64,000 nt of DNA from Polyangium mundeleinium. Lineage in GTDB: Bacteria > Myxococcota_A > Polyangia > Polyangiales > Polyangiaceae. The stretch lies in the NCBI RefSeq assembly GCF_028369105.1, contig NZ_JAQNDO010000001.1:10076501-10140500 (forward strand). The letters are read 5' to 3'. A program made the position numbers and the translations under genes. The notes under the pieces were generated by a model. It did no database searches and had not been told where the DNA came from. It worked only from the letters and a program-made list of their open reading frames with translations. How positions within the stretch are numbered: the first letter of the stretch is position 1; each line of letters begins with the position of its first letter. Below, piece after piece: positions 1 to 64,000 of the stretch.

Positions 1-33
1 CCGATCCTCGACGAGCTCGAAGGAGGCCGCTGA
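1..33 (+). CDS. kamD: Lysine 5,6-aminomutase alpha subunit, C-terminal end (partial)
   Basis: Only the last ten codons (PILDELEGGR) and the TGA stop lie in the window. The assignment rests on the next gene, which is clearly the beta subunit of lysine 5,6-aminomutase; alpha and beta are normally adjacent in this order. The stop is 2 bases before the kamE ATG, and the AGGAGG ribosome site for kamE lies inside this gene's final codons, so the two are probably translationally coupled. The residues visible here are not diagnostic. Confidence 0.55.
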   Translation, partial: PILDELEGGR

Positions 34-35
34 CC

Positions 36-791
36 ATGGCGAAATGGCTACGCGCTTACGGGGACCGTGAAGGCGACGGGATGGTGCAGATGACCTTCAC
101 GCTCGCGATCCTGCCCGGGGATCGCGCGCGGGAGGCGGCGAAGCGCTTCGCCGAGGCCCACGGCCTGAAAGACCCGCTCGTCACCACGATGGAGCAATGC
201 TCGCAGCAGCACACGTATTTCGTGGCCTACGGGCATTCGGCGCACCAGATCGACGTCGACACCATCGACGTCGCCGAGCTCGCCGCGAAGCCGCTCTCCC
301 GCGAGCAGGTCGAGGCCATGGGCAAGGAGCTCGGCCGCAAGATCGTCGTCGTCGGCGCGTGCACCGGCTCGGACGCGCATACCGTCGGGATCGACGCGAT
401 CCTCAATTACAAGGGGTTTGCCGGGGAAAAGGGCCTCGAAAGCTACAAGTGCTTCGACGCGCACAACCTCGGCGCGCAGGTCGAGAACGTCGAGCTCGCC
501 GAGCGCGCCAAGGCGCTCGGGGCCGACGCGATCCTCGTCTCGCAGGTCATCACGCAGCGCAACTGCCATAAAGAGAACGCGGCGGCGCTCATCGATCTCC
601 TGAACAAGCAGGGCGTCCGTGACAAGTTCCTGCTGCTGCTCGGCGGCCCGCGCATCGACAACAAGCTCGCGCTGGAGCTCGGCTACGAAGGCGGCTTCGG
701 CCCGGGCACGAAGCCTTCGATGGTCGCCGCCTTCGTGGCCGAAGAGGTCCTCCGCCGCGCCCGCGGCAAACAGGTGGATCCGAGGCGCTAG
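36..791 (+). CDS. kamE: Lysine 5,6-aminomutase beta subunit, B12-binding
   Basis: Beta subunit of the adenosylcobalamin- and PLP-dependent aminomutase that moves the terminal amino group of lysine to C5 in fermentative lysine degradation. The 251-residue protein carries the signature DAHTVGIDAILNYKG: His115 would be the lower cobalt ligand and Lys126 would bind PLP. The 11-residue spacing equals that of His133/Lys144 in the clostridial enzyme. A Rossmann-like B12 domain follows, with GADAILVSQV and LLLGGPR near the C-terminus. ATG36 is preceded by AGGAGG at 22-27. The stop overlaps the stop of the convergent fghA gene (shared CTAG, 788-791). No other lysine-fermentation gene lies downstream, so the rest of the pathway, if present, must be upstream or elsewhere. 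Confidence 0.93.
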   Translation: MAKWLRAYGDREGDGMVQMTFTLAILPGDRAREAAKRFAEAHGLKDPLVTTMEQCSQQHTYFVAYGHSAHQIDVDTIDVAELAAKPLSREQVEAMGKELGRKIVVVGACTGSDAHTVGIDAILNYKGFAGEKGLESYKCFDAHNLGAQVENVELAERAKALGADAILVSQVITQRNCHKENAAALIDLLNKQGVRDKFLLLLGGPRIDNKLALELGYEGGFGPGTKPSMVAAFVAEEVLRRARGKQVDPRR

Positions 792-1630
792 CGCAAGGCC
801 GCCGCGTGGTGCTCCACGTGGTCGCGCATGAACGTCGCAATGAAATAATAGCTGTGGTCGTACCCCGGCTGCATCCGCAACGTCAGCGGATGCCCCGCGG
901 CCTCGCACGCAGCGCGCAGCAGCTCCGGCTGCAATTCCCGCGTGAGGAATTGATCCGCGTCGCCCTGATCGATCAGGATCGGCAGCCGTTCCTTCGCCTC
1001 GCGCACGAGCTCCGTCGCGTCCCACGCCTTCCACGCCTCCCGGTCCGCGCCGAGGTACGCGGAAAACGCTTTTTCGCCCCAGGGCACCCGGCTCGGCGCC
1101 ACGATCGGCGAAAACGCCGACACCGATCGATATCGCCCCGGATGCTTCAGCGCGAGCACCAGCGCGCCGTGCCCGCCCATCGAATGCCCGAAGATCCCGC
1201 GCCGGTCCGAGAGCGCCGGCAGGTGCGCCTCCACGAGCCCCGGCAGCTCCTCCGCCACGTATTCGTGCATTCGATAATGCTTCGCCCAGGGCGCCTCCGT
1301 CGCGTCCACGTAAAACCCGGCGCCTTGCCCGAGGTCGTAGGCCGGATCGTCCGCCACGCCCTCGCCGCGCGGGCTCGTGTCCGGCGCGACCACGATGATC
1401 CCGTGCCGCGCCGCGTGCTCCTGCACGCCCGCCTTCGTCACGAAGTTCTGCTCCGTGCACGTGAGCCCGGAGAGCCAGTAGAGCACGGGGCAACGCCCGG
1501 ACTCGGCCTGCGGGGGCAGGTAGACGCCCACGTTCATGCTGCAGCCGAGCGCGCGCGATTCGTGCCGCAGCACCTTCTGGTGGCCGCCGAAAGAGCGGTT
1601 CGTCGAGACCTGGGTGAAGGGGTTCGTCAT
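788..1630 (-). CDS. fghA: S-formylglutathione hydrolase
   Basis: Alpha/beta-hydrolase that cleaves S-formylglutathione to formate and glutathione, the second step of glutathione-dependent formaldehyde detoxification in the cytoplasm. The 280-residue length is typical. Family hallmarks include LYWLSGLTCTEQNF near residue 50, the nucleophile elbow GHSMGGHG with Ser150, DQGDADQFL (acid Asp region) and GYDHSYYF (catalytic His) near the C-terminus. The ATG at 1630 gives the normal MTNPF-type N-terminus; longer in-frame extensions upstream are low-complexity and rejected. No formaldehyde dehydrogenase gene is adjacent. Confidence 0.95.
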   Translation of the reverse strand: MTNPFTQVSTNRSFGGHQKVLRHESRALGCSMNVGVYLPPQAESGRCPVLYWLSGLTCTEQNFVTKAGVQEHAARHGIIVVAPDTSPRGEGVADDPAYDLGQGAGFYVDATEAPWAKHYRMHEYVAEELPGLVEAHLPALSDRRGIFGHSMGGHGALVLALKHPGRYRSVSAFSPIVAPSRVPWGEKAFSAYLGADREAWKAWDATELVREAKERLPILIDQGDADQFLTRELQPELLRAACEAAGHPLTLRMQPGYDHSYYFIATFMRDHVEHHAAALR

Positions 1631-1698
1631 GGCGAGGGCGAGACTACCCGAGACCGCCCCCGCCACGCAATGCACGGCTCGGGGCCGCCGAAAATCGA

Positions 1699-2337
1699 TT
1701 ACTCCGTCCGCTCGATCGACACGCGCCACGCCTCCGCGTATCCCTTGCCGCCGAGCATGTGCTCGTACCGCGCCGGCCGAATCTCCCGCACCTTCCAGCC
1801 CGACGCGAACGCCGCCCGCAAGTCCGCCTCCGAGAGCCGCCTCGGCCCCTCCGCGCCCGGCTCCCGATCGCTCCATACGAGCGCGTGATACATGCTGCCC
1901 GGACGAACCACGTGCGCAAGGCTCGCCACGTATTGCGCCCGCATTCCGCTCCCGAACACGTGGAGCAGCCCCGAATCCAGCACCGTATCGAACGTCCGCC
2001 CGAGCATCCCGAGCTCCAGCGCATTGCCCCGCACGAAATGCACCGACACGCCGCTCTGCTGCGCGCGCGTCCGGGCCTTCGCGAGCGCATTCTCCACCAG
2101 GTCGAGCCCCGTCACCGCGTGCCCGCGCGCCGCGACGAAAATTGCGTTGTCGCCGGGCCCGCAGCCCACATCGAGCACGTCGCCGCGGAACCCTCCAGCC
2201 TCCGCCAGCGCCACGAGGTCCGCTTGGGGCCGGCCGATGTCCCAGGGCGCGTGCACGCCCTCCTCATACGCATGGTGAAACACCGAAGGCTCCGGTGGAG
2301 CCGTCCTATCCCGCGTGCCTTCGCCTTCGCTCGTCAT
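1699..2337 (-). CDS. Class I SAM-dependent methyltransferase
   Basis: A 212-residue Rossmann-fold methyltransferase. Motif I is DVGCGPGDNAIFVAARGH (SAM-binding Gly loop), followed by the acidic LD after strand 2 and FDTVLDSGLLHVF (motif IV). This resembles small thiopurine/tellurite-type methyltransferases that act on metabolites, but the substrate cannot be read from the sequence. The ATG at 2337 has a good GAGGAGG site just upstream. The gene is transcribed in the same direction as fghA, about 68 bases before it, so the two may share a transcript. Confidence 0.85.
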   Translation of the reverse strand: MTSEGEGTRDRTAPPEPSVFHHAYEEGVHAPWDIGRPQADLVALAEAGGFRGDVLDVGCGPGDNAIFVAARGHAVTGLDLVENALAKARTRAQQSGVSVHFVRGNALELGMLGRTFDTVLDSGLLHVFGSGMRAQYVASLAHVVRPGSMYHALVWSDREPGAEGPRRLSEADLRAAFASGWKVREIRPARYEHMLGGKGYAEAWRVSIERTE

Positions 2338-2527
2338 CACCCCTCCTCGGGTCTCGGGTTTGGTTCCTCTCCATGTGGCGGCACCTCCAAGGCGGCAAGG
2401 TTTTGCGCGCGCGGATTCGTGCGCGGGCCGTGCTTTCCACCTTCCGCGCGGCGCGCTTCGCGGAAGGCTCGACGCGCGCAAGCACGAGCGGTAGGTAAGA
2501 AGGCTCCCGCGTCGCCGACCTCGCGCC

Positions 2528-3457
2528 ATGCGTCTCTCCCAAGCGCCCCTTTTCCTCTTCGCCTTTGCCCTCGCGGGCCTGCTCGGGGCCTCCCCGCGCG
2601 CCGCGGCGGCCACGCCCCCGGGGGATCCCGCCGCGCAAAAACAGGCCTGCGCCGACGCCTCCGAGCAAGGCCAGGAGCTCCGCGACCAGGGCAAGCTCCT
2701 CGCGGCCCGCGAGCGCTTCCTCGCTTGCGCCGCCGAGGCCTGTCCTGCCATCGTCCGCAAGGACTGCGCCGACTGGCTCGCCGACCTCGACGAACGCACC
2801 CCCTCGATCGTCCTCGATGCGCGTGGCCCCGCGGGCCAGGATCTCACCGATGTCCGCGTCCTCGAAGGCGAACACGTGCTCGCCTCGTCCCTCGACGGCA
2901 AGGCGATCTCGCTCGATCCGGGCGAGCACCGCCTCCGCTACGAGTGGACTGGGGCTCCCGCGGTCGAGGAGCGTATCGTCCTCCGCGAAGGCGAACACCG
3001 CCGGCGCCTCTCCGTCCGATTCGTCGCCGCCGCGCCCCCCGCGCCGAAGACGCCTACGCCTGCCGCACCTATGCCGCGCCCCCTTCCCCTCGCGCCCCTC
3101 GTCCTCGGCGGCGTGGCCCTCGCGGGCGGCGCCGCGTTCGCCGGCCTCGCCGTGAGTGCGCAGAGCGATTACGACCACCTCGACGCCACCTGCGCCCCGC
3201 GCTGTACCGCGGACCTCGTCGACCCCGTCCGCACCAAGCTCATTCTCGCGAACGTCTCCCTCGGCGTATCCGTCGTCTCCTTGGGCGTTGCCACCTTCTT
3301 GTGGTTCACCCGCCCCAAGGGTCCGCCCGGAAAAACCCCCACGACCGCCTTCGCCATCGCCCCCCTCCCCGGCGGCGCCGCGGCCTTCCTCGGCGGCGCC
3401 CTCCCGTTCGAGGGATCGTCCCGCGCTCGCGTGATCACGCCGATCACCCCCCCATGA
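2528..3457 (+). CDS. Exported PEGA-like membrane protein
   Basis: A 309-residue protein with an N-terminal signal peptide (about residues 1-27, ending ASPRAAAA). A helical TPR-like stretch rich in Cys and Glu follows (QGQELRDQGKLLAARERFLACA), then a beta-rich PEGA-like segment (about 90-165; LDPGEHRLRYEW), a Pro-rich linker and two hydrophobic helices (about 190-212 and 238-260). This is the typical myxobacterial arrangement for periplasmic PEGA proteins of unknown role. The same layout recurs in the gene at 26075, so the two are likely distant paralogues. It precedes the DUF1552 gene by about 90 bases on the same strand. Confidence 0.75.
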   Translation: MRLSQAPLFLFAFALAGLLGASPRAAAATPPGDPAAQKQACADASEQGQELRDQGKLLAARERFLACAAEACPAIVRKDCADWLADLDERTPSIVLDARGPAGQDLTDVRVLEGEHVLASSLDGKAISLDPGEHRLRYEWTGAPAVEERIVLREGEHRRRLSVRFVAAAPPAPKTPTPAAPMPRPLPLAPLVLGGVALAGGAAFAGLAVSAQSDYDHLDATCAPRCTADLVDPVRTKLILANVSLGVSVVSLGVATFLWFTRPKGPPGKTPTTAFAIAPLPGGAAAFLGGALPFEGSSRARVITPITPP

Positions 3458-3549
3458 ACGATCCGATCACCCCCTCTCGCCTGGCCCTTCTTTCCCGGCC
3501 GTTTTGATGATCCTGCGCCCCGGCATGCCCGTTGCGATGGGGCCGGGGC

Positions 3550-4827
3550 ATGAAGCACTGGAACCGTCGACGCTTCCTCACGGGCATGGGCGCGGCCCTC
3601 GTCGCCGCCCCCGTCCTCGGCCTCCTCGAGCGTGACATTCGCGCCGAAAACGCGACGGCGGCCCGCCGCCTCGTCGTGTTTTTCTCGCCCAACGGCACCA
3701 TTCACAAGCACTGGCGCCCGAGCGGCAGCGGGGCGAACTTCTCCTTCCCTGCGGGCAGCATCCTCGAGCCGCTCGCCGCGCACAAAAGCCGCATCATCGT
3801 GTGCGACGGCCTCGATTTCCACGGCGTCGACAACCACGAAGCCGGCATGGCCGCCATGCTCACCGGCGGCGGCACCCTCGGCACGGAGACCGCGGGCAAG
3901 AGCCTCGATCAATACGTCGCCACCCGCATCGGCCAGAACGATCGATTCCCCTCGCTGGAGCTCGGCGTACAGACGAGCGCCTGGGGCGGCGGCATCCAGA
4001 CCCGCATTTCTTATGCGGGCCCCGGGCAATTCGTCCCGCCGGACGACAGCCCCAAGAGCGTCTACACCCGCATGTTCGGCGACGCCCTCGGCAGCCCGGG
4101 CGAGCTCGACGCGGCCCTCGCCCGCAAGAAGAGCATCCTCGACCTGCTCCGCGGCGAGCTCGGCACCTTGCGCGGCAAGGTCGGCGCCCACGAGCGCGAA
4201 AAACTCGACGAGCACCTCGCATCGCTGAAGAAGATCGAATCCGGCCTCGAAGGCCCGCTCTGCGCCCCGCCTGCGGCCCCGCCCGCAGTCGGCACGTACA
4301 ACAACGACGCGTTCCCCACGATCGGCAAATCCCAGATGGATCTGCTCGTCCTCGCGCTTGCCTGCGACATGACGCGCGTCGCCTCCGTGCAATGGAACCA
4401 CACCGTCGGCCCTGTCGTCATGAGCTGGCTCGGCGTCGCCGAGGGCCACCACGGCCTCTCCCACAGCGACGACGGCAATTCGAAGGGCGTCGCCGAGTTC
4501 GTCGCCACCGAGCGCTGGTATGCCGAGCAGTTCGCCTACCTCCTCGAACGCCTCGCCACCACGGCCGATCCGCAGGGCGGCATGCTCCTCGATTCCACCG
4601 TCGTCCTCTGGTGCAAGGAGCTCGGCGACAGCCGCCTCCACGATTGCAAGTCCGTGCCGTTCGTCCTCGCGGGCGGCGGCGGCCTCTCCACGGGCCGGTA
4701 TCTGAACTTCGGCGGCGCGCCGCACAACCGCCTCCTCGTCTCCGTCTGCCAGGCCCTCGGCCTCGACAACCAGACCTTCGGCGACCCGCAAAAAGGCTCG
4801 GGTCCCCTGCCGGAGCTCTTCGCGTGA
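3550..4827 (+). CDS. DUF1552 protein, Tat-exported
   Basis: A 425-residue protein of the DUF1552 family, which commonly occurs beside DUF1592-type cytochromes in Planctomycetes and myxobacteria; its biochemical role is unknown. The N-terminus NRRRFLTGMGAALVAAP fits a twin-arginine signal, so the protein is probably exported folded. Family motifs include VVFFSPNGTIHKHWRP, CDGLDFHGVDNHEAGM and SYAGPGQFVPP, and a C-terminal segment LWCKELGDSRLHDCKSVPFVLAG. ATG3550 is chosen over TTG3532 because it places the twin Arg at the correct distance from the N-terminus. The stop overlaps a GTG that could start the next gene. Confidence 0.88.
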   Translation: MKHWNRRRFLTGMGAALVAAPVLGLLERDIRAENATAARRLVVFFSPNGTIHKHWRPSGSGANFSFPAGSILEPLAAHKSRIIVCDGLDFHGVDNHEAGMAAMLTGGGTLGTETAGKSLDQYVATRIGQNDRFPSLELGVQTSAWGGGIQTRISYAGPGQFVPPDDSPKSVYTRMFGDALGSPGELDAALARKKSILDLLRGELGTLRGKVGAHEREKLDEHLASLKKIESGLEGPLCAPPAAPPAVGTYNNDAFPTIGKSQMDLLVLALACDMTRVASVQWNHTVGPVVMSWLGVAEGHHGLSHSDDGNSKGVAEFVATERWYAEQFAYLLERLATTADPQGGMLLDSTVVLWCKELGDSRLHDCKSVPFVLAGGGGLSTGRYLNFGGAPHNRLLVSVCQALGLDNQTFGDPQKGSGPLPELFA

Positions 4828-4853
4828 AAACCCCTGGAACCAACGTGGGAGCC

Positions 4854-7235
4854 ATGGCCATGCTGCGTACTGTCCTTCGCTCGAATTCGATCCGGATCAC
4901 GGGCGCCCTCGCCCTCACGGCCGCCTTCGCCGGCTGCCTCGGCGGGGAAGACGAGAATGGGAAACCCGGGGCCGGCGTCGTCGGTTGTCCGGACGACCTC
5001 GCGTTCTTCCAGAACAACGTCTACGAGCCCCTGCTCGAAAAGAAATGCTTCGTCTGCCACAGCGCGACGGGCATGGCCGGCAAGAGCCGCCTCGTCCTCA
5101 CGCCGCGGAGCGAGCCGGACGCCCTCGAAAAGAACCTCGAAGTGGCCCGCGCGCTCGCCGTCGAACAGGAAGGAGGCCTCTCCGTCCTCCTCTCGCGCCC
5201 CTCGGGCCAGCACCCGAATGGCCACCCCGGCGGCACCCTTTTCGAGCAGGGCACCCCCGATTACGCGACCCTCTCGCTCTTCGTCACGCGCACGACCCGC
5301 GGCGAAGGCTGCGCCGCGCCCTCCGCCGCTTGCACCACCGTACAGCCGGGGCCCCGTGTCCTGCGCCGCCTCACCCGCCACGAGTACGACGCCACGATCT
5401 CGGAGCTCTTTGGCATCGACTCGCAATGGGGCGCCTCCTTCGTCCCTGACATCGTCATCGGCGGCTTCGACAACAACGAGGACGCGCTCCGCGTGAGCCC
5501 GCTCTTCGCCGACCAGGTCCGCCGCGCCGCCGAGGAGATCGCGACACTTGCCCTGACGAACCCTTCGAGCATCCTGCCGTGCGACCCCGTCGCCGCGGGC
5601 CCCGAGGCCTGCGCGAAGACGTTCGTCGACACGTTCGGCAAGCGCGCCTTCCGCCGCCCGCTCAGCGCCGAAGACGCCCAGCGGTACGTCGCGCTCTACC
5701 AGACCATCGCCTCCAAGGAAGGCTTCAACGAGGGCATCGAGGCCGTGATCACGGCCATGCTCCAGTCGCCGCATTTCCTCTATCGCACCGAGATCGGCGA
5801 CAACTCCATCGCCAGCGAGGGCGGGCGTGTTCGTTTGACCCCCCACGAGATCGCCACCGAGCTCTCCTACATGCTCTGGGGCACCATGCCCGACGACGAG
5901 CTCTTCGCCGCGGCCGACGCGAATGCACTCGGGACGCCGGAGCAGATCGAGGCCCAGGCCAAGCGCCTGCTCCAGGATCCGAGGAGCGACGAGATCCTCG
6001 AGCGGTTCGCCATTGCCTGGCTCGAGCTCGATCGGCTCGACGCCGCGCCCAAGGACTCCGCCACCTACCCCGAATGGAACGCCGACATCCGCGCCGCCAT
6101 GATCGAGGAGACGCGCCAGTTCGTGCGCCACGTGATCCGCAATGGTGAAGGCACGATCGCGGAGCTCCTCGATGCGCCCTACACCTTCGTGAGCCCCAAG
6201 CTCGCGACCTTTTACGGTTTGCCCGCGCCCGCGAGCGCGGCGGACGAGAACGATTTCGGCATGATCGAGCTCGGCGACTCCGGCCGCGCCGGCATTCTCA
6301 CGCAAGGCAGCGTCCTCGCCACGCACGGAAAACCGGCCGGCTCCTCCCCCGTGCATCGCGGCAAGCTCGTCCGCGAACGCCTGTTTTGCCAGCCCTTGCC
6401 GCCGCCGCCGCCCGGCGTCGTCGCCGAGCCGCCGCCCATTGATCCCACGAAGAGCACCCGCGAGCGCTACGCGGCGCACACCACCGTCGAGCTCTGCAGG
6501 AGCTGCCACGACCTCGTCGACCCCATCGGCTTCGCCTTCGAGCATTTCGACGGCATTGGCCGATATCGCGCGGACGAAAATGGCCTGCCGATCGACGCCT
6601 CCGGCGAGATCCTCTCGGCCCCGGCCACCACGGGAAGCTTCGTGGGCGTCCCCGAGCTCGCCTCCGTCCTCGCGGAGAGCCCCGACGCGCAGGGTTGTTA
6701 TGCGCGCTCGTGGCTCCGGTATGCGTATGGCCAGCTCGACGAAGGCCGGCTCGCTTGCCTTTCGAGCCAGGTCGCGGACGAGTTCCAGAAAGGAAACCTC
6801 CGCGTCCTCGACCTGCTCGTCGCGCTCACCCGCACCTCGCATTTCACCGAGCGTGTCGCCGATCCCCCGGAGCCCGGCGGCCCCGGCAATCCCTCGGGCA
6901 CGGGCGGCGCGGGTGGCGCGGGCGGTGATCCGACCGGCGCTGGCGGCGCGGGCGCCTCGGGCGGCGGGGATCCCGGCCCCACGCTCCCGTACGTCGTGGA
7001 TACGACCGTCGACAGCGATTGGGGCAGCGGGTATCAGCTCACGATCCAGGTCACGAACATCGGGAAAGAATCCCTTACCTGGTCCATCCCGATGCAGGTC
7101 GAGGGTACGATCGCCAATATCTGGAACGCGAGCTACACGGTCACGAACGGCACCACCCATTTCGTCGGCGCCGAGCACAACGCCACCCTCGCGCCAGGCC
7201 AGGCCACGAGCTTCGGCTTCGTCGCGAATCGCTGA
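4854..7235 (+). CDS. DUF1592-type cytochrome lipoprotein fused to a CBM2 module
   Basis: A 793-residue exported protein. A lipobox-like AFAGC follows the signal peptide. A PSCyt1-like segment contains the heme motif CFVCH (about residues 63-67). The Planctomycete-type series DUF1587 (LRRLTRHEYDATISELFG), DUF1595, DUF1592 (ELSYMLWGTMPDDELF), DUF1588 (GILTQGSVLATHGKPAGSSPVHRG, then CRSCHDLVDPIGFAFEHFD) and DUF1585 follows. A Gly/Ala/Pro-rich linker (about 685-715) then leads to about 80 residues resembling carbohydrate-binding module family 2 (DSDWGSGYQLTIQVTNIG, IWNASY, LAPGQATSFGF). The start could be ATG4854, ATG4860 or the overlapping GTG4824; a GGGAG sits before ATG4854. The neighbours suggest surface polysaccharide binding or processing. 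Confidence 0.85.
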   Translation: MAMLRTVLRSNSIRITGALALTAAFAGCLGGEDENGKPGAGVVGCPDDLAFFQNNVYEPLLEKKCFVCHSATGMAGKSRLVLTPRSEPDALEKNLEVARALAVEQEGGLSVLLSRPSGQHPNGHPGGTLFEQGTPDYATLSLFVTRTTRGEGCAAPSAACTTVQPGPRVLRRLTRHEYDATISELFGIDSQWGASFVPDIVIGGFDNNEDALRVSPLFADQVRRAAEEIATLALTNPSSILPCDPVAAGPEACAKTFVDTFGKRAFRRPLSAEDAQRYVALYQTIASKEGFNEGIEAVITAMLQSPHFLYRTEIGDNSIASEGGRVRLTPHEIATELSYMLWGTMPDDELFAAADANALGTPEQIEAQAKRLLQDPRSDEILERFAIAWLELDRLDAAPKDSATYPEWNADIRAAMIEETRQFVRHVIRNGEGTIAELLDAPYTFVSPKLATFYGLPAPASAADENDFGMIELGDSGRAGILTQGSVLATHGKPAGSSPVHRGKLVRERLFCQPLPPPPPGVVAEPPPIDPTKSTRERYAAHTTVELCRSCHDLVDPIGFAFEHFDGIGRYRADENGLPIDASGEILSAPATTGSFVGVPELASVLAESPDAQGCYARSWLRYAYGQLDEGRLACLSSQVADEFQKGNLRVLDLLVALTRTSHFTERVADPPEPGGPGNPSGTGGAGGAGGDPTGAGGAGASGGGDPGPTLPYVVDTTVDSDWGSGYQLTIQVTNIGKESLTWSIPMQVEGTIANIWNASYTVTNGTTHFVGAEHNATLAPGQATSFGFVANR

Positions 7236-7291
7236 ACGTCGAGAACCCGACTTTCGATCCGGACGGGCGGGCCCTACGGTTCGCGGAGACC

Positions 7292-8926
7292 ATGGTCGCC
7301 GCGCCGCCCGCCCTCGCCGATCCCGTCGTGGACCTCCCCACGACCTGGTACGGCCCCGCCGTCGCGCGTTTCGAGGCGGAGTTCCCAGGCAATCCCTACG
7401 ATCCCGAAGAAAACGACGTTCGCGTGGTCTTCGTCGGAGCAAACGGCGAGCGGATCGAGCGGATCGCCTATCCCGACGGGACCTCCGCCTACGAGGCCGT
7501 CCTCGTCGCGAAGGCCCCCGGGCCGTACCGACCCCTCCTCTATCGCAATGGCGTCCTCCAGCCTTCCCGTGCCCGGAGCGACGTCGTTCGTCTTGACACA
7601 CGTTTGCCGCGCGGCTTCCTCCGGGTCGACCGGCGGAACCCGAACCGGTTCGTGTGGGACGACGGCACGCCGTATTATCCGCTCGGCTTCAACCTCGGCT
7701 GGCAAATGCCCGAGATGCCGCCCATGGCCGAACAGCTCGCGCGGATGGGCGCGGCCGGGATCCAGTGGACGCGCATCTGGGCGAGCTCCTGGGATGGGAA
7801 AAACCCGTTCTGGCCCGTGAACGACCCTGGAGCGCCGCGGGATCGGCTCTGGCCGCCGGCGCTCGCGAAATGGGATGCCCTCTTCGAGGCCTGCGAGAAG
7901 GCCGGCATCTCGATGCAGATGGTCCTCTTCAACCACGGATCCTTCAGCACCTTCGTCAATCCGAACTGGCCCGATCACCCCTGGAACGTGGCCCGCGGCG
8001 GATTTCTCGCGGACGCGGCCGACGTCTTCACGGATCCCGAGGCGCGGCGGCGCATGAAAATGTGGCTCCGCCACGCCGTCGCCCGGTTCTCGCATTCCCC
8101 GTCGCTCTTTGCCTGGGAGCTCTGGAACGAGGTCGAGTGGACCGACGCCTCCTTCGCCGGGCGATTCTCCGACATCACGGCCTGGCACGAGGAAATGGCG
8201 CGTTACCTTCGAACCCTCGATCCTTACGGCCACCCGGTGACCACGAGCGCGCTCCTCGCGCCCGCGTCGACGTGGCGCACCATGGACTTCCTCCAGCCGC
8301 ACCTGTACACCGACGCCATCACCCTCTTCGCCCGCCTCGGCTGGCTCCCGACCCGCGCGCCGGCCTTTTTCGGCGAGGTCGGCCCCTCGCGCCCCGCGCG
8401 GGTGAACCTGCGGGCCTTCGTCCGCGACGCCCTTTATGCCGGCATGCTCCGCAATCAGGCCGGCACGCCCATGTTCTGGTACTGGGACCTCGTCGAACAA
8501 CACGACCTCTATGGCGAGTTTCGGACCGCGGCGAAGGTGCTCGACCTGAGCCGCCTCCCTCATCATTCGCGCGCCGAGGCGCGGCCCGTCCTCGTAATCC
8601 CGCCTTCGCCTGCCCTCGCGCTCGGGGAATGTGATTGGTTGACGATCCGGATCACCGCCCCGTCCCCCCGAACCGTCCGTATCCTCGGCGCGAGGCTCGA
8701 CGAGGGCGACTACAATCGCACGACCATCGACCTCGACACCGGGCAATCGTCCGTGGATGGGGTGCATATCGGACAAACCGGCCTGGAGGTCGCCCTTCCG
8801 GCGGCCGACGTGGTCATGATCCTGGACAAGCGCTCCGGCGGCTGCCGCGGCGACGTTCGATGTCACCGTGAAACGCACGCGCTGAGCCCGGCCATGGTAA
8901 AGCTCGGTCTCGGAGGAGACTCGTGA
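7292..8926 (+). CDS. GH5-like glycoside hydrolase (DUF5060 N-terminus)
   Basis: A 544-residue protein. The first ~100 residues (TWYGPAVARFEAEFPGNPYDP) resemble the DUF5060 beta domain found before TIM-barrel glycosidases. The barrel begins with DGTPYYPLGFNLGW. The acid/base is probably Glu280 in ELWNEVEW and the nucleophile Glu362 in FFGEVGPS, the usual clan GH-A spacing. A small beta domain ends the protein. No convincing signal peptide is seen from ATG7292 (GGAG just upstream), which is odd for a polysaccharide hydrolase and suggests an intracellular enzyme or atypical export. It follows the CBM2-bearing gene by 56 bases, and its stop overlaps the next GTG by 4 bases. The substrate is unknown; beta-mannan, cellulose or related glycans are possible. 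Confidence 0.78.
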   Translation: MVAAPPALADPVVDLPTTWYGPAVARFEAEFPGNPYDPEENDVRVVFVGANGERIERIAYPDGTSAYEAVLVAKAPGPYRPLLYRNGVLQPSRARSDVVRLDTRLPRGFLRVDRRNPNRFVWDDGTPYYPLGFNLGWQMPEMPPMAEQLARMGAAGIQWTRIWASSWDGKNPFWPVNDPGAPRDRLWPPALAKWDALFEACEKAGISMQMVLFNHGSFSTFVNPNWPDHPWNVARGGFLADAADVFTDPEARRRMKMWLRHAVARFSHSPSLFAWELWNEVEWTDASFAGRFSDITAWHEEMARYLRTLDPYGHPVTTSALLAPASTWRTMDFLQPHLYTDAITLFARLGWLPTRAPAFFGEVGPSRPARVNLRAFVRDALYAGMLRNQAGTPMFWYWDLVEQHDLYGEFRTAAKVLDLSRLPHHSRAEARPVLVIPPSPALALGECDWLTIRITAPSPRTVRILGARLDEGDYNRTTIDLDTGQSSVDGVHIGQTGLEVALPAADVVMILDKRSGGCRGDVRCHRETHALSPAMVKLGLGGDS

Positions 8927-9717
8927 CCGAGATCCCGCTCTACCAGATCGATGCCTTCACGCGCCGCCCCTTCGCCGGCAACCCCGCCGCCGTATGTCCC
9001 CTGCCCGCGTGGCTCCCGGACGCGACGCTCCAGGCGATCGCCGCGGAGAACAACCTCTCGGAGACCGCGTTTTTCGTGCGCCAGGGCGAGCGCCACGAGC
9101 TGCGCTGGTTCACGCCCTCGGTCGAGGTCGACCTCTGTGGCCACGCGACGCTCGCCGCCGGATACGTCGTCCTCGAGCTCCTCGCGCCGGACCTCCCTTT
9201 CGTCTCGTTCCACACGCGGAGCGGCGAGCTCGTCGTGCGGCGCGCCGAGGGCTTGCTCTCGATCGACCTGCCCGCGCGCCCGCCCGCGCCCGCGCACGTA
9301 CCTTCCGCGCTCGCCGAGGCGCTCGGCAAGCGGCCGACCGCGGCCTTTGCCGCGCGTGACCTCGTGGCCGTGTACGACAGCGCCGAGGACGTCCGCGCGC
9401 TTCGGCCCGACATGGCGAAAATCGCGGCGCTCGACACGTTCGCGGTGGGCGTCACCGCACGAGGGACCGGAATCGACGCGGACGTCGATTTCGTGTCCCG
9501 CTTCTTCGCGCCGGCAAAGGGCGTCCCCGAGGATCCCGTGACGGGATCCCTGCATTGCACGCTCGTGCCCCTCTGGGCCTCCAAGCTCGGCCGGACGCGG
9601 CTCCAGGCGCGGCAGGTGAGCGCGCGGACGGGCGAGCTCGACTGCACGCTCGCAGGGGATCGTGTCCTCCTCGCGGGCGGCGCGGTGCTCGTGCTCGAAG
9701 GCCGGATGCGCTTCTGA
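8923..9717 (+). CDS. PhzF-family isomerase/epimerase
   Basis: A 264-residue member of the PhzF fold (two diaminopimelate-epimerase-like halves). Visible hallmarks are QIDAFTRRPFAGNPAAV at the start, NNLSETAFF with the conserved catalytic Glu47, VDLCGHATLA and EDPVTGSLHC. PhzF itself isomerises trans-2,3-dihydro-3-hydroxyanthranilate in phenazine synthesis, but most family members have other or unknown substrates, and no other phz gene is here. The GTG start at 8923 overlaps the preceding stop (GTGA) and has GGAGGAG at 8912-8918, indicating translational coupling with the glycosidase gene. Confidence 0.9.
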   Translation: MTEIPLYQIDAFTRRPFAGNPAAVCPLPAWLPDATLQAIAAENNLSETAFFVRQGERHELRWFTPSVEVDLCGHATLAAGYVVLELLAPDLPFVSFHTRSGELVVRRAEGLLSIDLPARPPAPAHVPSALAEALGKRPTAAFAARDLVAVYDSAEDVRALRPDMAKIAALDTFAVGVTARGTGIDADVDFVSRFFAPAKGVPEDPVTGSLHCTLVPLWASKLGRTRLQARQVSARTGELDCTLAGDRVLLAGGAVLVLEGRMRF

Positions 9718-9763
9718 ACCGGCTTCCCTGACGCCACGCGGCAAGGTATCTTGCCGGCGGCCC

Positions 9764-11890
9764 ATGATTCCCGTTCTGCGGTGCACCGACATCGAGCTCA
9801 CCGATCTCGCCGACGACAAACCCGCGCTCGTCGACCCGGAGACCGGCGACCCCGCGGGCCTCTCTCTCGTGCAGTGGCTCGGCTCCGGCGGAATGTCCGC
9901 CGTATTCCTCGCCGAGCGTGACGAGGAAACGGAGGCGCCCGGCCTCTCGGCGCTCGCGCCCTCCCGGGTCGCGGTGAAGCTCGTCAAGCCCGGGACCGAG
10001 CAGGGCCTCGCGCAGATGGGCATGACGAGCCGGGAGCTCGCGCAGCGCGAGATCGAAGCGCTCGAACGGGTGAAGAACCTCGTCCCGCCCAGCGAATTCG
10101 TCATCGGTTATTACGGGCATGGCAGCGCCGAGGTCGCGCTCGAAGAGGAGCCGCCCCTCATCCTGCCCTGGATCGCGCTCGAATACGTCGAAGCATCGAG
10201 CGAGGGCGTGACGCTCACCGATCGCGTCGCCAAAGCGCGGGAGACGGGCGTGGATCCGGTCCGCGCCCACAGGCTCGCGCGCGGCATGATCGAGGGCGTC
10301 CGTGTCCTCCACGGCCTCGGCGTCCTCCACCGCGACCTCAAGCCCGACAACGTCTTCGTCGCCGGCCCGCTGGACGATGAAACGCCGAAGATCGCCGATT
10401 GTGGCATTGCGCGGGTCGACGGGCTCACGCTCGCGACCGTGCAGGGGATCACGCTCGGGTATGGGGGCCCCGAGCAGGCGCTCTCGTCGGTCGCGCCGTC
10501 GCGGCGCAATCCGCTCGTCGGGCCTTGGACGGACGTGCACGCGCTCGCCTCCACGATCTGGTTCATGCTCACGGGCGAGGAATGGTGCCGCTCGATGCCC
10601 TCCTGGTACATGGGCGAGCGGCGCAGCCTGCGCACGGCGAAGAAGCTGCACCGCGGCTTTCTGGCGGCGGAGGAGCTCTTCGGCGCCATCGATCTTGCGC
10701 TCCGGCAAGGCGCCTCGCCGGTGCTGCCCGAGGGGACGTGGGACCTCGAAGGCGCCAAGTTTTACGAGACACACGCTCGAAAATTGCTCGGCGGCTCCAT
10801 GTTCGAGGGCTCGCCGCCGCGATTCCCCTCGGTCGACGCGTTCGCCGAGGCGCTGCTCCCGCCCCTGGAAGCGGCCGCGGCGCGGTGGATCGAAATCGCG
10901 GCGCGCGAGCACCAGCCGATGACCTCGTTCCGCAAGACGCGCATCTTGCCGTCCGAGGAGGAGGTCTTTGCCGCGATGGACGCGCTCGCGCCTCCGCGCA
11001 CCACGAGCGAAAAACCCCTCCTTTTGGAGCCGGGCGGCGTCGTGTTCCTCCCGGGCCCCTGGGGATTCGCGCGATCGGGCAGCGAGCTGCATGGTTTGTC
11101 CAAAAAGGAGCCGCGTACATTCTCGGTCGACGTCCCTCGACCTTATCGAGCGCAGATCGCCGCCTCGCGGTGGCTCGTGCGTGGCCCAGGCGGGGGCATT
11201 GCGCTCGTGGGCCCGGCCCACGTCCTCTTGCAGCGGGGCGAGTCGTTCGTGCAGGGCACGTTGCCACGGCGCGCGGACGAGGGGCCCGTCGGTGAAATCG
11301 TGGCGACGCTCGGCGACGGCCGTGCCTTCGGGGTGGTGACGGCCGACGCGGGCGAGGGCGGACCGGAGCTCTGGCTCTCGAACGACGGCGTACGCTGGGC
11401 CGATCCGCTGCTCTTGCCGCTCGGCGGCGAGGTCTCCGCGATTGCCTCGGGCCCGCTCGGCTTTTTCGTCGCGGGCAGCTTGCGCGGCAAGAAGGCGCGC
11501 GCCTTGTGGATTGGATACGACCAGGAGGTCCGCTCCTCCGCCGCGAGCTTGAACGACAAACCCGCCTTGCTCCTCTGCGTAGCGGGCGCCGAGGGCGAAG
11601 CGTGGGCCGCGGGTGCGGGCCTCGTGATGCGCTTCGATCGCGGGGGCTCCGCGGTCGAGGCCTCCGAAGCGGAGGGCATTCCCGTGGCCATGGGCCTCGA
11701 CGACGAGGGCGTGCCTTGGCTCGTCACCGAGCGGGAGGTCTTCCGGCGGCACGGCGGCGGCGTCTCGCCCGTGTGGAAGCGATATCATACGCAGCCGAAA
11801 GGCACGCCGCGGCTCGTGGCGATTGGTTTTCCGCCGGGCGGCGTGCGCGTCGTGGACGCGGTCGGGGGCGGGGCCGTCTTGCGGACGTGA
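9764..11890 (+). CDS. Ser/Thr protein kinase with DCG motif and C-terminal sensor-like domain
   Basis: A 708-residue soluble protein. The N-terminal half is a eukaryotic-like (PknB/Hanks-type) kinase: Gly loop GSGGMS (40-45), VAVKL with Lys72, HRDLKPDN with Asp191, and the metal-binding motif changed from DFG to DCG (212-214). The activation-segment end reads GYGGPEQ. A long insert with charged residues separates the N-lobe strands. Roughly residues 420-708 form beta-rich, repetitive segments (LWLSNDGVRWADP, AWAAGAGLVMRFD, GVPWLVTEREVF) that look like a beta-propeller sensor. No transmembrane helix is visible. ATG9764 is preferred over upstream starts because the extension would be low-complexity and overlap phzF. 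The PAS-STAS gene follows about 180 bases downstream. Confidence 0.88.
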   Translation: MIPVLRCTDIELTDLADDKPALVDPETGDPAGLSLVQWLGSGGMSAVFLAERDEETEAPGLSALAPSRVAVKLVKPGTEQGLAQMGMTSRELAQREIEALERVKNLVPPSEFVIGYYGHGSAEVALEEEPPLILPWIALEYVEASSEGVTLTDRVAKARETGVDPVRAHRLARGMIEGVRVLHGLGVLHRDLKPDNVFVAGPLDDETPKIADCGIARVDGLTLATVQGITLGYGGPEQALSSVAPSRRNPLVGPWTDVHALASTIWFMLTGEEWCRSMPSWYMGERRSLRTAKKLHRGFLAAEELFGAIDLALRQGASPVLPEGTWDLEGAKFYETHARKLLGGSMFEGSPPRFPSVDAFAEALLPPLEAAAARWIEIAAREHQPMTSFRKTRILPSEEEVFAAMDALAPPRTTSEKPLLLEPGGVVFLPGPWGFARSGSELHGLSKKEPRTFSVDVPRPYRAQIAASRWLVRGPGGGIALVGPAHVLLQRGESFVQGTLPRRADEGPVGEIVATLGDGRAFGVVTADAGEGGPELWLSNDGVRWADPLLLPLGGEVSAIASGPLGFFVAGSLRGKKARALWIGYDQEVRSSAASLNDKPALLLCVAGAEGEAWAAGAGLVMRFDRGGSAVEASEAEGIPVAMGLDDEGVPWLVTEREVFRRHGGGVSPVWKRYHTQPKGTPRLVAIGFPPGGVRVVDAVGGGAVLRT

Positions 11891-12071
11891 GCGGATGCAG
11901 AGTTCGAGCGGCGTGAGCCTCTCGGTGCACCACCTGACCAACCACCTGACGCCAGCACCACATTCCGCTGCAAACGCACGCCTTCCCGCTGTTCGGCACT
12001 ACAAACTACGATATTTCGGATGTGTGCCCGCAGGTGTATCCTAAGGGAACGTTCATCTTCGTACGGGGGAC

Positions 12072-13043
12072 ATGAGTACGTACACGCCAGACCATCCCAC
12101 GCTCACTTACGTGGAACTGGAGCGCCGCAATGCCGCGCTGGCCGCCGAGAACCAGGCTCTCCGCGCCCAGGTGGAGGACGCGCGCCGGCTCCTCGAGGAC
12201 CACGCGCTCGTCGAACAGGAGCGGCACCTCAATGAGGAGCGCTTCCAGCAGATGTTCGACTGTTCACCGATCGGACTCACCATCGTCAGCCTCGAGGGCA
12301 GCTTCGTCCGCGTGAACCGCTCGCTCGCCGAGATGCTCGGCTATTCGCCCGAGGAGCTCGTGCAGCTTCGCTTCCAGGACATCACGCACGCGGACGACCT
12401 CGAGGTCGATCTCGAGCTCCTCGGGAAAACGCTCCGCGGCGAGATCCCACGTTATCAGCTCAAAAAGCGTTTTTTCCACCGGAACGGGGCGATCGTCGAC
12501 GTCCTCCTCCACGTCGCCCTCGTGCGCGACGCGAGCGGCGCGCCGGTCCATTTCATGTCGCAGCTCCTCGACATGACCGAGCAGAAGCGGGCCTACGAGG
12601 CGCTGCGGACCAGCGAAGAGCGCCTGCGCCAGCTCTCCACGCCCCTCGTCCCGATCCGCGAGGACGTCGTGGCCATGCCGCTCATCGGCGCCATCGATCC
12701 GGCCCGCGCCGACCGGGTGCTCGAAGTGCTCCTCGCGGGCATCAGCGGCGGGCGCGTGCGCGTGGCCATCCTCGACGTCACCGGCGTGGTCGACCTCGAC
12801 GAACAGGTCGCGTGCGCGCTCGTCCGGACCGCGCACGCCGTGCGCCTGCTCGGCGCGCAAATGGTGCTGAGCGGCATTCGCGCCGAGGTGGCGCGCACCC
12901 TCGTGGAAATCGGCGCCGACCTCTCGGGCATCGTGACGTGCGCGAATCTACAGGCGGCGATCACGTATGCGCTGCGGCTCTCGCGCGGCGGCGCCCCCCA
13001 GGGAGCGGGCGTGACCAACCATGGGAATGCGCCGCGAGGGTAG
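12072..13043 (+). CDS. PAS-STAS regulator, RsbR-like
   Basis: A 323-residue cytoplasmic protein. A coiled-coil start (ERRNAALAAENQALRAQVEDARRL, about residues 13-36) is followed by a PAS domain (about 55-180; MFDCSPIGLTIVSLEG, GYSPEELVQLRFQDITHADD) and a C-terminal STAS domain (about 195-305). The STAS part closely follows RsbR-type proteins (PLIGAIDPARADRVLEVLL, ILDVTGVVDLDEQVA, AVRLLGAQMVLSGIRAEVARTLV). RsbR proteins are stressosome scaffolds phosphorylated by a kinase. By alignment from memory, the position matching RsbR Thr171 is Glu here, while the Thr205 equivalent (ARTLV) is kept. ATG12072 has GGGGA upstream. A similar gene lies at 60210. Confidence 0.87.
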   Translation: MSTYTPDHPTLTYVELERRNAALAAENQALRAQVEDARRLLEDHALVEQERHLNEERFQQMFDCSPIGLTIVSLEGSFVRVNRSLAEMLGYSPEELVQLRFQDITHADDLEVDLELLGKTLRGEIPRYQLKKRFFHRNGAIVDVLLHVALVRDASGAPVHFMSQLLDMTEQKRAYEALRTSEERLRQLSTPLVPIREDVVAMPLIGAIDPARADRVLEVLLAGISGGRVRVAILDVTGVVDLDEQVACALVRTAHAVRLLGAQMVLSGIRAEVARTLVEIGADLSGIVTCANLQAAITYALRLSRGGAPQGAGVTNHGNAPRG

Positions 13044-13058
13044 GAAAAACGCCGCGCA

Positions 13059-13982
13059 CTATCGCGCCGCTCCCAGGAGCGGCCCGCGAAAGAGAATCAT
13101 GCTCGCCAGAGGCCGGTACCTCATCGACGCGTTGAGGTGCCGGATCGGAGCATTCTCGACGATGTTCTCCGTCACCAGCCGTCGAAAGCCGGCCCGCTTC
13201 GCGCCGGCCACCTGCGCCCGTTTGAGCGCGCTCGCGATGCCGCGTCCGCGCCATCCCCGCCGCACCCCCGTGAGGCTGTGGAACGCGACGCCGCCGCGGC
13301 CGCGCTGGAGCACCGCATACCCGACGACCTCCGCGCCCTGCATCGCGAGGAACGTGAGGTCATGGGTATGGATAGGCCTATCCATGTCCGTGGCGAGCCA
13401 GTCTTCGAACGATCCCACCTCGTCCGCCGCCTCCCCGGGGATGCCCGGAATGGCCTCGCACGCGACCTGGTACATGCCGCGCAAAAGATCGGGCCGCTCG
13501 GCGCGGGTCACGATCGTGATGCCGTCCGGCGGCTTCACCTCGAGCATCGGCGTCGAATCGAGGTCCAGCGCGAGCTCGAGCTGACGCCCCACCTCCTCGT
13601 ACCCACGCCGTTCGAGGTAACCGCGAGCATCTCTCTCGCTCTCGTGCGCTTCGATTTCGAGCTTCTGCAACCCGAGCCGCCGCGCATGCTCCGAAAGCGC
13701 GACGTGCATCGCCGCGGCCACGCCCCGCCGCCGATGTTCGGGCCGCACCCACAAGCCCGCCACGCCACACGCATCCGCGCCATTGCCTGCGGGAGGTCGG
13801 ACGAAGGCGGCGCCCACGGGCTGCCCGTCGCTCCGAACCACCCCATCCAGCCGGCCCGGATGAAGCCCGCGCAGATGGCGAGCGTCCTCGAACGAGGGGA
13901 TTCCCCAAACATCCGCGGCGTTCACCACGTCGACCCAATCCCGGAAAGCATCGTCCGTGGCGACGATTTCAAGGGGCGGCAA
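13059..13982 (-). CDS. Tandem double GNAT N-acetyltransferase
   Basis: A 307-residue protein built of two GNAT acetyltransferase domains. The first (about 1-150) has the acetyl-CoA loop AGLWVRPEHRRRGVAAAMH. The second (about 160-300) has SLTGVRRGWRGRGIASALKR. Both loops match the Q/RxxGxG/A pattern, so both halves may bind acetyl-CoA, although in many double-GNAT proteins only one is active. The substrate cannot be predicted; similar proteins modify small metabolites or antibiotics. It stands alone on the minus strand, convergent with the PAS-STAS gene (15-base gap) and separated from the upstream delta-60 gene by a strong hairpin. Confidence 0.85.
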   Translation of the reverse strand: MPPLEIVATDDAFRDWVDVVNAADVWGIPSFEDARHLRGLHPGRLDGVVRSDGQPVGAAFVRPPAGNGADACGVAGLWVRPEHRRRGVAAAMHVALSEHARRLGLQKLEIEAHESERDARGYLERRGYEEVGRQLELALDLDSTPMLEVKPPDGITIVTRAERPDLLRGMYQVACEAIPGIPGEAADEVGSFEDWLATDMDRPIHTHDLTFLAMQGAEVVGYAVLQRGRGGVAFHSLTGVRRGWRGRGIASALKRAQVAGAKRAGFRRLVTENIVENAPIRHLNASMRYRPLASMILFRGPLLGAAR

Positions 13983-13995
13983 TGGGGAGGTTCGT

Positions 13996-14038
13996 GCCCC
14001 GGCACGCGCCGCCCGTCAAGGGCAGCGCGTGCCGGGGC
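13996..14038. terminator. Very strong intergenic hairpin
   Basis: Perfect 14-base arms: GCCCCGGCACGCGC at 13996-14009 and its complement at 14025-14038. The loop itself pairs further (GCCC-gtcaa-GGGC after one mismatch), giving a stem of about 18 base pairs with a 5-base loop. It lies between the 3' end of the delta-60 gene (14067) and the start of the GNAT gene (13982). A transcription terminator or mRNA-end stabiliser for the delta-60 gene is likely. There is no clear T-run on either side, so it may instead be a protein-binding or RNA-processing structure. Confidence 0.7.
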
Positions 14039-14066
14039 CGATGCGCCACGGGGGGGAGGAAATCGT

Positions 14067-15635
14067 TCAGTTCCCGACGGGCAGGAGGAGCAGCACGCCG
14101 TCGTCGTTCCCGGGGCCCATGCCCACGGACTTCGCCCCGACAATCGCCGCGTGCTTCTGGTCGGGCGAGAGCGCCACGCCCCAGAACATATCGGCCGCCC
14201 CGCCGAGATCGTATTGCTTCAAGCCCTTTGGCGCGAAGGTCGTGTCGACCTCCCCGTTCTCGGTCAGCACGGCGACCATCGCGTCGATGTTATCGGCCGC
14301 CGGCCTCCCGCCGCCTACGAGCAGCGAACGCTTGTCGCCGAGCGCGACCAGCGCGCGGCCGTTGTCGGTGTTGCCGGCCAGGTCGACGCGGACGTGCCCA
14401 TTCTGGCCGTACGTCGTATCGAGCTTGCCGTCGCCCGTGATGCGGAGCGACAGCCAGTCGACGTTTTCGTTGCCGCCATTCGAACCGTAACCCACGGTCA
14501 CGAAGTTCGCCCCTTGCGGGATGATGTCGTAGGCCTCGGCGACCGAGGCGAGCACGACCTGGTTGAACACGCCGCCCGTGCCGAACGTCGTGTCGAACTT
14601 GCCCGCACTGTCGAGTTTGTAGATCACGGGGCTCACGATGTTGTCCCCGTCCCGGTTGTACCCGGAAATCACGACGCTCCCGTCGGCGAGGATGCGGCCC
14701 GACTTCGGGGACGCGTTCTGCTGGGCGATGTCGAGCAGCACGACGCCGTTCGTCCCGAAGCCATTGTCGATCGCCCCGTCGGCGCTCAGGCGCACCGCGG
14801 CGAAATCGGTGTCCGTGCGGCCGGGCGCCTTCTGCGCGCCGACGACGAGCAGCCGATCGTCTGCGTAGACGTTCAGGCCCCACTGCGTATCCGCGACGTA
14901 AGTATTGCCCACGAGCTCGCCCTCGCTCAGGTCGAGCACGGCCACCCCGTTCGTGCCGAAGGTCGTATCGACCGTCCCGTCGGCGTTGAACCGCGTCACG
15001 GCGATATCACGATCCCGCGCGTCCGCCGCGCCCGCGTGCTCGATCGTGCCGGCGACGACGATCTTGCCCGTCGATTGCACCACGATCCCGCGCGTCACCT
15101 CGCCGTTCGTACCCACCGCCACGTTGTGCGTGGCGATGCCGCTCGTACCGAACGTCGTATCGATCTCGCCGGTCGGCTTGAACTTCACGACGATCGTCGC
15201 GAAATCCGCGGTCGCGTCCGTCGCCTCCGCCGCGTGGCCGGTCGCGTAGAAGTTGCCCTGCGCGTCGAACGTCACGCCGTACAGCCGATCGTGCCCCGCT
15301 TCCGAAATGGGCACGGGCACGGGCTTCGCTTCCTCGCCTCCGCCCGCGCCGCCGGCGCCGCCCATTCCACCGGCGCCGCCCATTCCACCGGCGCCGCCGG
15401 TGCCGCCGATGCCGCCCGTGCCGCCGTCGCCGCCGGTGCCACCGATGCCGCCCGTGCCGCCGATGCCGCCCGTGCCGCCCGTCGCGCCCGTCCCGCCCTG
15501 GCCTCCCCCGCCCGTGCCGCCCGTGTCGTCCCCGCAGCCGGCGGCGAGCGCGCCGAGCAGCACGCAGGCCGAGAGGGGCACGAGGTACGTGGTTCGCGCC
15601 CAAGCGCGGCGGATGGCTCCCGTATTCGCGTTCAT
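14067..15635 (-). CDS. Delta-60 repeat lipoprotein
   Basis: A 522-residue exported protein. The signal peptide ends in a lipobox (LGALAAGC), followed by a long low-complexity Gly/Thr/Ile/Met-rich linker (GGTGG units, about residues 36-100) that would extend the rest from the outer membrane. The body is a series of delta-60-type repeats, each with a core like DTTFGTNGV, visible at least seven times, interspersed with beta strands such as RLLVVGAQKAPG. Such repeats are thought to form a beta-propeller or solenoid. No enzyme motif is visible. ATG15635 has AAGGAG upstream. One Fur-like palindrome lies about 77 bases upstream of its start, so it may also be iron-regulated. Confidence 0.85.
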   Translation of the reverse strand: MNANTGAIRRAWARTTYLVPLSACVLLGALAAGCGDDTGGTGGGGQGGTGATGGTGGIGGTGGIGGTGGDGGTGGIGGTGGAGGMGGAGGMGGAGGAGGGEEAKPVPVPISEAGHDRLYGVTFDAQGNFYATGHAAEATDATADFATIVVKFKPTGEIDTTFGTSGIATHNVAVGTNGEVTRGIVVQSTGKIVVAGTIEHAGAADARDRDIAVTRFNADGTVDTTFGTNGVAVLDLSEGELVGNTYVADTQWGLNVYADDRLLVVGAQKAPGRTDTDFAAVRLSADGAIDNGFGTNGVVLLDIAQQNASPKSGRILADGSVVISGYNRDGDNIVSPVIYKLDSAGKFDTTFGTGGVFNQVVLASVAEAYDIIPQGANFVTVGYGSNGGNENVDWLSLRITGDGKLDTTYGQNGHVRVDLAGNTDNGRALVALGDKRSLLVGGGRPAADNIDAMVAVLTENGEVDTTFAPKGLKQYDLGGAADMFWGVALSPDQKHAAIVGAKSVGMGPGNDDGVLLLLPVGN

Positions 15636-15711
15636 TTTATGCTTCTCCTTACGTTATTTCTCAGTCGAGTCCGATGTGGCGCCCCGCAACTACGTGCGCT
15701 CACTTGAAATA

Positions 15712-15730
15712 GAAAATGAAAAACATTTTC
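15712..15730. promoter_or_regulatory. Putative Fur box 1
   Basis: GAAAATGAAAAACATTTTC is a 19-base near-perfect inverted repeat. It matches 15 of 19 positions of the classical Fur consensus GATAATGATAATCATTATC (counted by eye). It lies 77 bases upstream of the delta-60 gene start and about 310 bases upstream of the imelysin gene, so it could control either divergent promoter. Confidence 0.6.
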
Positions 15731-15953
15731 AACAGCGAGGGTGGGTAATGCACGCCCTGCATCGTGTCAACCGGAAACCGCACCCCGATCCCCGCGCTAT
15801 CCGCAAGAAGCGAGCTGATTTACACCGGCCGTTGGATTATTTGTGCTCAAATTAACAAACCATGCAACGCGCCAGAGGATCCGTGGTACCCCAACGAACC
15901 ATCCCTCAACGGGCCACCTCGGTTTCCGTCCGGGAGTCATCTTTCAGCACGAA

Positions 15954-15980
15954 CGAAGTTGAAAGTAGTTTTCAACTTCG
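15954..15980. promoter_or_regulatory. Putative Fur box 2 / operator palindrome
   Basis: A perfect inverted repeat with 11-base arms (CGAAGTTGAAA at 15954-15964 and its complement at 15970-15980) and a 5-base spacer GTAGT. The core TGAAAGTAGTTTTCA fits the 7-1-7 Fur pattern at about 10 of 15 positions. It ends 56 bases before the imelysin ATG, a good place for an iron-responsive repressor overlapping the operon promoter. A transcription terminator is less likely, since no gene ends just upstream. Confidence 0.6.
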
Positions 15981-16036
15981 ACAAGCGTGCTACCATCCGC
16001 CCCCCTGCTCGGGACCAAGCTTCGGAAGGGAAGAGG

Positions 16037-17356
16037 ATGTCCATGCAGAATCATTCGCAGGTGAGCCCTCCGCCTCCCAGGAGGTGGCTGCAAGGCGGGA
16101 GCGTCGCGCGCGCGCTCCTCGGTGGTCTTTTCGCCCTCGGCCTCGTCGCGGGCTGCGAGCGAATCGCTTTTTACTCGACGGGCCGCCCTCCGCCCGATTC
16201 GAATGAAGGCTCCACGACCTCCTCGTCCTCGACCAGCGGCAGCAGCGGCGATCCGACGGGCGGGATGGGGACCGTCACCCGCGCGACGCTGATCGACGCC
16301 ATTGCCACGTGCAACCTCGATCTCCTCGACGCCTTCCAGAAAGCCGCCCAGGAGCTCTCCACCGCGGCGGCCAAAGCCAAAACCGACCCCCAAGCCCGCG
16401 CCGAGGCGCAGACCGCCTGGACCAAGGCCATCGACCTCTGGCAACGCGCCGAGCCCTTCCAGTTCGGCCCCGGCGGCCCCACGAACACGCCCGGCGGCCA
16501 GGGCCTGCGCGACACCGTTTACTCGTGGCCGCTCGTGAGCCGCTGCCTCGTCGAACAAAACATCGTTTCCAAGGCGTACGAGGCCTCCGATTTCGGCACC
16601 ACCGCGCTCATCAACATGCGTGGCCTCGCCGCGGCCGAATACCTCCTCTTCTACACGGGCACGGACAACGCCTGCAACCCCGCGTCCGCCATCAACAGCT
16701 CCGGCTCGTGGGCCGCGCTGGGCGCGGACGAACTCGCTTCGCGGAAGTCCGCCTATGCCTCGTCCGTCTCCTCGGGCATCGCCGCGATGGCCGGCAAGCT
16801 CCTCGGCGCGTGGCGCCCGGGCGAGGGGGATTTCGACACGCAGTTCAGGAACGCGGGCAAAAGCGGCTCGGCGTACACGACGGAGCAGATGGCCCTCAAT
16901 GCGGTCAGCGACGCGATGTTCCACGTCGAGATTCAAGTGAAGGACCTGAAGCTCGCGCGCCCGCTCGGCCTCCTCGATTGCAGCACCGCGACCTGCCCCG
17001 AGACCGTGGAATCACGCTTCGCCGGCCGATCGAGGGTGCACGTGCGGAACAACCTGGTCGGCTTCCGCATGCTCATGAGCGGGTGCAAGGACGGCGAGGG
17101 CGTGGGCTTCGACGACGTGCTCATCGCGCTCGGCGCGACCGCGCTCGCCGAAAAGATGAACGCCGACGTCAATGGCGCCATCGCTGCGGCCGACGCCGTC
17201 CCGAGCGACGATCTCGCCCAGGCCCTCGCGCAGAACCCCGAGAGCGTCAAGCAGCTCCACGACGCCGTGAAACGAATCACGGACAGCCTCAAGACCGAGT
17301 TCGTCACGGTCTTGGATCTCGAGCTCCCGCAGACCGTGGAAGGGGACAATGACTGA
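16037..17356 (+). CDS. Imelysin-family iron-regulated lipoprotein
   Basis: A 439-residue exported protein with a lipobox (GLVAGC) after the signal helix, a Ser/Thr-rich linker (STTSSSSTSGSSG) and an imelysin domain (about 80-430). Hallmarks are the first helix pair (AWTKAIDLWQRAEPFQFGP), RGLAAAEYLLFYTGTDNAC, which corresponds to the conserved GxxxxE-LLF segment but lacks the His of the GxHxxE variant, and the late helical repeat. Imelysins are periplasmic or outer-membrane iron-uptake accessory proteins, often Fur-regulated. ATG16037 has GGAAGGG at 16024-16030; ATG16043 is an alternative. It overlaps the next gene by 8 bases, and the next two genes (HTTM, TonB receptor) complete a typical iron-acquisition operon. 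Confidence 0.87.
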   Translation: MSMQNHSQVSPPPPRRWLQGGSVARALLGGLFALGLVAGCERIAFYSTGRPPPDSNEGSTTSSSSTSGSSGDPTGGMGTVTRATLIDAIATCNLDLLDAFQKAAQELSTAAAKAKTDPQARAEAQTAWTKAIDLWQRAEPFQFGPGGPTNTPGGQGLRDTVYSWPLVSRCLVEQNIVSKAYEASDFGTTALINMRGLAAAEYLLFYTGTDNACNPASAINSSGSWAALGADELASRKSAYASSVSSGIAAMAGKLLGAWRPGEGDFDTQFRNAGKSGSAYTTEQMALNAVSDAMFHVEIQVKDLKLARPLGLLDCSTATCPETVESRFAGRSRVHVRNNLVGFRMLMSGCKDGEGVGFDDVLIALGATALAEKMNADVNGAIAAADAVPSDDLAQALAQNPESVKQLHDAVKRITDSLKTEFVTVLDLELPQTVEGDND

Positions 17357-18773
17357 ACGAGCCGACGCGGCCCCCCCGGGCCGCCTCGCGCGGCTCGCGT
17401 CGCTCCTCCTTCGCCCGGAGGACGCGGCGGCGCTCGCCGCGTTCCGCTTCTGCTTCGGCCTCCTCGGCTGCGTGAGCGCGCTCCGCTTCCTCGCCTATGG
17501 CTGGGTGGACGAGTTCTTCGTCAAGCCCCGGTTTTTCCTGTCCTACTGGGGCTTCGACTGGCTCGCGCCGCTCTCCGCCCGGGGAATGCACGCGCTCTTC
17601 GTGGCGCTCGCCGTCATCAGCGCGTGCGTCGCGGTCGGCTTCCTCTATCGCGCCGCGATCATCCTCTTCCTCCTCGGCTTCACGTACGTCCAGCTCCTCG
17701 ACGTCACGAACTACCTCAACCATTACTACCTCGTCAGCCTGCTCGCGCTCCTCCTCTCCTTCATGCCCCTCCACCGCGCCCATTCGGTGGACGCTTGGCT
17801 CTTCCCGAAGCTCCACCGCGCGACCTTGCCCGCGTGGTGCACGTACCTCCTCCGCTTCCAGGTCGGCGCCGTCTACTTCTTCGCGGGCCTCGCGAAGGTC
17901 AACAGCGATTGGCTCCTCCACGCCCAGCCCCTCAACATTTGGCTCTCGTCGCGCACCTACCTGCCCATCGTCGGCCCGCTCCTCGGCGAACGCTGGGTCG
18001 CCTTCGCCATGAGCTGGGCGGGCTGCCTCTTCGACCTCACGGTCGTGGCCTTTCTGCTCATGCCGCGGACCCGCGTCGCCGCGTATGCCGTCGTCCTCCT
18101 CTTTCACGCGGCGACGAAGCTCCTCTTTCCGATCGGCATGTTCCCGGTCATCATGGTCGTCGCGGCGCTCGTGTTTTTCTCGCCGAGCTGGCCACGCAAC
18201 CTTGTCGCCTTCTTCCGGCGCCGCGCCCCCGCCCCCGCGCCCGCCTTGCCCGCCCCCGCCGACGCGCCCCTCCCCCGCCTCTTTGGCGCCCGGGTCGCCC
18301 TCGTCGCGTGTTATTGCGCCTTCCACCTCCTCTGGCCCCTCCGGACGCACCTCTATGGGGGAAACGTCCTCTGGCACGAGCAAGGCATCCGTTTTTCCTG
18401 GCGCGTCATGCTCCGCGAGAAAAACGGATCCGTCACGTATCTCGTGACGGACCCGCGCACCGGCCGCACCCAGGAGGTCCCCCCGCGCAAGTACCTGAAC
18501 AACCGCCAGGAGCGCGACTTCTCCACGCAGCCGGACCTCATCCTGCGCCTCGCGCACCAGATCGCGCGTGATTTCGAGGCCCGCGAAGGCGTACGCCCCG
18601 TCGTCCGGGCACACACGCCCGTCTCGCTCAATGGCCGTCCGGCCGAGCTGCTCCTCGATCCGACGATCGACCTCGCATCCATGTCCGACGGGCTCGCCAA
18701 GGCCACCTGGATCCGGCCCGTCCCGCAAGCACCTCCCATTCACCTCGAGTCCCTGGCATGGCATCGCCCCTGA
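17349..18773 (+). CDS. HTTM-domain membrane protein (vitamin K-dependent gamma-carboxylase-like)
   Basis: A 474-residue integral membrane protein with about seven to eight hydrophobic helices in the first 370 residues and a soluble C-terminal tail. The HTTM domain is shared with vertebrate gamma-glutamyl carboxylase. Visible matching elements are AAFRFCFGLLGCVSALRF, LLDVTNYLNHYYLVSLLALLLSFMP, YFFAGLAKVNSDWL and GIRFSWRVMLREKNGS. Bacterial members often lie next to imelysin and TonB receptor genes; their reaction is not established. It overlaps imelysin by 8 bases and the TonB receptor gene by 16, so all three are surely one operon. Confidence 0.88.
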   Translation: MTERADAAPPGRLARLASLLLRPEDAAALAAFRFCFGLLGCVSALRFLAYGWVDEFFVKPRFFLSYWGFDWLAPLSARGMHALFVALAVISACVAVGFLYRAAIILFLLGFTYVQLLDVTNYLNHYYLVSLLALLLSFMPLHRAHSVDAWLFPKLHRATLPAWCTYLLRFQVGAVYFFAGLAKVNSDWLLHAQPLNIWLSSRTYLPIVGPLLGERWVAFAMSWAGCLFDLTVVAFLLMPRTRVAAYAVVLLFHAATKLLFPIGMFPVIMVVAALVFFSPSWPRNLVAFFRRRAPAPAPALPAPADAPLPRLFGARVALVACYCAFHLLWPLRTHLYGGNVLWHEQGIRFSWRVMLREKNGSVTYLVTDPRTGRTQEVPPRKYLNNRQERDFSTQPDLILRLAHQIARDFEAREGVRPVVRAHTPVSLNGRPAELLLDPTIDLASMSDGLAKATWIRPVPQAPPIHLESLAWHRP

Positions 18774-21031
18774 TTCGCCGCTCGACGCTCCCCGCGCTCC
18801 TCTTGCTCTCGCTCTCGCCCGCGGCGCTCGCCCAGACCGGAGGCGACCCGCCTTCGCCGCCTGAAGCCGCGCCGCCGCCCGAGGCCACGCCGCCGACCGA
18901 GGCGACCGAAGACGCGAACGCGAAAAACGCCGAGCCTCCTCCCCCCATTGAAATCTCGGTCGTCGGCACCCGCCTCCAGCAAACGAGCGGCTCGGCGCAC
19001 GTCGTCACGACGAAGCAGCTCCAGCGCTTCAAGTACGACGATCCCCACAAGATCCTCCTCGGCGTCCCCGGCGTCTACGTCCGCGAGGAAGACGGCTTCG
19101 GCCTGCGCCCGAACATCGGCATTCGTGGCGCCGTCTCCGACCGCAGCAAGAAGATCACGCTCATGGAGGACGGCGTCCTCCTCGGACCGGCGCCCTACTC
19201 CGCGCCCGCCGCCTATTACTTCCCGCTCATCGGCCGCATGGATTCCGTGCGCGTGGTGAAGGGCCCCTCCGCGATCAGCTACGGCCCGCATACCGTCGGC
19301 GGCGCCATCGACATGATCACCGCGGCCATTCCCTCCGAGCGCCGCGGCATGCTCGACGTCTCGTTCGGCCAGTACATGCTCCGCAAGGTCCACCTGCGGC
19401 AAGGCCTCGCCGACGACAAATACGGCGTCCTCCTCGAAGCCGTGCACCTCGCGAACGACGGATTCAAGGACCTCGACGGCGGCGGCGACACCGGGTTTGC
19501 CCGAACCGACATCATGATGAAGGGCCGATACACCTTCGATCCCGTGGGCTCCGTCGTGAACGAGCTCGAGCTCAAGGTGGGCTACCAGAACGAAGGCTCG
19601 AACGAGACGTACCTCGGCCTCAGCGACGAGGACTTCCAGGCGACGCCGTATCGCCGGTATGGCGCGAGCCGCCTCGACCGCATGGTCTCGAACCGCACGC
19701 AATTCCAGCTCACGCACCGCGCGCGGTTCCGCCCGAACCTGGAGCTCACCACGATCCTCTACCGCCACGACCTGCACAGGGCGTGGCGCAAGGTGAACGG
19801 CTTCCGCGGCACCTCGGTCGCGAGCGTCCTCGCGAACCCGGACGACCCGCGCAACGCCCTCTATTACGGCGTGCTCACGGGCGCCATTTCCCCGAGCACC
19901 GACGCGGAGACGCTCATGATCGGGCCGAACGACCGCTCGTTCGTCTCGCAAGGCCTCCAGTCCACGGTCTCCTGGCGCCCGAAGACCGGCCCCATCTCCC
20001 ACCGGATCGAGTATGGCGTCCGCCTCCATTACGACTCGATCCGCCGCCTGCATACCCAGGACGGCTTCCTCATCGAAGGCGGCACGCCGATCCCCGAGGG
20101 GCGCCCCACGGAGACGACCGCCGACAACAACGCCTTCACCCACGCGATCTCCATGTACGCGACCGACGCCGCGACCTGGGGACCGCTCACGCTCACCGCC
20201 GGCGCGCGCCTCGAATCGATCCGCAGCGTCCTCGAGAATCACCTCACGGGCGAGCAAAACCTCACCATCCAGCAGGTCGTCGTGCCGGGCGCGGGCGTCT
20301 ACCTCGCATTGCCGCGCGACTTTGGCCTCCTCGCCGGCGTCCACCAGGGCTTCTCCCCCGTCCCGCCGGGGCAAAACGACATCGTGCGCCCCGAGAAGAG
20401 CTGGAACTACGAGGCCGGCGTACGCTGGTCGCCGAAACGCGTCCGCGCCGAGATCATCGGCTTCTACAGCGACTACAAGAACCTCACGAACCTGTGCTCG
20501 TTCTCCACGGGCTGCGTCCAGGAGAACCTCGACCAGCAGACCGACGGCGGACGCGCGCGTGTGCTCGGCTTCGAGGCGTATGCCGAGAGCGAGCTCAAGC
20601 TCCGGGACAACCTCGCGCTCCCCGGGCGCTTGAGCTGGACGTACACGGACGCGCAATTCACGAACAGCTTCCCCTCGGCCGACCCGATCTTCGGCGACGT
20701 CGAGGCCGGCGACGCGCTGCCCTACGTCCCGCGCCACCAGATCGCGGCCTCGGTCGGCGTCGAGACGCCGCGCTGGGGCGCGAACGTCGGCTGCACGTAC
20801 ACCAGCAGCATGCGCGAAATCGCCTCGCAGGGTGAACCCGCGCCCGGGACGGCGACGGACGATTATTTCCTCCTCGACGCCTCCGTCAACGTCCGCCCGC
20901 TCAAATGGCTGACGATTTACGCGCTCGGGCGGAACCTGCTCGACACCGCCTACATCGCCTCTCGCCGTCCTTATGGCGCGCGCCCCGGCGCCCCGCGGTG
21001 GCTCCAGGCCGGCGCGCGCGTCGACTTCTGA
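18758..21031 (+). CDS. TonB-dependent outer-membrane receptor, FecA-like
   Basis: A 757-residue receptor. It has a signal peptide (about 1-26, ending ALAQ), a Pro/Glu-rich linker, a plug domain (about 65-190; EISVVGTRLQQTSGSAHVV) and a 22-strand-type barrel ending in Phe (RVDF), as expected for outer-membrane insertion. The plug segment LMEDGVLLGPAPYSAPAAYY is characteristic of ferric-dicitrate-type receptors, suggesting an iron chelate substrate. No N-terminal signalling extension is present, so transcriptional control by a FecIR system is unlikely; control by the upstream Fur-like sites fits better. It starts inside the HTTM gene and is the last gene of the operon. Confidence 0.92.
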   Translation: MASPLIRRSTLPALLLLSLSPAALAQTGGDPPSPPEAAPPPEATPPTEATEDANAKNAEPPPPIEISVVGTRLQQTSGSAHVVTTKQLQRFKYDDPHKILLGVPGVYVREEDGFGLRPNIGIRGAVSDRSKKITLMEDGVLLGPAPYSAPAAYYFPLIGRMDSVRVVKGPSAISYGPHTVGGAIDMITAAIPSERRGMLDVSFGQYMLRKVHLRQGLADDKYGVLLEAVHLANDGFKDLDGGGDTGFARTDIMMKGRYTFDPVGSVVNELELKVGYQNEGSNETYLGLSDEDFQATPYRRYGASRLDRMVSNRTQFQLTHRARFRPNLELTTILYRHDLHRAWRKVNGFRGTSVASVLANPDDPRNALYYGVLTGAISPSTDAETLMIGPNDRSFVSQGLQSTVSWRPKTGPISHRIEYGVRLHYDSIRRLHTQDGFLIEGGTPIPEGRPTETTADNNAFTHAISMYATDAATWGPLTLTAGARLESIRSVLENHLTGEQNLTIQQVVVPGAGVYLALPRDFGLLAGVHQGFSPVPPGQNDIVRPEKSWNYEAGVRWSPKRVRAEIIGFYSDYKNLTNLCSFSTGCVQENLDQQTDGGRARVLGFEAYAESELKLRDNLALPGRLSWTYTDAQFTNSFPSADPIFGDVEAGDALPYVPRHQIAASVGVETPRWGANVGCTYTSSMREIASQGEPAPGTATDDYFLLDASVNVRPLKWLTIYALGRNLLDTAYIASRRPYGARPGAPRWLQAGARVDF

Positions 21032-21092
21032 ACGTCCCCGCCGACATCTTGGCCCGCGTCCGCGCTCCCTGCTAGGAGCCGTACGCCCCCTC

Positions 21093-22169
21093 ATGTCGAG
21101 CCACCCTTCGCCCCTCCCGCCCGCGCGCCGCGGCACCTATTTCGTCGGCGACAACCTCGACGTCCTGCGGGACCGTATCCCTTCCGCCTCGGTCGACCTC
21201 GTCTACCTGGATCCACCCTTTCAAAGCGGAAGGGCGTACCACCTCTACACGGGCGTCACGGCGGACGAACCCGGCGCCCTCGCGTTCGACGACACCTGGG
21301 CCTGGGGCGAGACCGCCGCGCGCGCGCTCGCGGCCCTCGTCGCCCGGGACGAGCCCGTCGGGCGGGCGCTCGCGGGCCTCCACGGCTTCCTCGGCCCTTG
21401 CGACACGATGGCCTACCTCGCCATGATGGCGCCCCGCCTCGTCGAGATTCGCCGCGTCCTCCGCGCCACGGGCAGCGTCTTCTTGCATTGCGACCCCACC
21501 GCGAGCCATTACCTCAAGATCCTGATGGACGCGGTCTTCGGACCGGACTGCTTCCGCAACGAGATCGTCTGGCGTTACCGCCGCTGGCCCGCCCGCGCGC
21601 GCCGCTTCCAGCGCATGCACGACGTGCTCTTCTTCTACACGCGCGAGCCCTCGAACGAGCACACGTTCCACACGCTCTACGGCTACGAGGAGCTCGCGGA
21701 GTCCACGAAAAAGACGTTTGGCACGAAAAAGCAGCGCGCTGATTTCTCCGCCGGACACCGCAAGCCGAGCGTCTCCGACGAGGAGACGAAGGGGCCGCCG
21801 CTCTCGGACGTCTGGGAGATCGGCGTGATCGCGGCGAAGGGCAAGGAGCGGCTCGGGTATCCGACGCAAAAACCCGAGGCGCTGCTCGAACGTGTCATCC
21901 TCGCCGCGAGCAACGAGGGCGACGTCGTGCTCGATCCCTTCTGCGGCTCGGGCACCACGCTCAGCGTGGCCACGCGCCTCGGGCGCCGCTTCCTCGGGAT
22001 CGATCGGAGCCCCGAATCGAAGCGCGTCGTCGAGGAGCGCCTCGTGCGCGCGTATGGCGAGACGATCGATTGGGAGATCGTCGATTGCACGGAGAGCCGG
22101 CCGAAACCCCTCGCGCGCGCGGACGCCGCGCGGACCGGCGCGCGCGAGGACCGGAGCCGGGTGGCCTGA
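21093..22169 (+). CDS. Orphan DNA methyltransferase, beta-class N4/N6
   Basis: A 358-residue site-specific DNA methyltransferase. Motif IV is YLDPPF (Asp40-Phe43) near the N-terminus, and the SAM-binding motif I, DPFCGSGTT (281-289), is near the C-terminus. This permuted order is that of beta-class amino-methyltransferases. A target-recognition region with many Arg and aromatic residues lies between (WRYRRWPARARRFQRMHD). DPPF is compatible with adenine-N6 or cytosine-N4 methylation. No restriction endonuclease gene is adjacent, so it is either a regulatory/orphan enzyme or part of a dispersed system. ATG21093 is preferred because the upstream extension is Arg/Pro-rich and overlaps the TonB gene. 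Confidence 0.85.
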   Translation: MSSHPSPLPPARRGTYFVGDNLDVLRDRIPSASVDLVYLDPPFQSGRAYHLYTGVTADEPGALAFDDTWAWGETAARALAALVARDEPVGRALAGLHGFLGPCDTMAYLAMMAPRLVEIRRVLRATGSVFLHCDPTASHYLKILMDAVFGPDCFRNEIVWRYRRWPARARRFQRMHDVLFFYTREPSNEHTFHTLYGYEELAESTKKTFGTKKQRADFSAGHRKPSVSDEETKGPPLSDVWEIGVIAAKGKERLGYPTQKPEALLERVILAASNEGDVVLDPFCGSGTTLSVATRLGRRFLGIDRSPESKRVVEERLVRAYGETIDWEIVDCTESRPKPLARADAARTGAREDRSRVA

Positions 22170-22170
22170 G

Positions 22171-22195
22171 GCGCGGGGCGGGACGCCCCCCGCGC
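22171..22195. terminator. Bidirectional terminator-like hairpin
   Basis: GCGCGGGG (22171-22178) pairs with CCCCGCGC (22188-22195) across a 9-base loop. It fills the 27-base gap between the convergent methyltransferase and FabZ-like genes, so it probably terminates both. Confidence 0.6.
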
Positions 22196-22196
22196 T

Positions 22197-22802
22197 TCAG
22201 CGCAGAATCCCCTCCACCTTCGATAACGAAAACATCCCCTGGGCCACCGTCTGCCCGCGCACCTCGACGTCTGCCTCGAAATGTTGCACGTCCGCGCCCT
22301 CGCGGATGAGCCGGACCTCGTAGGTCAGCACGTCGCCCGGGAACACGTGGCGCAGGAAGCGGAGCTGGCTCGCGCCGATCGCGCCCGTGCGCGCGGGCCC
22401 CGCCATCGTGATCGCGGCCAGGATGTCCTCGCCGAGGCCCGGCATGAAGCCGGGTTCGAGGCGGTATCCGAGGTCCGTGTTGCGCAGCGCCGACACGAGC
22501 TCGATCGGGTTTCGGCCGATTGCTTCGAGATCCCGCTGCACCGCCACGAAGATTTGCAGGATGTTCGCCGCTTGCACGATGCCCTCGAGCGCGAGCGCCC
22601 GCGGCAGCACGGGCGGCGTCGGCAGCTCCGCCGAGAAAAACGGCTCGTTCACGCTCACCGCGCGCGCCGCGTGCAGCGTGGGGCGGGGCGCGCGCGAATA
22701 CCCCTCGATCCGATCCACGAGCAAGAGCGGCGGCCGCTGCGGCAGGAGGAGCAACACGACAGCCGCGCCGAGGGAAAGTGCGTCCGTTTTTGTCTGGCTC
22801 AT
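22197..22802 (-). CDS. FabZ/FabA-like hotdog protein lacking the catalytic His
   Basis: A 201-residue protein with two halves resembling the 3-hydroxyacyl-ACP dehydratase hotdog fold. RPPLLLVDRIEGY at the start and VNEPFFSAELPTPPVLPRALALEGIVQAA match FabZ well. However, the catalytic His of NEPFFxGHFP is replaced (SAELP), while the Glu of the second motif (ALEGIVQ) is retained. The C-terminal half keeps FLRHVFPGDVLTYEVRL. Classical dehydratase activity is therefore doubtful; an acyl-ACP binding, thioesterase-like or degenerate role is possible. ATG22802 gives the standard N-terminus; a GAGGAG lies rather far upstream. It is convergent with the DNA methyltransferase. Confidence 0.78.
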   Translation of the reverse strand: MSQTKTDALSLGAAVVLLLLPQRPPLLLVDRIEGYSRAPRPTLHAARAVSVNEPFFSAELPTPPVLPRALALEGIVQAANILQIFVAVQRDLEAIGRNPIELVSALRNTDLGYRLEPGFMPGLGEDILAAITMAGPARTGAIGASQLRFLRHVFPGDVLTYEVRLIREGADVQHFEADVEVRGQTVAQGMFSLSKVEGILR

Positions 22803-23119
22803 GCGCAGCGCGACTATCGCACAGCTCCTCGCCGGGCAAAAGCCCGGACCACGCGGCCGCGCGCGCTGCCCTCGTCGACCCGGGGAATTCTCGCTTTCCC
22901 CTATGCCCTCCCGCTCGTTCGCCCTCGCGCTCGCCCGCACCGCCGCCTGCGAGCTCTTCGGCGAGCGCACCCCACGCCGCAGACGTTCCTCATCGTGCCC
23001 GAGCCCGGCTCTCCCGGCAGGTTCGTCGTGGCGCGGCGCACGCGCTTGGCCGGGTTCGTCGGGCTTGCGGGCGCTGGGGGTGTCCTGACTTGGTCGAGCG
23101 GTAGCTGAGAGAGCGCCCG
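22803..23119. other. 317-base gap with a possible gene remnant
   Basis: No complete credible gene was found. A plus-strand stretch from ATG22902 reads as a Met-initiated peptide (MPSRSFALALARTAACELFG) that soon becomes Arg/Ser-rich. A neighbouring frame ending at 23108 (FLIVPEPGSPGRFVVARRTR, then a Gly-rich tail) looks more protein-like. The frame change inside about 210 bases would fit a decayed or frameshifted small gene, but chance is not excluded. Confidence 0.3.
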
Positions 23120-23494
23120 CTACTCGGGCGCCCCCGCTTCGATCCACGCGTGCACCGCCGAGGCGGAGTCTCCCCAGGAGACAGGATGGCCCCCGCCCAT
23201 CGGGACGGTGTAATAGGGGCTGGCCCCGGGATCGCCTGGCGTGACGCGGGCTCTCGCGTTGCGATAGACGCTCATCGCTCCGCCCGGCATTCGCTCGTGG
23301 CAGCCGTCGCAGCGTTCCTTGGCGAGGGGACCGATCCCTTCCTTGAACCTCGCCGGTACCAATGGCGCGGACGCGGCATCCGCGCATGCCGGAAGACCCA
23401 AGCCGACGAAGAAAACGAACCAGAGGAGCTTGCTCACCCTCGCAGGCGCGGAGAGCGCGACGTCCTTGCGTGATGCCGGGCGAATGCCTACCAC
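23120..23494 (-). CDS. Small exported c-type cytochrome-like protein
   Basis: A 124-residue protein. A hydrophobic signal segment (KLLWFVFFVGLGLPACADA, about residues 21-40) precedes a single heme-binding motif CDGCH, and GGAMSVYRNARARV lies downstream. Met ligands are available (RMPGG, VPMGGG). It resembles the small PSCyt1-type heme modules found fused to DUF1592 proteins. It is divergent from the flavocytochrome gene (138-base gap), so an electron-transfer link to the next two genes is plausible but unproven. Confidence 0.7.
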   Translation of the reverse strand: MVGIRPASRKDVALSAPARVSKLLWFVFFVGLGLPACADAASAPLVPARFKEGIGPLAKERCDGCHERMPGGAMSVYRNARARVTPGDPGASPYYTVPMGGGHPVSWGDSASAVHAWIEAGAPE

Positions 23495-23632
23495 GGTGAC
23501 CTCCTGTGCGAGCGGCGCTCGACGGGATGCGCCGCAAATGGGGTTTCATGCAGCCCACGGGCCGCGCAGCCATGATCCTGGTCGCTCGCTTCACATTCCT
23601 GCCCGCAAACACGTCGTACCGAGCGTGGTCTC

Positions 23633-24937
23633 ATGCTTGCAAAAGGCGAGCTCGTGCTGAAGCTCCCGTCCTGCTTCCCCGTGCTCGTTGCCACCACCCT
23701 TGCGGTGACGCCCGCGCTCACGTGGGCGTGTTCCGCAGGCGCGGACGCGCTCACCTGGTACGGATTCGCGCGATTCACGGGGTTTGCCGCTGCTGGCCTG
23801 TTCGCGGTCTCGATGCTGCTCATGCTGCGCCTGACCTGGCTCGATCGGGCGTTCCGAGGCCTCGGTCACGTCTACCAGGCCCATCACGCGCTCGGAGTAG
23901 CAGGGTTCCTGCTGCTCCTCGTCCACCCGCTCGCGCTTGCGCTCGGCGCCTTTCTGGTGGAGCCGGCTGCGGCGCTTCGTCTCCTCTGGCCCAATCCGTC
24001 GTCCAAGGTCGTATTCTCGGGCTGGCTCGCGTTGCTCCTGTTCCTCGTTTTCTTCGTCGTGACCGTCGCGCAACGCATACCATTTCATCGCTGGCGTCGA
24101 TTGCATCGGGCCATGGGGCTGGCGTACGGCGCCATGGGATGGCACCTGGTTGCGACCTACCGCGGCTCGGTGGCTGGCGGACTCGCGCTCGGGCTCGTCG
24201 CCCTGGGGGTTCTGGGCTTCGCGCATCGCCTCCTCGCGCAAGATCCGCCGTCGCGAGGCCTCCGCTACCGGATCACCAGCGCGCGGCGCCGCGGACCGAA
24301 GGTCGTGGATCTCGTGCTCGAGCCCCTCGACAAGAAACTCCGCTTCGAGGCGGGACAGTTCGTGTATCTGGCCATGCGCGATTCTCCCGACTATCAGGCG
24401 TGCGCCGAGTCCCACCCTTACACCCTGACCGGTCATCCCGACGATCCACGCCTCCACGTCTCGGTCAAAGCGCTGGGCTTCTGTACGCGGCACATCCAGG
24501 AGGTCACGGTCGGCACGGAGGCCGCCGTCCAGGGGCCTTTCGGAGGGTTATTTCCCCCGAGAACCATGAATCGACCGCAAGTCTGGATCGGCGGCGGGAT
24601 CGGCGTGACGCCGTTTCTGGGCCGCGCGTCGATCATCGCCGCGGACGGGCCCTCGATCGACATCGTCTACTGCGCCGCGAAGGAAGGCGCGGCGCTCTAC
24701 CTGGAGGATCTCCGTACGCTCACCCGGGATCGCCCAAACATTTGTGTTCACACGATTTACGAGGACACGGACGGGCTGCCGACGGTCCCCGCTATCGAAT
24801 CACGCGTGGGCTCGCTCGAAGGGAAAGAGCTCATGCTCGCCGGTCCGCCCGCCATGGTGGACGCTCTCCGACGAGCTCTGCGCGCGCGCGGCGTGCCAGC
24901 GGCACACATTCATGCCGAGGAGGGCATGGCGCGATGA
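23633..24937 (+). CDS. Ferric-reductase-like membrane flavocytochrome
   Basis: A 434-residue protein of the ferric reductase/NADPH-oxidase superfamily. The N-terminal half has about six transmembrane helices with heme-ligand His pairs in QAHHALGVAGFLLLLVHP and RLHRAMGLAYGAMGWHLV. The C-terminal half is an FAD-binding domain (FEAGQFVYLAM, ESHPYTLTGHP) and an NAD(P)-binding domain (IGGGIGVTPFLG, LMLAGPPAMVDALRRAL). It would pass electrons from NAD(P)H through FAD and hemes across the membrane, to ferric iron, oxygen or a partner. The stop overlaps the following b5-like gene by 4 bases (ATGA), so the two gene products probably act together. Confidence 0.9.
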   Translation: MLAKGELVLKLPSCFPVLVATTLAVTPALTWACSAGADALTWYGFARFTGFAAAGLFAVSMLLMLRLTWLDRAFRGLGHVYQAHHALGVAGFLLLLVHPLALALGAFLVEPAAALRLLWPNPSSKVVFSGWLALLLFLVFFVVTVAQRIPFHRWRRLHRAMGLAYGAMGWHLVATYRGSVAGGLALGLVALGVLGFAHRLLAQDPPSRGLRYRITSARRRGPKVVDLVLEPLDKKLRFEAGQFVYLAMRDSPDYQACAESHPYTLTGHPDDPRLHVSVKALGFCTRHIQEVTVGTEAAVQGPFGGLFPPRTMNRPQVWIGGGIGVTPFLGRASIIAADGPSIDIVYCAAKEGAALYLEDLRTLTRDRPNICVHTIYEDTDGLPTVPAIESRVGSLEGKELMLAGPPAMVDALRRALRARGVPAAHIHAEEGMAR

Positions 24938-25293
24938 ACACCCGGCGTGTCGTCCTCGTCGCCGCGCTCGCCTTCGTGCTCGCGTGGGGCACGCTCGTGA
25001 GCCTGGCGGTGCAGAGATCCCGGCATCCCGTCGCACCCCGAGAGGCGCGGCTCCTGAGCCGCGCCGAGGTTGCGCACCACGACCGCCCCGAGGATTGCTG
25101 GCTGGTGATCCGCGGCAAGGCGTACGACGTCACCAAGTATCTCTCCGCGCATCCCGCGCCGCCACGAACGATCACCGACCACTGCGGCAAGGAGAGCACC
25201 TCGGCCTTCGAGACCAAGGAACGCGGGCGGGCCCATTCCCCGCAGGCCTGGCAGCTCCTCGAGATCTACCTCGTCGGCGAGGTGCGGGATTGA
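24934..25293 (+). CDS. Membrane-anchored cytochrome b5-like protein
   Basis: A 119-residue protein with one N-terminal anchor helix (VVLVAALAFVLAWGTLVSLAV) and a cytochrome b5-like heme/steroid-binding domain (about 42-118). The first heme His lies in CWLVIRGKAYDVTKYLSAHP, although the usual HPGG is HPAPP. A second His candidate is in RGRAHSPQ. The start overlaps the flavocytochrome stop (ATGA), which is strong evidence of coupling; it may be that enzyme's electron acceptor or donor at the outer face of the membrane. Confidence 0.82.
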   Translation: MNTRRVVLVAALAFVLAWGTLVSLAVQRSRHPVAPREARLLSRAEVAHHDRPEDCWLVIRGKAYDVTKYLSAHPAPPRTITDHCGKESTSAFETKERGRAHSPQAWQLLEIYLVGEVRD

Positions 25294-25384
25294 GCTAGGC
25301 GCCGAGCAGATGCTACGCCGAGCGGGGCAGGGGCGGACGTGCCTGACGAGAAATGCACCCAAGGAGAGCGTGGACGCTCCGCGC

Positions 25385-25800
25385 GTGAAACCATCGGGAG
25401 CCCCCGCGGAAACGGCGAAACGCTCGTTCCCGAAGTTCGGAACGAGCCGCATCCCGCGGCGGGACGTGTTCCCGGAGAGGGGAACGTCCCCGGAAGCGGA
25501 TCCCGGAGCGTTCCACGTCGTGGGAGGCGGCTCGGGTGCGGCGGCGATCCGCGTTGCGAGAAAGGGGAAGCTTCCCGGAAGCGACGCGGAGCGCGTTGCG
25601 CGGAAGGGGAACGACTCCGGAGACGGATCCGCGAGCGCTCCGCGAAGGAGGAATCGACCTCGGCGCAGAGGCGTGGGGCGTTCCGCCAAAGGGGAATCGG
25701 ACGGGCAACGGATTCGGGCGCGTTGCGACGGCGTGGAGGCGGTTTCGAAGCGGCGCGGGCCTGCGTGAGAGAGGGAGGAGGCAGCACCGGGCCGCGCCCT
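25385..25800. repeat. Degenerate tandem array 1, ~42-bp period
   Basis: Units begin at 25426, 25468, 25510, 25553, 25595, 25637, 25680, 25722 and 25765, with a weaker one near 25385; steps are 41-43 bases. Each opens with a GTTSC...GGGGAA element (for example GTTCCCGGAGAGGGGAAC at 25468), which is palindromic in the best copies. About 25 bases of looser sequence follow, often ending in GGATCCG or GGAGCGC. Because steps of 42 and 43 alternate, the array cannot encode a repeated peptide. It lies between the cytochrome b5-like gene and the PEGA gene. Confidence 0.7.
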
Positions 25801-25979
25801 TGAAGGGAACAACCAGGCGCAAAGGCTTCCCGGACGAGCGCCGGACGAATCCGAGGAGGGGAAAGGAACGACGACGACCTTCCGGGGAGGATGCAGGACG
25901 TTGGCAGAGGGCGCGGAGCGACCGACGAACGATTTCGAACCTTCGGAGGGAAGCCCGGCACGTGAACGCGGTTGGTCCT

Positions 25980-26021
25980 GGACGAACCAAGGGTTTGCCC
26001 ACGAACATCCAAGGTTCGTCC
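25980..26021. promoter_or_regulatory. Inverted repeat GGACGAACC / GGTTCGTCC
   Basis: Perfect 9-base arms at 25980-25988 and 26013-26021 are separated by 24 bases. A further partial copy (GGTTCGTC) lies a few bases downstream, about 40 bases before the PEGA gene start. The arms share the GGACGAA word with palindromes beside the XRE regulators at 46.4-47.1 kb, so an operator role is possible. Confidence 0.4.
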
Positions 26022-26074
26022 GAGGAGAGGGTTCGTCTTGACCGACCGATGATCCCGGGTGTAGGTTGGGCGGC

Positions 26075-27079
26075 ATGAAGTACCTACACCTCGCAAGCAC
26101 GGTCCTCTTCGCGATTTCCGTCTCCTCCTCGGCGCTGGCGGAGGAGCCCTCTCTGGAGCCTCCCAAGCCCGAGCCCCTCGAGATCCCGTACACGTCGTAC
26201 ACGACCGGTCGAGCGCACGAATTGTTCTACCCGCCGGCGCTGCGGCTCCTCCGCGAAGCCCAAGCCCTCGAAAAGGAAGGGAAGGCGCAGGCAGCGCTCG
26301 ACAAGTACCGGGACGCCTACGATCGCCAGCGCTTATCCGACGTGCAACTCGAGCTCGCGTTTGCCCAGGCTCGCATGGGCCTCTACCTGCCGGCCGCTCG
26401 GAACCTGGCCGAGGTCATGGCGATTGGATACGTGAAGGGCAGGACCGTACATACAGACGAGGAGGTGCACGCCGTCCGTAAGGCCGTAAAGGCTCGGATC
26501 GGGACGATTGTCCCACGCGTCAACATCCCCGGCGTTCGCCTCACGGTGGATGGCGAGGAGGTCACGGATTGGCCGTTCTCCGAGGAGTTTTATGTGGAGC
26601 CGGGAACGCACACCATCAAGTCGATCGCCGACGGGTATTATTTCAATGAGACGACCGTCGAACTCAAGGCGGGAGAGCAGAAGGTCCTCAATATTGCGAT
26701 GCAGCAGCGGATCCAAAGTCACTATGTTGCGTTCCCGGCGGCGCCCATGAACGTTTCCATCCACGCGAACATATCGAGAGCGACGAACGACCCGCCCACG
26801 TGGCCTCGAAACCTGATGATTGCCAGCGCGGTCAGCATGGGCTTGGGGATCGGGGGGCTCGCGACGGGTCTCGTCTTCGTGAACAACGCGGAGTCGAAGT
26901 CGGACGCAGCGACATGGACGGGGGTCGCTGCTGCTGGAGGAATGCTCCTCGGGCTGGGCGTGATCGGGATGGGCATCGGCGTCGCCAGTCGTCCCGAGCC
27001 GCCTCCCCCGAATGTCATCATCACGCCGCAGTTCGCGAAGGGCGCGGGCGGCGTGCAGGTCACCGGCACGATCCCTTGA
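26075..27079 (+). CDS. Exported PEGA-domain protein
   Basis: A 334-residue protein. It has a signal peptide (about 1-22, ending SSALA), a helical TPR-like region (about 50-120; EAQALEKEGKAQAALDKYRDAY), a PEGA domain (about 145-215; PGVRLTVDGEEV, VEPGTHTIKSIADGYYF) and two hydrophobic helices (about 247-270 and 287-307) before a short tail. The layout matches the protein at 2528. PEGA proteins are abundant in myxobacteria and are thought to sit in the periplasm or envelope; the function is unknown. ATG26075 is preferred over TTG26066 because it gives the normal signal-peptide start. Confidence 0.8.
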   Translation: MKYLHLASTVLFAISVSSSALAEEPSLEPPKPEPLEIPYTSYTTGRAHELFYPPALRLLREAQALEKEGKAQAALDKYRDAYDRQRLSDVQLELAFAQARMGLYLPAARNLAEVMAIGYVKGRTVHTDEEVHAVRKAVKARIGTIVPRVNIPGVRLTVDGEEVTDWPFSEEFYVEPGTHTIKSIADGYYFNETTVELKAGEQKVLNIAMQQRIQSHYVAFPAAPMNVSIHANISRATNDPPTWPRNLMIASAVSMGLGIGGLATGLVFVNNAESKSDAATWTGVAAAGGMLLGLGVIGMGIGVASRPEPPPPNVIITPQFAKGAGGVQVTGTIP

Positions 27080-27296
27080 CGGTTCCGTCGCCATGCCAAG
27101 CCCTCGCGCTGGAAAGCGTTCCGGCCGCCGCTTCCTCGGCCCGGCAGAGCCCGGTTGATGGTCCCCCCTGAGGCGAGATCCCTGCGTGATCCCGCAGAGC
27201 GCCGGACCGGCGAGCTGTTCTGCGTTCTCGGGTAACCAGCCTCTGGTGGAGCACCATCCGTCCGTGCGACACTGCTGGCGAGCCCAACCGCGTCCA

Positions 27297-28055
27297 ATGG
27301 CCCGCCTGATCCAGCACATCGTCGAACCGCCGCGCGCCTGCTCGTACATCCCGCCGGAGCGCGCTTCGCTCGAACATCACATCCTGCTCGACGTCGATCC
27401 CGACGAGCTCGACGCCCTGCTCGCGCGCGGCGTCCGCCGCTTCGGCCCCGATTACTTCCGCCCCGTGTGCCCTTCCTGCGCCGCGTGTGTCCCGACGCGG
27501 ATCCTCGTGAGCGAGTTCAAGCCGAGCCGCAGCCAGCGCCGCGCGCGCAATCGCGGAGCTGCGTTTCGTGTCGTCGTCGGGCCACCACGCGTCGACGCGG
27601 ACCGGCTCGCCCTCTATCACACGTGGCACGGCGATCGGGAGCAGGCGCGCGAATGGACGCCGGGCAAGCTGACGTCGCGTGATTATTTCTATCAATTCGC
27701 GTTCCCGCACCCGTCCGCGCGGGAGGTCGCATATTACGACGACGAGGCCGACGGGCGCCTCGTGGCGATCGGGATCTGCGACGAGACCCCGCGCGCCTGG
27801 AGCGCGGTGTACTGTTTTTACGATCCCGCCTATGCCTGGCGCTCCCCCGGCGTGGGCAACGTGCTCACGCTCGTGGAGATCGCCCGCGCCCAGGGCAAAC
27901 CTTACCTTTATCTCGGGTATCGCGTCGAGGGTTGCCCGTCGTTGCGGTACAAGGCGTCGTTCCATCCGCAGGAGATCCTGCCCCGCTTACCCGCGGAAGG
28001 CGAACCGCCGCGCTGGATGCGGGCGGACGAGGCTGAATCCGGCGATCAGGGATAG
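27297..28055 (+). CDS. bpt: Leucyl/phenylalanyl-type aminoacyl-tRNA-protein transferase (Bpt/Ate1 family)
   Basis: A 252-residue cytoplasmic enzyme of the ATE/Bpt family, which adds leucine from Leu-tRNA to N-terminal Asp or Glu (Bpt) and so marks proteins for ClpS/ClpAP degradation. Visible family features are the Cys-rich N-terminus (PPRACSYIPPERASLEHHIL), FRPVCPSCAACVPTRI, FKPSRSQRRARNR and the GNAT-fold C-terminal part ending YLYLGYRVEGCPSLRYKASF. ATG27297 fits the family start. The 3' end overlaps the convergent oxidase subunit IV gene by 10 bases. Confidence 0.92.
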   Translation: MARLIQHIVEPPRACSYIPPERASLEHHILLDVDPDELDALLARGVRRFGPDYFRPVCPSCAACVPTRILVSEFKPSRSQRRARNRGAAFRVVVGPPRVDADRLALYHTWHGDREQAREWTPGKLTSRDYFYQFAFPHPSAREVAYYDDEADGRLVAIGICDETPRAWSAVYCFYDPAYAWRSPGVGNVLTLVEIARAQGKPYLYLGYRVEGCPSLRYKASFHPQEILPRLPAEGEPPRWMRADEAESGDQG

Positions 28056-28366
28056 GGGCTCGCCGCGGGATCGGGCCGCGGCGGGAATGTCTTGCGCGTC
28101 AGGGGATCGGCGACCGTGAGCGTGACGAGCAGGACGATGAACAGGAACGTCAGAATGACGATGAGCCGGTTCGCGAAGCGCTGCTCGACGAGGTGCATGA
28201 AGATGAACAGCACGACGAGCGTCTTCACGACCGAGATCGCGAGCGCGATGACGAGCTCCGCTTCCCCGAGGCCCAGGCGCGAGATCCCGAACGACAGGAA
28301 CGTGAGCACGAGCAAGGCGAGCCACGAGACGACGAGCTTGGGGGTGGTGACGTGCGCGCTGATCAT
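28046..28366 (-). CDS. ctaF: Cytochrome c oxidase subunit IV
   Basis: A 106-residue membrane protein with three predicted helices (about 11-30, 37-60, 68-86). It matches the small prokaryotic oxidase subunit IV (SWLALLVLTFLSFGISRL; AISVVKTLVVLFIFMHL). This subunit supports assembly and stability of the oxidase. It is the last gene of the long act-cta operon, 6 bases after subunit III, and its end overlaps the convergent bpt gene. Confidence 0.88.
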   Translation of the reverse strand: MISAHVTTPKLVVSWLALLVLTFLSFGISRLGLGEAELVIALAISVVKTLVVLFIFMHLVEQRFANRLIVILTFLFIVLLVTLTVADPLTRKTFPPRPDPAASPYP

Positions 28367-28372
28367 GTCGCC

Positions 28373-28982
28373 TCAATCCGTGAGGTAAAAGAGGGGCCAG
28401 AGGAAAATCCAGACGACGTCGACGAGGTGCCAGTACAGACCGACGTTCTCGACGGCGACGTTGCGATGGGCGCCGTATCGCCCCTTCCAGCAGAGCAGGG
28501 CCACCACGGCGAGCATGATCATGCCAGCGATCACGTGCAGGCCGTGCAGGGCCGTCATGAACCAGTAGAGCGTGTATCCGAGCACCACGCCGGCCGGCGG
28601 CTTGTCGATGAACGTGTACATCCCGCTCGGGAGCGCGTTCTCGTGGATGTGGTGGCTGTACTCGATGCCCTTCACCACGAGGAAGACGGCGCCGAACAGG
28701 GTCGACACGACGAAGAGGCCGGCCGTGAGGCGGGCCTTGTTCTCGCGAATGAAATGGACGCCCAGGGCGACGGTGAAGCTCGACGTGATGAGCACGACCG
28801 TGTTCGTCGTCCCGAGCGCCACGCTGTTGTGGTGAAGGGCCTGGACGAACTCGTCCGGGTACATCCCGCGGTAGTACGCGTAGGCGGCGAAGAGAGCCCC
28901 GAAGAGCAGCGTCTCGCTGCCGAGGAACATCCACATCGCGAGCCGCGCGGCGTGGTCCTGCTTTTCGAGGGACTCGAATTGC

Positions 28983-29005
<23 letters not shown>
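28373..29005 (-). CDS. ctaE: Cytochrome c oxidase subunit III
   Basis: A 210-residue protein with five hydrophobic helices. Family segments are LAMWMFLGSETLLFGALFAAY, NTVVLITSSFTVALGVHFI, TLYWFMTALHGLHVIAGM and LYWHLVDVVWIFLWPLFYL. It is the short five-helix type usual for caa3 oxidases. It overlaps the 3' end of subunit I by 23 bases, so expression is likely coupled. Confidence 0.95.
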
Positions 29006-30646
<1,641 letters not shown>

Positions 30647-30650
<4 letters not shown>

Positions 30651-31738
30651 TGCCCCCCCTCCCGCGTCTCCGGAACGGTGACCGTGCCCCAGGGCTCCGA
30701 CGCGCCGGGCTTCGGGCGCACGTCACGCAGGCTCTTCATGAGCTCGATGATGGCGCCCGTCTCGGCCGGCCGAATCTGGCCGAGGTAACTCGGCATGATG
30801 CGCTGGTATCCCGCGTGGATACGCGCGAGCGGATCCATCATCGATTCAGTGATGTACGCCTCGTCGACCTTCACGCTGCCCCCCGCTTCGAGCGGAACCA
30901 TGGTGCCGTAGAGGCCCGCAAAGGTCGGGCCGAGGTGCGGCGTGCCGTCGAGGGTATGGCAGCGCAAACAGCCATGCTCCGCCGCGGCGCGCTCGCCCTG
31001 ACGAACCATGCTCACGGGCTCCGGCGGCGCGTAGTCCGTGACGGAGGACGGGCGCATGTCGACCGGGCCCGCCACGGCCGGCTGCGGCGATTTGCCTTGC
31101 AGCCAGCGCTCGTATTCCTCCGGCGAGAGCGCGATGACTTCGCCGCGCATGGTCGAGTGGCTGACGCCGCAATACTCCGTGCAGAAAATGTCGTGCCGGC
31201 CCGGCTCCTTCGCCTCGAACCAGAGCGTCGTGAGGCGCCCCGGGAGCACGTCCTGCTTCAGCCGGAAATCCGGGACGAAGAAGCTGTGAATGACGTCGCG
31301 CGAGGTGAGGACGAGCTTCACGGGGCGCCCGGCGGGGACGTAGAGCGTCGAGATGGAGTTCGCGCCTTGCGGGTACGCGAATTTCCACATCCATTGCTTG
31401 CCCGTGACGTAGATCTCGAGCGCGTTCTCCGGCGGGATGCGGATGGCCATGAATTGCCAGAATCCGATCACCCACCAGACGATGAACATGCCGAAGAGGC
31501 CCACCACGACCACGGCTTCGAGCCAGATGGCCGGCGTCGTCCCGGTCATGCGCCGCTCCGGGTGCTTCTGCACGGCCGTGCGGCGGTAGCGGAACAGGAA
31601 ATACCCGCCGACGAGGGTCACGAGCAAGGCGCCCCCCATCGTCATGATGATGACGAAATAATGGAGTGTGTCGATCTCCTCGGCGATGGTGGACGCCTGC
31701 CGCGGCAAAAACAGGAGCGTACGGAGTAGCTCGTTCAT
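30647..31738 (-). CDS. ctaC: Cytochrome c oxidase subunit II with fused cytochrome c
   Basis: A 363-residue protein. It has two N-terminal helices (about 28-50 and 75-97) and a cupredoxin domain with the CuA site (His in DVIHSFFVPDF, then FCTEYCGVSHSTM). A C-terminal cytochrome c domain has heme motif CLRCH and the distal Met region RIMPSYLGQI. The fused cytochrome marks a caa3-type oxidase that can take electrons directly from the Act complex. It overlaps the SCO gene and subunit I by 4 bases each. Confidence 0.95.
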
Positions 31739-32553
31739 CGGGGCTCACCCCCTCGTCCCCGGCGCCGATCCCGGCGCCACAACATGCCCAGGGTCGTTCC
31801 GACCGTGCAGAGAATCAGGAGCGATCCAATCCGGAGAAACCCGGTGATGTACGGGCCATAGCGTCGGGTCGCCGGGTCGTAGCGATAACAGGTGACGAGC
31901 ACACGATCGACGATCGTGCCGACCTTGCCCGCCGCGGCCTCGACGAGGGCGAGCCGGAGGTCCCGCGCAGCGGGCTCGAGCCCGTAGAGGTACCGCGAGA
32001 TGCGGCCGTCCGGCGCGAGCACCGTGACGACCGCCGGGTGTGCATATTGATCGGTCGAGGCATCGTAGCCATAACGGAAGCCCACGGCGTCCGCCACGGC
32101 GCGTGTCGCCTCGGCCGTCCCCACGAGGAACCTGAGATTCGACGGCTTCGCGCCGAGCTTCTCGGCGAGCGCGTCCCTGCGCTTCGCGGCGTCGGTCGGG
32201 GTGTCCTCCGGATCGATGCTGACCGTGACGAGCCTGTAATCCTCGCCCGGCTTATATCCCGCCTCCGCGAGGCCCTTCGATACGCCCGTCAGCAGGAGCG
32301 GGCAGAGCATCGGGCAACGGTAATACGCGAGCACGAGGACCACGGGGACGTCGCCCGCGAGGAGCTCACCCGTCTTCACGTCTTCGCCGCGCTCGTCGCG
32401 CAGGACGATATCACGCGGGACGAATCCGCCGAGGCGCTCGTCGACGTCCGCCTGTTGCGCGGCCACGGGGAGCGCGCGTGTCTCCTCCGCAGCGCTGGTC
32501 GGCGCGCCCGCGAGCATCATGGAGAGGGCCATGGCCCAGCCGAATCGTCTCAC
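31735..32553 (-). CDS. sco: SCO1/SenC copper chaperone for cytochrome oxidase
   Basis: A 272-residue thioredoxin-fold protein that delivers copper to the CuA site of subunit II. The copper motif is YRCPMLCP (CxxxC) and the third ligand is probably the His in DQYAHPAVVT. It has an N-terminal signal peptide (MRRFGWAMALSMMLAGAPTSA) and, unusually, a C-terminal anchor helix (FLRIGSLLILCTVGTTLGML). GTG32553 is chosen because it has GGGGGGAG in place and yields a full signal peptide; ATG32532 is an alternative. The 3' end overlaps ctaC by 4 bases. Confidence 0.9.
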   Translation of the reverse strand: MRRFGWAMALSMMLAGAPTSAAEETRALPVAAQQADVDERLGGFVPRDIVLRDERGEDVKTGELLAGDVPVVLVLAYYRCPMLCPLLLTGVSKGLAEAGYKPGEDYRLVTVSIDPEDTPTDAAKRRDALAEKLGAKPSNLRFLVGTAEATRAVADAVGFRYGYDASTDQYAHPAVVTVLAPDGRISRYLYGLEPAARDLRLALVEAAAGKVGTIVDRVLVTCYRYDPATRRYGPYITGFLRIGSLLILCTVGTTLGMLWRRDRRRGRGGEPR

Positions 32554-32606
32554 CGAGAGCTCCCCCCGCGTCGCCCCCCGGAGGGCGCGGCGCTCCTTCG
32601 ATGCCG

Positions 32607-32987
32607 TTATCGACCTACGCCGCTCGCGACGAGGTCCATGGCGACGTCCACCGGGACCTTCACCTTCTTGCGATCCTCGCCCACCCATTCGAATTGTTGC
32701 AGCGATTGACGTTGCGTGCGCTCGAGGATCTGCCCCTGCCCGAGGTTCGAGAAGAGCTCCTCGTGCACGTTCGAGCGCTCCTTGATCGGGCCGAGCTTCT
32801 CCTCGGGATAGACCCCGGAGGGCCGGAGCACGGCCTCGCGGGACCGTTGAATGCCGTAGGAGACCCCCGAGAGCACGAGGGCAAACGCGATGGAACCGAG
32901 GACGGCATAGAGGATCAGGCGCGGCGGGAGGACGTCCTCCTCCTGCTTCACGAAGCCGTGGCGCTTGGGATCTGCGGAATGGCTCAT
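32607..32987 (-). CDS. Small single-helix membrane protein in the act-cta operon
   Basis: A 126-residue protein with one membrane helix (about 25-46; LILYAVLGSIAFALVLSGVSYG) and a soluble C-terminal part (FSNLGQGQILERTQRQSLQQFEWV). I do not recognise a named family. Its place between actF and sco, starting one base after the actF stop, suggests an accessory subunit of the Act complex or an oxidase assembly factor. The segment YPEEKLGPIKERSNVHEELFS looks conserved-like rather than random. Confidence 0.7.
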   Translation of the reverse strand: MSHSADPKRHGFVKQEEDVLPPRLILYAVLGSIAFALVLSGVSYGIQRSREAVLRPSGVYPEEKLGPIKERSNVHEELFSNLGQGQILERTQRQSLQQFEWVGEDRKKVKVPVDVAMDLVASGVGR

Positions 32988-32988
32988 G

Positions 32989-34173
32989 TCAAACGCTCCC
33001 GTACCGGAAGGCAGCTTCGAGCGAGGGATCGTTCTTCGGGACGATCGGGCGGCCACGCAGGCGGAACGTGCCGAACGCGAGCGCGGCCCCGCCGACGCAG
33101 ACGAGCGCGGCCACGTCGAGCCAATGCACGACGGGCCCCTCGGCGCGCACGGAGGGCATCACGAGCCATTCCATGTCGACCCAGTGCATGACGAGGATCC
33201 AGATCGCGATCGGCGCGAGCGTGCTCGGCTGCTGCTTGACCCGGTAGGGCAAGAGCGCGAAGAACGGGACGACGAAGCGGCCCGCCGCGACGAGGATGCT
33301 CAGGGAGGCGAATTCGCCCTTCATGCGGGGCGCATAAAACGCCGCCTCGTGGGGCTTGTTCGCGATCCAGATCAAAAAGAACTGGAAGAACGCGATGTAG
33401 GCCCAGAAGATCGTGAACGCGAGCAGGAGCCGGCCGAGCGCGTAATAATGGGAGCTGCCGACCCGGGTGAGCATGCCCCCGCGCTGCAAGCCGTAGGTCG
33501 CGAGCACGAGCAGCGCGAGCGCGCCGAGGAAGCCGCCGGCGAACCAGTACACGCCGAACATCGTCGAATACCAGGTGGGCGTCAGGGACATGAGCCAGTC
33601 GAAGCCCGCGAACGTGAACGCGAGCGCGACCGGAGGCAGCCCGAGCGCCGAGAGCGCGCGAAACCTCGGCTTGTCCTTGGCCTCCGGGGACCAGTCGCCG
33701 CGCAAGGACCAGCGCCGGAGGAAATACGAGGTCCCGAGCCAGACGCCGAAGTACAGGAACGCGCGCACGAAAAACGACGACGTGTTCAGGTACGGGAGCT
33801 TGTGCTCGACGAGCCGCTGGGCCTCGTGATCGACGATCGACGATGGCGAGGTCCAGGGATAGATCGTGGAGACGCCGATGGCGATGGGGATGAACCCGAT
33901 CACCGCGAGCGGCAGGACGCCCGTGACGCCTTCGAGGACGCGGCGGAGGGCGACGGGCCATTTCGCGTCCATCGCGTGGACGATCATCAGGAAGATGAGC
34001 CCGCCGACGAGGAGCGAGACGAGCCACGCATAGGCGGAGAGATACGCGTAGAATGCGTCCTGCCCGTGCGCGGCGCCGCCCACGAGGAGCGCGATCGCGC
34101 CGACGAGGAAAGCGAGGACGCCTCCCACGATGAGCCGACCTCCTCCGGTGAATACGCTGGGTTCGACGTTCAT
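32989..34173 (-). CDS. actF: Alternative complex III subunit ActF
   Basis: A 394-residue, ten-helix membrane subunit of quinol:cytochrome c oxidoreductase, distantly similar to ActC. Typical segments are AYLSAYAWLVSLLVGGLIFL, FFVRAFLYFGVWLGTSYFLRRW, FAGFDWLMSLTPTWYSTMFG and FFQFFLIWIANKPHE. ActF is thought to help translocate protons or hold the complex against the oxidase. It overlaps actE by 4 bases (ATGA). Confidence 0.92.
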   Translation of the reverse strand: MNVEPSVFTGGGRLIVGGVLAFLVGAIALLVGGAAHGQDAFYAYLSAYAWLVSLLVGGLIFLMIVHAMDAKWPVALRRVLEGVTGVLPLAVIGFIPIAIGVSTIYPWTSPSSIVDHEAQRLVEHKLPYLNTSSFFVRAFLYFGVWLGTSYFLRRWSLRGDWSPEAKDKPRFRALSALGLPPVALAFTFAGFDWLMSLTPTWYSTMFGVYWFAGGFLGALALLVLATYGLQRGGMLTRVGSSHYYALGRLLLAFTIFWAYIAFFQFFLIWIANKPHEAAFYAPRMKGEFASLSILVAAGRFVVPFFALLPYRVKQQPSTLAPIAIWILVMHWVDMEWLVMPSVRAEGPVVHWLDVAALVCVGGAALAFGTFRLRGRPIVPKNDPSLEAAFRYGSV

Positions 34174-34784
34174 CGAAGCTCCTTTTGCATCCGCACGCGG
34201 ACGGGCTCGGGCAGGGCGTCGACGGCGACGCCGTTCGTACGAAGCTGGAGCGCGCGCACGTAGGCGACGATGGACCAGCGCGCCTCGACGCCGAGATCCT
34301 GGCCATAGGAGGGCATGAGCCCGTAGCCCTGGGCAATGGCCTGGTAGATGCGCCCCGCGGGGTACTCGAGGACCGGCGCCGCGACGAGGTTCGACGGCTT
34401 GCGCAGCTCCATGTTGTGCGCGACGACGCTCACGCCGTCGCCGCCCACGCCATGGCAGGGCGCGCAGAGGACCTCGAAGCGCTTGCGGCCGTCGTCCAGC
34501 ATCGGCCGCGAGAGCGGGACCGGAATGGCCTCGACGAATTTGCCAGAGGCGGTTCCATGCAGGACCTCGGGCGGACCGAGCCGTCGGTCGTGCGGGACGG
34601 TGCCCGGGGGCGGATCGCGCATGACGCGGCGATCCTCGAAGAACGAGGTTTCTTCGTAATACTCGAAATGCGCCTGGTTCACCATGCGCTCGAAATCACG
34701 CTCGGTGCCCGAGCTGTTGCAGCTCGCGAGGAGAGGGCCCAAGGCGAGGACGCACAAGGGCAGGAGAAGGCCCCTCGACTTCAC
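34170..34784 (-). CDS. actE: Alternative complex III subunit ActE, monoheme cytochrome c
   Basis: A 204-residue lipoprotein with a lipobox-like LLASC near residue 22 and a class I cytochrome c domain: heme motif CAPCHG, and GYGLMPSYGQDL with a likely Met ligand. ActE passes electrons from the Act core toward the oxidase. GTG34784 has GGGGAGG just upstream; it overlaps actD by 4 bases and actF by 4 bases. Confidence 0.92.
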   Translation of the reverse strand: MKSRGLLLPLCVLALGPLLASCNSSGTERDFERMVNQAHFEYYEETSFFEDRRVMRDPPPGTVPHDRRLGPPEVLHGTASGKFVEAIPVPLSRPMLDDGRKRFEVLCAPCHGVGGDGVSVVAHNMELRKPSNLVAAPVLEYPAGRIYQAIAQGYGLMPSYGQDLGVEARWSIVAYVRALQLRTNGVAVDALPEPVRVRMQKELR

Positions 34785-35377
34785 GACTCCCCTCCCCCCT
34801 TTCCATTGAGCCGCTCGTCGACCTCGGCGTCGGTCGCCGGATGCACCCCGAGCAGCTCGACGCGGGTCGCGCCGAGCTCCGTGAGCCTGCGCGCGGTCGC
34901 CTCGCGGTCGAAGGAGGGGTCGCGGTCGGAGATGGCCAGGAAAAACTTGTCGATGCTGGCGCGGTCGAAGCCGGGCACCTCGAAGATCGGCTGCCAGAGG
35001 GCCGGCAGGCCGGACCAGAGAGCGAGGATGACGCAGGCCGAGAGCGCCGAGAAGAGCACGGCCATCTCGAACGTGGCGGGGACGAATGCGGGCGGCGCGT
35101 GCGCGGGCCTTCCGCCGGAGTTCAGCGGGTAATTGACGGCGTTCGTCCACCATTGCACGAGGTAGGCGATGGCCGCCGCCGCGATGGCGCACGGGAACAC
35201 CACGAACCCGATGCGCGAGCGCCCGCGTCCGATGGCCCGTTCGAGCTCGAGGAGCGGATAGGGCGTGTACCCTTCGAGCCTGCGGTAGCCCGATTTGCGG
35301 AGCTCGTGGGCCGCCCGGATGATCTCTTCAGGCGTGTCGAACGCGCCCACGATCCCGCTCTGTTGCCTCCTCCGCAT
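34781..35377 (-). CDS. actD: Alternative complex III subunit ActD (DUF3341)
   Basis: A 198-residue subunit with two membrane helices (about 56-76 and 103-125) and cytoplasmic ends. The start GAFDTPEEIIRAAHELRKSGY and YTPYPLLELERAIG, followed by PAHAPPAFVPATFEMAVL, are hallmarks of the DUF3341/ActD family. ActD is a small membrane-anchored subunit without cofactors. It is one base after actC. Confidence 0.93.
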   Translation of the reverse strand: MRRRQQSGIVGAFDTPEEIIRAAHELRKSGYRRLEGYTPYPLLELERAIGRGRSRIGFVVFPCAIAAAAIAYLVQWWTNAVNYPLNSGGRPAHAPPAFVPATFEMAVLFSALSACVILALWSGLPALWQPIFEVPGFDRASIDKFFLAISDRDPSFDREATARRLTELGATRVELLGVHPATDAEVDERLNGKGGGES

Positions 35378-35378
35378 T

Positions 35379-36728
35379 TTAATGTCCCTCCTCGTGCGAG
35401 AGCTCGTGCTTGAGCTCCTTCACCTCGGCGAGCGGAACGAACGGGACGAACCGCAAGAAGAGCAGGAAGAGGAGCAGGAAGAACCCCATGGTCCCGAGGA
35501 AGATGGCCCAGTCGACGTACGTCGGGACGTATACGCCCCAGGCCGCGGGCAGGTAATCACGCTGCAAGCCCATGACGATGATGACGAAGCGCTCGGCCCA
35601 CATGCCGACGTTGACGAGGAGCGAGACGGCCCAGAGCACGGCGAGGTTCGTCCGCGCCTTCTTGGACCAGAAGATCTGCGGGACGACCGCATTGCAGATG
35701 ATCATCATCCAGAAGATCCACGCCCAGGGCCCGAACGGGCGCGCCACGAAGAACTGGTAGATCTCGAACTCGTCGCCGCTGTACCACGCGATGAAGAATT
35801 CGAGGATGTACGAATACGTGACGACCCAGCACGTCACGAGGACCATCTTGGCGAGGTTGTCGAGGTGGGCCTTCGTGATGACGTTCTCCAGCCGGAACAG
35901 GCTGCGCACCGGGATCACCAGGGTGAGCACCATGGCGAACCCCGAGAAGATGGCGCCCGCGACGAAGAACGGCGGGAAGATGGTGGAGTGCCAGCCGGGC
36001 ACGAGCGTGATCGCGAAGTCCGAGCTCACGATCGAGTGCACGGAGAGCACGAGCGGGGTGGAGAGGCCCGCGAGCAGGCCATAGACGACGCGGTAATGGC
36101 GGTAGGAGCTCGACGCGCCGGTGAAGCCGAGCGCGAAGATGCCGTAGATGATGCGCTTCGCCCGCGTGGGCGCGCGATCCCGCATGGCCGCGAGGTCCGG
36201 GATGAGGCCCGTGTACCAGAAGACGAGCGAGACCGTGAAATAGGTCGAGATGGCCGCCGCGTCCCAGGGGAGCGCGCTCTTGAATTGCGGCCAGACCTCC
36301 ATCGTGGCTGGGTACGGGAAGATCCAGTACGCGAACCACGGCCGCCCGAGGTGGAGGACCGGAAACATCGCGGCCTGAAGCACGGCGAAGAGCGTCATCG
36401 CCTCGGCGAAGCGATTGATGCTCGTGCGCCATTTCTGCTCGAAGAGCAGGAGCACCGCCGAGATGAAGGTGCCCGCGTGGCCGATGCCGACCCACCAGAC
36501 GAAGTTGATGATGTCGAATGCCCAGCCGACGGGGATGTTGTTGCCCCACACCCCGATGCCGCGCATCACCGTGAACGTGATCCCGCTGAAGAGGGACAAC
36601 GTGCCGAGGATGGCGACGAGGAAGCCGATTTTCCCGAGCCTTCTCCACGGCCGCCACGCGGTCGAGAGGAGCTGGTCGGAGAGCTCGGCGTCCGTGGGGC
36701 GCCCGATGAAGACCGGCTCCGTGGCCAT
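35379..36728 (-). CDS. actC: Alternative complex III subunit ActC (NrfD family)
   Basis: A 449-residue, ten-helix NrfD/PsrC-type membrane subunit that forms the quinol site and the likely proton path. Characteristic segments are [55 protein letters not shown] and [13 protein letters not shown]. It sits one base after actB in the operon. Confidence 0.95.
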
Positions 36729-36729
36729 A

Positions 36730-39777
<3,048 letters not shown>

Positions 39778-39787
39778 AGGTGCTCTC

Positions 39788-40435
39788 CTATCGATGGCAG
39801 GCGGTGCAAGTGGTGACGCTTCGAACGCCGTATTCGCGGATCAGGTAGGGCCCGAGGGAGCTTTGATCCGCGGCCTTCCAGGTCATGTCGGTCACGCGGT
39901 CGAGCGGCCGGACGTGCTTCTCCGGCTGCCTGTGGCAATCGAGGCACCACTTCATGCTGAGATCGGCGACCTGGAAGACGCGGCCCATCTCGTCGACGCG
40001 CCCGTGGCAACTGACGCACCCGACGCCCTTGTTGACGTGAATCGCGTGATTGAAGTAGACGAAATCGGGGACGTCGTGGACGCGATTCCACGGGATGGGC
40101 AAACCCGAGAAATAGCTCCGCCGGACGGGCTCGAGCATGGGGCTCTTGTTCCAGATCTGGTTGTGACAACCCATGCAGAGGTCGGTCGAGGGAATGCCAG
40201 CCGTGGCGGATACGGTCGCCTCCCTGTGGCAGTAGAGGCAATCGATACCGTCGTCCTGTACGTGGTGCCGGTGATCGAACTCGACCGGCTGGTCGACCTG
40301 ATCGAGCTGCTTTCGCCAGTTCGGCGTGCGCACCCAGATCATGGGCACGGCGAGGAGCGCGCCGGCGCCGCCCACGATGCCGATGAGCGCGATCCGGAAG
40401 GCCGTATTGGTCCAGGGACGAAAGAGAGCCGCCAT
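39788..40435 (-). CDS. actA: Alternative complex III subunit ActA, pentaheme cytochrome c
   Basis: A 215-residue cytochrome with one N-terminal anchor helix (about 14-33) and exactly five heme motifs: CLYCH, CMGCH, CVSCH, CLDCH and CTACH. This equals the five hemes of characterised ActA. Extra His ligands are abundant (FDHRHHVQDDG, FNHAIHVNKG). It is the first gene of the act-cta operon. ATG40435 gives the usual start MAALFRPW; upstream extension is Arg-rich. Confidence 0.95.
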   Translation of the reverse strand: MAALFRPWTNTAFRIALIGIVGGAGALLAVPMIWVRTPNWRKQLDQVDQPVEFDHRHHVQDDGIDCLYCHREATVSATAGIPSTDLCMGCHNQIWNKSPMLEPVRRSYFSGLPIPWNRVHDVPDFVYFNHAIHVNKGVGCVSCHGRVDEMGRVFQVADLSMKWCLDCHRQPEKHVRPLDRVTDMTWKAADQSSLGPYLIREYGVRSVTTCTACHR

Positions 40436-40642
40436 CCTCGTGCCTTCTCGGACGTCCGCACGGCGAGCGCGCCGCGGGCGCATCCAGCAGCATTCGATGG
40501 GAATCGAGGGGGCGCCGTTGCTGCCTTCCGGGGCGAACGAGCGGCCGCTATGGGGAGCGAGCAGGCAGGCGGGCGAGCGGGGAGGAGCGAAAGCGAGCGG
40601 CGGGACGAACGGACGGGCGCGGGGAAAACCCCGATTGCCTTC

Positions 40643-42076
40643 TCAGCCGACGAGCGAGGGCCAGTCGGTGTGCACGGCGCCGAGCTCGGGCTTGTCGATG
40701 CGCTCGTAGGTATGGGCGCCGAAATAATCGCGCTGGGCCTGGGTCAGGTTCTGCGGGAGGCCCGCCGAGCGATAGCTGTCGTAATAGGCGAGGCTCGACG
40801 AGAACGCGAGGCAAGGGATACCGAGGCCCTGCGCGAACGCGACGGCCTTGCGGAAGCCGGGCTGCGATTTCGCCATCGCGTCGCGGAAGCGATCGTCGAG
40901 GAGCAGGTTCGGCAGGTCGGGGCGCTTCGCGTACGCCTCGCGAATGCCGTCGAGGAACTGGGCCCGGATGATGCAACCGCCCTTCCAGATGCGCGCGATC
41001 TCGCCGAGCGGCAGGTCCCAGTGGGAGGTGTCCGAGGCGGCGCGGAGGAGGGCCATTCCCTGCGCGTAGGAGCAAATCTTCGCGGCATAAAGTGCGTCGT
41101 GCACGGCCGCGACGAGCTCGTTTTCGTCCCCCTGGAAGGCGCCGGGCCGGGGGCCTTCGAGGACCTTTGCGGCCTCGACGCGCTCATTCTTCCGGCCCGA
41201 AAGGAGGCGCGCCATGATGGCGGCGTCGATCGTGGGAATGGCGACGCCGAGGTCGAGCGCGACCTTGGAGGTCCAGAGGCCCGTGCCCTTCTGGCCCGCC
41301 TTGTCGAGGATGAGGTCGACGAGCGGCGCGCCCGTCTCGGGGTCCTTGGCGCGGAAGATCTTGGCCGTGATCTCGATGAGGAACGAGGAGAGGACGCCCT
41401 CGTTCCAGCGGGCGAAGACCTCGGCGATGCGATCGGCGGAGAAGCCGAGGCCGCGGTGGAGGATGTCGTAGGCCTCGGCGATGAGCTGCATGTCGCCGTA
41501 TTCGATGCCGTTGTGGACCATCTTGACGAAATGGCCCGACCCGCCGGGGCCGATGTACGTGACGCACGGGCCGTCGTCGACCTTCGCCGCAATGGCCTCC
41601 CAGATCGGGCGAATCTCCTCGTAGGCCGCGCGCTCGCCGCCGGGCATGAGCGAGGGGCCCCATAACGCGCCCTCCTCGCCGCCGGAGACGCCGGAGCCGA
41701 GGAAACGAATGCCCGTCGCGCCGAGCTCGCGCTGGCGGCGCTCGGTGTCCTCGTACCACGAATTGCCGCCGTCGATGATGATGTCGCCGGGTTCGAGGTA
41801 CGGACGGATTTGCTCGACGGTCCAATCGACCGGCGAGCCCGCTTTCACGAGGAGGATGATCTTGCGCGGACGTTCGAGGGCACGCGCGAGCTCGGCCGGG
41901 TTGTGTGCCCCGACGAAACGGAGGCCCTTCGCGCGCGTCGCGAGCAGGTGGTCCACCTTGTGGGGTTCGCGGTTGTAGACGGCGATGGGAAAACCATGCC
42001 GCTCGATGTTGAGGGCGAGGTTTTCTCCCATCACCCCGAGGCCGACGAGGCCGATCTTCGCTTGCGCCGCTTCCAT
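40643..42076 (-). CDS. gnd: 6-Phosphogluconate dehydrogenase (decarboxylating)
   Basis: A 477-residue cytoplasmic enzyme of the oxidative pentose phosphate pathway that converts 6-phosphogluconate to ribulose 5-phosphate and CO2 with NADP+. It shows the dinucleotide-binding GLGVMGENLALNIERHG, IIDGGNSWYEDT, the signature GVSGGEEGALWGPSLMPGG, the catalytic region GHFVKMVHNGIEYGDMQ with Lys and Glu, and the C-terminal tail QRDYFGAHTYERID. Length is typical of the homodimeric long form. It lies about 200 bases upstream of actA on the same strand; no zwf or pgl gene is adjacent. Confidence 0.97.
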   Translation of the reverse strand: MEAAQAKIGLVGLGVMGENLALNIERHGFPIAVYNREPHKVDHLLATRAKGLRFVGAHNPAELARALERPRKIILLVKAGSPVDWTVEQIRPYLEPGDIIIDGGNSWYEDTERRQRELGATGIRFLGSGVSGGEEGALWGPSLMPGGERAAYEEIRPIWEAIAAKVDDGPCVTYIGPGGSGHFVKMVHNGIEYGDMQLIAEAYDILHRGLGFSADRIAEVFARWNEGVLSSFLIEITAKIFRAKDPETGAPLVDLILDKAGQKGTGLWTSKVALDLGVAIPTIDAAIMARLLSGRKNERVEAAKVLEGPRPGAFQGDENELVAAVHDALYAAKICSYAQGMALLRAASDTSHWDLPLGEIARIWKGGCIIRAQFLDGIREAYAKRPDLPNLLLDDRFRDAMAKSQPGFRKAVAFAQGLGIPCLAFSSSLAYYDSYRSAGLPQNLTQAQRDYFGAHTYERIDKPELGAVHTDWPSLVG

Positions 42077-42179
42077 GTCCTCCTCCGATTCCGGGTTCCT
42101 CCCGGACGGCGCTACTCTAGCAGGTCGCCCGGGAGGTGTCTCCGGTGGAGGACGGCTCCGCGACGAGGGCGAGGGGCGT

Positions 42180-43037
42180 CTACATGCCGTCGCAGATCGG
42201 CGCGGGCGTGGTGCAGGTGCTCGTCGCCATGTCGCAGTTGTTGCTCTCGCACTCCTCGAAGGACGTGCAGGGCTGGCCGTCGGCGATCTTGGCCGTGCAC
42301 ATGTTGGTCATGCTGTCGCAATACGAGTCCGTGCACTCACTGAAGCCAGTGCACGCCTCGCCGAGCGCCTTCTGCGCGGCACACATGCTCGCCTGGAAAT
42401 CGCAATACTCCGTGGTGCAGTCCTCATCGAACTCGCACGCAGCCCCGGCCGCGCCGCGCGGCTGGCATTTGCCGAGCTCCGTATCGGTATCGCCGATGCA
42501 CACGGAGTCGTCGCCCGCGCACTCGTCGTCGCCACCGCAATCGCCGCCGTCGGCCACCTTGCCGAGGAAGACGCTCTGGCATTCGGGGTCCGACTCGAAA
42601 AGATCGCCTTTGATCGCGGTGCAGGATCCATCGAGCTTGGCGAGACAGCTCGCCGCGAGATGTTGGTCGTATTCCATGCGGCCCGCCCCGACGGCCTTCT
42701 TCAGACGCGGGAGCACGAGCATGTCATACATGCCCTTGAAGACCTGCGCGCACTCGGCCTCGTTCTGGGGCTTGGGGGTAATCCCATCGAGCGCCTTGTC
42801 CTGTTCGGCCATCGTGCAACAGGAGTAGACCAGCCCGCAGTACAGCTCGGCGGTCGCGGTGCCGACGTCGTCGATGGGGATGACGACGTCGCCGCCGCCG
42901 CCGCCGCCGTTGCCGCCGTTGCCGCCGCCGCCGCCGTCGCCGCCGCCGGTCGTATTGTTCGAGTCGTCGCCGCAGCCGATGAGGGAGCCCGCGCCCGCGA
43001 GGCAGAGCGCAATCAAGGAAGTCACGAAATGTTTCAT
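42180..43037 (-). CDS. Cys-rich lipoprotein
   Basis: A 285-residue exported protein with lipobox GSLIGC, a Gly-rich linker (DGGGGGNGGNGGGGGG) and a globular part containing many Cys in CxxDxxC-type spacing (CGGDDECAGDDSVC, CEFDEDCTTEYCDFQASMC, CTGFSECTDSYCDSMTNMC, CTSFEECESNNCDMATSTC). These four similar ~30-residue repeats look like small disulfide-rich modules seen in myxobacterial surface lipoproteins. Function unknown. ATG43037 has AGGAGA upstream. Confidence 0.75.
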   Translation of the reverse strand: MKHFVTSLIALCLAGAGSLIGCGDDSNNTTGGGDGGGGGNGGNGGGGGGDVVIPIDDVGTATAELYCGLVYSCCTMAEQDKALDGITPKPQNEAECAQVFKGMYDMLVLPRLKKAVGAGRMEYDQHLAASCLAKLDGSCTAIKGDLFESDPECQSVFLGKVADGGDCGGDDECAGDDSVCIGDTDTELGKCQPRGAAGAACEFDEDCTTEYCDFQASMCAAQKALGEACTGFSECTDSYCDSMTNMCTAKIADGQPCTSFEECESNNCDMATSTCTTPAPICDGM

Positions 43038-43155
43038 GGGTCGTCTCCTGCCCGGGGTCGCGGACAAGGGCCGGTCCCTCGGGCGACGAGGGGCTAGCAC
43101 GCAGGAGGCGTGATGGAAAGCCGAAGCACGAACGGAGGCGTGCTAGGCTGCAGCG

Positions 43156-43863
43156 GTGAACTTCCTGCTGCACAGGCACCTCGCGGAGGCGCAGACGGGC
43201 TCACGCGCCGCCGGCGCGGGCGCGATGCTGCCGGACCTCTGGCGAATGGCAGACAGGCGTGTGCGGCCGCGCCACGCCGTCGAGGCCGAGGAGCCGCTCG
43301 GCGGGCGGCTCGCGGAGGTGCTCGTGGGGATCCGGCACCACGTGGCGGCCGACCATTGGTTTCACGAGAACCGGGTCTTCGTCGAAGGAGAGAAGCTCGT
43401 CGCGACGCGCATGCGGGAGGCGGGCCTCAGCGCGAAACGAATGGGGCTGCTCGCGCACGTCATCTGGGAGATGTGCCTGGACGGCGCGCTCCTCCGGCGC
43501 GCGGGATTCGAGATGACACGCGCGGCTCTGGCCGAGGGGTTTTCAGCGATCGACGGCGATTTCGGGCCCGCGGCGACGATGCACCATTTCGGCGCGTTCG
43601 AGCGGACCGCGGAGGAGCGCGCCACGTTCGACGCGCGAATGAAGCGGCTCCGCGCGGAGGTCGAGCGGGGGCCGTGGATCGAGGGATATCAATACGGCGA
43701 GGGGATCGCGCTCCGTGTCTCCGGGGTGCGGGCGCGGCTCGGGCTCGCGCCGCTCGACGCAACCGATCACGCGCGGCTCGGGCAGGCGCTCGATAGCGTG
43801 GCGCGCGAGGCCGACGCGATTCTGGAGGAGATCCTGCGCGCGCCCTCGCTCCTCGATCCTTGA
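43156..43863 (+). CDS. ACP phosphodiesterase-like protein
   Basis: A 235-residue cytoplasmic protein. The start MNFLLHRHLAEAQTGSRAAGAGAMLPD and the later His-rich GIRHHVAADHWFHENRVF resemble the acyl carrier protein phosphodiesterase (AcpH) family, whose members bind metal through an early Asp and clustered His residues. AcpH removes 4'-phosphopantetheine from acyl carrier protein. The similarity is limited, so another metal hydrolase is possible. GTG43156 is the only start giving the conserved N-terminus. It is divergent from the Cys-rich lipoprotein gene. Confidence 0.55.
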   Translation: MNFLLHRHLAEAQTGSRAAGAGAMLPDLWRMADRRVRPRHAVEAEEPLGGRLAEVLVGIRHHVAADHWFHENRVFVEGEKLVATRMREAGLSAKRMGLLAHVIWEMCLDGALLRRAGFEMTRAALAEGFSAIDGDFGPAATMHHFGAFERTAEERATFDARMKRLRAEVERGPWIEGYQYGEGIALRVSGVRARLGLAPLDATDHARLGQALDSVAREADAILEEILRAPSLLDP

Positions 43864-43875
43864 CGTCTTCGACGC

Positions 43876-44526
43876 TCAGCGGCGCTTGCGCTTCGCGCCC
43901 GATTTCCGGAAGGGGAAACGAAAGCGCGGCTTTCGATCGATGGCCTCGCCCTCGCGCAGCCACGCGAACGGGTCGGCGAAGCCGGCCATCCAGGGCAAAC
44001 GCTTGTAGGCGAGGAAGATGAGCTCGCCGCCGCGAATCCCGGCGTCGAGGCGATCCTGCCAGGCGCCGAGGAGGCGCGGGTCGAGGTCGGGGTTCGTGGA
44101 GAAAAACGTCCCCTCCTCGATACGCGCGGGAAAACGGAAGCAAACGCCGCCGGAGACGCAGACGGGGTGGAAGAGGGCCGCGGCGACCCGCGAGATGGCC
44201 GCGGCGCGCTCGTCCTCGGGGAGCGCGAGGACGTCGAGGCTCGACTGCGCGATGATGACGAGCGCGAACGAGCGGCCCTCGACGATCGAGAGGCGGAGGT
44301 CGTCGACCTCGTATTCGTGGCGCAGGAAATCGGGCGCGGCCTTCGTGGCGCGGTGGACCTTGCGCCGGACGGGGCAGGCGGCGTCGTAGGGGCTTTTTCC
44401 CTGGGCAAACAGGGTGCGGGCCCAGTGCCTCGATTCGGCGAGGGCCTGGCCGGGCAGGTCGGCGCGGCCGTCGAGATCGTCGAAGCCCTCGGCGTGCGCG
44501 GTTTCGATGTCGTCGAGCCATTTCAT
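43876..44526 (-). CDS. Unknown protein paired with a transglutaminase-like gene
   Basis: A 216-residue soluble protein that I do not recognise. Visible features are MKWLDDIETAHAEGFDDLDGRADLPGQ, a central alpha/beta part (LSIVEGRSFALVIIAQSSLDVLAL, VCFRFPARIEEGTFFST) and a basic C-terminal tail (PFRKSGAKRKRR). No signal peptide or membrane helix is seen. Its start overlaps the stop of the upstream gene at 44523-45791 (ATGA), so the two are co-translated and likely share a process. Confidence 0.7.
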   Translation of the reverse strand: MKWLDDIETAHAEGFDDLDGRADLPGQALAESRHWARTLFAQGKSPYDAACPVRRKVHRATKAAPDFLRHEYEVDDLRLSIVEGRSFALVIIAQSSLDVLALPEDERAAAISRVAAALFHPVCVSGGVCFRFPARIEEGTFFSTNPDLDPRLLGAWQDRLDAGIRGGELIFLAYKRLPWMAGFADPFAWLREGEAIDRKPRFRFPFRKSGAKRKRR

Positions 44527-45791
44527 GCAAATCGCCTCGCAAAACGACGGAGAAAGGAGCGGACGCGGTTGCGCCGGGGCACGGTCTCGGGCGGCGCCTC
44601 GCCGCCCCGGTAGCGCCGTACGATCTTCTCGACCCGAAATCCCTCGTCCGGGAGAAACTCCACCCATACGAGGCCCCAGAAGACCTTGAGGATGTCGTGC
44701 CTGGAGGAGAGGACGCCGACGCCGCCACAATAATAGCGGGTCACGCCGCCGTGCGAGAATTCGAGGCACGCCTCGTACCGGTTGAGGCCGGGGCTCACGC
44801 TGCCGTCGGGCAGGCGGGTATGCGAGGGCGGGTAGGTCTTTCCTTCCGCGACGGGGCCGTCCACGAGCGCGGCGGAGAGGCGCTTGCCGCCAACGACCAT
44901 GGTCTTCGACAACCCCGCGCGGGGGTTTCTTTCCCAGTCGTCGACGAGGGGCTTTTCGCCGCCGCCCTGGTCCGGATCGGCCCATACGACGAGCATGCGC
45001 GCCTCGCCCGGTGCGCCGATCTGCGCGAGCATGCCCCGGACGAGGCGCACGATGGCCTGGCATTCCCCGGAGGCGGCGACGTACTCGACCATCGGCCATG
45101 CGCCGCCGACGTCGTTGAAATAACGGGGGTGGTCGTACATGGCGGGTACGTCGGGATTCGGGAGGAGCGCGTAATAGGGGAATCGGCGCAGGAAGCTCTC
45201 GACGATCGCATGCGGATCCAAGCTCCTCGCCTGCTTCGCCCATTCCACGGCCTTCGCCACGCGCCGCGGCGTCGCGCCATCCTCCTTGTAGGGCGCCAGG
45301 GGCGTGGATCGCGGTGGCCCCAGCGTGATCAGCATGGGCAGGGAGGTGACAGAGGGCGCGACGGACGTGGATTCGGACGTCGACCAGCGTACGTCGAACG
45401 AGAGATCGTCGAGCCTGCGCGCGAGCGGAAGGTCGGAGACGAGGGTGATCGACGACGTCCCGGGAGAGATCGGAATGGTTTGTCGAAACGTGAGCCCTCC
45501 CGGGCCCTCGCCCTTCAGGGTGAGGGGGCCGGGCGCCGCCGCGGCGGTTTCGAGGGTGAGCTCGAGGTGGACCTTTTCGCCGAGGGTATGGCTCACCGGG
45601 ACCCGGGACGCGGCCGTCCACTCGGGCTCGGGGCAGGCGCGCTCGGACCAGCGCCAGCCGCTCGGCTCGTCGCAGCCGCGGAGCGTGCCGTGATCGGAAT
45701 CGACGCGGATCGATTCAATTCGAATGGTGCTTTCCGGCCCCGGCGCGGACGTATCCCCTCCGCGCGGCGGCGCGCCGCTCGGCTCCCCCAC
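44523..45791 (-). CDS. Transglutaminase-like domain protein
   Basis: A 422-residue protein. The N-terminal half is beta-rich and Ser/Pro-rich (SHTLGEKVHLELTLETAAA). The centre has the segment SGECQAIVRLVRGMLAQIGAPGEARML with Cys244, which fits the Cys-helix of transglutaminase/papain-like domains. Likely partner residues follow but cannot be assigned safely. No signal peptide is visible from GTG45791; an in-frame stop lies about 57 bases upstream, and the hydrophobic stretch in between has no start codon. The start may therefore be unusual, or the 5' end damaged. It overlaps the next gene by 4 bases. Confidence 0.6.
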   Translation of the reverse strand: MGEPSGAPPRGGDTSAPGPESTIRIESIRVDSDHGTLRGCDEPSGWRWSERACPEPEWTAASRVPVSHTLGEKVHLELTLETAAAAPGPLTLKGEGPGGLTFRQTIPISPGTSSITLVSDLPLARRLDDLSFDVRWSTSESTSVAPSVTSLPMLITLGPPRSTPLAPYKEDGATPRRVAKAVEWAKQARSLDPHAIVESFLRRFPYYALLPNPDVPAMYDHPRYFNDVGGAWPMVEYVAASGECQAIVRLVRGMLAQIGAPGEARMLVVWADPDQGGGEKPLVDDWERNPRAGLSKTMVVGGKRLSAALVDGPVAEGKTYPPSHTRLPDGSVSPGLNRYEACLEFSHGGVTRYYCGGVGVLSSRHDILKVFWGLVWVEFLPDEGFRVEKIVRRYRGGEAPPETVPRRNRVRSFLRRFARRFA

Positions 45792-45942
45792 GATGGCCTC
45801 CCGGGGCGCGAGGCCGAGCCGGAGGAGCCATGATCCTCCGAACCGCTACGCCGCCCTCACGGGAAACCTCCGGTCGAGCCCCCCCGGTCGTCAACTGCCG
45901 GGACGTCGGACCGAGCCACGAACGAATGCGGAGATATCGGAA

Positions 45943-46383
45943 TCAGCGGAGGGCCGCGTGCCGCTTCCGCTCCGCTTCGAGGTAGGCGCGGCCTTCCTCC
46001 GCGGTATCGAAGAACGCGAGCGGCACGCCGTGCCGCAGGATGGCGTTCGTCGCGCGGTTCAGCATCGTCCCGAGGATGCGTATGGAGAAGGAGGCCCCGA
46101 CGACGGCGATGCCGCGGATCGCTTTGGCGCCCTTGGCGTCGCGGACGGCCCATACACGCGCTTCGCGGGTGACGGAAAGCGAGTGCGCGCTGTCGAAGAG
46201 GCAAAAGACGGCGGGCTCGTCGTGGCTCATCTCGTCGATGCGGTCGTAGAACGCCTTCATGTCGTCGAGGCTGACCTCACCGGTCCAGCGCACGATGAGG
46301 ATCGCCCCTTCACGTTTGGACGCGTGCGCCCCCATCTTCACGAAGTCGGGATCGATGTTCGCCACGTTGGAACGAGGATACAC
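45943..46383 (-). CDS. Small SpoIIAA/STAS-like protein
   Basis: A 146-residue soluble protein whose pattern (GAILIVRWTGEVSLDDMKAFYDRIDEM, AVFCLFDSAHSLSVTREARVWAV, GIAVVGASFSIRILGTML) resembles the alpha/beta SpoIIAA-like fold used by anti-anti-sigma and lipid-binding proteins. No phosphorylatable Asp-Ser motif is obvious. ATG46383 is used; an internal Met at about residue 17 (MGAHASKREG) is another candidate. Monocistronic. Confidence 0.65.
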   Translation of the reverse strand: MYPRSNVANIDPDFVKMGAHASKREGAILIVRWTGEVSLDDMKAFYDRIDEMSHDEPAVFCLFDSAHSLSVTREARVWAVRDAKGAKAIRGIAVVGASFSIRILGTMLNRATNAILRHGVPLAFFDTAEEGRAYLEAERKRHAALR

Positions 46384-46652
46384 GCTGGTGCGTGGTCATG
46401 GAAGGAGGGGCGAACCCATGACGGACAATGTCCTACCGCTTGCAATTCGCGCGTGACGAGTTCGTCCAATGGATGCAAGATGGACGTGTTCGATGGGTTC
46501 GGCGCGGCGCGGAGACATCGCCGGCGCGCCCGATCTCGCGATCGCGTCTTTCGTATCGAGGGCGGACGGACGCCCTCGTGAAACCTTGAGATCCCGGCAC
46601 AGGAGGGCCGGTCGGGGATCCTTTTTCGGATCGACCCGAGAACCACATCATC

Positions 46653-46997
46653 ATGCCGCGACGAACCGTTCCCGAGCCGTTTGCACTGAAGGTGGGCACC
46701 CGTATCCGCGAGCTGCGCAAGGAGCGCGGACTGTCGCTCGGAAAGCTCGCCGACGCCTGTTATCTGTCGAAGGGCCACCTCTCGAGCGTCGAGCACGGGC
46801 TCGCCGCCATCACGATCCAGACGATCGAGCGGCTCGCGTTCGGCTTCGGCGTGCCCCCGCTCTACCTGCTCACGTTCGCCGCGGACGACGAGCGCGCGAA
46901 GACGGCGGAGCTGCTCCGCGAGATGTCGAACGCCGAGGTGCGCAAGATCCGTCGCCGGATCCAGGAGGAGACCGGCGTCCGCGTCAAGCGGAGCTAG
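46653..46997 (+). CDS. XRE-family HTH regulator 1
   Basis: A 114-residue DNA-binding protein. Residues 14-67 form a Cro/C1-type helix-turn-helix (RIRELRKERGLSLGKLADAC, then the recognition helix beginning SKGHLSSVE). The C-terminal tail is charged and helical. Residues 38-62 are identical to the paralogue at 47236, and the genes share a 59-base identical run, so they are a recent tandem duplication or homogenised by gene conversion. Palindromes with GGACRA half-sites lie around both genes, suggesting autoregulation. Confidence 0.88.
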   Translation: MPRRTVPEPFALKVGTRIRELRKERGLSLGKLADACYLSKGHLSSVEHGLAAITIQTIERLAFGFGVPPLYLLTFAADDERAKTAELLREMSNAEVRKIRRRIQEETGVRVKRS

Positions 46998-47052
46998 GAC
47001 AAGATTCGTCCGACCACGCCCCGCGCGTTGCGTCATGGCGCGCCGGGCGCGG

Positions 47053-47071
47053 TCGGACGAAGTACGTCCGA
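47053..47071. promoter_or_regulatory. Operator-like palindrome between the XRE genes
   Basis: TCGGACGAAGTACGTCCGA has perfect 7-base arms and a 5-base spacer. Related half-sites occur at 46998-47012 (GGACAAGATTCGTCC, directly after the first regulator gene), at 46423-46433 (GGACAATGTCC) and at 46455-46466 (GACGAGTTCGTC). XRE dimers usually bind such palindromes, so autoregulation of the tandem pair is the simplest explanation. Confidence 0.5.
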
Positions 47072-47181
47072 TCGATGACCCTTTTTCTGTTCTCCGTGCG
47101 TCCGAGGACGTGCATAGTAGCTGGCCCGTGTGATCCGGCCGATTCTCGCGGGCGGACCATTTCGACGAACTTTGCGACTTG

Positions 47182-47220
47182 CCGGCGTGTTTCGCCGGTC
47201 GGGCCGCCTTTCGTGGCCCG
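47182..47220 (+). promoter_or_regulatory. Two hairpins in the 5' leader of XRE regulator 2
   Basis: CCGGCG at 47182-47187 pairs with CGCCGG at 47193-47198 (5-base loop), and CGGGCC at 47200-47205 pairs with GGCCCG at 47215-47220 (9-base loop). They end 15 bases before the start codon and could affect translation or mRNA stability. No T-run follows, so they are not typical terminators. Confidence 0.35.
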
Positions 47221-47235
47221 AGAAAGACGAGGACC

Positions 47236-47577
47236 ATGCCCCGACGATCCGTTCCCGATCCGTTTGCGATGCAGGTGGGCGCCCGTATCCGTGAGCTGCG
47301 CCTCGAGCGAAACATGTCCCTCGCCGCCCTCGCCGACGCGAGCGCGCTGTCGAAAGGCCACCTCTCGAGCGTCGAGCACGGGCTCGCCGCCATCACGATC
47401 CAGACGATCGAGCGCCTGGCGCTCGGCTTCGAGGTGCCGCCGCTTTACATCCTGACGTTCCCGGCCGAGGACGAGCGCGCCCACGTGGCGGAGCTTTTGC
47501 GGCAGCTCTCGAACGCCGACGTCAAAAAGATCCGCCGGCAGCTCCAGGTGGATCTCGGCATCAAGAAGGCGCGCTAG
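47236..47577 (+). CDS. XRE-family HTH regulator 2
   Basis: A 113-residue Cro/C1-type regulator, collinear with the regulator at 46653 (same MPRR start, same 25-residue core at 38-62). Differences concentrate in the N-terminal helices (LRLERNMSLAALADASA) and the tail, outside the recognition helix, so both probably recognise similar DNA but may respond to different partners. ATG47236 matches the paralogue; an upstream in-frame extension is not shared and is rejected. Confidence 0.88.
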   Translation: MPRRSVPDPFAMQVGARIRELRLERNMSLAALADASALSKGHLSSVEHGLAAITIQTIERLALGFEVPPLYILTFPAEDERAHVAELLRQLSNADVKKIRRQLQVDLGIKKAR

Positions 47578-47591
47578 CGCGCTTTTCGCAC

Positions 47592-48506
47592 GTGACGATC
47601 CCGTGTACGCTCGACGGCGTGCACGGGACACGCTTATCGCTTCACGCTTTGCTTTGGACCGCTTCCTTCGGGCTCCTCGCCTGCGGCTCCGGGGATCCGG
47701 CGAATCCGGACCCGGGGCCCGGCAAGCCCCCGCCGCCCTCCGAATGCAACGGCCGCGCAGAACTCTGCGACCGGCCCTTCGACACGATCGCGTTCCCCGC
47801 GACGCACAATGCCATGTCCTCGTTCGAGCTCGGCTGGGCCGCGCCGAACCAGAACTTCGGCATGAAACGCCAGCTCGAAGACGGCATCCGCGCGATGCTG
47901 ATCGATACCCATCGCTGGAACGACGATCTGTATCTCTGCCACTCGATCTGCGAACTCGGTCATACGCTGCTCGTGGACGCGCTCGTCGAGATGCGCGTGT
48001 TCCTCGACGCACACCCGCACGAGGTGGTGACGCTGATCATCCAGGACGGGATCACGCCCGAGGAGACGGAGGGCGTGTTCGAAAAGAGCGGGCTCGCAGG
48101 TCGCACGTATGCGCACGAGGCCGGCACAGCGTGGCCGACGTTGCGGGAGCTCTTGCTCGAGGGAAAGCAGCTCGTCGTGGGCGCCGAGGGCGAGCGTCCG
48201 CCGCCCGCGTGGTATCACCACTTCTGGGACATCGCCTGGGATACGCCGTATTCGTTCGAGAGCGTGGATGATTTCAACTGCGCGCCGAACCGGGGGACAC
48301 AAGGGAACGATCTGTTCCTCCTGAACCACTGGATCGGCCCGCTCCCGACACCCGAGCGGGGCGAGACGGCGAACGCGTACGAGGTGCTGTCGACGCGGGC
48401 GAAACAATGCCAGACGGAGGGCGGGCAGATCCCGAACTTCGTGGCGGTCGATTTTTACGATCTTGGCGCGCTCTTCCAGGTGGTGGACGAGCTGAACGGG
48501 TTTTAA
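47592..48506 (+). CDS. PI-PLC-X-like lipoprotein
   Basis: A lipoprotein of about 295-304 residues with lipobox GLLAC and a Pro-rich linker. The domain resembles phosphatidylinositol-specific phospholipase C: FDTIAFPATHNAMSS with the first catalytic His, then AMLIDTHRWNDDLYLCHSICELG with the second, and a late beta strand FVAVDFYDLG. Such bacterial proteins act on phosphoinositide or glycerophosphodiester-like lipids at the cell surface; the substrate is unknown. Two GTG starts are possible, 47592 and 47619; the second gives the more usual short signal peptide. Confidence 0.8.
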   Translation: MTIPCTLDGVHGTRLSLHALLWTASFGLLACGSGDPANPDPGPGKPPPPSECNGRAELCDRPFDTIAFPATHNAMSSFELGWAAPNQNFGMKRQLEDGIRAMLIDTHRWNDDLYLCHSICELGHTLLVDALVEMRVFLDAHPHEVVTLIIQDGITPEETEGVFEKSGLAGRTYAHEAGTAWPTLRELLLEGKQLVVGAEGERPPPAWYHHFWDIAWDTPYSFESVDDFNCAPNRGTQGNDLFLLNHWIGPLPTPERGETANAYEVLSTRAKQCQTEGGQIPNFVAVDFYDLGALFQVVDELNGF

Positions 48507-48552
48507 CGCCGGTACGCCGCGGCGTGCCGCGCGCAGAGCCCGAGGGACTCCC

Positions 48553-49827
48553 CTACCCCTGCTCCGACGCCGGCGTGTCCTGCTTGTGGAGCACCAGCGC
48601 GACGCCGAGCAGCAGCGCGGCCCCGGCGGCCGCGCCGAGGAACGGGGAGATGGGCGCCACGCGGTTGTACATGAAGCCCCACGTGGCGGGCCATATCGTC
48701 CGCGCCCAGCTCCCGGTCGATTGCGCGTAGCCGAGCACGGTGCCCCGCTGGTCCTCGCGCGCATACTTCGACGCCAGCGACGAAATGGACGGGTTGTTGA
48801 TCGCCACCCCCACCCCGATGAGGACGTTCGCGAGGACCATCATCCATGGCTGCGTCGAGAACGCCGCGCAGAGCATCCCCACGAGCATGAGCGCGGCCGC
48901 GGTCTCGACGAGCCCGAGCTCGCTGAAGCGGGTCGAGAGGCGCTTGATCAAAAACCCCTGAATCACGACCCCGGACACGCCGAAGATCGCGAACATGTAG
49001 CCGACCTGCTCCGCCGTCCACCCAAAACGATCATGCGAGAGGAGCGGGAACGCGACGTTCAGGACCGTCATCGCCATGAACGTCAAGAAATACATCTGGA
49101 GCACCGTCGCGACCCGTTTGTCGGCGACGATCTCCGTGAACGACGCCTCCCTCCGGCGCTCGTCCCGCGTGGGGCCACGATAGGCGTCGTGCCCCGCGCG
49201 CTCGGGCTCGCGTACGGGCCGCGTCTCCGGCATGAGCACCGCGGCGAGGAGGAGGTCGGCGAGGGCCATCACGGCCGCCGCGATCGGCGGCGCCCAGAGC
49301 GCGATCTTGGCCGTCACGCCGCCGATGACCGGGCCCATGATCATCCCGAGCCCGATCCCCGCCCCGAGCCGCCCCATGGCCGCCGCCCGCTCGTGTTTCT
49401 CCGTCACGTCCGCGATGGCCGCCTGACACGCGGCCAGGTTGCCCGCCGTCGCACCCGCGATCAGGCGCGACACGAACAGGCACCAGAGCACCTGGAAGTG
49501 CACCGCCGCCGCGAAGAGCACCATGCTCGCCGCATTGCCAGCCAGGCTCAGCACGATGACCGATCGACGCCCCATCCGATCGGACAAACGCCCGAGCACG
49601 GGCGTCGCCAGCGCCTGCGCGAACGAATAACTGCTGATCAGCAATCCGGTGATGATGCCCGCCCACGCCTCGGACACCATCGGCTTCACATAAAACGGGA
49701 GCAGCGGAATCGTGATCCCGAACCCGACGAGGTCGAGGAACACGGTCAGGACGACAACGAACAGAACGCGGTCACGCACCTTCTCGCGTGGTGCCGCTTC
49801 GGCGGTGGACATGGCTGTCTCGAGCAT
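48553..49827 (-). CDS. MFS transporter, TetA-like
   Basis: A 424-residue 12-helix major facilitator. The N-terminal half has FLDLVGFGITIPLLPFY and the loop motif GRLSDRMGRRSVIV (motif A) typical of proton-coupled drug efflux (DHA1/Tet) carriers. A long charged central loop (RPVREPERAGHDAYRGPTRDERRREA) separates the halves. Substrate unknown; multidrug or small-molecule efflux is likely. ATG49827 is used, ATG49812 is possible; neither has a strong ribosome site. Monocistronic. Confidence 0.88.
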   Translation of the reverse strand: MLETAMSTAEAAPREKVRDRVLFVVVLTVFLDLVGFGITIPLLPFYVKPMVSEAWAGIITGLLISSYSFAQALATPVLGRLSDRMGRRSVIVLSLAGNAASMVLFAAAVHFQVLWCLFVSRLIAGATAGNLAACQAAIADVTEKHERAAAMGRLGAGIGLGMIMGPVIGGVTAKIALWAPPIAAAVMALADLLLAAVLMPETRPVREPERAGHDAYRGPTRDERRREASFTEIVADKRVATVLQMYFLTFMAMTVLNVAFPLLSHDRFGWTAEQVGYMFAIFGVSGVVIQGFLIKRLSTRFSELGLVETAAALMLVGMLCAAFSTQPWMMVLANVLIGVGVAINNPSISSLASKYAREDQRGTVLGYAQSTGSWARTIWPATWGFMYNRVAPISPFLGAAAGAALLLGVALVLHKQDTPASEQG

Positions 49828-50023
49828 CGGGAGGGACGTGAGGGAGCGTCCTACCCATGCCAGAAAGCCGCGCTTCTGTCACGCGAAAATGTCTAATGCC
49901 AGCGGACGAGGCACGACGACGACGTCCCCCGGCGCGAGGGCGCCGCGCTGCGCCATGAAATCGACACGTGCGAAGCCCCAGGCCGCCCGCACGCAGGCCT
50001 TCCATGCGAAAGGCGAGCCGTGA

Positions 50024-50653
50024 TCAATCGCAGTGGCCAGCGCCGTCCGCGTTGAGCAGACCGGATCGCAGGAACACTTCGACGCGGCCTCGCTCGCCCA
50101 TCCCGAGCAGGCGAGCCCCGCGCGGAGAGACGATCACGGGAATTCGCCGCTCGAACGGCCCCTGCTCCCATTCTTTTTGCCAGCTCTCCAGGGTCTTTTT
50201 ATCGGCCTCCCCCACGATGAGCTCGGGCAGACCCGCGACACGGCGGAGCTCGTCGAGCACGCACGAATCGGAGATGTCCCGCGCATGAACCCACAAGGCG
50301 CGGTAGAGGAGCGTCTTCAGGGCTTCCGCGCGGGCCGGATCGTGCCGGCGCGCGGCCGCGACGAAGAGCGTCGCCCGCTCGGTATTCGGCCGCGCCGGCG
50401 GGATGCTGATGCTGACGGCGGGCTCGCGTTGCCGCACGGAGAGGACCTCGCGCTGGAGCTCCTCGCGCTCGGGCGTCGTGTTCTTCGCGGGGATGGGCAG
50501 GTGCGGCATGTGGCGGACGCCGCGCCATTCGACCTTGCGCTCCGCGCCGAGCTCCAGGAGCCGCTCGTTCTGCGCGTGGCAAAAGGGGCAATTGAGATCG
50601 CCGTAAAAGAGATAAGGCCCGCCCGACGCGACGCCCTGGGCCGGCTCACTCAT
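50024..50653 (-). CDS. DsbA-family thioredoxin-fold protein
   Basis: A 209-residue protein with the redox motif CPFC at residues 22-25 after YLFYGDLN, an all-helical insert and a C-terminal IPVIVSPRGARLLG (cis-Pro loop region). No signal peptide is present, so it is probably cytoplasmic, like FrnE or 2-hydroxychromene isomerase relatives rather than periplasmic DsbA. It overlaps the L,D-transpeptidase gene by 8 bases and follows it in an operon. Confidence 0.82.
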   Translation of the reverse strand: MSEPAQGVASGGPYLFYGDLNCPFCHAQNERLLELGAERKVEWRGVRHMPHLPIPAKNTTPEREELQREVLSVRQREPAVSISIPPARPNTERATLFVAAARRHDPARAEALKTLLYRALWVHARDISDSCVLDELRRVAGLPELIVGEADKKTLESWQKEWEQGPFERRIPVIVSPRGARLLGMGERGRVEVFLRSGLLNADGAGHCD

Positions 50654-52601
50654 GAATGATCACCGTGGTCCCCTCCCCGAAATCCTCCCCCGCGTTCACC
50701 GCATGCCAGTTCTCCGGGACGGGCGGGTCGGTCCAGAGGAACACGCGATGCGCGTCCACGGGCGAGAGGTTGACGCAGCCGTGGCTGCGCGGCGTGCCGA
50801 AGACGTCATGCCAGTACGCGGTGTGCAATGCGTATCCGCTCTCGAAATACTGGATGTACGGGACGTCGCGGAGCTGGAACGTGCCCTCGCCGCGGCGCCG
50901 CGTGACGCCATATTCGCCGTCGCCCCTCGTCGGGATCTTCTCCGCGCCCCCGGCCGCGGGGGCCGGCTTGGCCTTCGCCGCGCCAGGCTTCGGGGCGGCC
51001 GGCTTGGCCGCGGGTTTGCCGCCCTTCGGCGCCTTGGGATCGGGCTTTCCGCCCGGCTTTGCGTTCTTGTCACCGGCCTTCGGCGCCGCGGGCTTGCCGC
51101 CGCCGTCGGGCGAATGCGAGGCCGCGACGGTCGTGATTTTCGCGCCGCCCACGCTCGATCCCTCGTTCGAGTCCATGGTGGCCGTGATGTGCTTGTTGCG
51201 AATCTTGAAGACGCCGCGCACGGTGGCCGTGGTCTTCTTGGGATCGTCGAGGCCGGCTTTGCCCGTGGAGACGAGCGTCGCGTAAATGGGGCGCTTGCCC
51301 TCCCACATCACGAAGGTCTGGTTCGTGATGGAGATCTCGATCCATTTCTTGCCCTTCTCGGCGTCCTCCGGGAACGAGGCGGGCGGGACGGCGAGGCCGA
51401 CGTCGAGCTGGCTGAGCCAGCGCTTGTCCTTCGTGCGGTAATACTTGACGCCCTCGACGGTCTTCATCGTGCCGGCGAGCGCGTGGGCACTGCGGAATTC
51501 GACGTCGCCTTCGGGCGTGGCCTTGCCCTTGGAGATGCGGTACGCCTTGGCGCCCTGCGTGCGGACGAACGCGAGCGGGAGCGAGAACTCATCCGTGAGC
51601 TCCAGCCCGTGCCACGGCGAGCCGAGGTCGGGCTTGATCTTGGTATTCGGCGCGAGGCGTAGATCCGTGGTGACCGCGAAGCGGCGATTGAGGTTGTCCT
51701 CGCCCGTGGGGAACGAGCCGATGAGCGAGAGGCCCGTGTGGCGGCGCGCGCGGTCGGCGAAGACCGCGAAATCCGGGACCTTGAAATCGCTGATGTTGGG
51801 GACGAGGCGTTTGCCGCCTTCGAGCCAGAAAGGAATGGGATCCGCGTCGGTCTCACCGCCGAGGAGCTGGCCGAGCGCGAGCTCCTGCGAGTTCTTCCCG
51901 AGGCCCATCTCGCCGAGATGCTTGCCAGGGACGGGCACGCCGCGATCGTCGATCGGCACGTCGGGCGCGCCGAGGACGACCTGGTTCACCGTGGCCTCGT
52001 TCTGCTTGTACCAGTCGAGGTGCTCCTGGAGCTTGAACTCGGAGTCGAACTGCTGCTTGGCCGTGGGGACCTTGACGTAGAGCGGGAGCACGGCGCGGAC
52101 GAATGCATATCGATACGGCAGCGCCGCCTTGAGGTCCGGGCGCTTGGCCGCCGCTTTGAGGATGGGGCTTTCGAGGTCGGTCGTCGCGTCGTCCCCGGCG
52201 CAGACGAAGCCCTTGGGGTAAATCTCGTACCAGCCCCCCGGACAACCGGCCTTTCCGACAGGCTCGTCCGAGCGGGCGACCTTGGCGCCGACGCGCAGGT
52301 AGCCGAGCTTCTTCGCGGTGTCGCGCGGCTCGGCGTAGACGGTCGTGACGAACGCCGTGATGCCGAGGAGCGGTTTGTCCGGCGGCGGCGGGGGATCGGG
52401 GTGGGAGTTCTCGCCCTGCACCACGGGGGGCGGGGCGGCCGCGTCGTCGGGGACGCCGCCGTCCGCCTGCGCGGCCGCGCCAGGGCGCTTGCAGCCGAGG
52501 GCGGCGAGGGCCGCGAGGCCGGCGAGGGCAAAGGCCACGAACCGCGCGCGACCCGAGCCCACGGAGCGCAGGGGTGCGGAGGGGCGGGCGCGCGGGAGCA
52601 T
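50646..52601 (-). CDS. L,D-transpeptidase lipoprotein with split YkuD domain
   Basis: A 651-residue exported lipoprotein (lipobox ALAALGC) with an SH3-like segment (VYAEPRDTAKKLGYLRVG), a middle region of unknown fold, and a C-terminal YkuD catalytic domain. The YkuD fold starts near KKWIEISITNQTFVMWEGKRP. The catalytic centre is HDVFGTPRSHGCVNLSPVDAHRV (His and Cys). Between them lies an insert of about 75 residues, very rich in Pro, Ala, Gly and Lys (about 525-600), dividing the domain. The enzyme would cross-link peptidoglycan or attach lipoproteins to it. ATG52601 gives a signal peptide; the longer upstream frame is shadow. Confidence 0.87.
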   Translation of the reverse strand: MLPRARPSAPLRSVGSGRARFVAFALAGLAALAALGCKRPGAAAQADGGVPDDAAAPPPVVQGENSHPDPPPPPDKPLLGITAFVTTVYAEPRDTAKKLGYLRVGAKVARSDEPVGKAGCPGGWYEIYPKGFVCAGDDATTDLESPILKAAAKRPDLKAALPYRYAFVRAVLPLYVKVPTAKQQFDSEFKLQEHLDWYKQNEATVNQVVLGAPDVPIDDRGVPVPGKHLGEMGLGKNSQELALGQLLGGETDADPIPFWLEGGKRLVPNISDFKVPDFAVFADRARRHTGLSLIGSFPTGEDNLNRRFAVTTDLRLAPNTKIKPDLGSPWHGLELTDEFSLPLAFVRTQGAKAYRISKGKATPEGDVEFRSAHALAGTMKTVEGVKYYRTKDKRWLSQLDVGLAVPPASFPEDAEKGKKWIEISITNQTFVMWEGKRPIYATLVSTGKAGLDDPKKTTATVRGVFKIRNKHITATMDSNEGSSVGGAKITTVAASHSPDGGGKPAAPKAGDKNAKPGGKPDPKAPKGGKPAAKPAAPKPGAAKAKPAPAAGGAEKIPTRGDGEYGVTRRRGEGTFQLRDVPYIQYFESGYALHTAYWHDVFGTPRSHGCVNLSPVDAHRVFLWTDPPVPENWHAVNAGEDFGEGTTVIIHE

Positions 52602-52727
52602 GGGGGATGGATGCCAAAAGATGCGGCCGGATGCAAAGGGAAGGTGCGGGGAGGACGGAGAACGGTCGGCGCGGGGTCGGATGCGACGTACTTCCGTGCG
52701 CCGCCGCGCCGTGCGAGGCTGCGCGCC

Positions 52728-53300
52728 GTGATCCAGGTGAGCGTGCCGTGCCCATGTGGAGCCGACATCGCGTTTCGGGACGCGGCGTGCCCCGCCTGCA
52801 AGACGCCCGTGTCGCGTGCGCTGCGCGACGACCTCGAAGCGCGGCTGGAGCACGCGCACACGGAGTACGGCGAGGCGAAGCAGAGCGTGCGCCGGGCGGC
52901 GACGGCGATGATCGTCCTCGGAGCGCTCTACGTCGTGTTCGCGCTGCTCATCTATTACCTGCTCGTGAGCGACCCCGGATTGGCGCCGGTCGATTCGCTG
53001 GGGGACGCGGCCCCGCTGCTGACGAACGGGCTCCTCGGCCTGCTGCTCATCGCCTGCGCTGTCGGGTCCCGGCGATCACCGATCGCGGCGTTCGCGGTGG
53101 CGCTCGCGCTCTGGCTCGTCACGCAGACCCTCGTCTACGTGGCGCTGCCGGCCCAGTTTTTCCTGGAGTTCCTGTCCGCCAGGGGGATCGCAGGGCTCTT
53201 CGCGAAGGTGATCGTGGTGGTCATGCTCGTCCGCGGGCTCCTCGCGGCGCGGCGCGTGGACGAGATTCGAAGGGACGTGGAGCGCGGCGCGGCCGCGTGA
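52728..53300 (+). CDS. Zinc-ribbon membrane protein
   Basis: A 190-residue protein. The N-terminus has a zinc ribbon (PCPCGADIAFRDAACPACKTP) followed by a helix and about four transmembrane segments (roughly 58-80, 97-113, 122-142, 155-172). The function is unknown; zinc-ribbon membrane proteins of this size are common in myxobacteria. GTG52728 is the only start that includes the complete ribbon. Divergent from the L,D-transpeptidase gene. Confidence 0.72.
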   Translation: MIQVSVPCPCGADIAFRDAACPACKTPVSRALRDDLEARLEHAHTEYGEAKQSVRRAATAMIVLGALYVVFALLIYYLLVSDPGLAPVDSLGDAAPLLTNGLLGLLLIACAVGSRRSPIAAFAVALALWLVTQTLVYVALPAQFFLEFLSARGIAGLFAKVIVVVMLVRGLLAARRVDEIRRDVERGAAA

Positions 53301-53307
53301 AGAATGG

Positions 53308-54648
53308 CTACACGAGCAGGCCCGAAAGCGGCCCATTGCAATAGAGCGGATTGCCGAACGTCGTGACGGGCACGCCCATCGCGTGGGAGATCGCGATCAG
53401 AAGATCGTTGTGGTACGCCCCGGCGTACTTGAGGTGTCGGCCGGTGCGCAGCGCGCCGCCCGCGCCGCCGAGGACGAGGAGCGGGACGTCGCGGCGCGCG
53501 TGGGTGTTGCCCTGCGCGATGTCGCTGCACCAGAGGATGACGGTGTTGTCGAGCACCGTGCCGTCTCCCTCGGGGACGCTGTCGAGCTTCTGGCAGAGGT
53601 AGGCGAGCTGCTGGGCGTGCCAGTGGCCGATGTCGATGAGCGCCTGCTGGCGTTTCGTGTCGGAGTCGCTCGAGTGCGAGAGCGTGTGGTGCGGTTCGTC
53701 CTGACCGAGCCACGAGAAGACCTTGCCCGTCTGGACTGTGGTCCACTGGATGCTCGCGACCCGCGTGAGGTCGCAGATGAGCGACATCGCGAGCAGGTCG
53801 AGCTGGGTCTTGGCGATCTCCGGGTAGTTGTCGTTCTCGAGGGGCTCGACGGGCGCGCCGAGGACGGGCGGGTTGCAAGAGCCGCCGATGACGCCGGGCG
53901 CGTCGAGGCGCTTTTCGATCTCGCGGACCGCTTCGAGGTGCGCGTCCACCTTCATGCGATCACTCGCGCCGAGGCGCGTGGACAGGCGATTGTAGTCGCC
54001 GGTCACGGCGTCGAGCACGGTCTTCCTCTGCGCCCGCAGGCGCGCGAGGGCCTCGGGGTCGGTGCCGAGGTCCGAGAAGATACGCGTGTACGCCTGGTAC
54101 GGGTCGTCCTCGGGCGGGACGGGTTGTCCGGGGCCGCGGTAGGAGATGCGGGCCGAGACGTTGGCGTACTGGACCTGCACGCCGAACTCGAGCGAGGGGA
54201 AACGCGTGGTCTGGCCGAGCTTGTCCGCGAGGAACTGATCGAGCGAGATGCCGCCGGCCCAGCCGACCATCTTGCCGGGGTTGCACGCGTACGGAAAGAG
54301 CGAGCCCTCCTGGAGCTCGGTGCCCGTGAGCGCGTGGCCGATGCCCTGCTGGTGCGGGTCGCCGGGGCCATGGTAGGCGGACTCGTAGTCGACGCCTTCG
54401 AGGACGAGCGTCTTCTTCTTGAAGGGCTCGAGCGGGGCGAGGATGGGCCCGAAGGTGAAGTCGGTCTCGGTGCCCGTGGGGATCCAGGCGGGCCGGACCG
54501 TGCCGAGGCCCGTGAAGAAGACGACAAAACGCTTCGGGAAGGCGGTGGCGCGGGCCGAGTCGGCCATGGCCCCGAGGAACGGCAGGCCAACGGCCACGCC
54601 GCCGAGGCCGCGAAGGAGCGTGCGACGGCTCAGGGTCCTCTGTTTCAT
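53308..54648 (-). CDS. DUF1552 protein, Tat-exported (second copy)
   Basis: A 446-residue DUF1552 protein with a Tat signal (SRRTLLRGLGGVAVGLPFLG). Family motifs shared with the copy at 3550 are VVFFTGLGTVRPAWIPTG, LEGVDYESAYHGPGDPHQQG, SYRGPGQPVPPEDDP and the C-terminal LWCSDIAQGNTHARRDVPLLVLGG. It is translated after the DUF1592 gene with a 4-base overlap (ATGA). Gene order is therefore opposite to that at 3.5-7.2 kb. Confidence 0.88.
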   Translation of the reverse strand: MKQRTLSRRTLLRGLGGVAVGLPFLGAMADSARATAFPKRFVVFFTGLGTVRPAWIPTGTETDFTFGPILAPLEPFKKKTLVLEGVDYESAYHGPGDPHQQGIGHALTGTELQEGSLFPYACNPGKMVGWAGGISLDQFLADKLGQTTRFPSLEFGVQVQYANVSARISYRGPGQPVPPEDDPYQAYTRIFSDLGTDPEALARLRAQRKTVLDAVTGDYNRLSTRLGASDRMKVDAHLEAVREIEKRLDAPGVIGGSCNPPVLGAPVEPLENDNYPEIAKTQLDLLAMSLICDLTRVASIQWTTVQTGKVFSWLGQDEPHHTLSHSSDSDTKRQQALIDIGHWHAQQLAYLCQKLDSVPEGDGTVLDNTVILWCSDIAQGNTHARRDVPLLVLGGAGGALRTGRHLKYAGAYHNDLLIAISHAMGVPVTTFGNPLYCNGPLSGLLV

Positions 54649-56318
54649 GGTGCCTGCGTCACGACGGCCCGGCGGTACCGGAACGCGTCGGTCTGGGTGA
54701 GGGAGACGAGCAGCTCCTTGACGTTGAAGCCGCTCGCCTCGAAGGCCTTCTGGATCTCGCTCATCGAGCAACGGTCGTCCTCGCCTTCGACTCTGCCGTA
54801 GGCGAAGCGGAACCACTGCGTGGCGACACACTGGCGCGCCTCCTCGCTCTGCGCGAGGCGCTGGCCGAGCTCGACGACGCCCTCGAAGGGGCCGTCGATG
54901 CCGCGGGTGTCGACGAGCTCGCCGGAGTCGTCGATGGGCAAACCCTGGTCGGTGTCGCGGTAGAGGCCGATGCCGTCGTAGTGCTCGAAGCCGAAGCCGA
55001 CGGGATCCATCTTCACGTGGCAGCCCGCGCAAGCCGGGTTCTCCGAGTGCTCGGCGAAGCGCTCGCGCGTGGTGGCGTCGGGCCGGATGTCGGGCGCGTT
55101 GAAGGCGGCGTTGTTCGGCGGCGGGGGGAGAATCTGGCAGAGGAGGCGCTCGCGGACGAACTTGCCGCGATGCACGGGCGAGGTCTGGTTCGGCTTGCCC
55201 GTCGCGGCGAGGACACTCGCGTGCGTGAGGATGCCGGAGCTCTTCGTGGAATCGAGCTCCACGCGCTCGAAGCTCTGCGTCGCGGGGCCGCCTTCCACGC
55301 CGTAGAACGAGGCGAGCTCGGCGTTCAGCATCGAGTAGTTGGCGGTGAAGACGCTGCCGATGTCGCCCTCCCCCTCGAAGATGACGTCTTCGAGGAAGGC
55401 GAGGGTCTCGGCCCGCCAGAGCGGGCGGATGCCCTCGTAGAACTTGGGGTACGTGGAGCTGTCTTTTTTGATGTTGTCGAGGTGGGAGAGGCCGAGCCAC
55501 TGGGCGTTGAAGTTCGCCACGGCCTCACGCGCCCGCGGATCCTCGAGCATGCGGCGCGCTTCGCTCGCGACCTCGTCCTTCGTGCCGAGGCGCCCCTCTT
55601 CCGCGGCGGCGAAGAGGGCCTCGTCCGGCATGGAGCCCCAGAGCATGTACGAGAGGCGCGAGGCGATCTCGTGGGGCGAGAGGGGCACGACGTCGGCCTC
55701 GACGGGGTCGGGCATGCCGAACTCGACGCGGTAGAGGAAGTGCGGGGACTGGAGCATCACCTGGAGGACGAGCTCGATCCCGCTGGAAAAACCCTCCTCG
55801 CCGCGGCCCCACGAGAAAACGTCCTGGAGGCGCGCGACCTCGTCGTCCGTGAGGGGCCGGCGATACGCGCGGCGGCCGAAGGATTGAATGAAGGTGGTGG
55901 CGCACGCCTGCTCGCCGGCCGTCGCGGGATCACAGGGGAGCAGGGCGCCGAGATCCGACACGGCGCGGGCGGCGATCTGCTCGGCCGCGACCATGTACTG
56001 CTCGGCGAGGATCTGCGTGACGCCGAGGGCCGTGGCCTGGTTGTCGAAGCCCATGGCCTCTTCTTCGGGCACGAAGCTCGAAGCGGGCTGGGTGTCGTCC
56101 CCGAGCAGGTCACGGACGGTGTTGTTGTACTCGAACCGGGTCATGCGCCGGATGGGCGATTTGCCGGGGATCGTGCCGACGCACTGGAAGGCAGGTGCCT
56201 CCTCGGTACCTTCACCCGGCGGATCGCCGATGTGACCCGAACAAGCCGCGAGGGACGCCGCCGCACCAAAGGCGAGGGCGCCACCGAGAAGCCAGGGCAA
56301 GCGCACAGCGTGAATCAT
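54645..56318 (-). CDS. DUF1592-type heme lipoprotein (second copy)
   Basis: A 557-residue exported protein with lipobox SLAAC. Domain order as in Planctomycete-type proteins: DUF1587 (RMTRFEYNNTVRDLLGDD), DUF1595 (TFIQSFGRRAYRRPLTDDEV), DUF1592 (RLSYMLWGSMPDEALF), DUF1588 (SGILTHASVLAATGKPNQTSP, then CAGCHVKMDPVGFGFEHYD with a heme motif) and DUF1585. Unlike the copy at 4854 it lacks the N-terminal heme module and has no CBM2. ATG56318 gives a normal signal peptide though no ribosome site is evident. Confidence 0.87.
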   Translation of the reverse strand: MIHAVRLPWLLGGALAFGAAASLAACSGHIGDPPGEGTEEAPAFQCVGTIPGKSPIRRMTRFEYNNTVRDLLGDDTQPASSFVPEEEAMGFDNQATALGVTQILAEQYMVAAEQIAARAVSDLGALLPCDPATAGEQACATTFIQSFGRRAYRRPLTDDEVARLQDVFSWGRGEEGFSSGIELVLQVMLQSPHFLYRVEFGMPDPVEADVVPLSPHEIASRLSYMLWGSMPDEALFAAAEEGRLGTKDEVASEARRMLEDPRAREAVANFNAQWLGLSHLDNIKKDSSTYPKFYEGIRPLWRAETLAFLEDVIFEGEGDIGSVFTANYSMLNAELASFYGVEGGPATQSFERVELDSTKSSGILTHASVLAATGKPNQTSPVHRGKFVRERLLCQILPPPPNNAAFNAPDIRPDATTRERFAEHSENPACAGCHVKMDPVGFGFEHYDGIGLYRDTDQGLPIDDSGELVDTRGIDGPFEGVVELGQRLAQSEEARQCVATQWFRFAYGRVEGEDDRCSMSEIQKAFEASGFNVKELLVSLTQTDAFRYRRAVVTQAP

Positions 56319-56450
56319 GAGGAAGGAACCACGGGGGCTAGGCCGCGGTCCTCCGAGCGTAAAAGAAGGTCGGCCGGCCGTCGACCTTTTCCTGATGCCG
56401 TACGCGTGCTTCGACTCGACGGCGAAGGAGAGATCGCTACCCTGCGGGCC

Positions 56451-57278
56451 GTGCCCTCCAGGGGAAATCGTCGCGCCGCCGGGATGCTCGTCGCGATCGC
56501 GGCCGCCACCGCTTGCGCGGCCGCTTCCGCGGACGAGCCCGCTTCCGCTTCCCCCTCGCCGGTCGGGGGCAACTTGCGCTTCGGCGTGGAGGTCGCGGCG
56601 CGCTGGTTCGTGTACTCGGACCCGCTGAAGGTCGCCACGAACCTCCGGCCCTACGACATCGTCGGGGTGCCGATGCTCTCCCTCGGCGGCGAACTCAAGC
56701 CCTTGCGGTGGACGGGCGTGCCGGTGCTCGCGGACGTGGGGATCACCGGGGAGTACACGTTCGCGCCGTACCTCACGTCCTCCGTGACCGAGGGGAACGA
56801 CATCCAGACGAGCTGGGATCGCGGCAACGTGGGCCTCCGGGTGCCGCTCCGGCTCGGGCGCGGCGAGCGCGCGCCGGTGGTCGCGCCGCTCGTGGGGTAT
56901 GGCTGGCTTGGTTTCTCGTTCCAGGAGACAGGGCCGCTCGCGGCGGAGATCCCGACGGTGAGCTACAGGCTCGTCCGCGTCGGCCTCGACGGGCGGATCC
57001 CGCTCGCGACGCGGTTCACGCTGCTGGCGGCGTTCGAGTACCTGGAGCCCCTCGCGGGCGGCGCGCTCTACGAGCGGTTCCGTGATGCGACGATCGGCGG
57101 GATCGACGCGGACCTCGGCCTCGCATTCGCCTTCGCGAAGGGGGCGGAGGTCTCGCTCTCGTTCGGGTACACGCGGTTTTTCTCGACGTTCGTGCCTGTG
57201 CCGGGCGACGCGTACGTGGCCGGCGGGGCGCTCGATCAATTCGGCGGAGGGAAGCTTGGGATCGACTATGCCCCGTGA
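56451..57278 (+). CDS. Outer-membrane beta-barrel-like exported protein
   Basis: A 275-residue protein. A signal peptide (RRAAGMLVAIAAATACAAASA) is followed by many amphipathic beta strands (LRFGVEVAARWFVYSDP, LADVGITGEYTFAPYL, RLVRVGLDGRIPLATRFTLLAAFEYL, VSLSFGYTRFFSTF) as in OmpW/OmpA-like barrels. Function unknown. The GTG start at 56451 is inferred from the signal peptide. It overlaps the next lipoprotein gene by 11 bases and is divergent from the DUF1592 gene. Confidence 0.68.
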   Translation: MPSRGNRRAAGMLVAIAAATACAAASADEPASASPSPVGGNLRFGVEVAARWFVYSDPLKVATNLRPYDIVGVPMLSLGGELKPLRWTGVPVLADVGITGEYTFAPYLTSSVTEGNDIQTSWDRGNVGLRVPLRLGRGERAPVVAPLVGYGWLGFSFQETGPLAAEIPTVSYRLVRVGLDGRIPLATRFTLLAAFEYLEPLAGGALYERFRDATIGGIDADLGLAFAFAKGAEVSLSFGYTRFFSTFVPVPGDAYVAGGALDQFGGGKLGIDYAP

Positions 57279-57729
57279 CCCACGTGCCCTCCGGCGCGCG
57301 CTCGCCGCCGCGCTCTTGCCGCTCGCGCTCACGCTGCTCGCCGCGGGTTGCCCGGGGCGCCTCGAAGACCCCGACCGTTTCCTCGACGGCGGCGCCTTCA
57401 CGTGCCCGGACATCGTGACGGAGTTCTTTCCGAAGAGCTGCGGCGGGTCGATTTGCCATGAGGGCGCCGAGGCGGCGGCGGGTCTCGATTTGCTCGCGCC
57501 GGGCGTGGTCTCGCGGCTCGTCGACAAGATGGGGCGTGATTGCCCGGGGATCCTGGTGGACCCGGTGGACCCGGAGTCGAGCCTGCTTTACGAGAAGTTG
57601 TTGCCGCTGCCGAGCTGCGGATCGCCAATGCCGATCGGAAAGCCGACGCTGACGCCGGACGAGCTCGCGTGCGTGCGGCAGTGGATTTCAGCGCAGACGC
57701 CGACGGGCGGCGACGAAGGCGAACCGTAA
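57268..57729 (+). CDS. Small lipoprotein with heme-like CX4CH motif
   Basis: A 153-residue lipoprotein (lipobox LLAAGC) with CGGSICHEGAEAAAGL, which resembles a c-type heme site but has four residues between the Cys, so heme attachment is doubtful. LLYEKLLPLPSCGSPMPIG lies further on, and ELACVRQWIS ends the domain, as in the small PSCyt1-type cytochromes linked to DUF1592 proteins. It begins inside the barrel gene, so the two are coupled. A role with the DUF1592/1552 pair on the opposite strand is possible. Confidence 0.68.
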   Translation: MPRDPRALRRALAAALLPLALTLLAAGCPGRLEDPDRFLDGGAFTCPDIVTEFFPKSCGGSICHEGAEAAAGLDLLAPGVVSRLVDKMGRDCPGILVDPVDPESSLLYEKLLPLPSCGSPMPIGKPTLTPDELACVRQWISAQTPTGGDEGEP

Positions 57730-57952
57730 GGAATCGACGGGACGTCACGCAACCGTGACAGCGGGCGTCACGCGGGAATGACACCTGTCACGGCGCCGTG
57801 TCATCGAGAGAGAGCACGCGCCGCCGATCCGCGGAGAAGGCCGCATGGGCCCCCACGCGCCGCTGGCATCGCCTTTGCGATGAGGCTTCGTCCCCCCCGA
57901 CGCGATGGAGGGTCGCGAGCGACATCCGCCCGCGAGAAAGAGTGATGAGGTC

Positions 57953-58942
57953 ATGAGGAAGAAGACCTTTGCTGTGCCCGCGTTCGCCCTCCTTACCTGC
58001 GCGCTCCCGGGCTGCGTCGTTGATTCGACGACGGAGGTCGAGGACGGCATCGCGATGCCGGGCGCGGCGCCCGAGAGCGCCCCCGTGGACACGACGATTG
58101 CGACGCTCGAGCTGTCCGGCGGGAAAGTGGTCTTCGTCGACGAGGGCGACGGCGTCGCGTTCTTCGAGGTCGGGAATGTGGATCTCACGTCGCTGCTCGA
58201 GGATCAGAAGGCCTCCGCGCTCGAGGTCTTCCTCGCGCTCGCGCCGGAAGGCACGCCCGCTCCGACGCGGCTCGTGGAGCACCACGCGGAGGTCGTCGCC
58301 CGGACCGGCACGGTGCCCGCGGTGCCGCGCAAGCTCGCGCCGATGTTCGTGATGCCCGAGGTCCAATCTCTCACGAACGACCCCCTCACGAGCGCGGGCC
58401 CGAACTGCTGGGGCTGGGGAGGATCGGGGACCTACACCGACGAGACGGGCTTGTCCGGCTTCAGCCTGTCGTCATTCCAGAGCGGCTTCAAAGACTCCTA
58501 TTCGCAGATCACCGGGAATGCCTTCCAGGTTTCGAATGGCGCCACCCTCGTGAGCTCGCCCGAGGCCAATGGGAGCTCGCCTCCCGTGTCGACCTCGATG
58601 GGCCACGAGCGCGCGATGGCGTTCTGCGCGTCGCAGGCCATCCCCAACGCGGGGAGCTGCGACGACAACCGCATCGAAGCGTTGGTCTACGTGCAGCACA
58701 CGAACGAGTCCGGGACGAACGTGTTCGCTGGCAGCGTGACCCTCTATGATTTCGGCGAGGGGGCTCGCTTCCGCTCGAACTACACGAACAGCGGCGGCGT
58801 CGCGCGCCGGTATACCGCCACGGTCACGTTTTCCGCCACCGACTACGAAAACCTGCACGGCGTCAACCCTACCTGGTGCCAGGATCAGGTCGCGGTGGTC
58901 TGGCGGTCGAAACACACGGGGGGCAGCATCATAACCCCGTGA
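57953..58942 (+). CDS. Exported lipoprotein of unknown function
   Basis: A 329-residue protein with lipobox ALPGC. The N-terminal part includes LELSGGKVVFVDEGDGVAFFEVG. After GPNCWGWGGSGTY there is a Ser/Gly/Asn-rich beta domain (YVQHTNESGTNVFAGSVTLYDF, RRYTATVTFSATDYENLHGVNP). I do not recognise a family. ATG57953 has GAGG upstream; the start at 57905 lacks a signal peptide. It is immediately followed by repeat array 2. Confidence 0.65.
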   Translation: MRKKTFAVPAFALLTCALPGCVVDSTTEVEDGIAMPGAAPESAPVDTTIATLELSGGKVVFVDEGDGVAFFEVGNVDLTSLLEDQKASALEVFLALAPEGTPAPTRLVEHHAEVVARTGTVPAVPRKLAPMFVMPEVQSLTNDPLTSAGPNCWGWGGSGTYTDETGLSGFSLSSFQSGFKDSYSQITGNAFQVSNGATLVSSPEANGSSPPVSTSMGHERAMAFCASQAIPNAGSCDDNRIEALVYVQHTNESGTNVFAGSVTLYDFGEGARFRSNYTNSGGVARRYTATVTFSATDYENLHGVNPTWCQDQVAVVWRSKHTGGSIITP

Positions 58943-59559
58943 AGCGAGCGCAGAGGGCCCTGACGGGGGCTGCCGAGGGTCGGCGGAGCGTCGAAGAGCG
59001 GTCGGCGTGGGCCGGGTGGGCTTTGGCGAGGCGCCGACGAGGGATCGGACCGGTCCGGAGGTCTTTGGCGAGGCGTCAACGGCGGGGCCGCGCGGCCCGG
59101 AGGGTCTTTGGCGAGGCGTCAACGGCGGGTCCGAGCGGTCCGGGGGGGCCTTGGCGAGGCGTCAACGGCGGATCCGAGCGTTCCGGGTTGTCCTTGGCGA
59201 GGCGCCAAGAGCGGGGCGACGCGTTCCGGGTTGTCCTTGGCGAGGCGCCAAGGGCGGGGCGACGTGGTCCGGGGGGTCTTTGACGAGGCGCCAAAGGCGG
59301 GTCGGAGCGTCCGCGGTGGTCTTGGCGAGGCGCCAACGGCGTCTCCACATGGTTCGGGGGGTCTTTGGCGAGGTGTCCGCGGAGGCTCGGACCATCCGGA
59401 AGGGTCGTGACGCCCCCGGGGTCCGCGTTTGCACAGGATCTCCAGCAGCGAAGGCCCTCCCTGCATGGCCTCGGAATCTGCGGGCGGTCGGATCTCGCCC
59501 AGCCAATGGCGGAGCCCACAGGTTTGCCCGCGGAGCGACGCCCGCGCTAGGGTGGCTCG
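58943..59559. other. 617-base region with tandem array 2
   Basis: After the lipoprotein stop, 58980-59400 is filled by the ~43-bp array described next. The remaining 59401-59559 contains no credible gene and leads into the PD-(D/E)XK-like gene. All long frames crossing the array are shadows, because the unit length is not a multiple of three. Confidence 0.6.
58980..59400. repeat. Tandem array 2, ten ~43-bp palindromic units
   Basis: Units start at 58980, 59023, 59065, 59108, 59151, 59194, 59237, 59280, 59322 and 59365 (steps 42-43 bases). Each begins with a palindrome, best copy TTGGCGAGGCGCCAA (6-base arms, 3-base loop; perfect at 59194, 59237 and 59322), followed by about 28 bases containing GGCGGG, a CGAGCGGTCCGG-like block and GTCTT/GTCC before the next unit. 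The first and last copies are degenerate. The regular spacing is close to four DNA turns, placing palindromes on the same helix face. Confidence 0.85.
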
Positions 59560-60120
59560 ATGCCGACGCTCGAGCACAACGGTCTCGTCGACATGTTCCG
59601 CGAGAACCCGGCCCTCGCGCCGCACCTCGTCGAGCTGCTCTTCCGCATGGACCTGCCGCCTTACGCCACGGTCACGGTGGTCGAGACCGCCCTCGATCAG
59701 CTCGTGCCCGTGGAGTTCCGCGCGGATCTCGTGCTCGAGCTGCGCGATGAGCACGGCGCGCTGGTGTTCGCGATCGTGCTCGAAGTCCAGCGCGACAAGG
59801 ACGCGCGCAAGAAGTACGCATGGCCGGTGTACGTCGGGGTCGTGCGGGCGCAGAAGGGGCAGAGCGAAGGAAAGGCCACGTTCCCCCCGTTCGCACAGCA
59901 GATCTTCGACCGCGGCATGCACGAGGGCGAGCTCCGAGGTGAGCTCAAGGGCATGCTCGCGGGCAAACGCGACGCCCTGCTCCGGCTCCTCGCGCGGGCA
60001 GGGATCTCGCTCGCGGAGGACGATCGCGCTCGCATCGAGGCCTGCATGGACACCGATACCCTCGATCGGTGGGTCGAGAACGTCCTGGGAGCGAAGACCA
60101 GCCGCGACGTGTTCGCGTGA
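59560..60120 (+). CDS. PD-(D/E)XK nuclease-like (Rpn/transposase-associated type), apparently internally deleted
   Basis: A 186-residue protein. VEFRADLVLELRDEHGALVFAIVLEVQRDKDARKKYAWPVYV contains the Asp and Glu-x-Gln/Lys residues of the PD-(D/E)XK fold as in Rpn-like proteins common in myxobacteria. After WPVYVGVVRA the usual middle part (about 100 residues in relatives, from memory) is missing. The sequence jumps to the charged helical segment (GMHEGELRGELKGMLAGKRDALLRLLARAGISLAEDDRARIEAC) that normally ends the family. It is therefore probably a degraded or shortened copy. It follows tandem array 2. Confidence 0.6.
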   Translation: MPTLEHNGLVDMFRENPALAPHLVELLFRMDLPPYATVTVVETALDQLVPVEFRADLVLELRDEHGALVFAIVLEVQRDKDARKKYAWPVYVGVVRAQKGQSEGKATFPPFAQQIFDRGMHEGELRGELKGMLAGKRDALLRLLARAGISLAEDDRARIEACMDTDTLDRWVENVLGAKTSRDVFA

Positions 60121-60209
60121 CGTAGCCAACCGGTCACCACGCGCCGCGCAGGCCTGGTCTCAAGGGTCTCCACACCCCACCCCGATCGGAGGTATACCGC
60201 CAGGGACGT

Positions 60210-61319
60210 ATGCCTCAGTTCGCCCTCGCGGAGCGCCTGCGTGGCCTGGAGCGGCTCTGCCTGCCGGTCTGGGTCTTCGACGTGGAGCGGGCCCGCATGG
60301 CCTGGGGGAACGCCGCCGCGCTGACGATCTGGCGCTCGCCGAGCCTCGACGAATTCCTCTCGCGGGACTACTCGGACGCCTCCACGGCGACACGTACGCG
60401 CAACGAGGGTTTCCTCCGCCGGCTCCGCGAGGGACACGACGCGCACATCGAGCACGCCTTCACGTTCTATCCACGCGGCGAGCCCTTGCACCTGCGGTGC
60501 TTCATGTCCGCCGTCGAGCTCGACGACGGGCGCTTCGCCATGCTCATCGAAGGCCACGTGCGGACCGAGGAGCAAGACCCGAAGATCCTGCGGAGCCACG
60601 AGGCCCTGCGGCACGTCTCCGCGATGGTCGCGCTCCTCTCCACCCAAGGCGCCGTGCTCGTGATGAACCCAGCCGCCGAGAGCGCCTTCGGCGGGTCGAG
60701 CACGCCATCGGCCTGGTTCGAGGACGCAGGCGTGGTGGCGCGGATCCTGAAGGTCGCCGAGACCCTGGAGGTGCTCGACGAGGAGCTCGTCGCGTTGACG
60801 AACGAGGGGCCGCGCTGGCACGCCGTGGAGGCGCGTCGGACGAGTGATCCGGTCACCGGGAAGCACGCGATCGTCGTGCACCAGGTGGACGTGACGGAGC
60901 GGCGGGAGCGCGAGGCCCTGATCGAGGCGCAGCAGCGCGAAATCCTGGAGCTCTCGGCGCCGCTGCTCGACGTGGCCGAAGGGGTGGTCGCGGTGCCGAT
61001 CGTCGCGGCCTTGACCGAGGCGCGGTGCGCAGAGCTCGAACGGCGGCTCCTGCCCGGCATGATGGAGCGCGGCGCGCAGGTGGTCGTGTTTGATCTGACG
61101 GGCGCGACGGCGACGGAGGGCGAGGGGCTCTCGCTGCTCGTGCGCCTGATCAGCGCCGTGCGGCTGCTCGGCGCGCGGCCGATGGTGACGGGCGTGCGGT
61201 CGACGCTGGCGAGGGAGCTCGTGCAGAGCGGCGCGGACCTCGCAGGCGCGGCGGTGATGCGGTCGCTGCGGGAAGCGCTCGCGGCGGCACGCGGGGCGCA
61301 GCGGCCGCTCCGGCGCTGA
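60210..61319 (+). CDS. PAS-STAS regulator, RsbR-like (second copy)
   Basis: A 369-residue soluble protein. Two PAS-like regions (about 10-120, starting LPVWVFDVERARMAWGNAAA, and 130-235, NPAAESAFGG) lead through a coiled coil (REREALIEAQQREILELSAP) to a STAS domain (about 255-360; VVFDLTGATATEGEGLSLLVRLISAVRLLGARPMVTGVRSTLARELV). Compared with RsbR, both phosphoacceptor positions seem lost: Thr171 equivalent is Gly and Thr205 equivalent is Glu. It precedes the kinase at 61525 by about 200 bases. Confidence 0.83.
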   Translation: MPQFALAERLRGLERLCLPVWVFDVERARMAWGNAAALTIWRSPSLDEFLSRDYSDASTATRTRNEGFLRRLREGHDAHIEHAFTFYPRGEPLHLRCFMSAVELDDGRFAMLIEGHVRTEEQDPKILRSHEALRHVSAMVALLSTQGAVLVMNPAAESAFGGSSTPSAWFEDAGVVARILKVAETLEVLDEELVALTNEGPRWHAVEARRTSDPVTGKHAIVVHQVDVTERREREALIEAQQREILELSAPLLDVAEGVVAVPIVAALTEARCAELERRLLPGMMERGAQVVVFDLTGATATEGEGLSLLVRLISAVRLLGARPMVTGVRSTLARELVQSGADLAGAAVMRSLREALAAARGAQRPLRR

Positions 61320-61411
61320 AGCGAGCGCACGGGGCGAGCGCGCGTGCACGGCGCGCTTCGGGGGGCGTGGCTCTGTCCTGGTCGATGGCGACGCGTTTTG
61401 CGGGCCCGCTT

Positions 61412-61439
61412 TTGAAGAATCGGGAGGCCATGCCATACT
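61412..61439 (+). promoter_or_regulatory. Weak promoter candidate for the second kinase
   Basis: TTGAAG at 61412-61417 and CATACT at 61434-61439 are 16 bases apart, a fair sigma-70-like spacing, 86 bases before the kinase ATG. Myxobacterial promoters are poorly predicted by eye, so this is only a candidate. Confidence 0.25.
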
Positions 61440-61524
61440 GAATCCGGATTTTGCGTCGGCGGGTGGGGCCGGACGGGGCGAAATCGGCCAAGGCGGAGCG
61501 TCGACGCAGGGGGGCGAGCGCGCC

Positions 61525-63006
61525 ATGAGTTTGCCGGTCGCAATCGGGGACGTGATCGCCGACAAATACCGCGTCGATCGCGTCCTCGGCTCCGGCGGGA
61601 TGGGCCTGGTCGTCGCGGCGACGCACCTGACGCTACGCACGCGCCGCGCCATCAAGGTGATGCTGCTCCACGGGGTCGGCTCGCCTCTCTGCGTCGAGCG
61701 CTTCCTGCGCGAGGCGCGGGCCCTCTCCGAGCTGCGCAGCACGCACGTGGCGCGGGTCTACGACGTCGGACGCCTGCCAAACGAGGCGCCCTTCATGGTC
61801 ATGGAGTACCTCGAAGGGCACACGCTCCTTTCGCGGCTCGCGCAGCGCGGCCCGCTGCCCGCGGAGGAGGCGGCCGTCTACGCGCTGCACGCGTGCGAGG
61901 CGCTCGCCGAGGCCCACGCGCGCGGCATGGTGCATCGCGACCTCAAGCCCGACAACCTCTTCCTGACCCAGGCCCACGATGGCTCGCCCTGCGTCAAGGT
62001 GCTCGATTTCGGCGTATCGAAGCTGCTCCACGACGAGGGCGAGGGCAGCGCACGCACGACCACCGGCGCGATCGTGGGCTCGCCTCTGTACATGTCGCCC
62101 GAGCAGATCAACGGCGCGCACGACATCGATGGGCGCAGCGACATCTGGGCGATGGGGGTCATCCTCTTTCAGCTCGTCACGGGGGAATGTCCTTTCGCGG
62201 GGAGCAATGTGCTGGAGATCCTCGCGCAGATCGCGAACAAGAAGCCGCCTCCGCCGTCCGCGCTGCGCAAGGACCTGAAAGCCCCTCTCGACGCGGTGAT
62301 CCTGCGCTGCCTGGAGAAGGACCGCGCGCTGCGCTACCCGGACGTGGTGGCCCTGGCGCGAGCGCTCGCGCCGCTCGCGCGCGCCGAGCCAGACCCGCCG
62401 GCGTCGCTCGTCGCGCGCATCGAGCGGGTGTACGCCACGGCGACGAAAATGGCGTCGATGTCGACCGTCGCAGTGCCGAAGGCCGACACGAGATACACGC
62501 CCGCGCGCGCGGAGCCGGAGAGGGGAACCCCGGAGCCCACGCACACCATCGACATCACCCTCACGCCCCCACCCTGGACACGCGCGGGGATGCCGATGAT
62601 GGTTCCAACCGAAGGAACGGTGCTCGCGTCGTCGGCCGGCGGGTTGACCGGGACGCACGTGGTCAAGCCGCGGCGCGCGATGGTGCGGCATTTCGCGGCG
62701 GCCGCGATCGTGCTCGCGCTGAGCGCGTCGCTCGGAAAGCTCCTTTCCCTTCTCAATCCCCCCATGCCTGCGCCCGCGTCGCCGGTCCCCGTCGCCTCGT
62801 CCGACATGCCCCCTCCCCGCACCACGACCAACACGCGTACGGCATTGGCTGCCCCGAAGCAGGCCCCCAAAAACGCTTCGAGCGTCGCCCGGCCGGCCGG
62901 GTCCGTCGGGGTCGTTCCGAGTGCGTCGGGATCGACACATGCGTCGCCCCCCGTGCGGATGGGTTCGCCCCAGAAGGGGCCCGCCCGGCGTCCATCCTTC
63001 CGGTGA
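61525..63006 (+). CDS. Ser/Thr protein kinase, PknB-like
   Basis: A 493-residue eukaryotic-like kinase: Gly loop GSGGMG (22-27), Lys44 in AIKVM, helix-C Glu63, HRDLKPDN with Asp139, DFG (161-163) and the activation end GSPLYMSPEQ. All catalytic residues are canonical. After the kinase (about 1-285) a low-complexity linker leads to one likely membrane helix (FAAAAIVLALSASLGKLLSLL, about 391-411) and a Pro/Ser-rich tail outside. It follows the PAS-STAS gene on the same strand; a functional link is plausible. Confidence 0.93.
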   Translation: MSLPVAIGDVIADKYRVDRVLGSGGMGLVVAATHLTLRTRRAIKVMLLHGVGSPLCVERFLREARALSELRSTHVARVYDVGRLPNEAPFMVMEYLEGHTLLSRLAQRGPLPAEEAAVYALHACEALAEAHARGMVHRDLKPDNLFLTQAHDGSPCVKVLDFGVSKLLHDEGEGSARTTTGAIVGSPLYMSPEQINGAHDIDGRSDIWAMGVILFQLVTGECPFAGSNVLEILAQIANKKPPPPSALRKDLKAPLDAVILRCLEKDRALRYPDVVALARALAPLARAEPDPPASLVARIERVYATATKMASMSTVAVPKADTRYTPARAEPERGTPEPTHTIDITLTPPPWTRAGMPMMVPTEGTVLASSAGGLTGTHVVKPRRAMVRHFAAAAIVLALSASLGKLLSLLNPPMPAPASPVPVASSDMPPPRTTTNTRTALAAPKQAPKNASSVARPAGSVGVVPSASGSTHASPPVRMGSPQKGPARRPSFR

Positions 63007-63041
63007 GCCCTTCCGGACCCCAGGTAGCCCCAAGGGGAATC

Positions 63042-63929
63042 ATGACCAAAGCTGCGATGAAGGATCCCAAGGATCTCGGGCGGAAGCCTCCGTTCCCTGC
63101 GCAGGAGCAGGAGCACCCGGGCGCGGAATCGGGCATGCAGCCTCGGGCGGACCACGGCGAGGCGTCCTACCGAGGGCTCGGTCGGCTGAAGGACCGCGTC
63201 GCGCTGATCACCGGCGCCGACAGCGGCATCGGGCGCGCCGTCGCGCTCGCCTACGCGCGCGAGGGCGCGGACGTGGGCATCGCGTACCTGAACGAGCACG
63301 AGGACGCGAACGAGACGAAGCGCCTCGTGGAGGAGGCCGGTCGGAAGGCCACGCTCTTCCCCGGCGATCTCTCGACCGACGCCGCGTGCAAGAAGCTCGT
63401 GGAGGACGCGGTGAAGGCGTTCGGCCGCATCGACATCCTCGTGAACAACGCGGCCGAGCAAGGCAAGGCCGTCGAGACGTTCGAGGAGCTCGACGCCGAG
63501 CGCGTGGAGCACACCTTCCGCGTGAACATCCTCGCGATGTTCCACCTCGTCCGGCACGCGCTGCCGCACATGAAGCCGGGGAGCGTCATCATCAACACGT
63601 CGTCGATCCAGGCCTACCAGCCAAGGCCGGAGATCCTCGATTACGCGGCCACGAAGGGCGCGATCGTCACGTTCAGCAAGGGCCTCGCGAAGGCGCTGAT
63701 CGAGCGCGGGATCCGGGTGAACACGGTGGCGCCGGGGCCGGTGTGGACGCCGCTCGTGGTGCAGTCGTTCCCGGCGAACAAGAACGCGGAGTTCGGGCAA
63801 GACAGCCCCATGGAGCGGCCCGCGCAGCCGGCGGAGCTCGCGCCGGCGTTCGTGTTCCTGGCGTCGGACGAGTCGAGCTACGTGAACGGCGAGGTGCTCG
63901 GGGTCACGGGCGGTAAGCCCCTCGGCTGA
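63042..63929 (+). CDS. SDR oxidoreductase, stress-protein type (YghA/YhdF-like)
   Basis: A 295-residue short-chain dehydrogenase with an N-terminal extension (PPFPAQEQEHPGAESGMQPRAD) typical of the general stress protein 39/YghA group. It has the NAD(P) loop ALITGADSGIGRA, the NNAAEQ motif and the catalytic triad Ser (NTSSIQAY), Tyr and Lys in DYAATKGAI. Substrate unknown; related enzymes act on sugars or alcohols. Length and order are normal. ATG63042 follows GGGGAATC. Confidence 0.93.
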   Translation: MTKAAMKDPKDLGRKPPFPAQEQEHPGAESGMQPRADHGEASYRGLGRLKDRVALITGADSGIGRAVALAYAREGADVGIAYLNEHEDANETKRLVEEAGRKATLFPGDLSTDAACKKLVEDAVKAFGRIDILVNNAAEQGKAVETFEELDAERVEHTFRVNILAMFHLVRHALPHMKPGSVIINTSSIQAYQPRPEILDYAATKGAIVTFSKGLAKALIERGIRVNTVAPGPVWTPLVVQSFPANKNAEFGQDSPMERPAQPAELAPAFVFLASDESSYVNGEVLGVTGGKPLG

Positions 63930-63936
63930 CCGGATC

Positions 63937-63965
63937 GGGGGCCGGGCTTTGGCCCAGCGGCCCCC
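63937..63965. terminator. Terminator-like hairpin after the SDR gene
   Basis: GGGGGCC (63937-63943) pairs with GGCCCCC (63959-63965), with an inner GGGC/GCCC pair around a TTT loop, just 8 bases after the SDR stop. No T-run follows, but position and strength suit a GC-rich terminator. Confidence 0.5.
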
Positions 63966-63986
63966 CTTCCGCTACCCTGCCGGGCG

Positions 63987-64000
63987 ATGTCCTGGCCCAC
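63987..64000 (+). CDS. Possible start of the next gene (partial)
   Basis: An ATG at 63987 opens MSWP before the window ends. It lies about 60 bases after the SDR stop, beyond the hairpin. Nothing more can be said. Confidence 0.2.

Follow-up and report, generated by a model that had tools for sequence, protein, structure and literature searches.

Direct repeats that are spaced near whole turns of the helix and lie beside the gene for a binding protein are found in the iteron arrays of plasmid origins and in par centromeres. REP sequences occur as inverted doublets that form a hairpin unit, the REPIN, and tandem clusters of REPINs exist (PMC3116915). In the CptIN and ToxIN loci of type III toxin-antitoxin systems the repeat RNA measures 45 nt or 36 bases, and the repeats vary greatly in sequence and length among families (PMC4627078). 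Here we have analysed a stretch of 64,000 nucleotides from Polyangium mundeleinium (hereafter the window) that holds an array of palindromic repeats, together with related arrays and the family of ~261-aa proteins whose genes accompany some of them.

REP sequences and their RAYT partners resemble the present arrays in that palindromes lie by a cognate gene, several flavours occur per genome and many extragenic copies have no gene. REPs are inverted doublets, however, whereas the units here form direct arrays, usually of 5-10 units at a fixed 41-44-bp step; moreover, the partner protein has no Y1/HUH transposase match and the step is conserved without the sequence. Type III systems (ToxIN, CptIN and TenpIN) share tandem repeats of similar length upstream of one gene, with sequences that vary between loci, but here the arrays of one genome group lie 3' of the gene, dozens of arrays have no gene, and there is no toxin match. 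REP/RAYT is nearest in logic and type III toxin-antitoxin nearest in layout, and each departs from the present arrays in a defining feature that was tested. Unlike iterons and par centromeres, the arrays are chromosomal, are many per genome and have a unit about twice as long, and no replication or partition gene was recognised beside those examined. The superfamily of the partner gene, DUF6261 (PF19775), is a family of unknown function. To our knowledge no known family or system combines the gene and array features seen here; in the open-access literature we found no description of Polyangium palindromic or 43-bp arrays or of an association between DUF6261 and arrays, which is weak evidence, and nothing of relevance on myxobacterial direct repeats or on 41-bp direct repeats of Porphyromonas gingivalis.

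The window array and its relatives in Polyangium

In the unit-by-unit layout the window array has ten palindrome units between 58980 and 59379 (Table 1), which start at 58980, 59023, 59065, 59108, 59151, 59194, 59237, 59280, 59322 and 59365, with successive steps of 43, 42, 43, 43, 43, 43, 43, 42 and 43 (mean 42.8). TRF detected it independently at 59000-59373 (period 43, 8.7 copies, score 347), and the coordinates, count and spacing given in the preliminary description of this DNA were right. That description had also taken the repeat to be non-coding, and a coding repeat is ruled out, as the steps are not multiples of three and the open frames differ among four orthologues; some frames do stay open across these orthologues, as is common in GC-rich DNA. 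Like CRISPR loci the array consists of regularly spaced palindromic repeats, but its 27-28-bp spacers are alike, as had been noted (identity 0.70 between adjacent units against 0.49 between arrays), which rules out CRISPR; a period-61 CRISPR-like array at another locus (L232) looks quite different. The palindromes are 0.88 identical between adjacent units and 0.69 between arrays. The 16-mer CTTGGCGAGGCGCCAA has 36 matches with up to two mismatches in the 13.25 Mb genome, compared with 16 for the reversed control, and the nine places with no or one mismatch all lie inside arrays. Rfam 15 gave no match at E<=0.5 between 57700 and 60400.

Table 1. The window array, selected units and the adjoining genes, in window positions.
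Feature	Position	Strand	Remarks
345-aa lipoprotein-like gene	57905..58942	+	left of array; 329 aa by our own gene predictor; no Pfam match
Palindrome array, ten units	58980..59407	+	15-bp palindrome (consensus TTGGCGAGGCGCCAA) plus 27-28-bp spacer; steps 42-43
Unit 1	58980..58994	+	degenerate palindrome TCGGCGGAGCGTCGA; 0.95 identical to orthologous unit 1 of the P. fumosum array
Unit 6	59194..59208	+	perfect palindrome TTGGCGAGGCGCCAA
Unit 7	59237..59251	+	perfect palindrome
Unit 9	59322..59336	+	perfect palindrome
Unit 10	59365..59379	+	degenerate; right end of window array
186-aa gene	59560..60120	+	right of array; no Pfam match
PAS/STAS-domain gene	60210..61319	+	conserved right border of locus in six species

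From six Polyangium genomes 65 arrays of 2 to 10 units were resolved, a list that is a lower bound for G001-G005 and from which L111 and L141, with one weak model match each and no array, were left out. Eight or nine units are present in 42 of the 65; small arrays are those of L136 (two units), L148 and L161 (three each) and L101 (four). The units of an array are direct tandem repeats in one orientation at 43 bp: the step is 43 in 417 of 445 cases, 42 in 20 and 44 in eight, and steps of 41 and 45, which the layout permitted at a penalty, were never chosen. All but one of the arrays (64/65) lie outside genes as predicted with our own codon model, and 53 have no ~261-aa gene beside them, including L150, which ends at a contig end and may have had one. 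The neighbouring genes of gene-less arrays are arranged in tandem at 20 loci, divergently at 16 and convergently at 13, which is about chance.

The array classes include TTGGCGnnnCGCCAA and WTGGGGnnnCCCCAW, and some cores are non-palindromic (L106, L139 and L140; for example TTGGCGCAGGTGCAA). The palindromic unit first described thus holds for the window array but not across the family, in which, besides these three loci, the unit consensus of gene-linked arrays carries an inverted repeat beyond shuffles (p<0.05) in only 10 of 33. What is invariant in the array family is the step, not the palindrome. GCTCCAAAACGGAGC hairpins at the left array edge persist at many gene-less arrays, and two or three GCTCCAAAACGGAGC-like hairpins at ~22-bp steps are fused to the first palindrome at L031, L101, L151, L154, L163 and others.

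A sequence-only model built from 29 units found arrays in all six Polyangium genomes and, among 33 other relatives, gave one marginal match (G031, E 4.7e-4). A second model, of the paired palindrome, matched 6 of 183 genomes of the order Polyangiales, all six being Polyangium, and none of the other 177 at E<=1e-5; an exact two-palindrome pattern found 10 stretches in 84,980 species genomes (own genome excluded), all of them in Polyangium. The preliminary description had proposed such a search of the genome and of the Polyangiales and had held that a unit occurring only here would count against it; the unit occurs instead in six genomes, and the window locus in four species.

The arrays are spread unevenly round the chromosome of the window's genome and lie on both strands. 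A partition site had been among the readings first offered, but a role in partition or at the origin is not indicated, the arrays being dispersed and the parS-like sites clustered, four of the five at 12.90 Mb. These four sites (CGTTTCACGTGAAACA) lie within 6 kb (G000:C1:12901664-12907540), with the fifth, weaker one at 5.26 Mb, and the cluster suggests that the origin of G000 is near 12.9 Mb.

Turnover of arrays and of the genes at their edges

The window locus is occupied in four Polyangium species and empty in two. In G001 the flanks join within 4 bp, and the 345-aa gene, the array and the 186-aa gene are all missing; in G005 the array and the 186-aa gene are both missing, leaving a 51-bp gap, and the 345-aa gene is retained. 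The latter was not found between the flanks in L113 and L125 either, and in L122 (P. fumosum) it is present in two tandem copies. The 186-aa gene looks like an internally shortened form of a 317-aa gene in L113, and in L122 only a 152-aa piece of the 317-aa/186-aa gene is left; judged by eye, the product of the 186-aa gene bears a likeness to Rpn/PD-(D/E)XK-type proteins.

Flank comparison with the arrays masked identified ten orthologous array loci at which both flanks are colinear. Arrays stay in place at such loci in up to six species and keep their orientation, as judged by the G-rich spacer strand, and yet the palindrome class at the same site differs between species at loci C, D, F and H. 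Locus D has 8 units in each of five species and locus A has 9 in each of five, but the number ranges over 5-9 at C, 7-10 at E and 5-9 at F. Compared with its P. fumosum counterpart, the window array matches unit by unit over units 1-4 (0.90-0.95) but not over units 5-10 (0.40-0.74), and within arrays the likeness of units decays with distance, from 0.77 for adjacent units to 0.53 for units eight apart.

The covariation score of the palindromes is 0.150 compared with 0.096 +- 0.009 after shuffling, a value that none of 500 shuffles reached, and falls to 0.02-0.08 when the palindrome is slid; an example is the paired change from GGCG/CGCC to GGGG/CCCC. Covariation comes mainly from one base pair (C-G to G-C), with few independent events, and for this reason two of the five pairing measures are not above shuffles (both-side changed pairs, 5 vs 5.8; further pair types, 16 vs 14.9). 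Palindrome mismatches are of the G-U type in 103 cases and of the C-A type in 54 (29 arrays vs 15, with 16 equal, orthologues not being independent), an excess that would be in line with a hairpin formed by RNA from one strand and with an RNA role for the arrays.

Conserved positions, and a unit number that is constant at D and A while the letters turn over, would be in keeping with sites retained to serve the host in chromosome organisation or regulation, the gene acting as a regulator of its own array. We consider this quite improbable, as unit number varies at C, E and F, occurrence is patchy (6/183 order genomes by the array model and 19/188 phylum genomes by DUF6261), the locus is absent in two sister species, and there is no strand or neighbour rule.

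Whole genes are gained and lost at array edges. Indels of at least 300 bp begin within 600 bp of the array in 0.40 of flank comparisons (mean over 10 loci) and number 0.01-0.05 in each further 600-bp bin, an edge effect that is partly expected and inflated because the stretch next to an array is intergenic in every case and comparisons made at one locus depend on each other; an edge indel is present at 9 of the 10 loci. Some pairs of arrays have only one flank in common, right up to the array (L101/L156 from 6 bp, L136/L154 from 46-87 bp). Genes that come and go beside arrays include SduA (E 3e-162), an AAA/DUF4276 pair that matches HEC-01 and the gene for a ThsA-like SIR2 protein (PADLOC), which are given as a list and not as an enrichment test; PADLOC had no match for the other four of the eight proteins scanned, among them the ~261-aa protein and the 345-aa protein of the window. 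Gene insertion between two units was considered and set aside, no array remnants being seen by eye at seven far junctions. A raw list, made without shuffle control, holds 351 isolated unit-like matches in 350 kb. At L135, L149 and L153 (G000, G002 and G003), neighbouring sites in one region, the arrays are shifted by one gene; in L135 and L153 the array has a 398-aa gene on its right, and in L149 this gene lies left of the gene-linked array.

The partner gene and the DUF6261 superfamily

The left neighbour of twelve arrays is a paralogous ~261-aa gene that reads away from the array and so has it on its 5' side. A profile search of 317 genomes of the class gave 40 matches to this family in 11 genomes, of which 34 were used, one having its 5' side cut by a contig end and five being fragments or doubtful. 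Taking the strongest period among 25-74 bp within 800 bp, a 42/43-bp array is present on the 5' side in 33 of the 34 copies, from five genera (43 in 28, 42 in 5); the single copy without one, scored over the same 800 bp, is L201. On the 3' side there was an array in none of 33. Gene-linked arrays have several unrelated repeat sequences at the same step, and two gene copies from another genus have 43-bp arrays of unrelated letters. Three copies of the gene were found in the window's genome, of which the two that the array models overlooked also carry 43-bp arrays, one of them degenerate. Its gene-less arrays of types 2, 3 and 4 have no gene-linked array of the same type among these three copies; a gene-linked partner of type 2 is present in each of the other five Polyangium species. 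At many loci GCTCCAAAACGGAGC hairpins lie between the array and the gene.

Eight members of the partner protein family had no transposase or toxin match in Pfam at E<=1, PDB held no relative at E<=1, PHROG had no match, and no ToxN/CptN/TenpN-type endoribonuclease was matched in Pfam, NCBIfam, PADLOC or PDB; the invariant columns of the family contain no HUH. A single-sequence structure model had a pLDDT of 41 and was unusable; on this low-confidence model the ~260-aa protein is probably helical. Two faecal 'phage' contigs of unconfirmed identity carry relatives, but a phage origin was rejected, as none of four viral-contig scans confirmed a relative and no PHROG was matched.

Eight copies of the gene with its upstream region and array, no two of which have both flanks in common, are 70-88% alike. 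The likeness begins near the stop codon and runs through the upstream region, and similarity ends between -7 and +39 bp from the stop codon in 26 of the 27 pairs reported; an end at the stop codon is alone no proof of a mobile element, because coding DNA is conserved for longer than flanks. L149 and L158 have common sequence again 2 kb further left, and the ~261-aa matches include fragments and one frame with a stop. Recurrence between different flanks, the many gene-less copies with a common left edge, presence or absence at orthologous sites and the broken gene copies would suit a new kind of transposase or helper, with arrays as its ends or targets and with a gene-bearing element giving gene-less derivatives in the manner of REP/RAYT. 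This seems unlikely to us. The apparent left end may only reflect coding conservation and is weak evidence of an element end, the likeness of L149 and L158 resumes beyond it, no transposase model or PDB entry is matched, and orthologous arrays are fixed in up to six species. Since G005 lacks the array and an adjoining unrelated gene together, the empty sites do not outline an element, and terminal repeats and target duplications were sought by eye only.

The Pfam model of DUF6261 (PF19775) matched one of eight members of the ~261-aa family, with a best E of 0.14, below the gathering cut-off of 27 bits. Aligned by hhalign with ten myxococcotal DUF6261 proteins, nine of them over that cut-off, the family gave a probability of 95.9 (E 5.7e-9, 90 columns). 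On this profile evidence it is a distant relative of DUF6261 and not a filed member.

At E<=0.01, 19 of the 188 Myxococcota genomes searched carry DUF6261 itself, frequently more than once, and 43 of the 65 matches listed were examined for arrays. A 42-44-bp array lies on at least one side in 25 of the 43 (7 at 5', 18 at 3'), called at an autocorrelation of >=0.49, a threshold that was set after a first look at the data and at which L261 and L262 stand exactly. Of 505 control windows, taken from Polyangium loci and one further set of 20 loci only, six reach it, each with a period of 42; periods of 43 and 44 do not occur among them. The remaining 18 genes have no 42-44-bp array in the stretch read, one side being unreadable in five of them. 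In genomes G322, G436, G335 and G327 (two complete, two draft) arrays lie 3' of the DUF6261 gene in 14 of 20 cases and 5' in none. Other repeats occur around some of these genes: at L232 and L251 (G322) a period-61 CRISPR-like array (repeat GGACTATCCCCGCGTCTGCGGGGGAACC) flanks the 5' side of a gene that has a 42-bp array on its opposite side, at L266 (G335) dispersed 39- and 50-bp repeats surround a 43-bp array, on both sides of the gene, and at L248 (G016) the gene is followed by an array of period 32/64, not 43.

An RNA partner could also be read from the arrays that precede 33 of the 34 gene copies in Polyangiaceae, from the GCTCCAAAACGGAGC hairpins between array and gene and from the excess of G-U over C-A mismatches. 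In such a system, akin to type III toxin-antitoxin loci, the array transcript would be cut to folded RNAs of ~43 nt that restrain the DUF6261-like protein, and gene-less arrays would be free sources of RNA; in CptIN and ToxIN, tandem repeats likewise precede the toxin gene (PMC4627078). We judge it improbable, given the arrays 3' of the gene in the four genomes just named, the gene-less arrays without an orientation rule (20 tandem, 16 divergent, 13 convergent), the absence of an Rfam match in window positions 57700-60400 and of a Pfam toxin match, and a fixed length across unrelated sequences that would be unexpected of an RNA unit.

In addition to the 77 genes read in Myxococcota (34 plus 43), three relatives were read from Prevotella and faecal contigs. 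In Prevotella nigrescens a DUF6261-annotated gene is accompanied by five palindromes TGCCGAnnnTCGGCA at 41-bp steps, two of which carry one mismatch; the annotated start of the gene falls inside the array, and we infer that a later ATG just 3' of the array is the true start. The same pattern found no further TGCCGAnnnTCGGCA array on that replicon. A 120-bp tandem repeat of 3.3 copies (L271:3195-3590) lies in the ORF just before the 41-bp array. Of the faecal contigs, L273 has a weak 41-42-bp array 5' of the relative, and that of L272 is not convincing. Gene and array are paired in Polyangiaceae, at many of the other Myxococcota genes examined and in Prevotella. Neutral minisatellites, in which slippage would give the fall in unit likeness from adjacent to distant units, are extremely unlikely to account for the arrays: the same step stands beside one gene family in two phyla, unit number is narrow (eight or nine in 42/65 arrays) and changes are paired. 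As a full account they are already refuted by the gene association.

A proposed model for gene-array elements

The step is kept while the letters change, the gene, its upstream region and the array recur together at different sites, and gene-less arrays are many. Steps of 41-44 bp come to about four helical turns, so that the units face one side of the helix, and a DNA-binding partner is suggested because one protein family is found with arrays on either side of its gene, the step is kept without the sequence and gene-less copies lie in trans. Our best reading, which we hold at even strength for and against, is that the protein would bind four-turn sites and that gene-plus-array modules gave rise to gene-less arrays. 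Of the four readings offered in the preliminary description, a protein-binding array and a REP-like family come closest, given a four-turn step with unrelated sequences beside one gene family and dispersed gene-less copies.

According to the four-turn binding model, the full element would comprise the gene for a ~260-aa DUF6261-related protein and an adjoining array, mostly of 5-10 units at a step of 41-44 bp. Dimers of the partner protein would each bind one unit, and at a step near four turns the bound dimers would lie on one face and form one nucleoprotein patch. A dimer seated on a dyad may not be general, since among 33 gene-linked arrays the palindrome is significant in only 10. Also counting against the model are the G-U excess, the two pairing measures that are not above shuffles, the gene-less types of the window's genome that lack a gene-linked array of their kind, and the 18 DUF6261 genes at which no such array was seen. 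As the home site, the array next to the gene would serve autoregulation or maintenance of the element, and arrays without a gene would offer additional binding places to that protein or to a sister protein. Units would be kept alike by internal duplication, which would allow letters to drift at constant length and phase. Insertion and loss of genes at the edges, some defence genes among them, would be promoted either by the patch or by arrays recombining with one another. On this model, held at even odds, the window array, which has no partner gene beside it and whose best gene-linked match is 0.74, would be a gene-less copy of the two-part element, which would explain why the preliminary description could not see the partner gene.

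More tentatively, and as something we think possible rather than probable, DUF6261-superfamily proteins and ~43-bp arrays might together be a self-propagating DNA-binding system of at least two phyla, in which the protein reads helical phase over letters, each copy has its own co-evolving repeat code, and the arrays that it seeds create points of gene exchange, including that of defence genes (Shedu SduA, the HEC-01-like pair and the ThsA-like SIR2). A step that is conserved between phyla when the letters are not is unusual and points to a protein and a DNA site whose partnership may be governed by the phase of the helix. For DUF6261, a protein family of undescribed function, the pairing offers a first starting point; it also accounts for a set of tandem repeats found in the large genomes of myxobacteria, in which the arrays mark places on the chromosome where accessory genes enter and leave.
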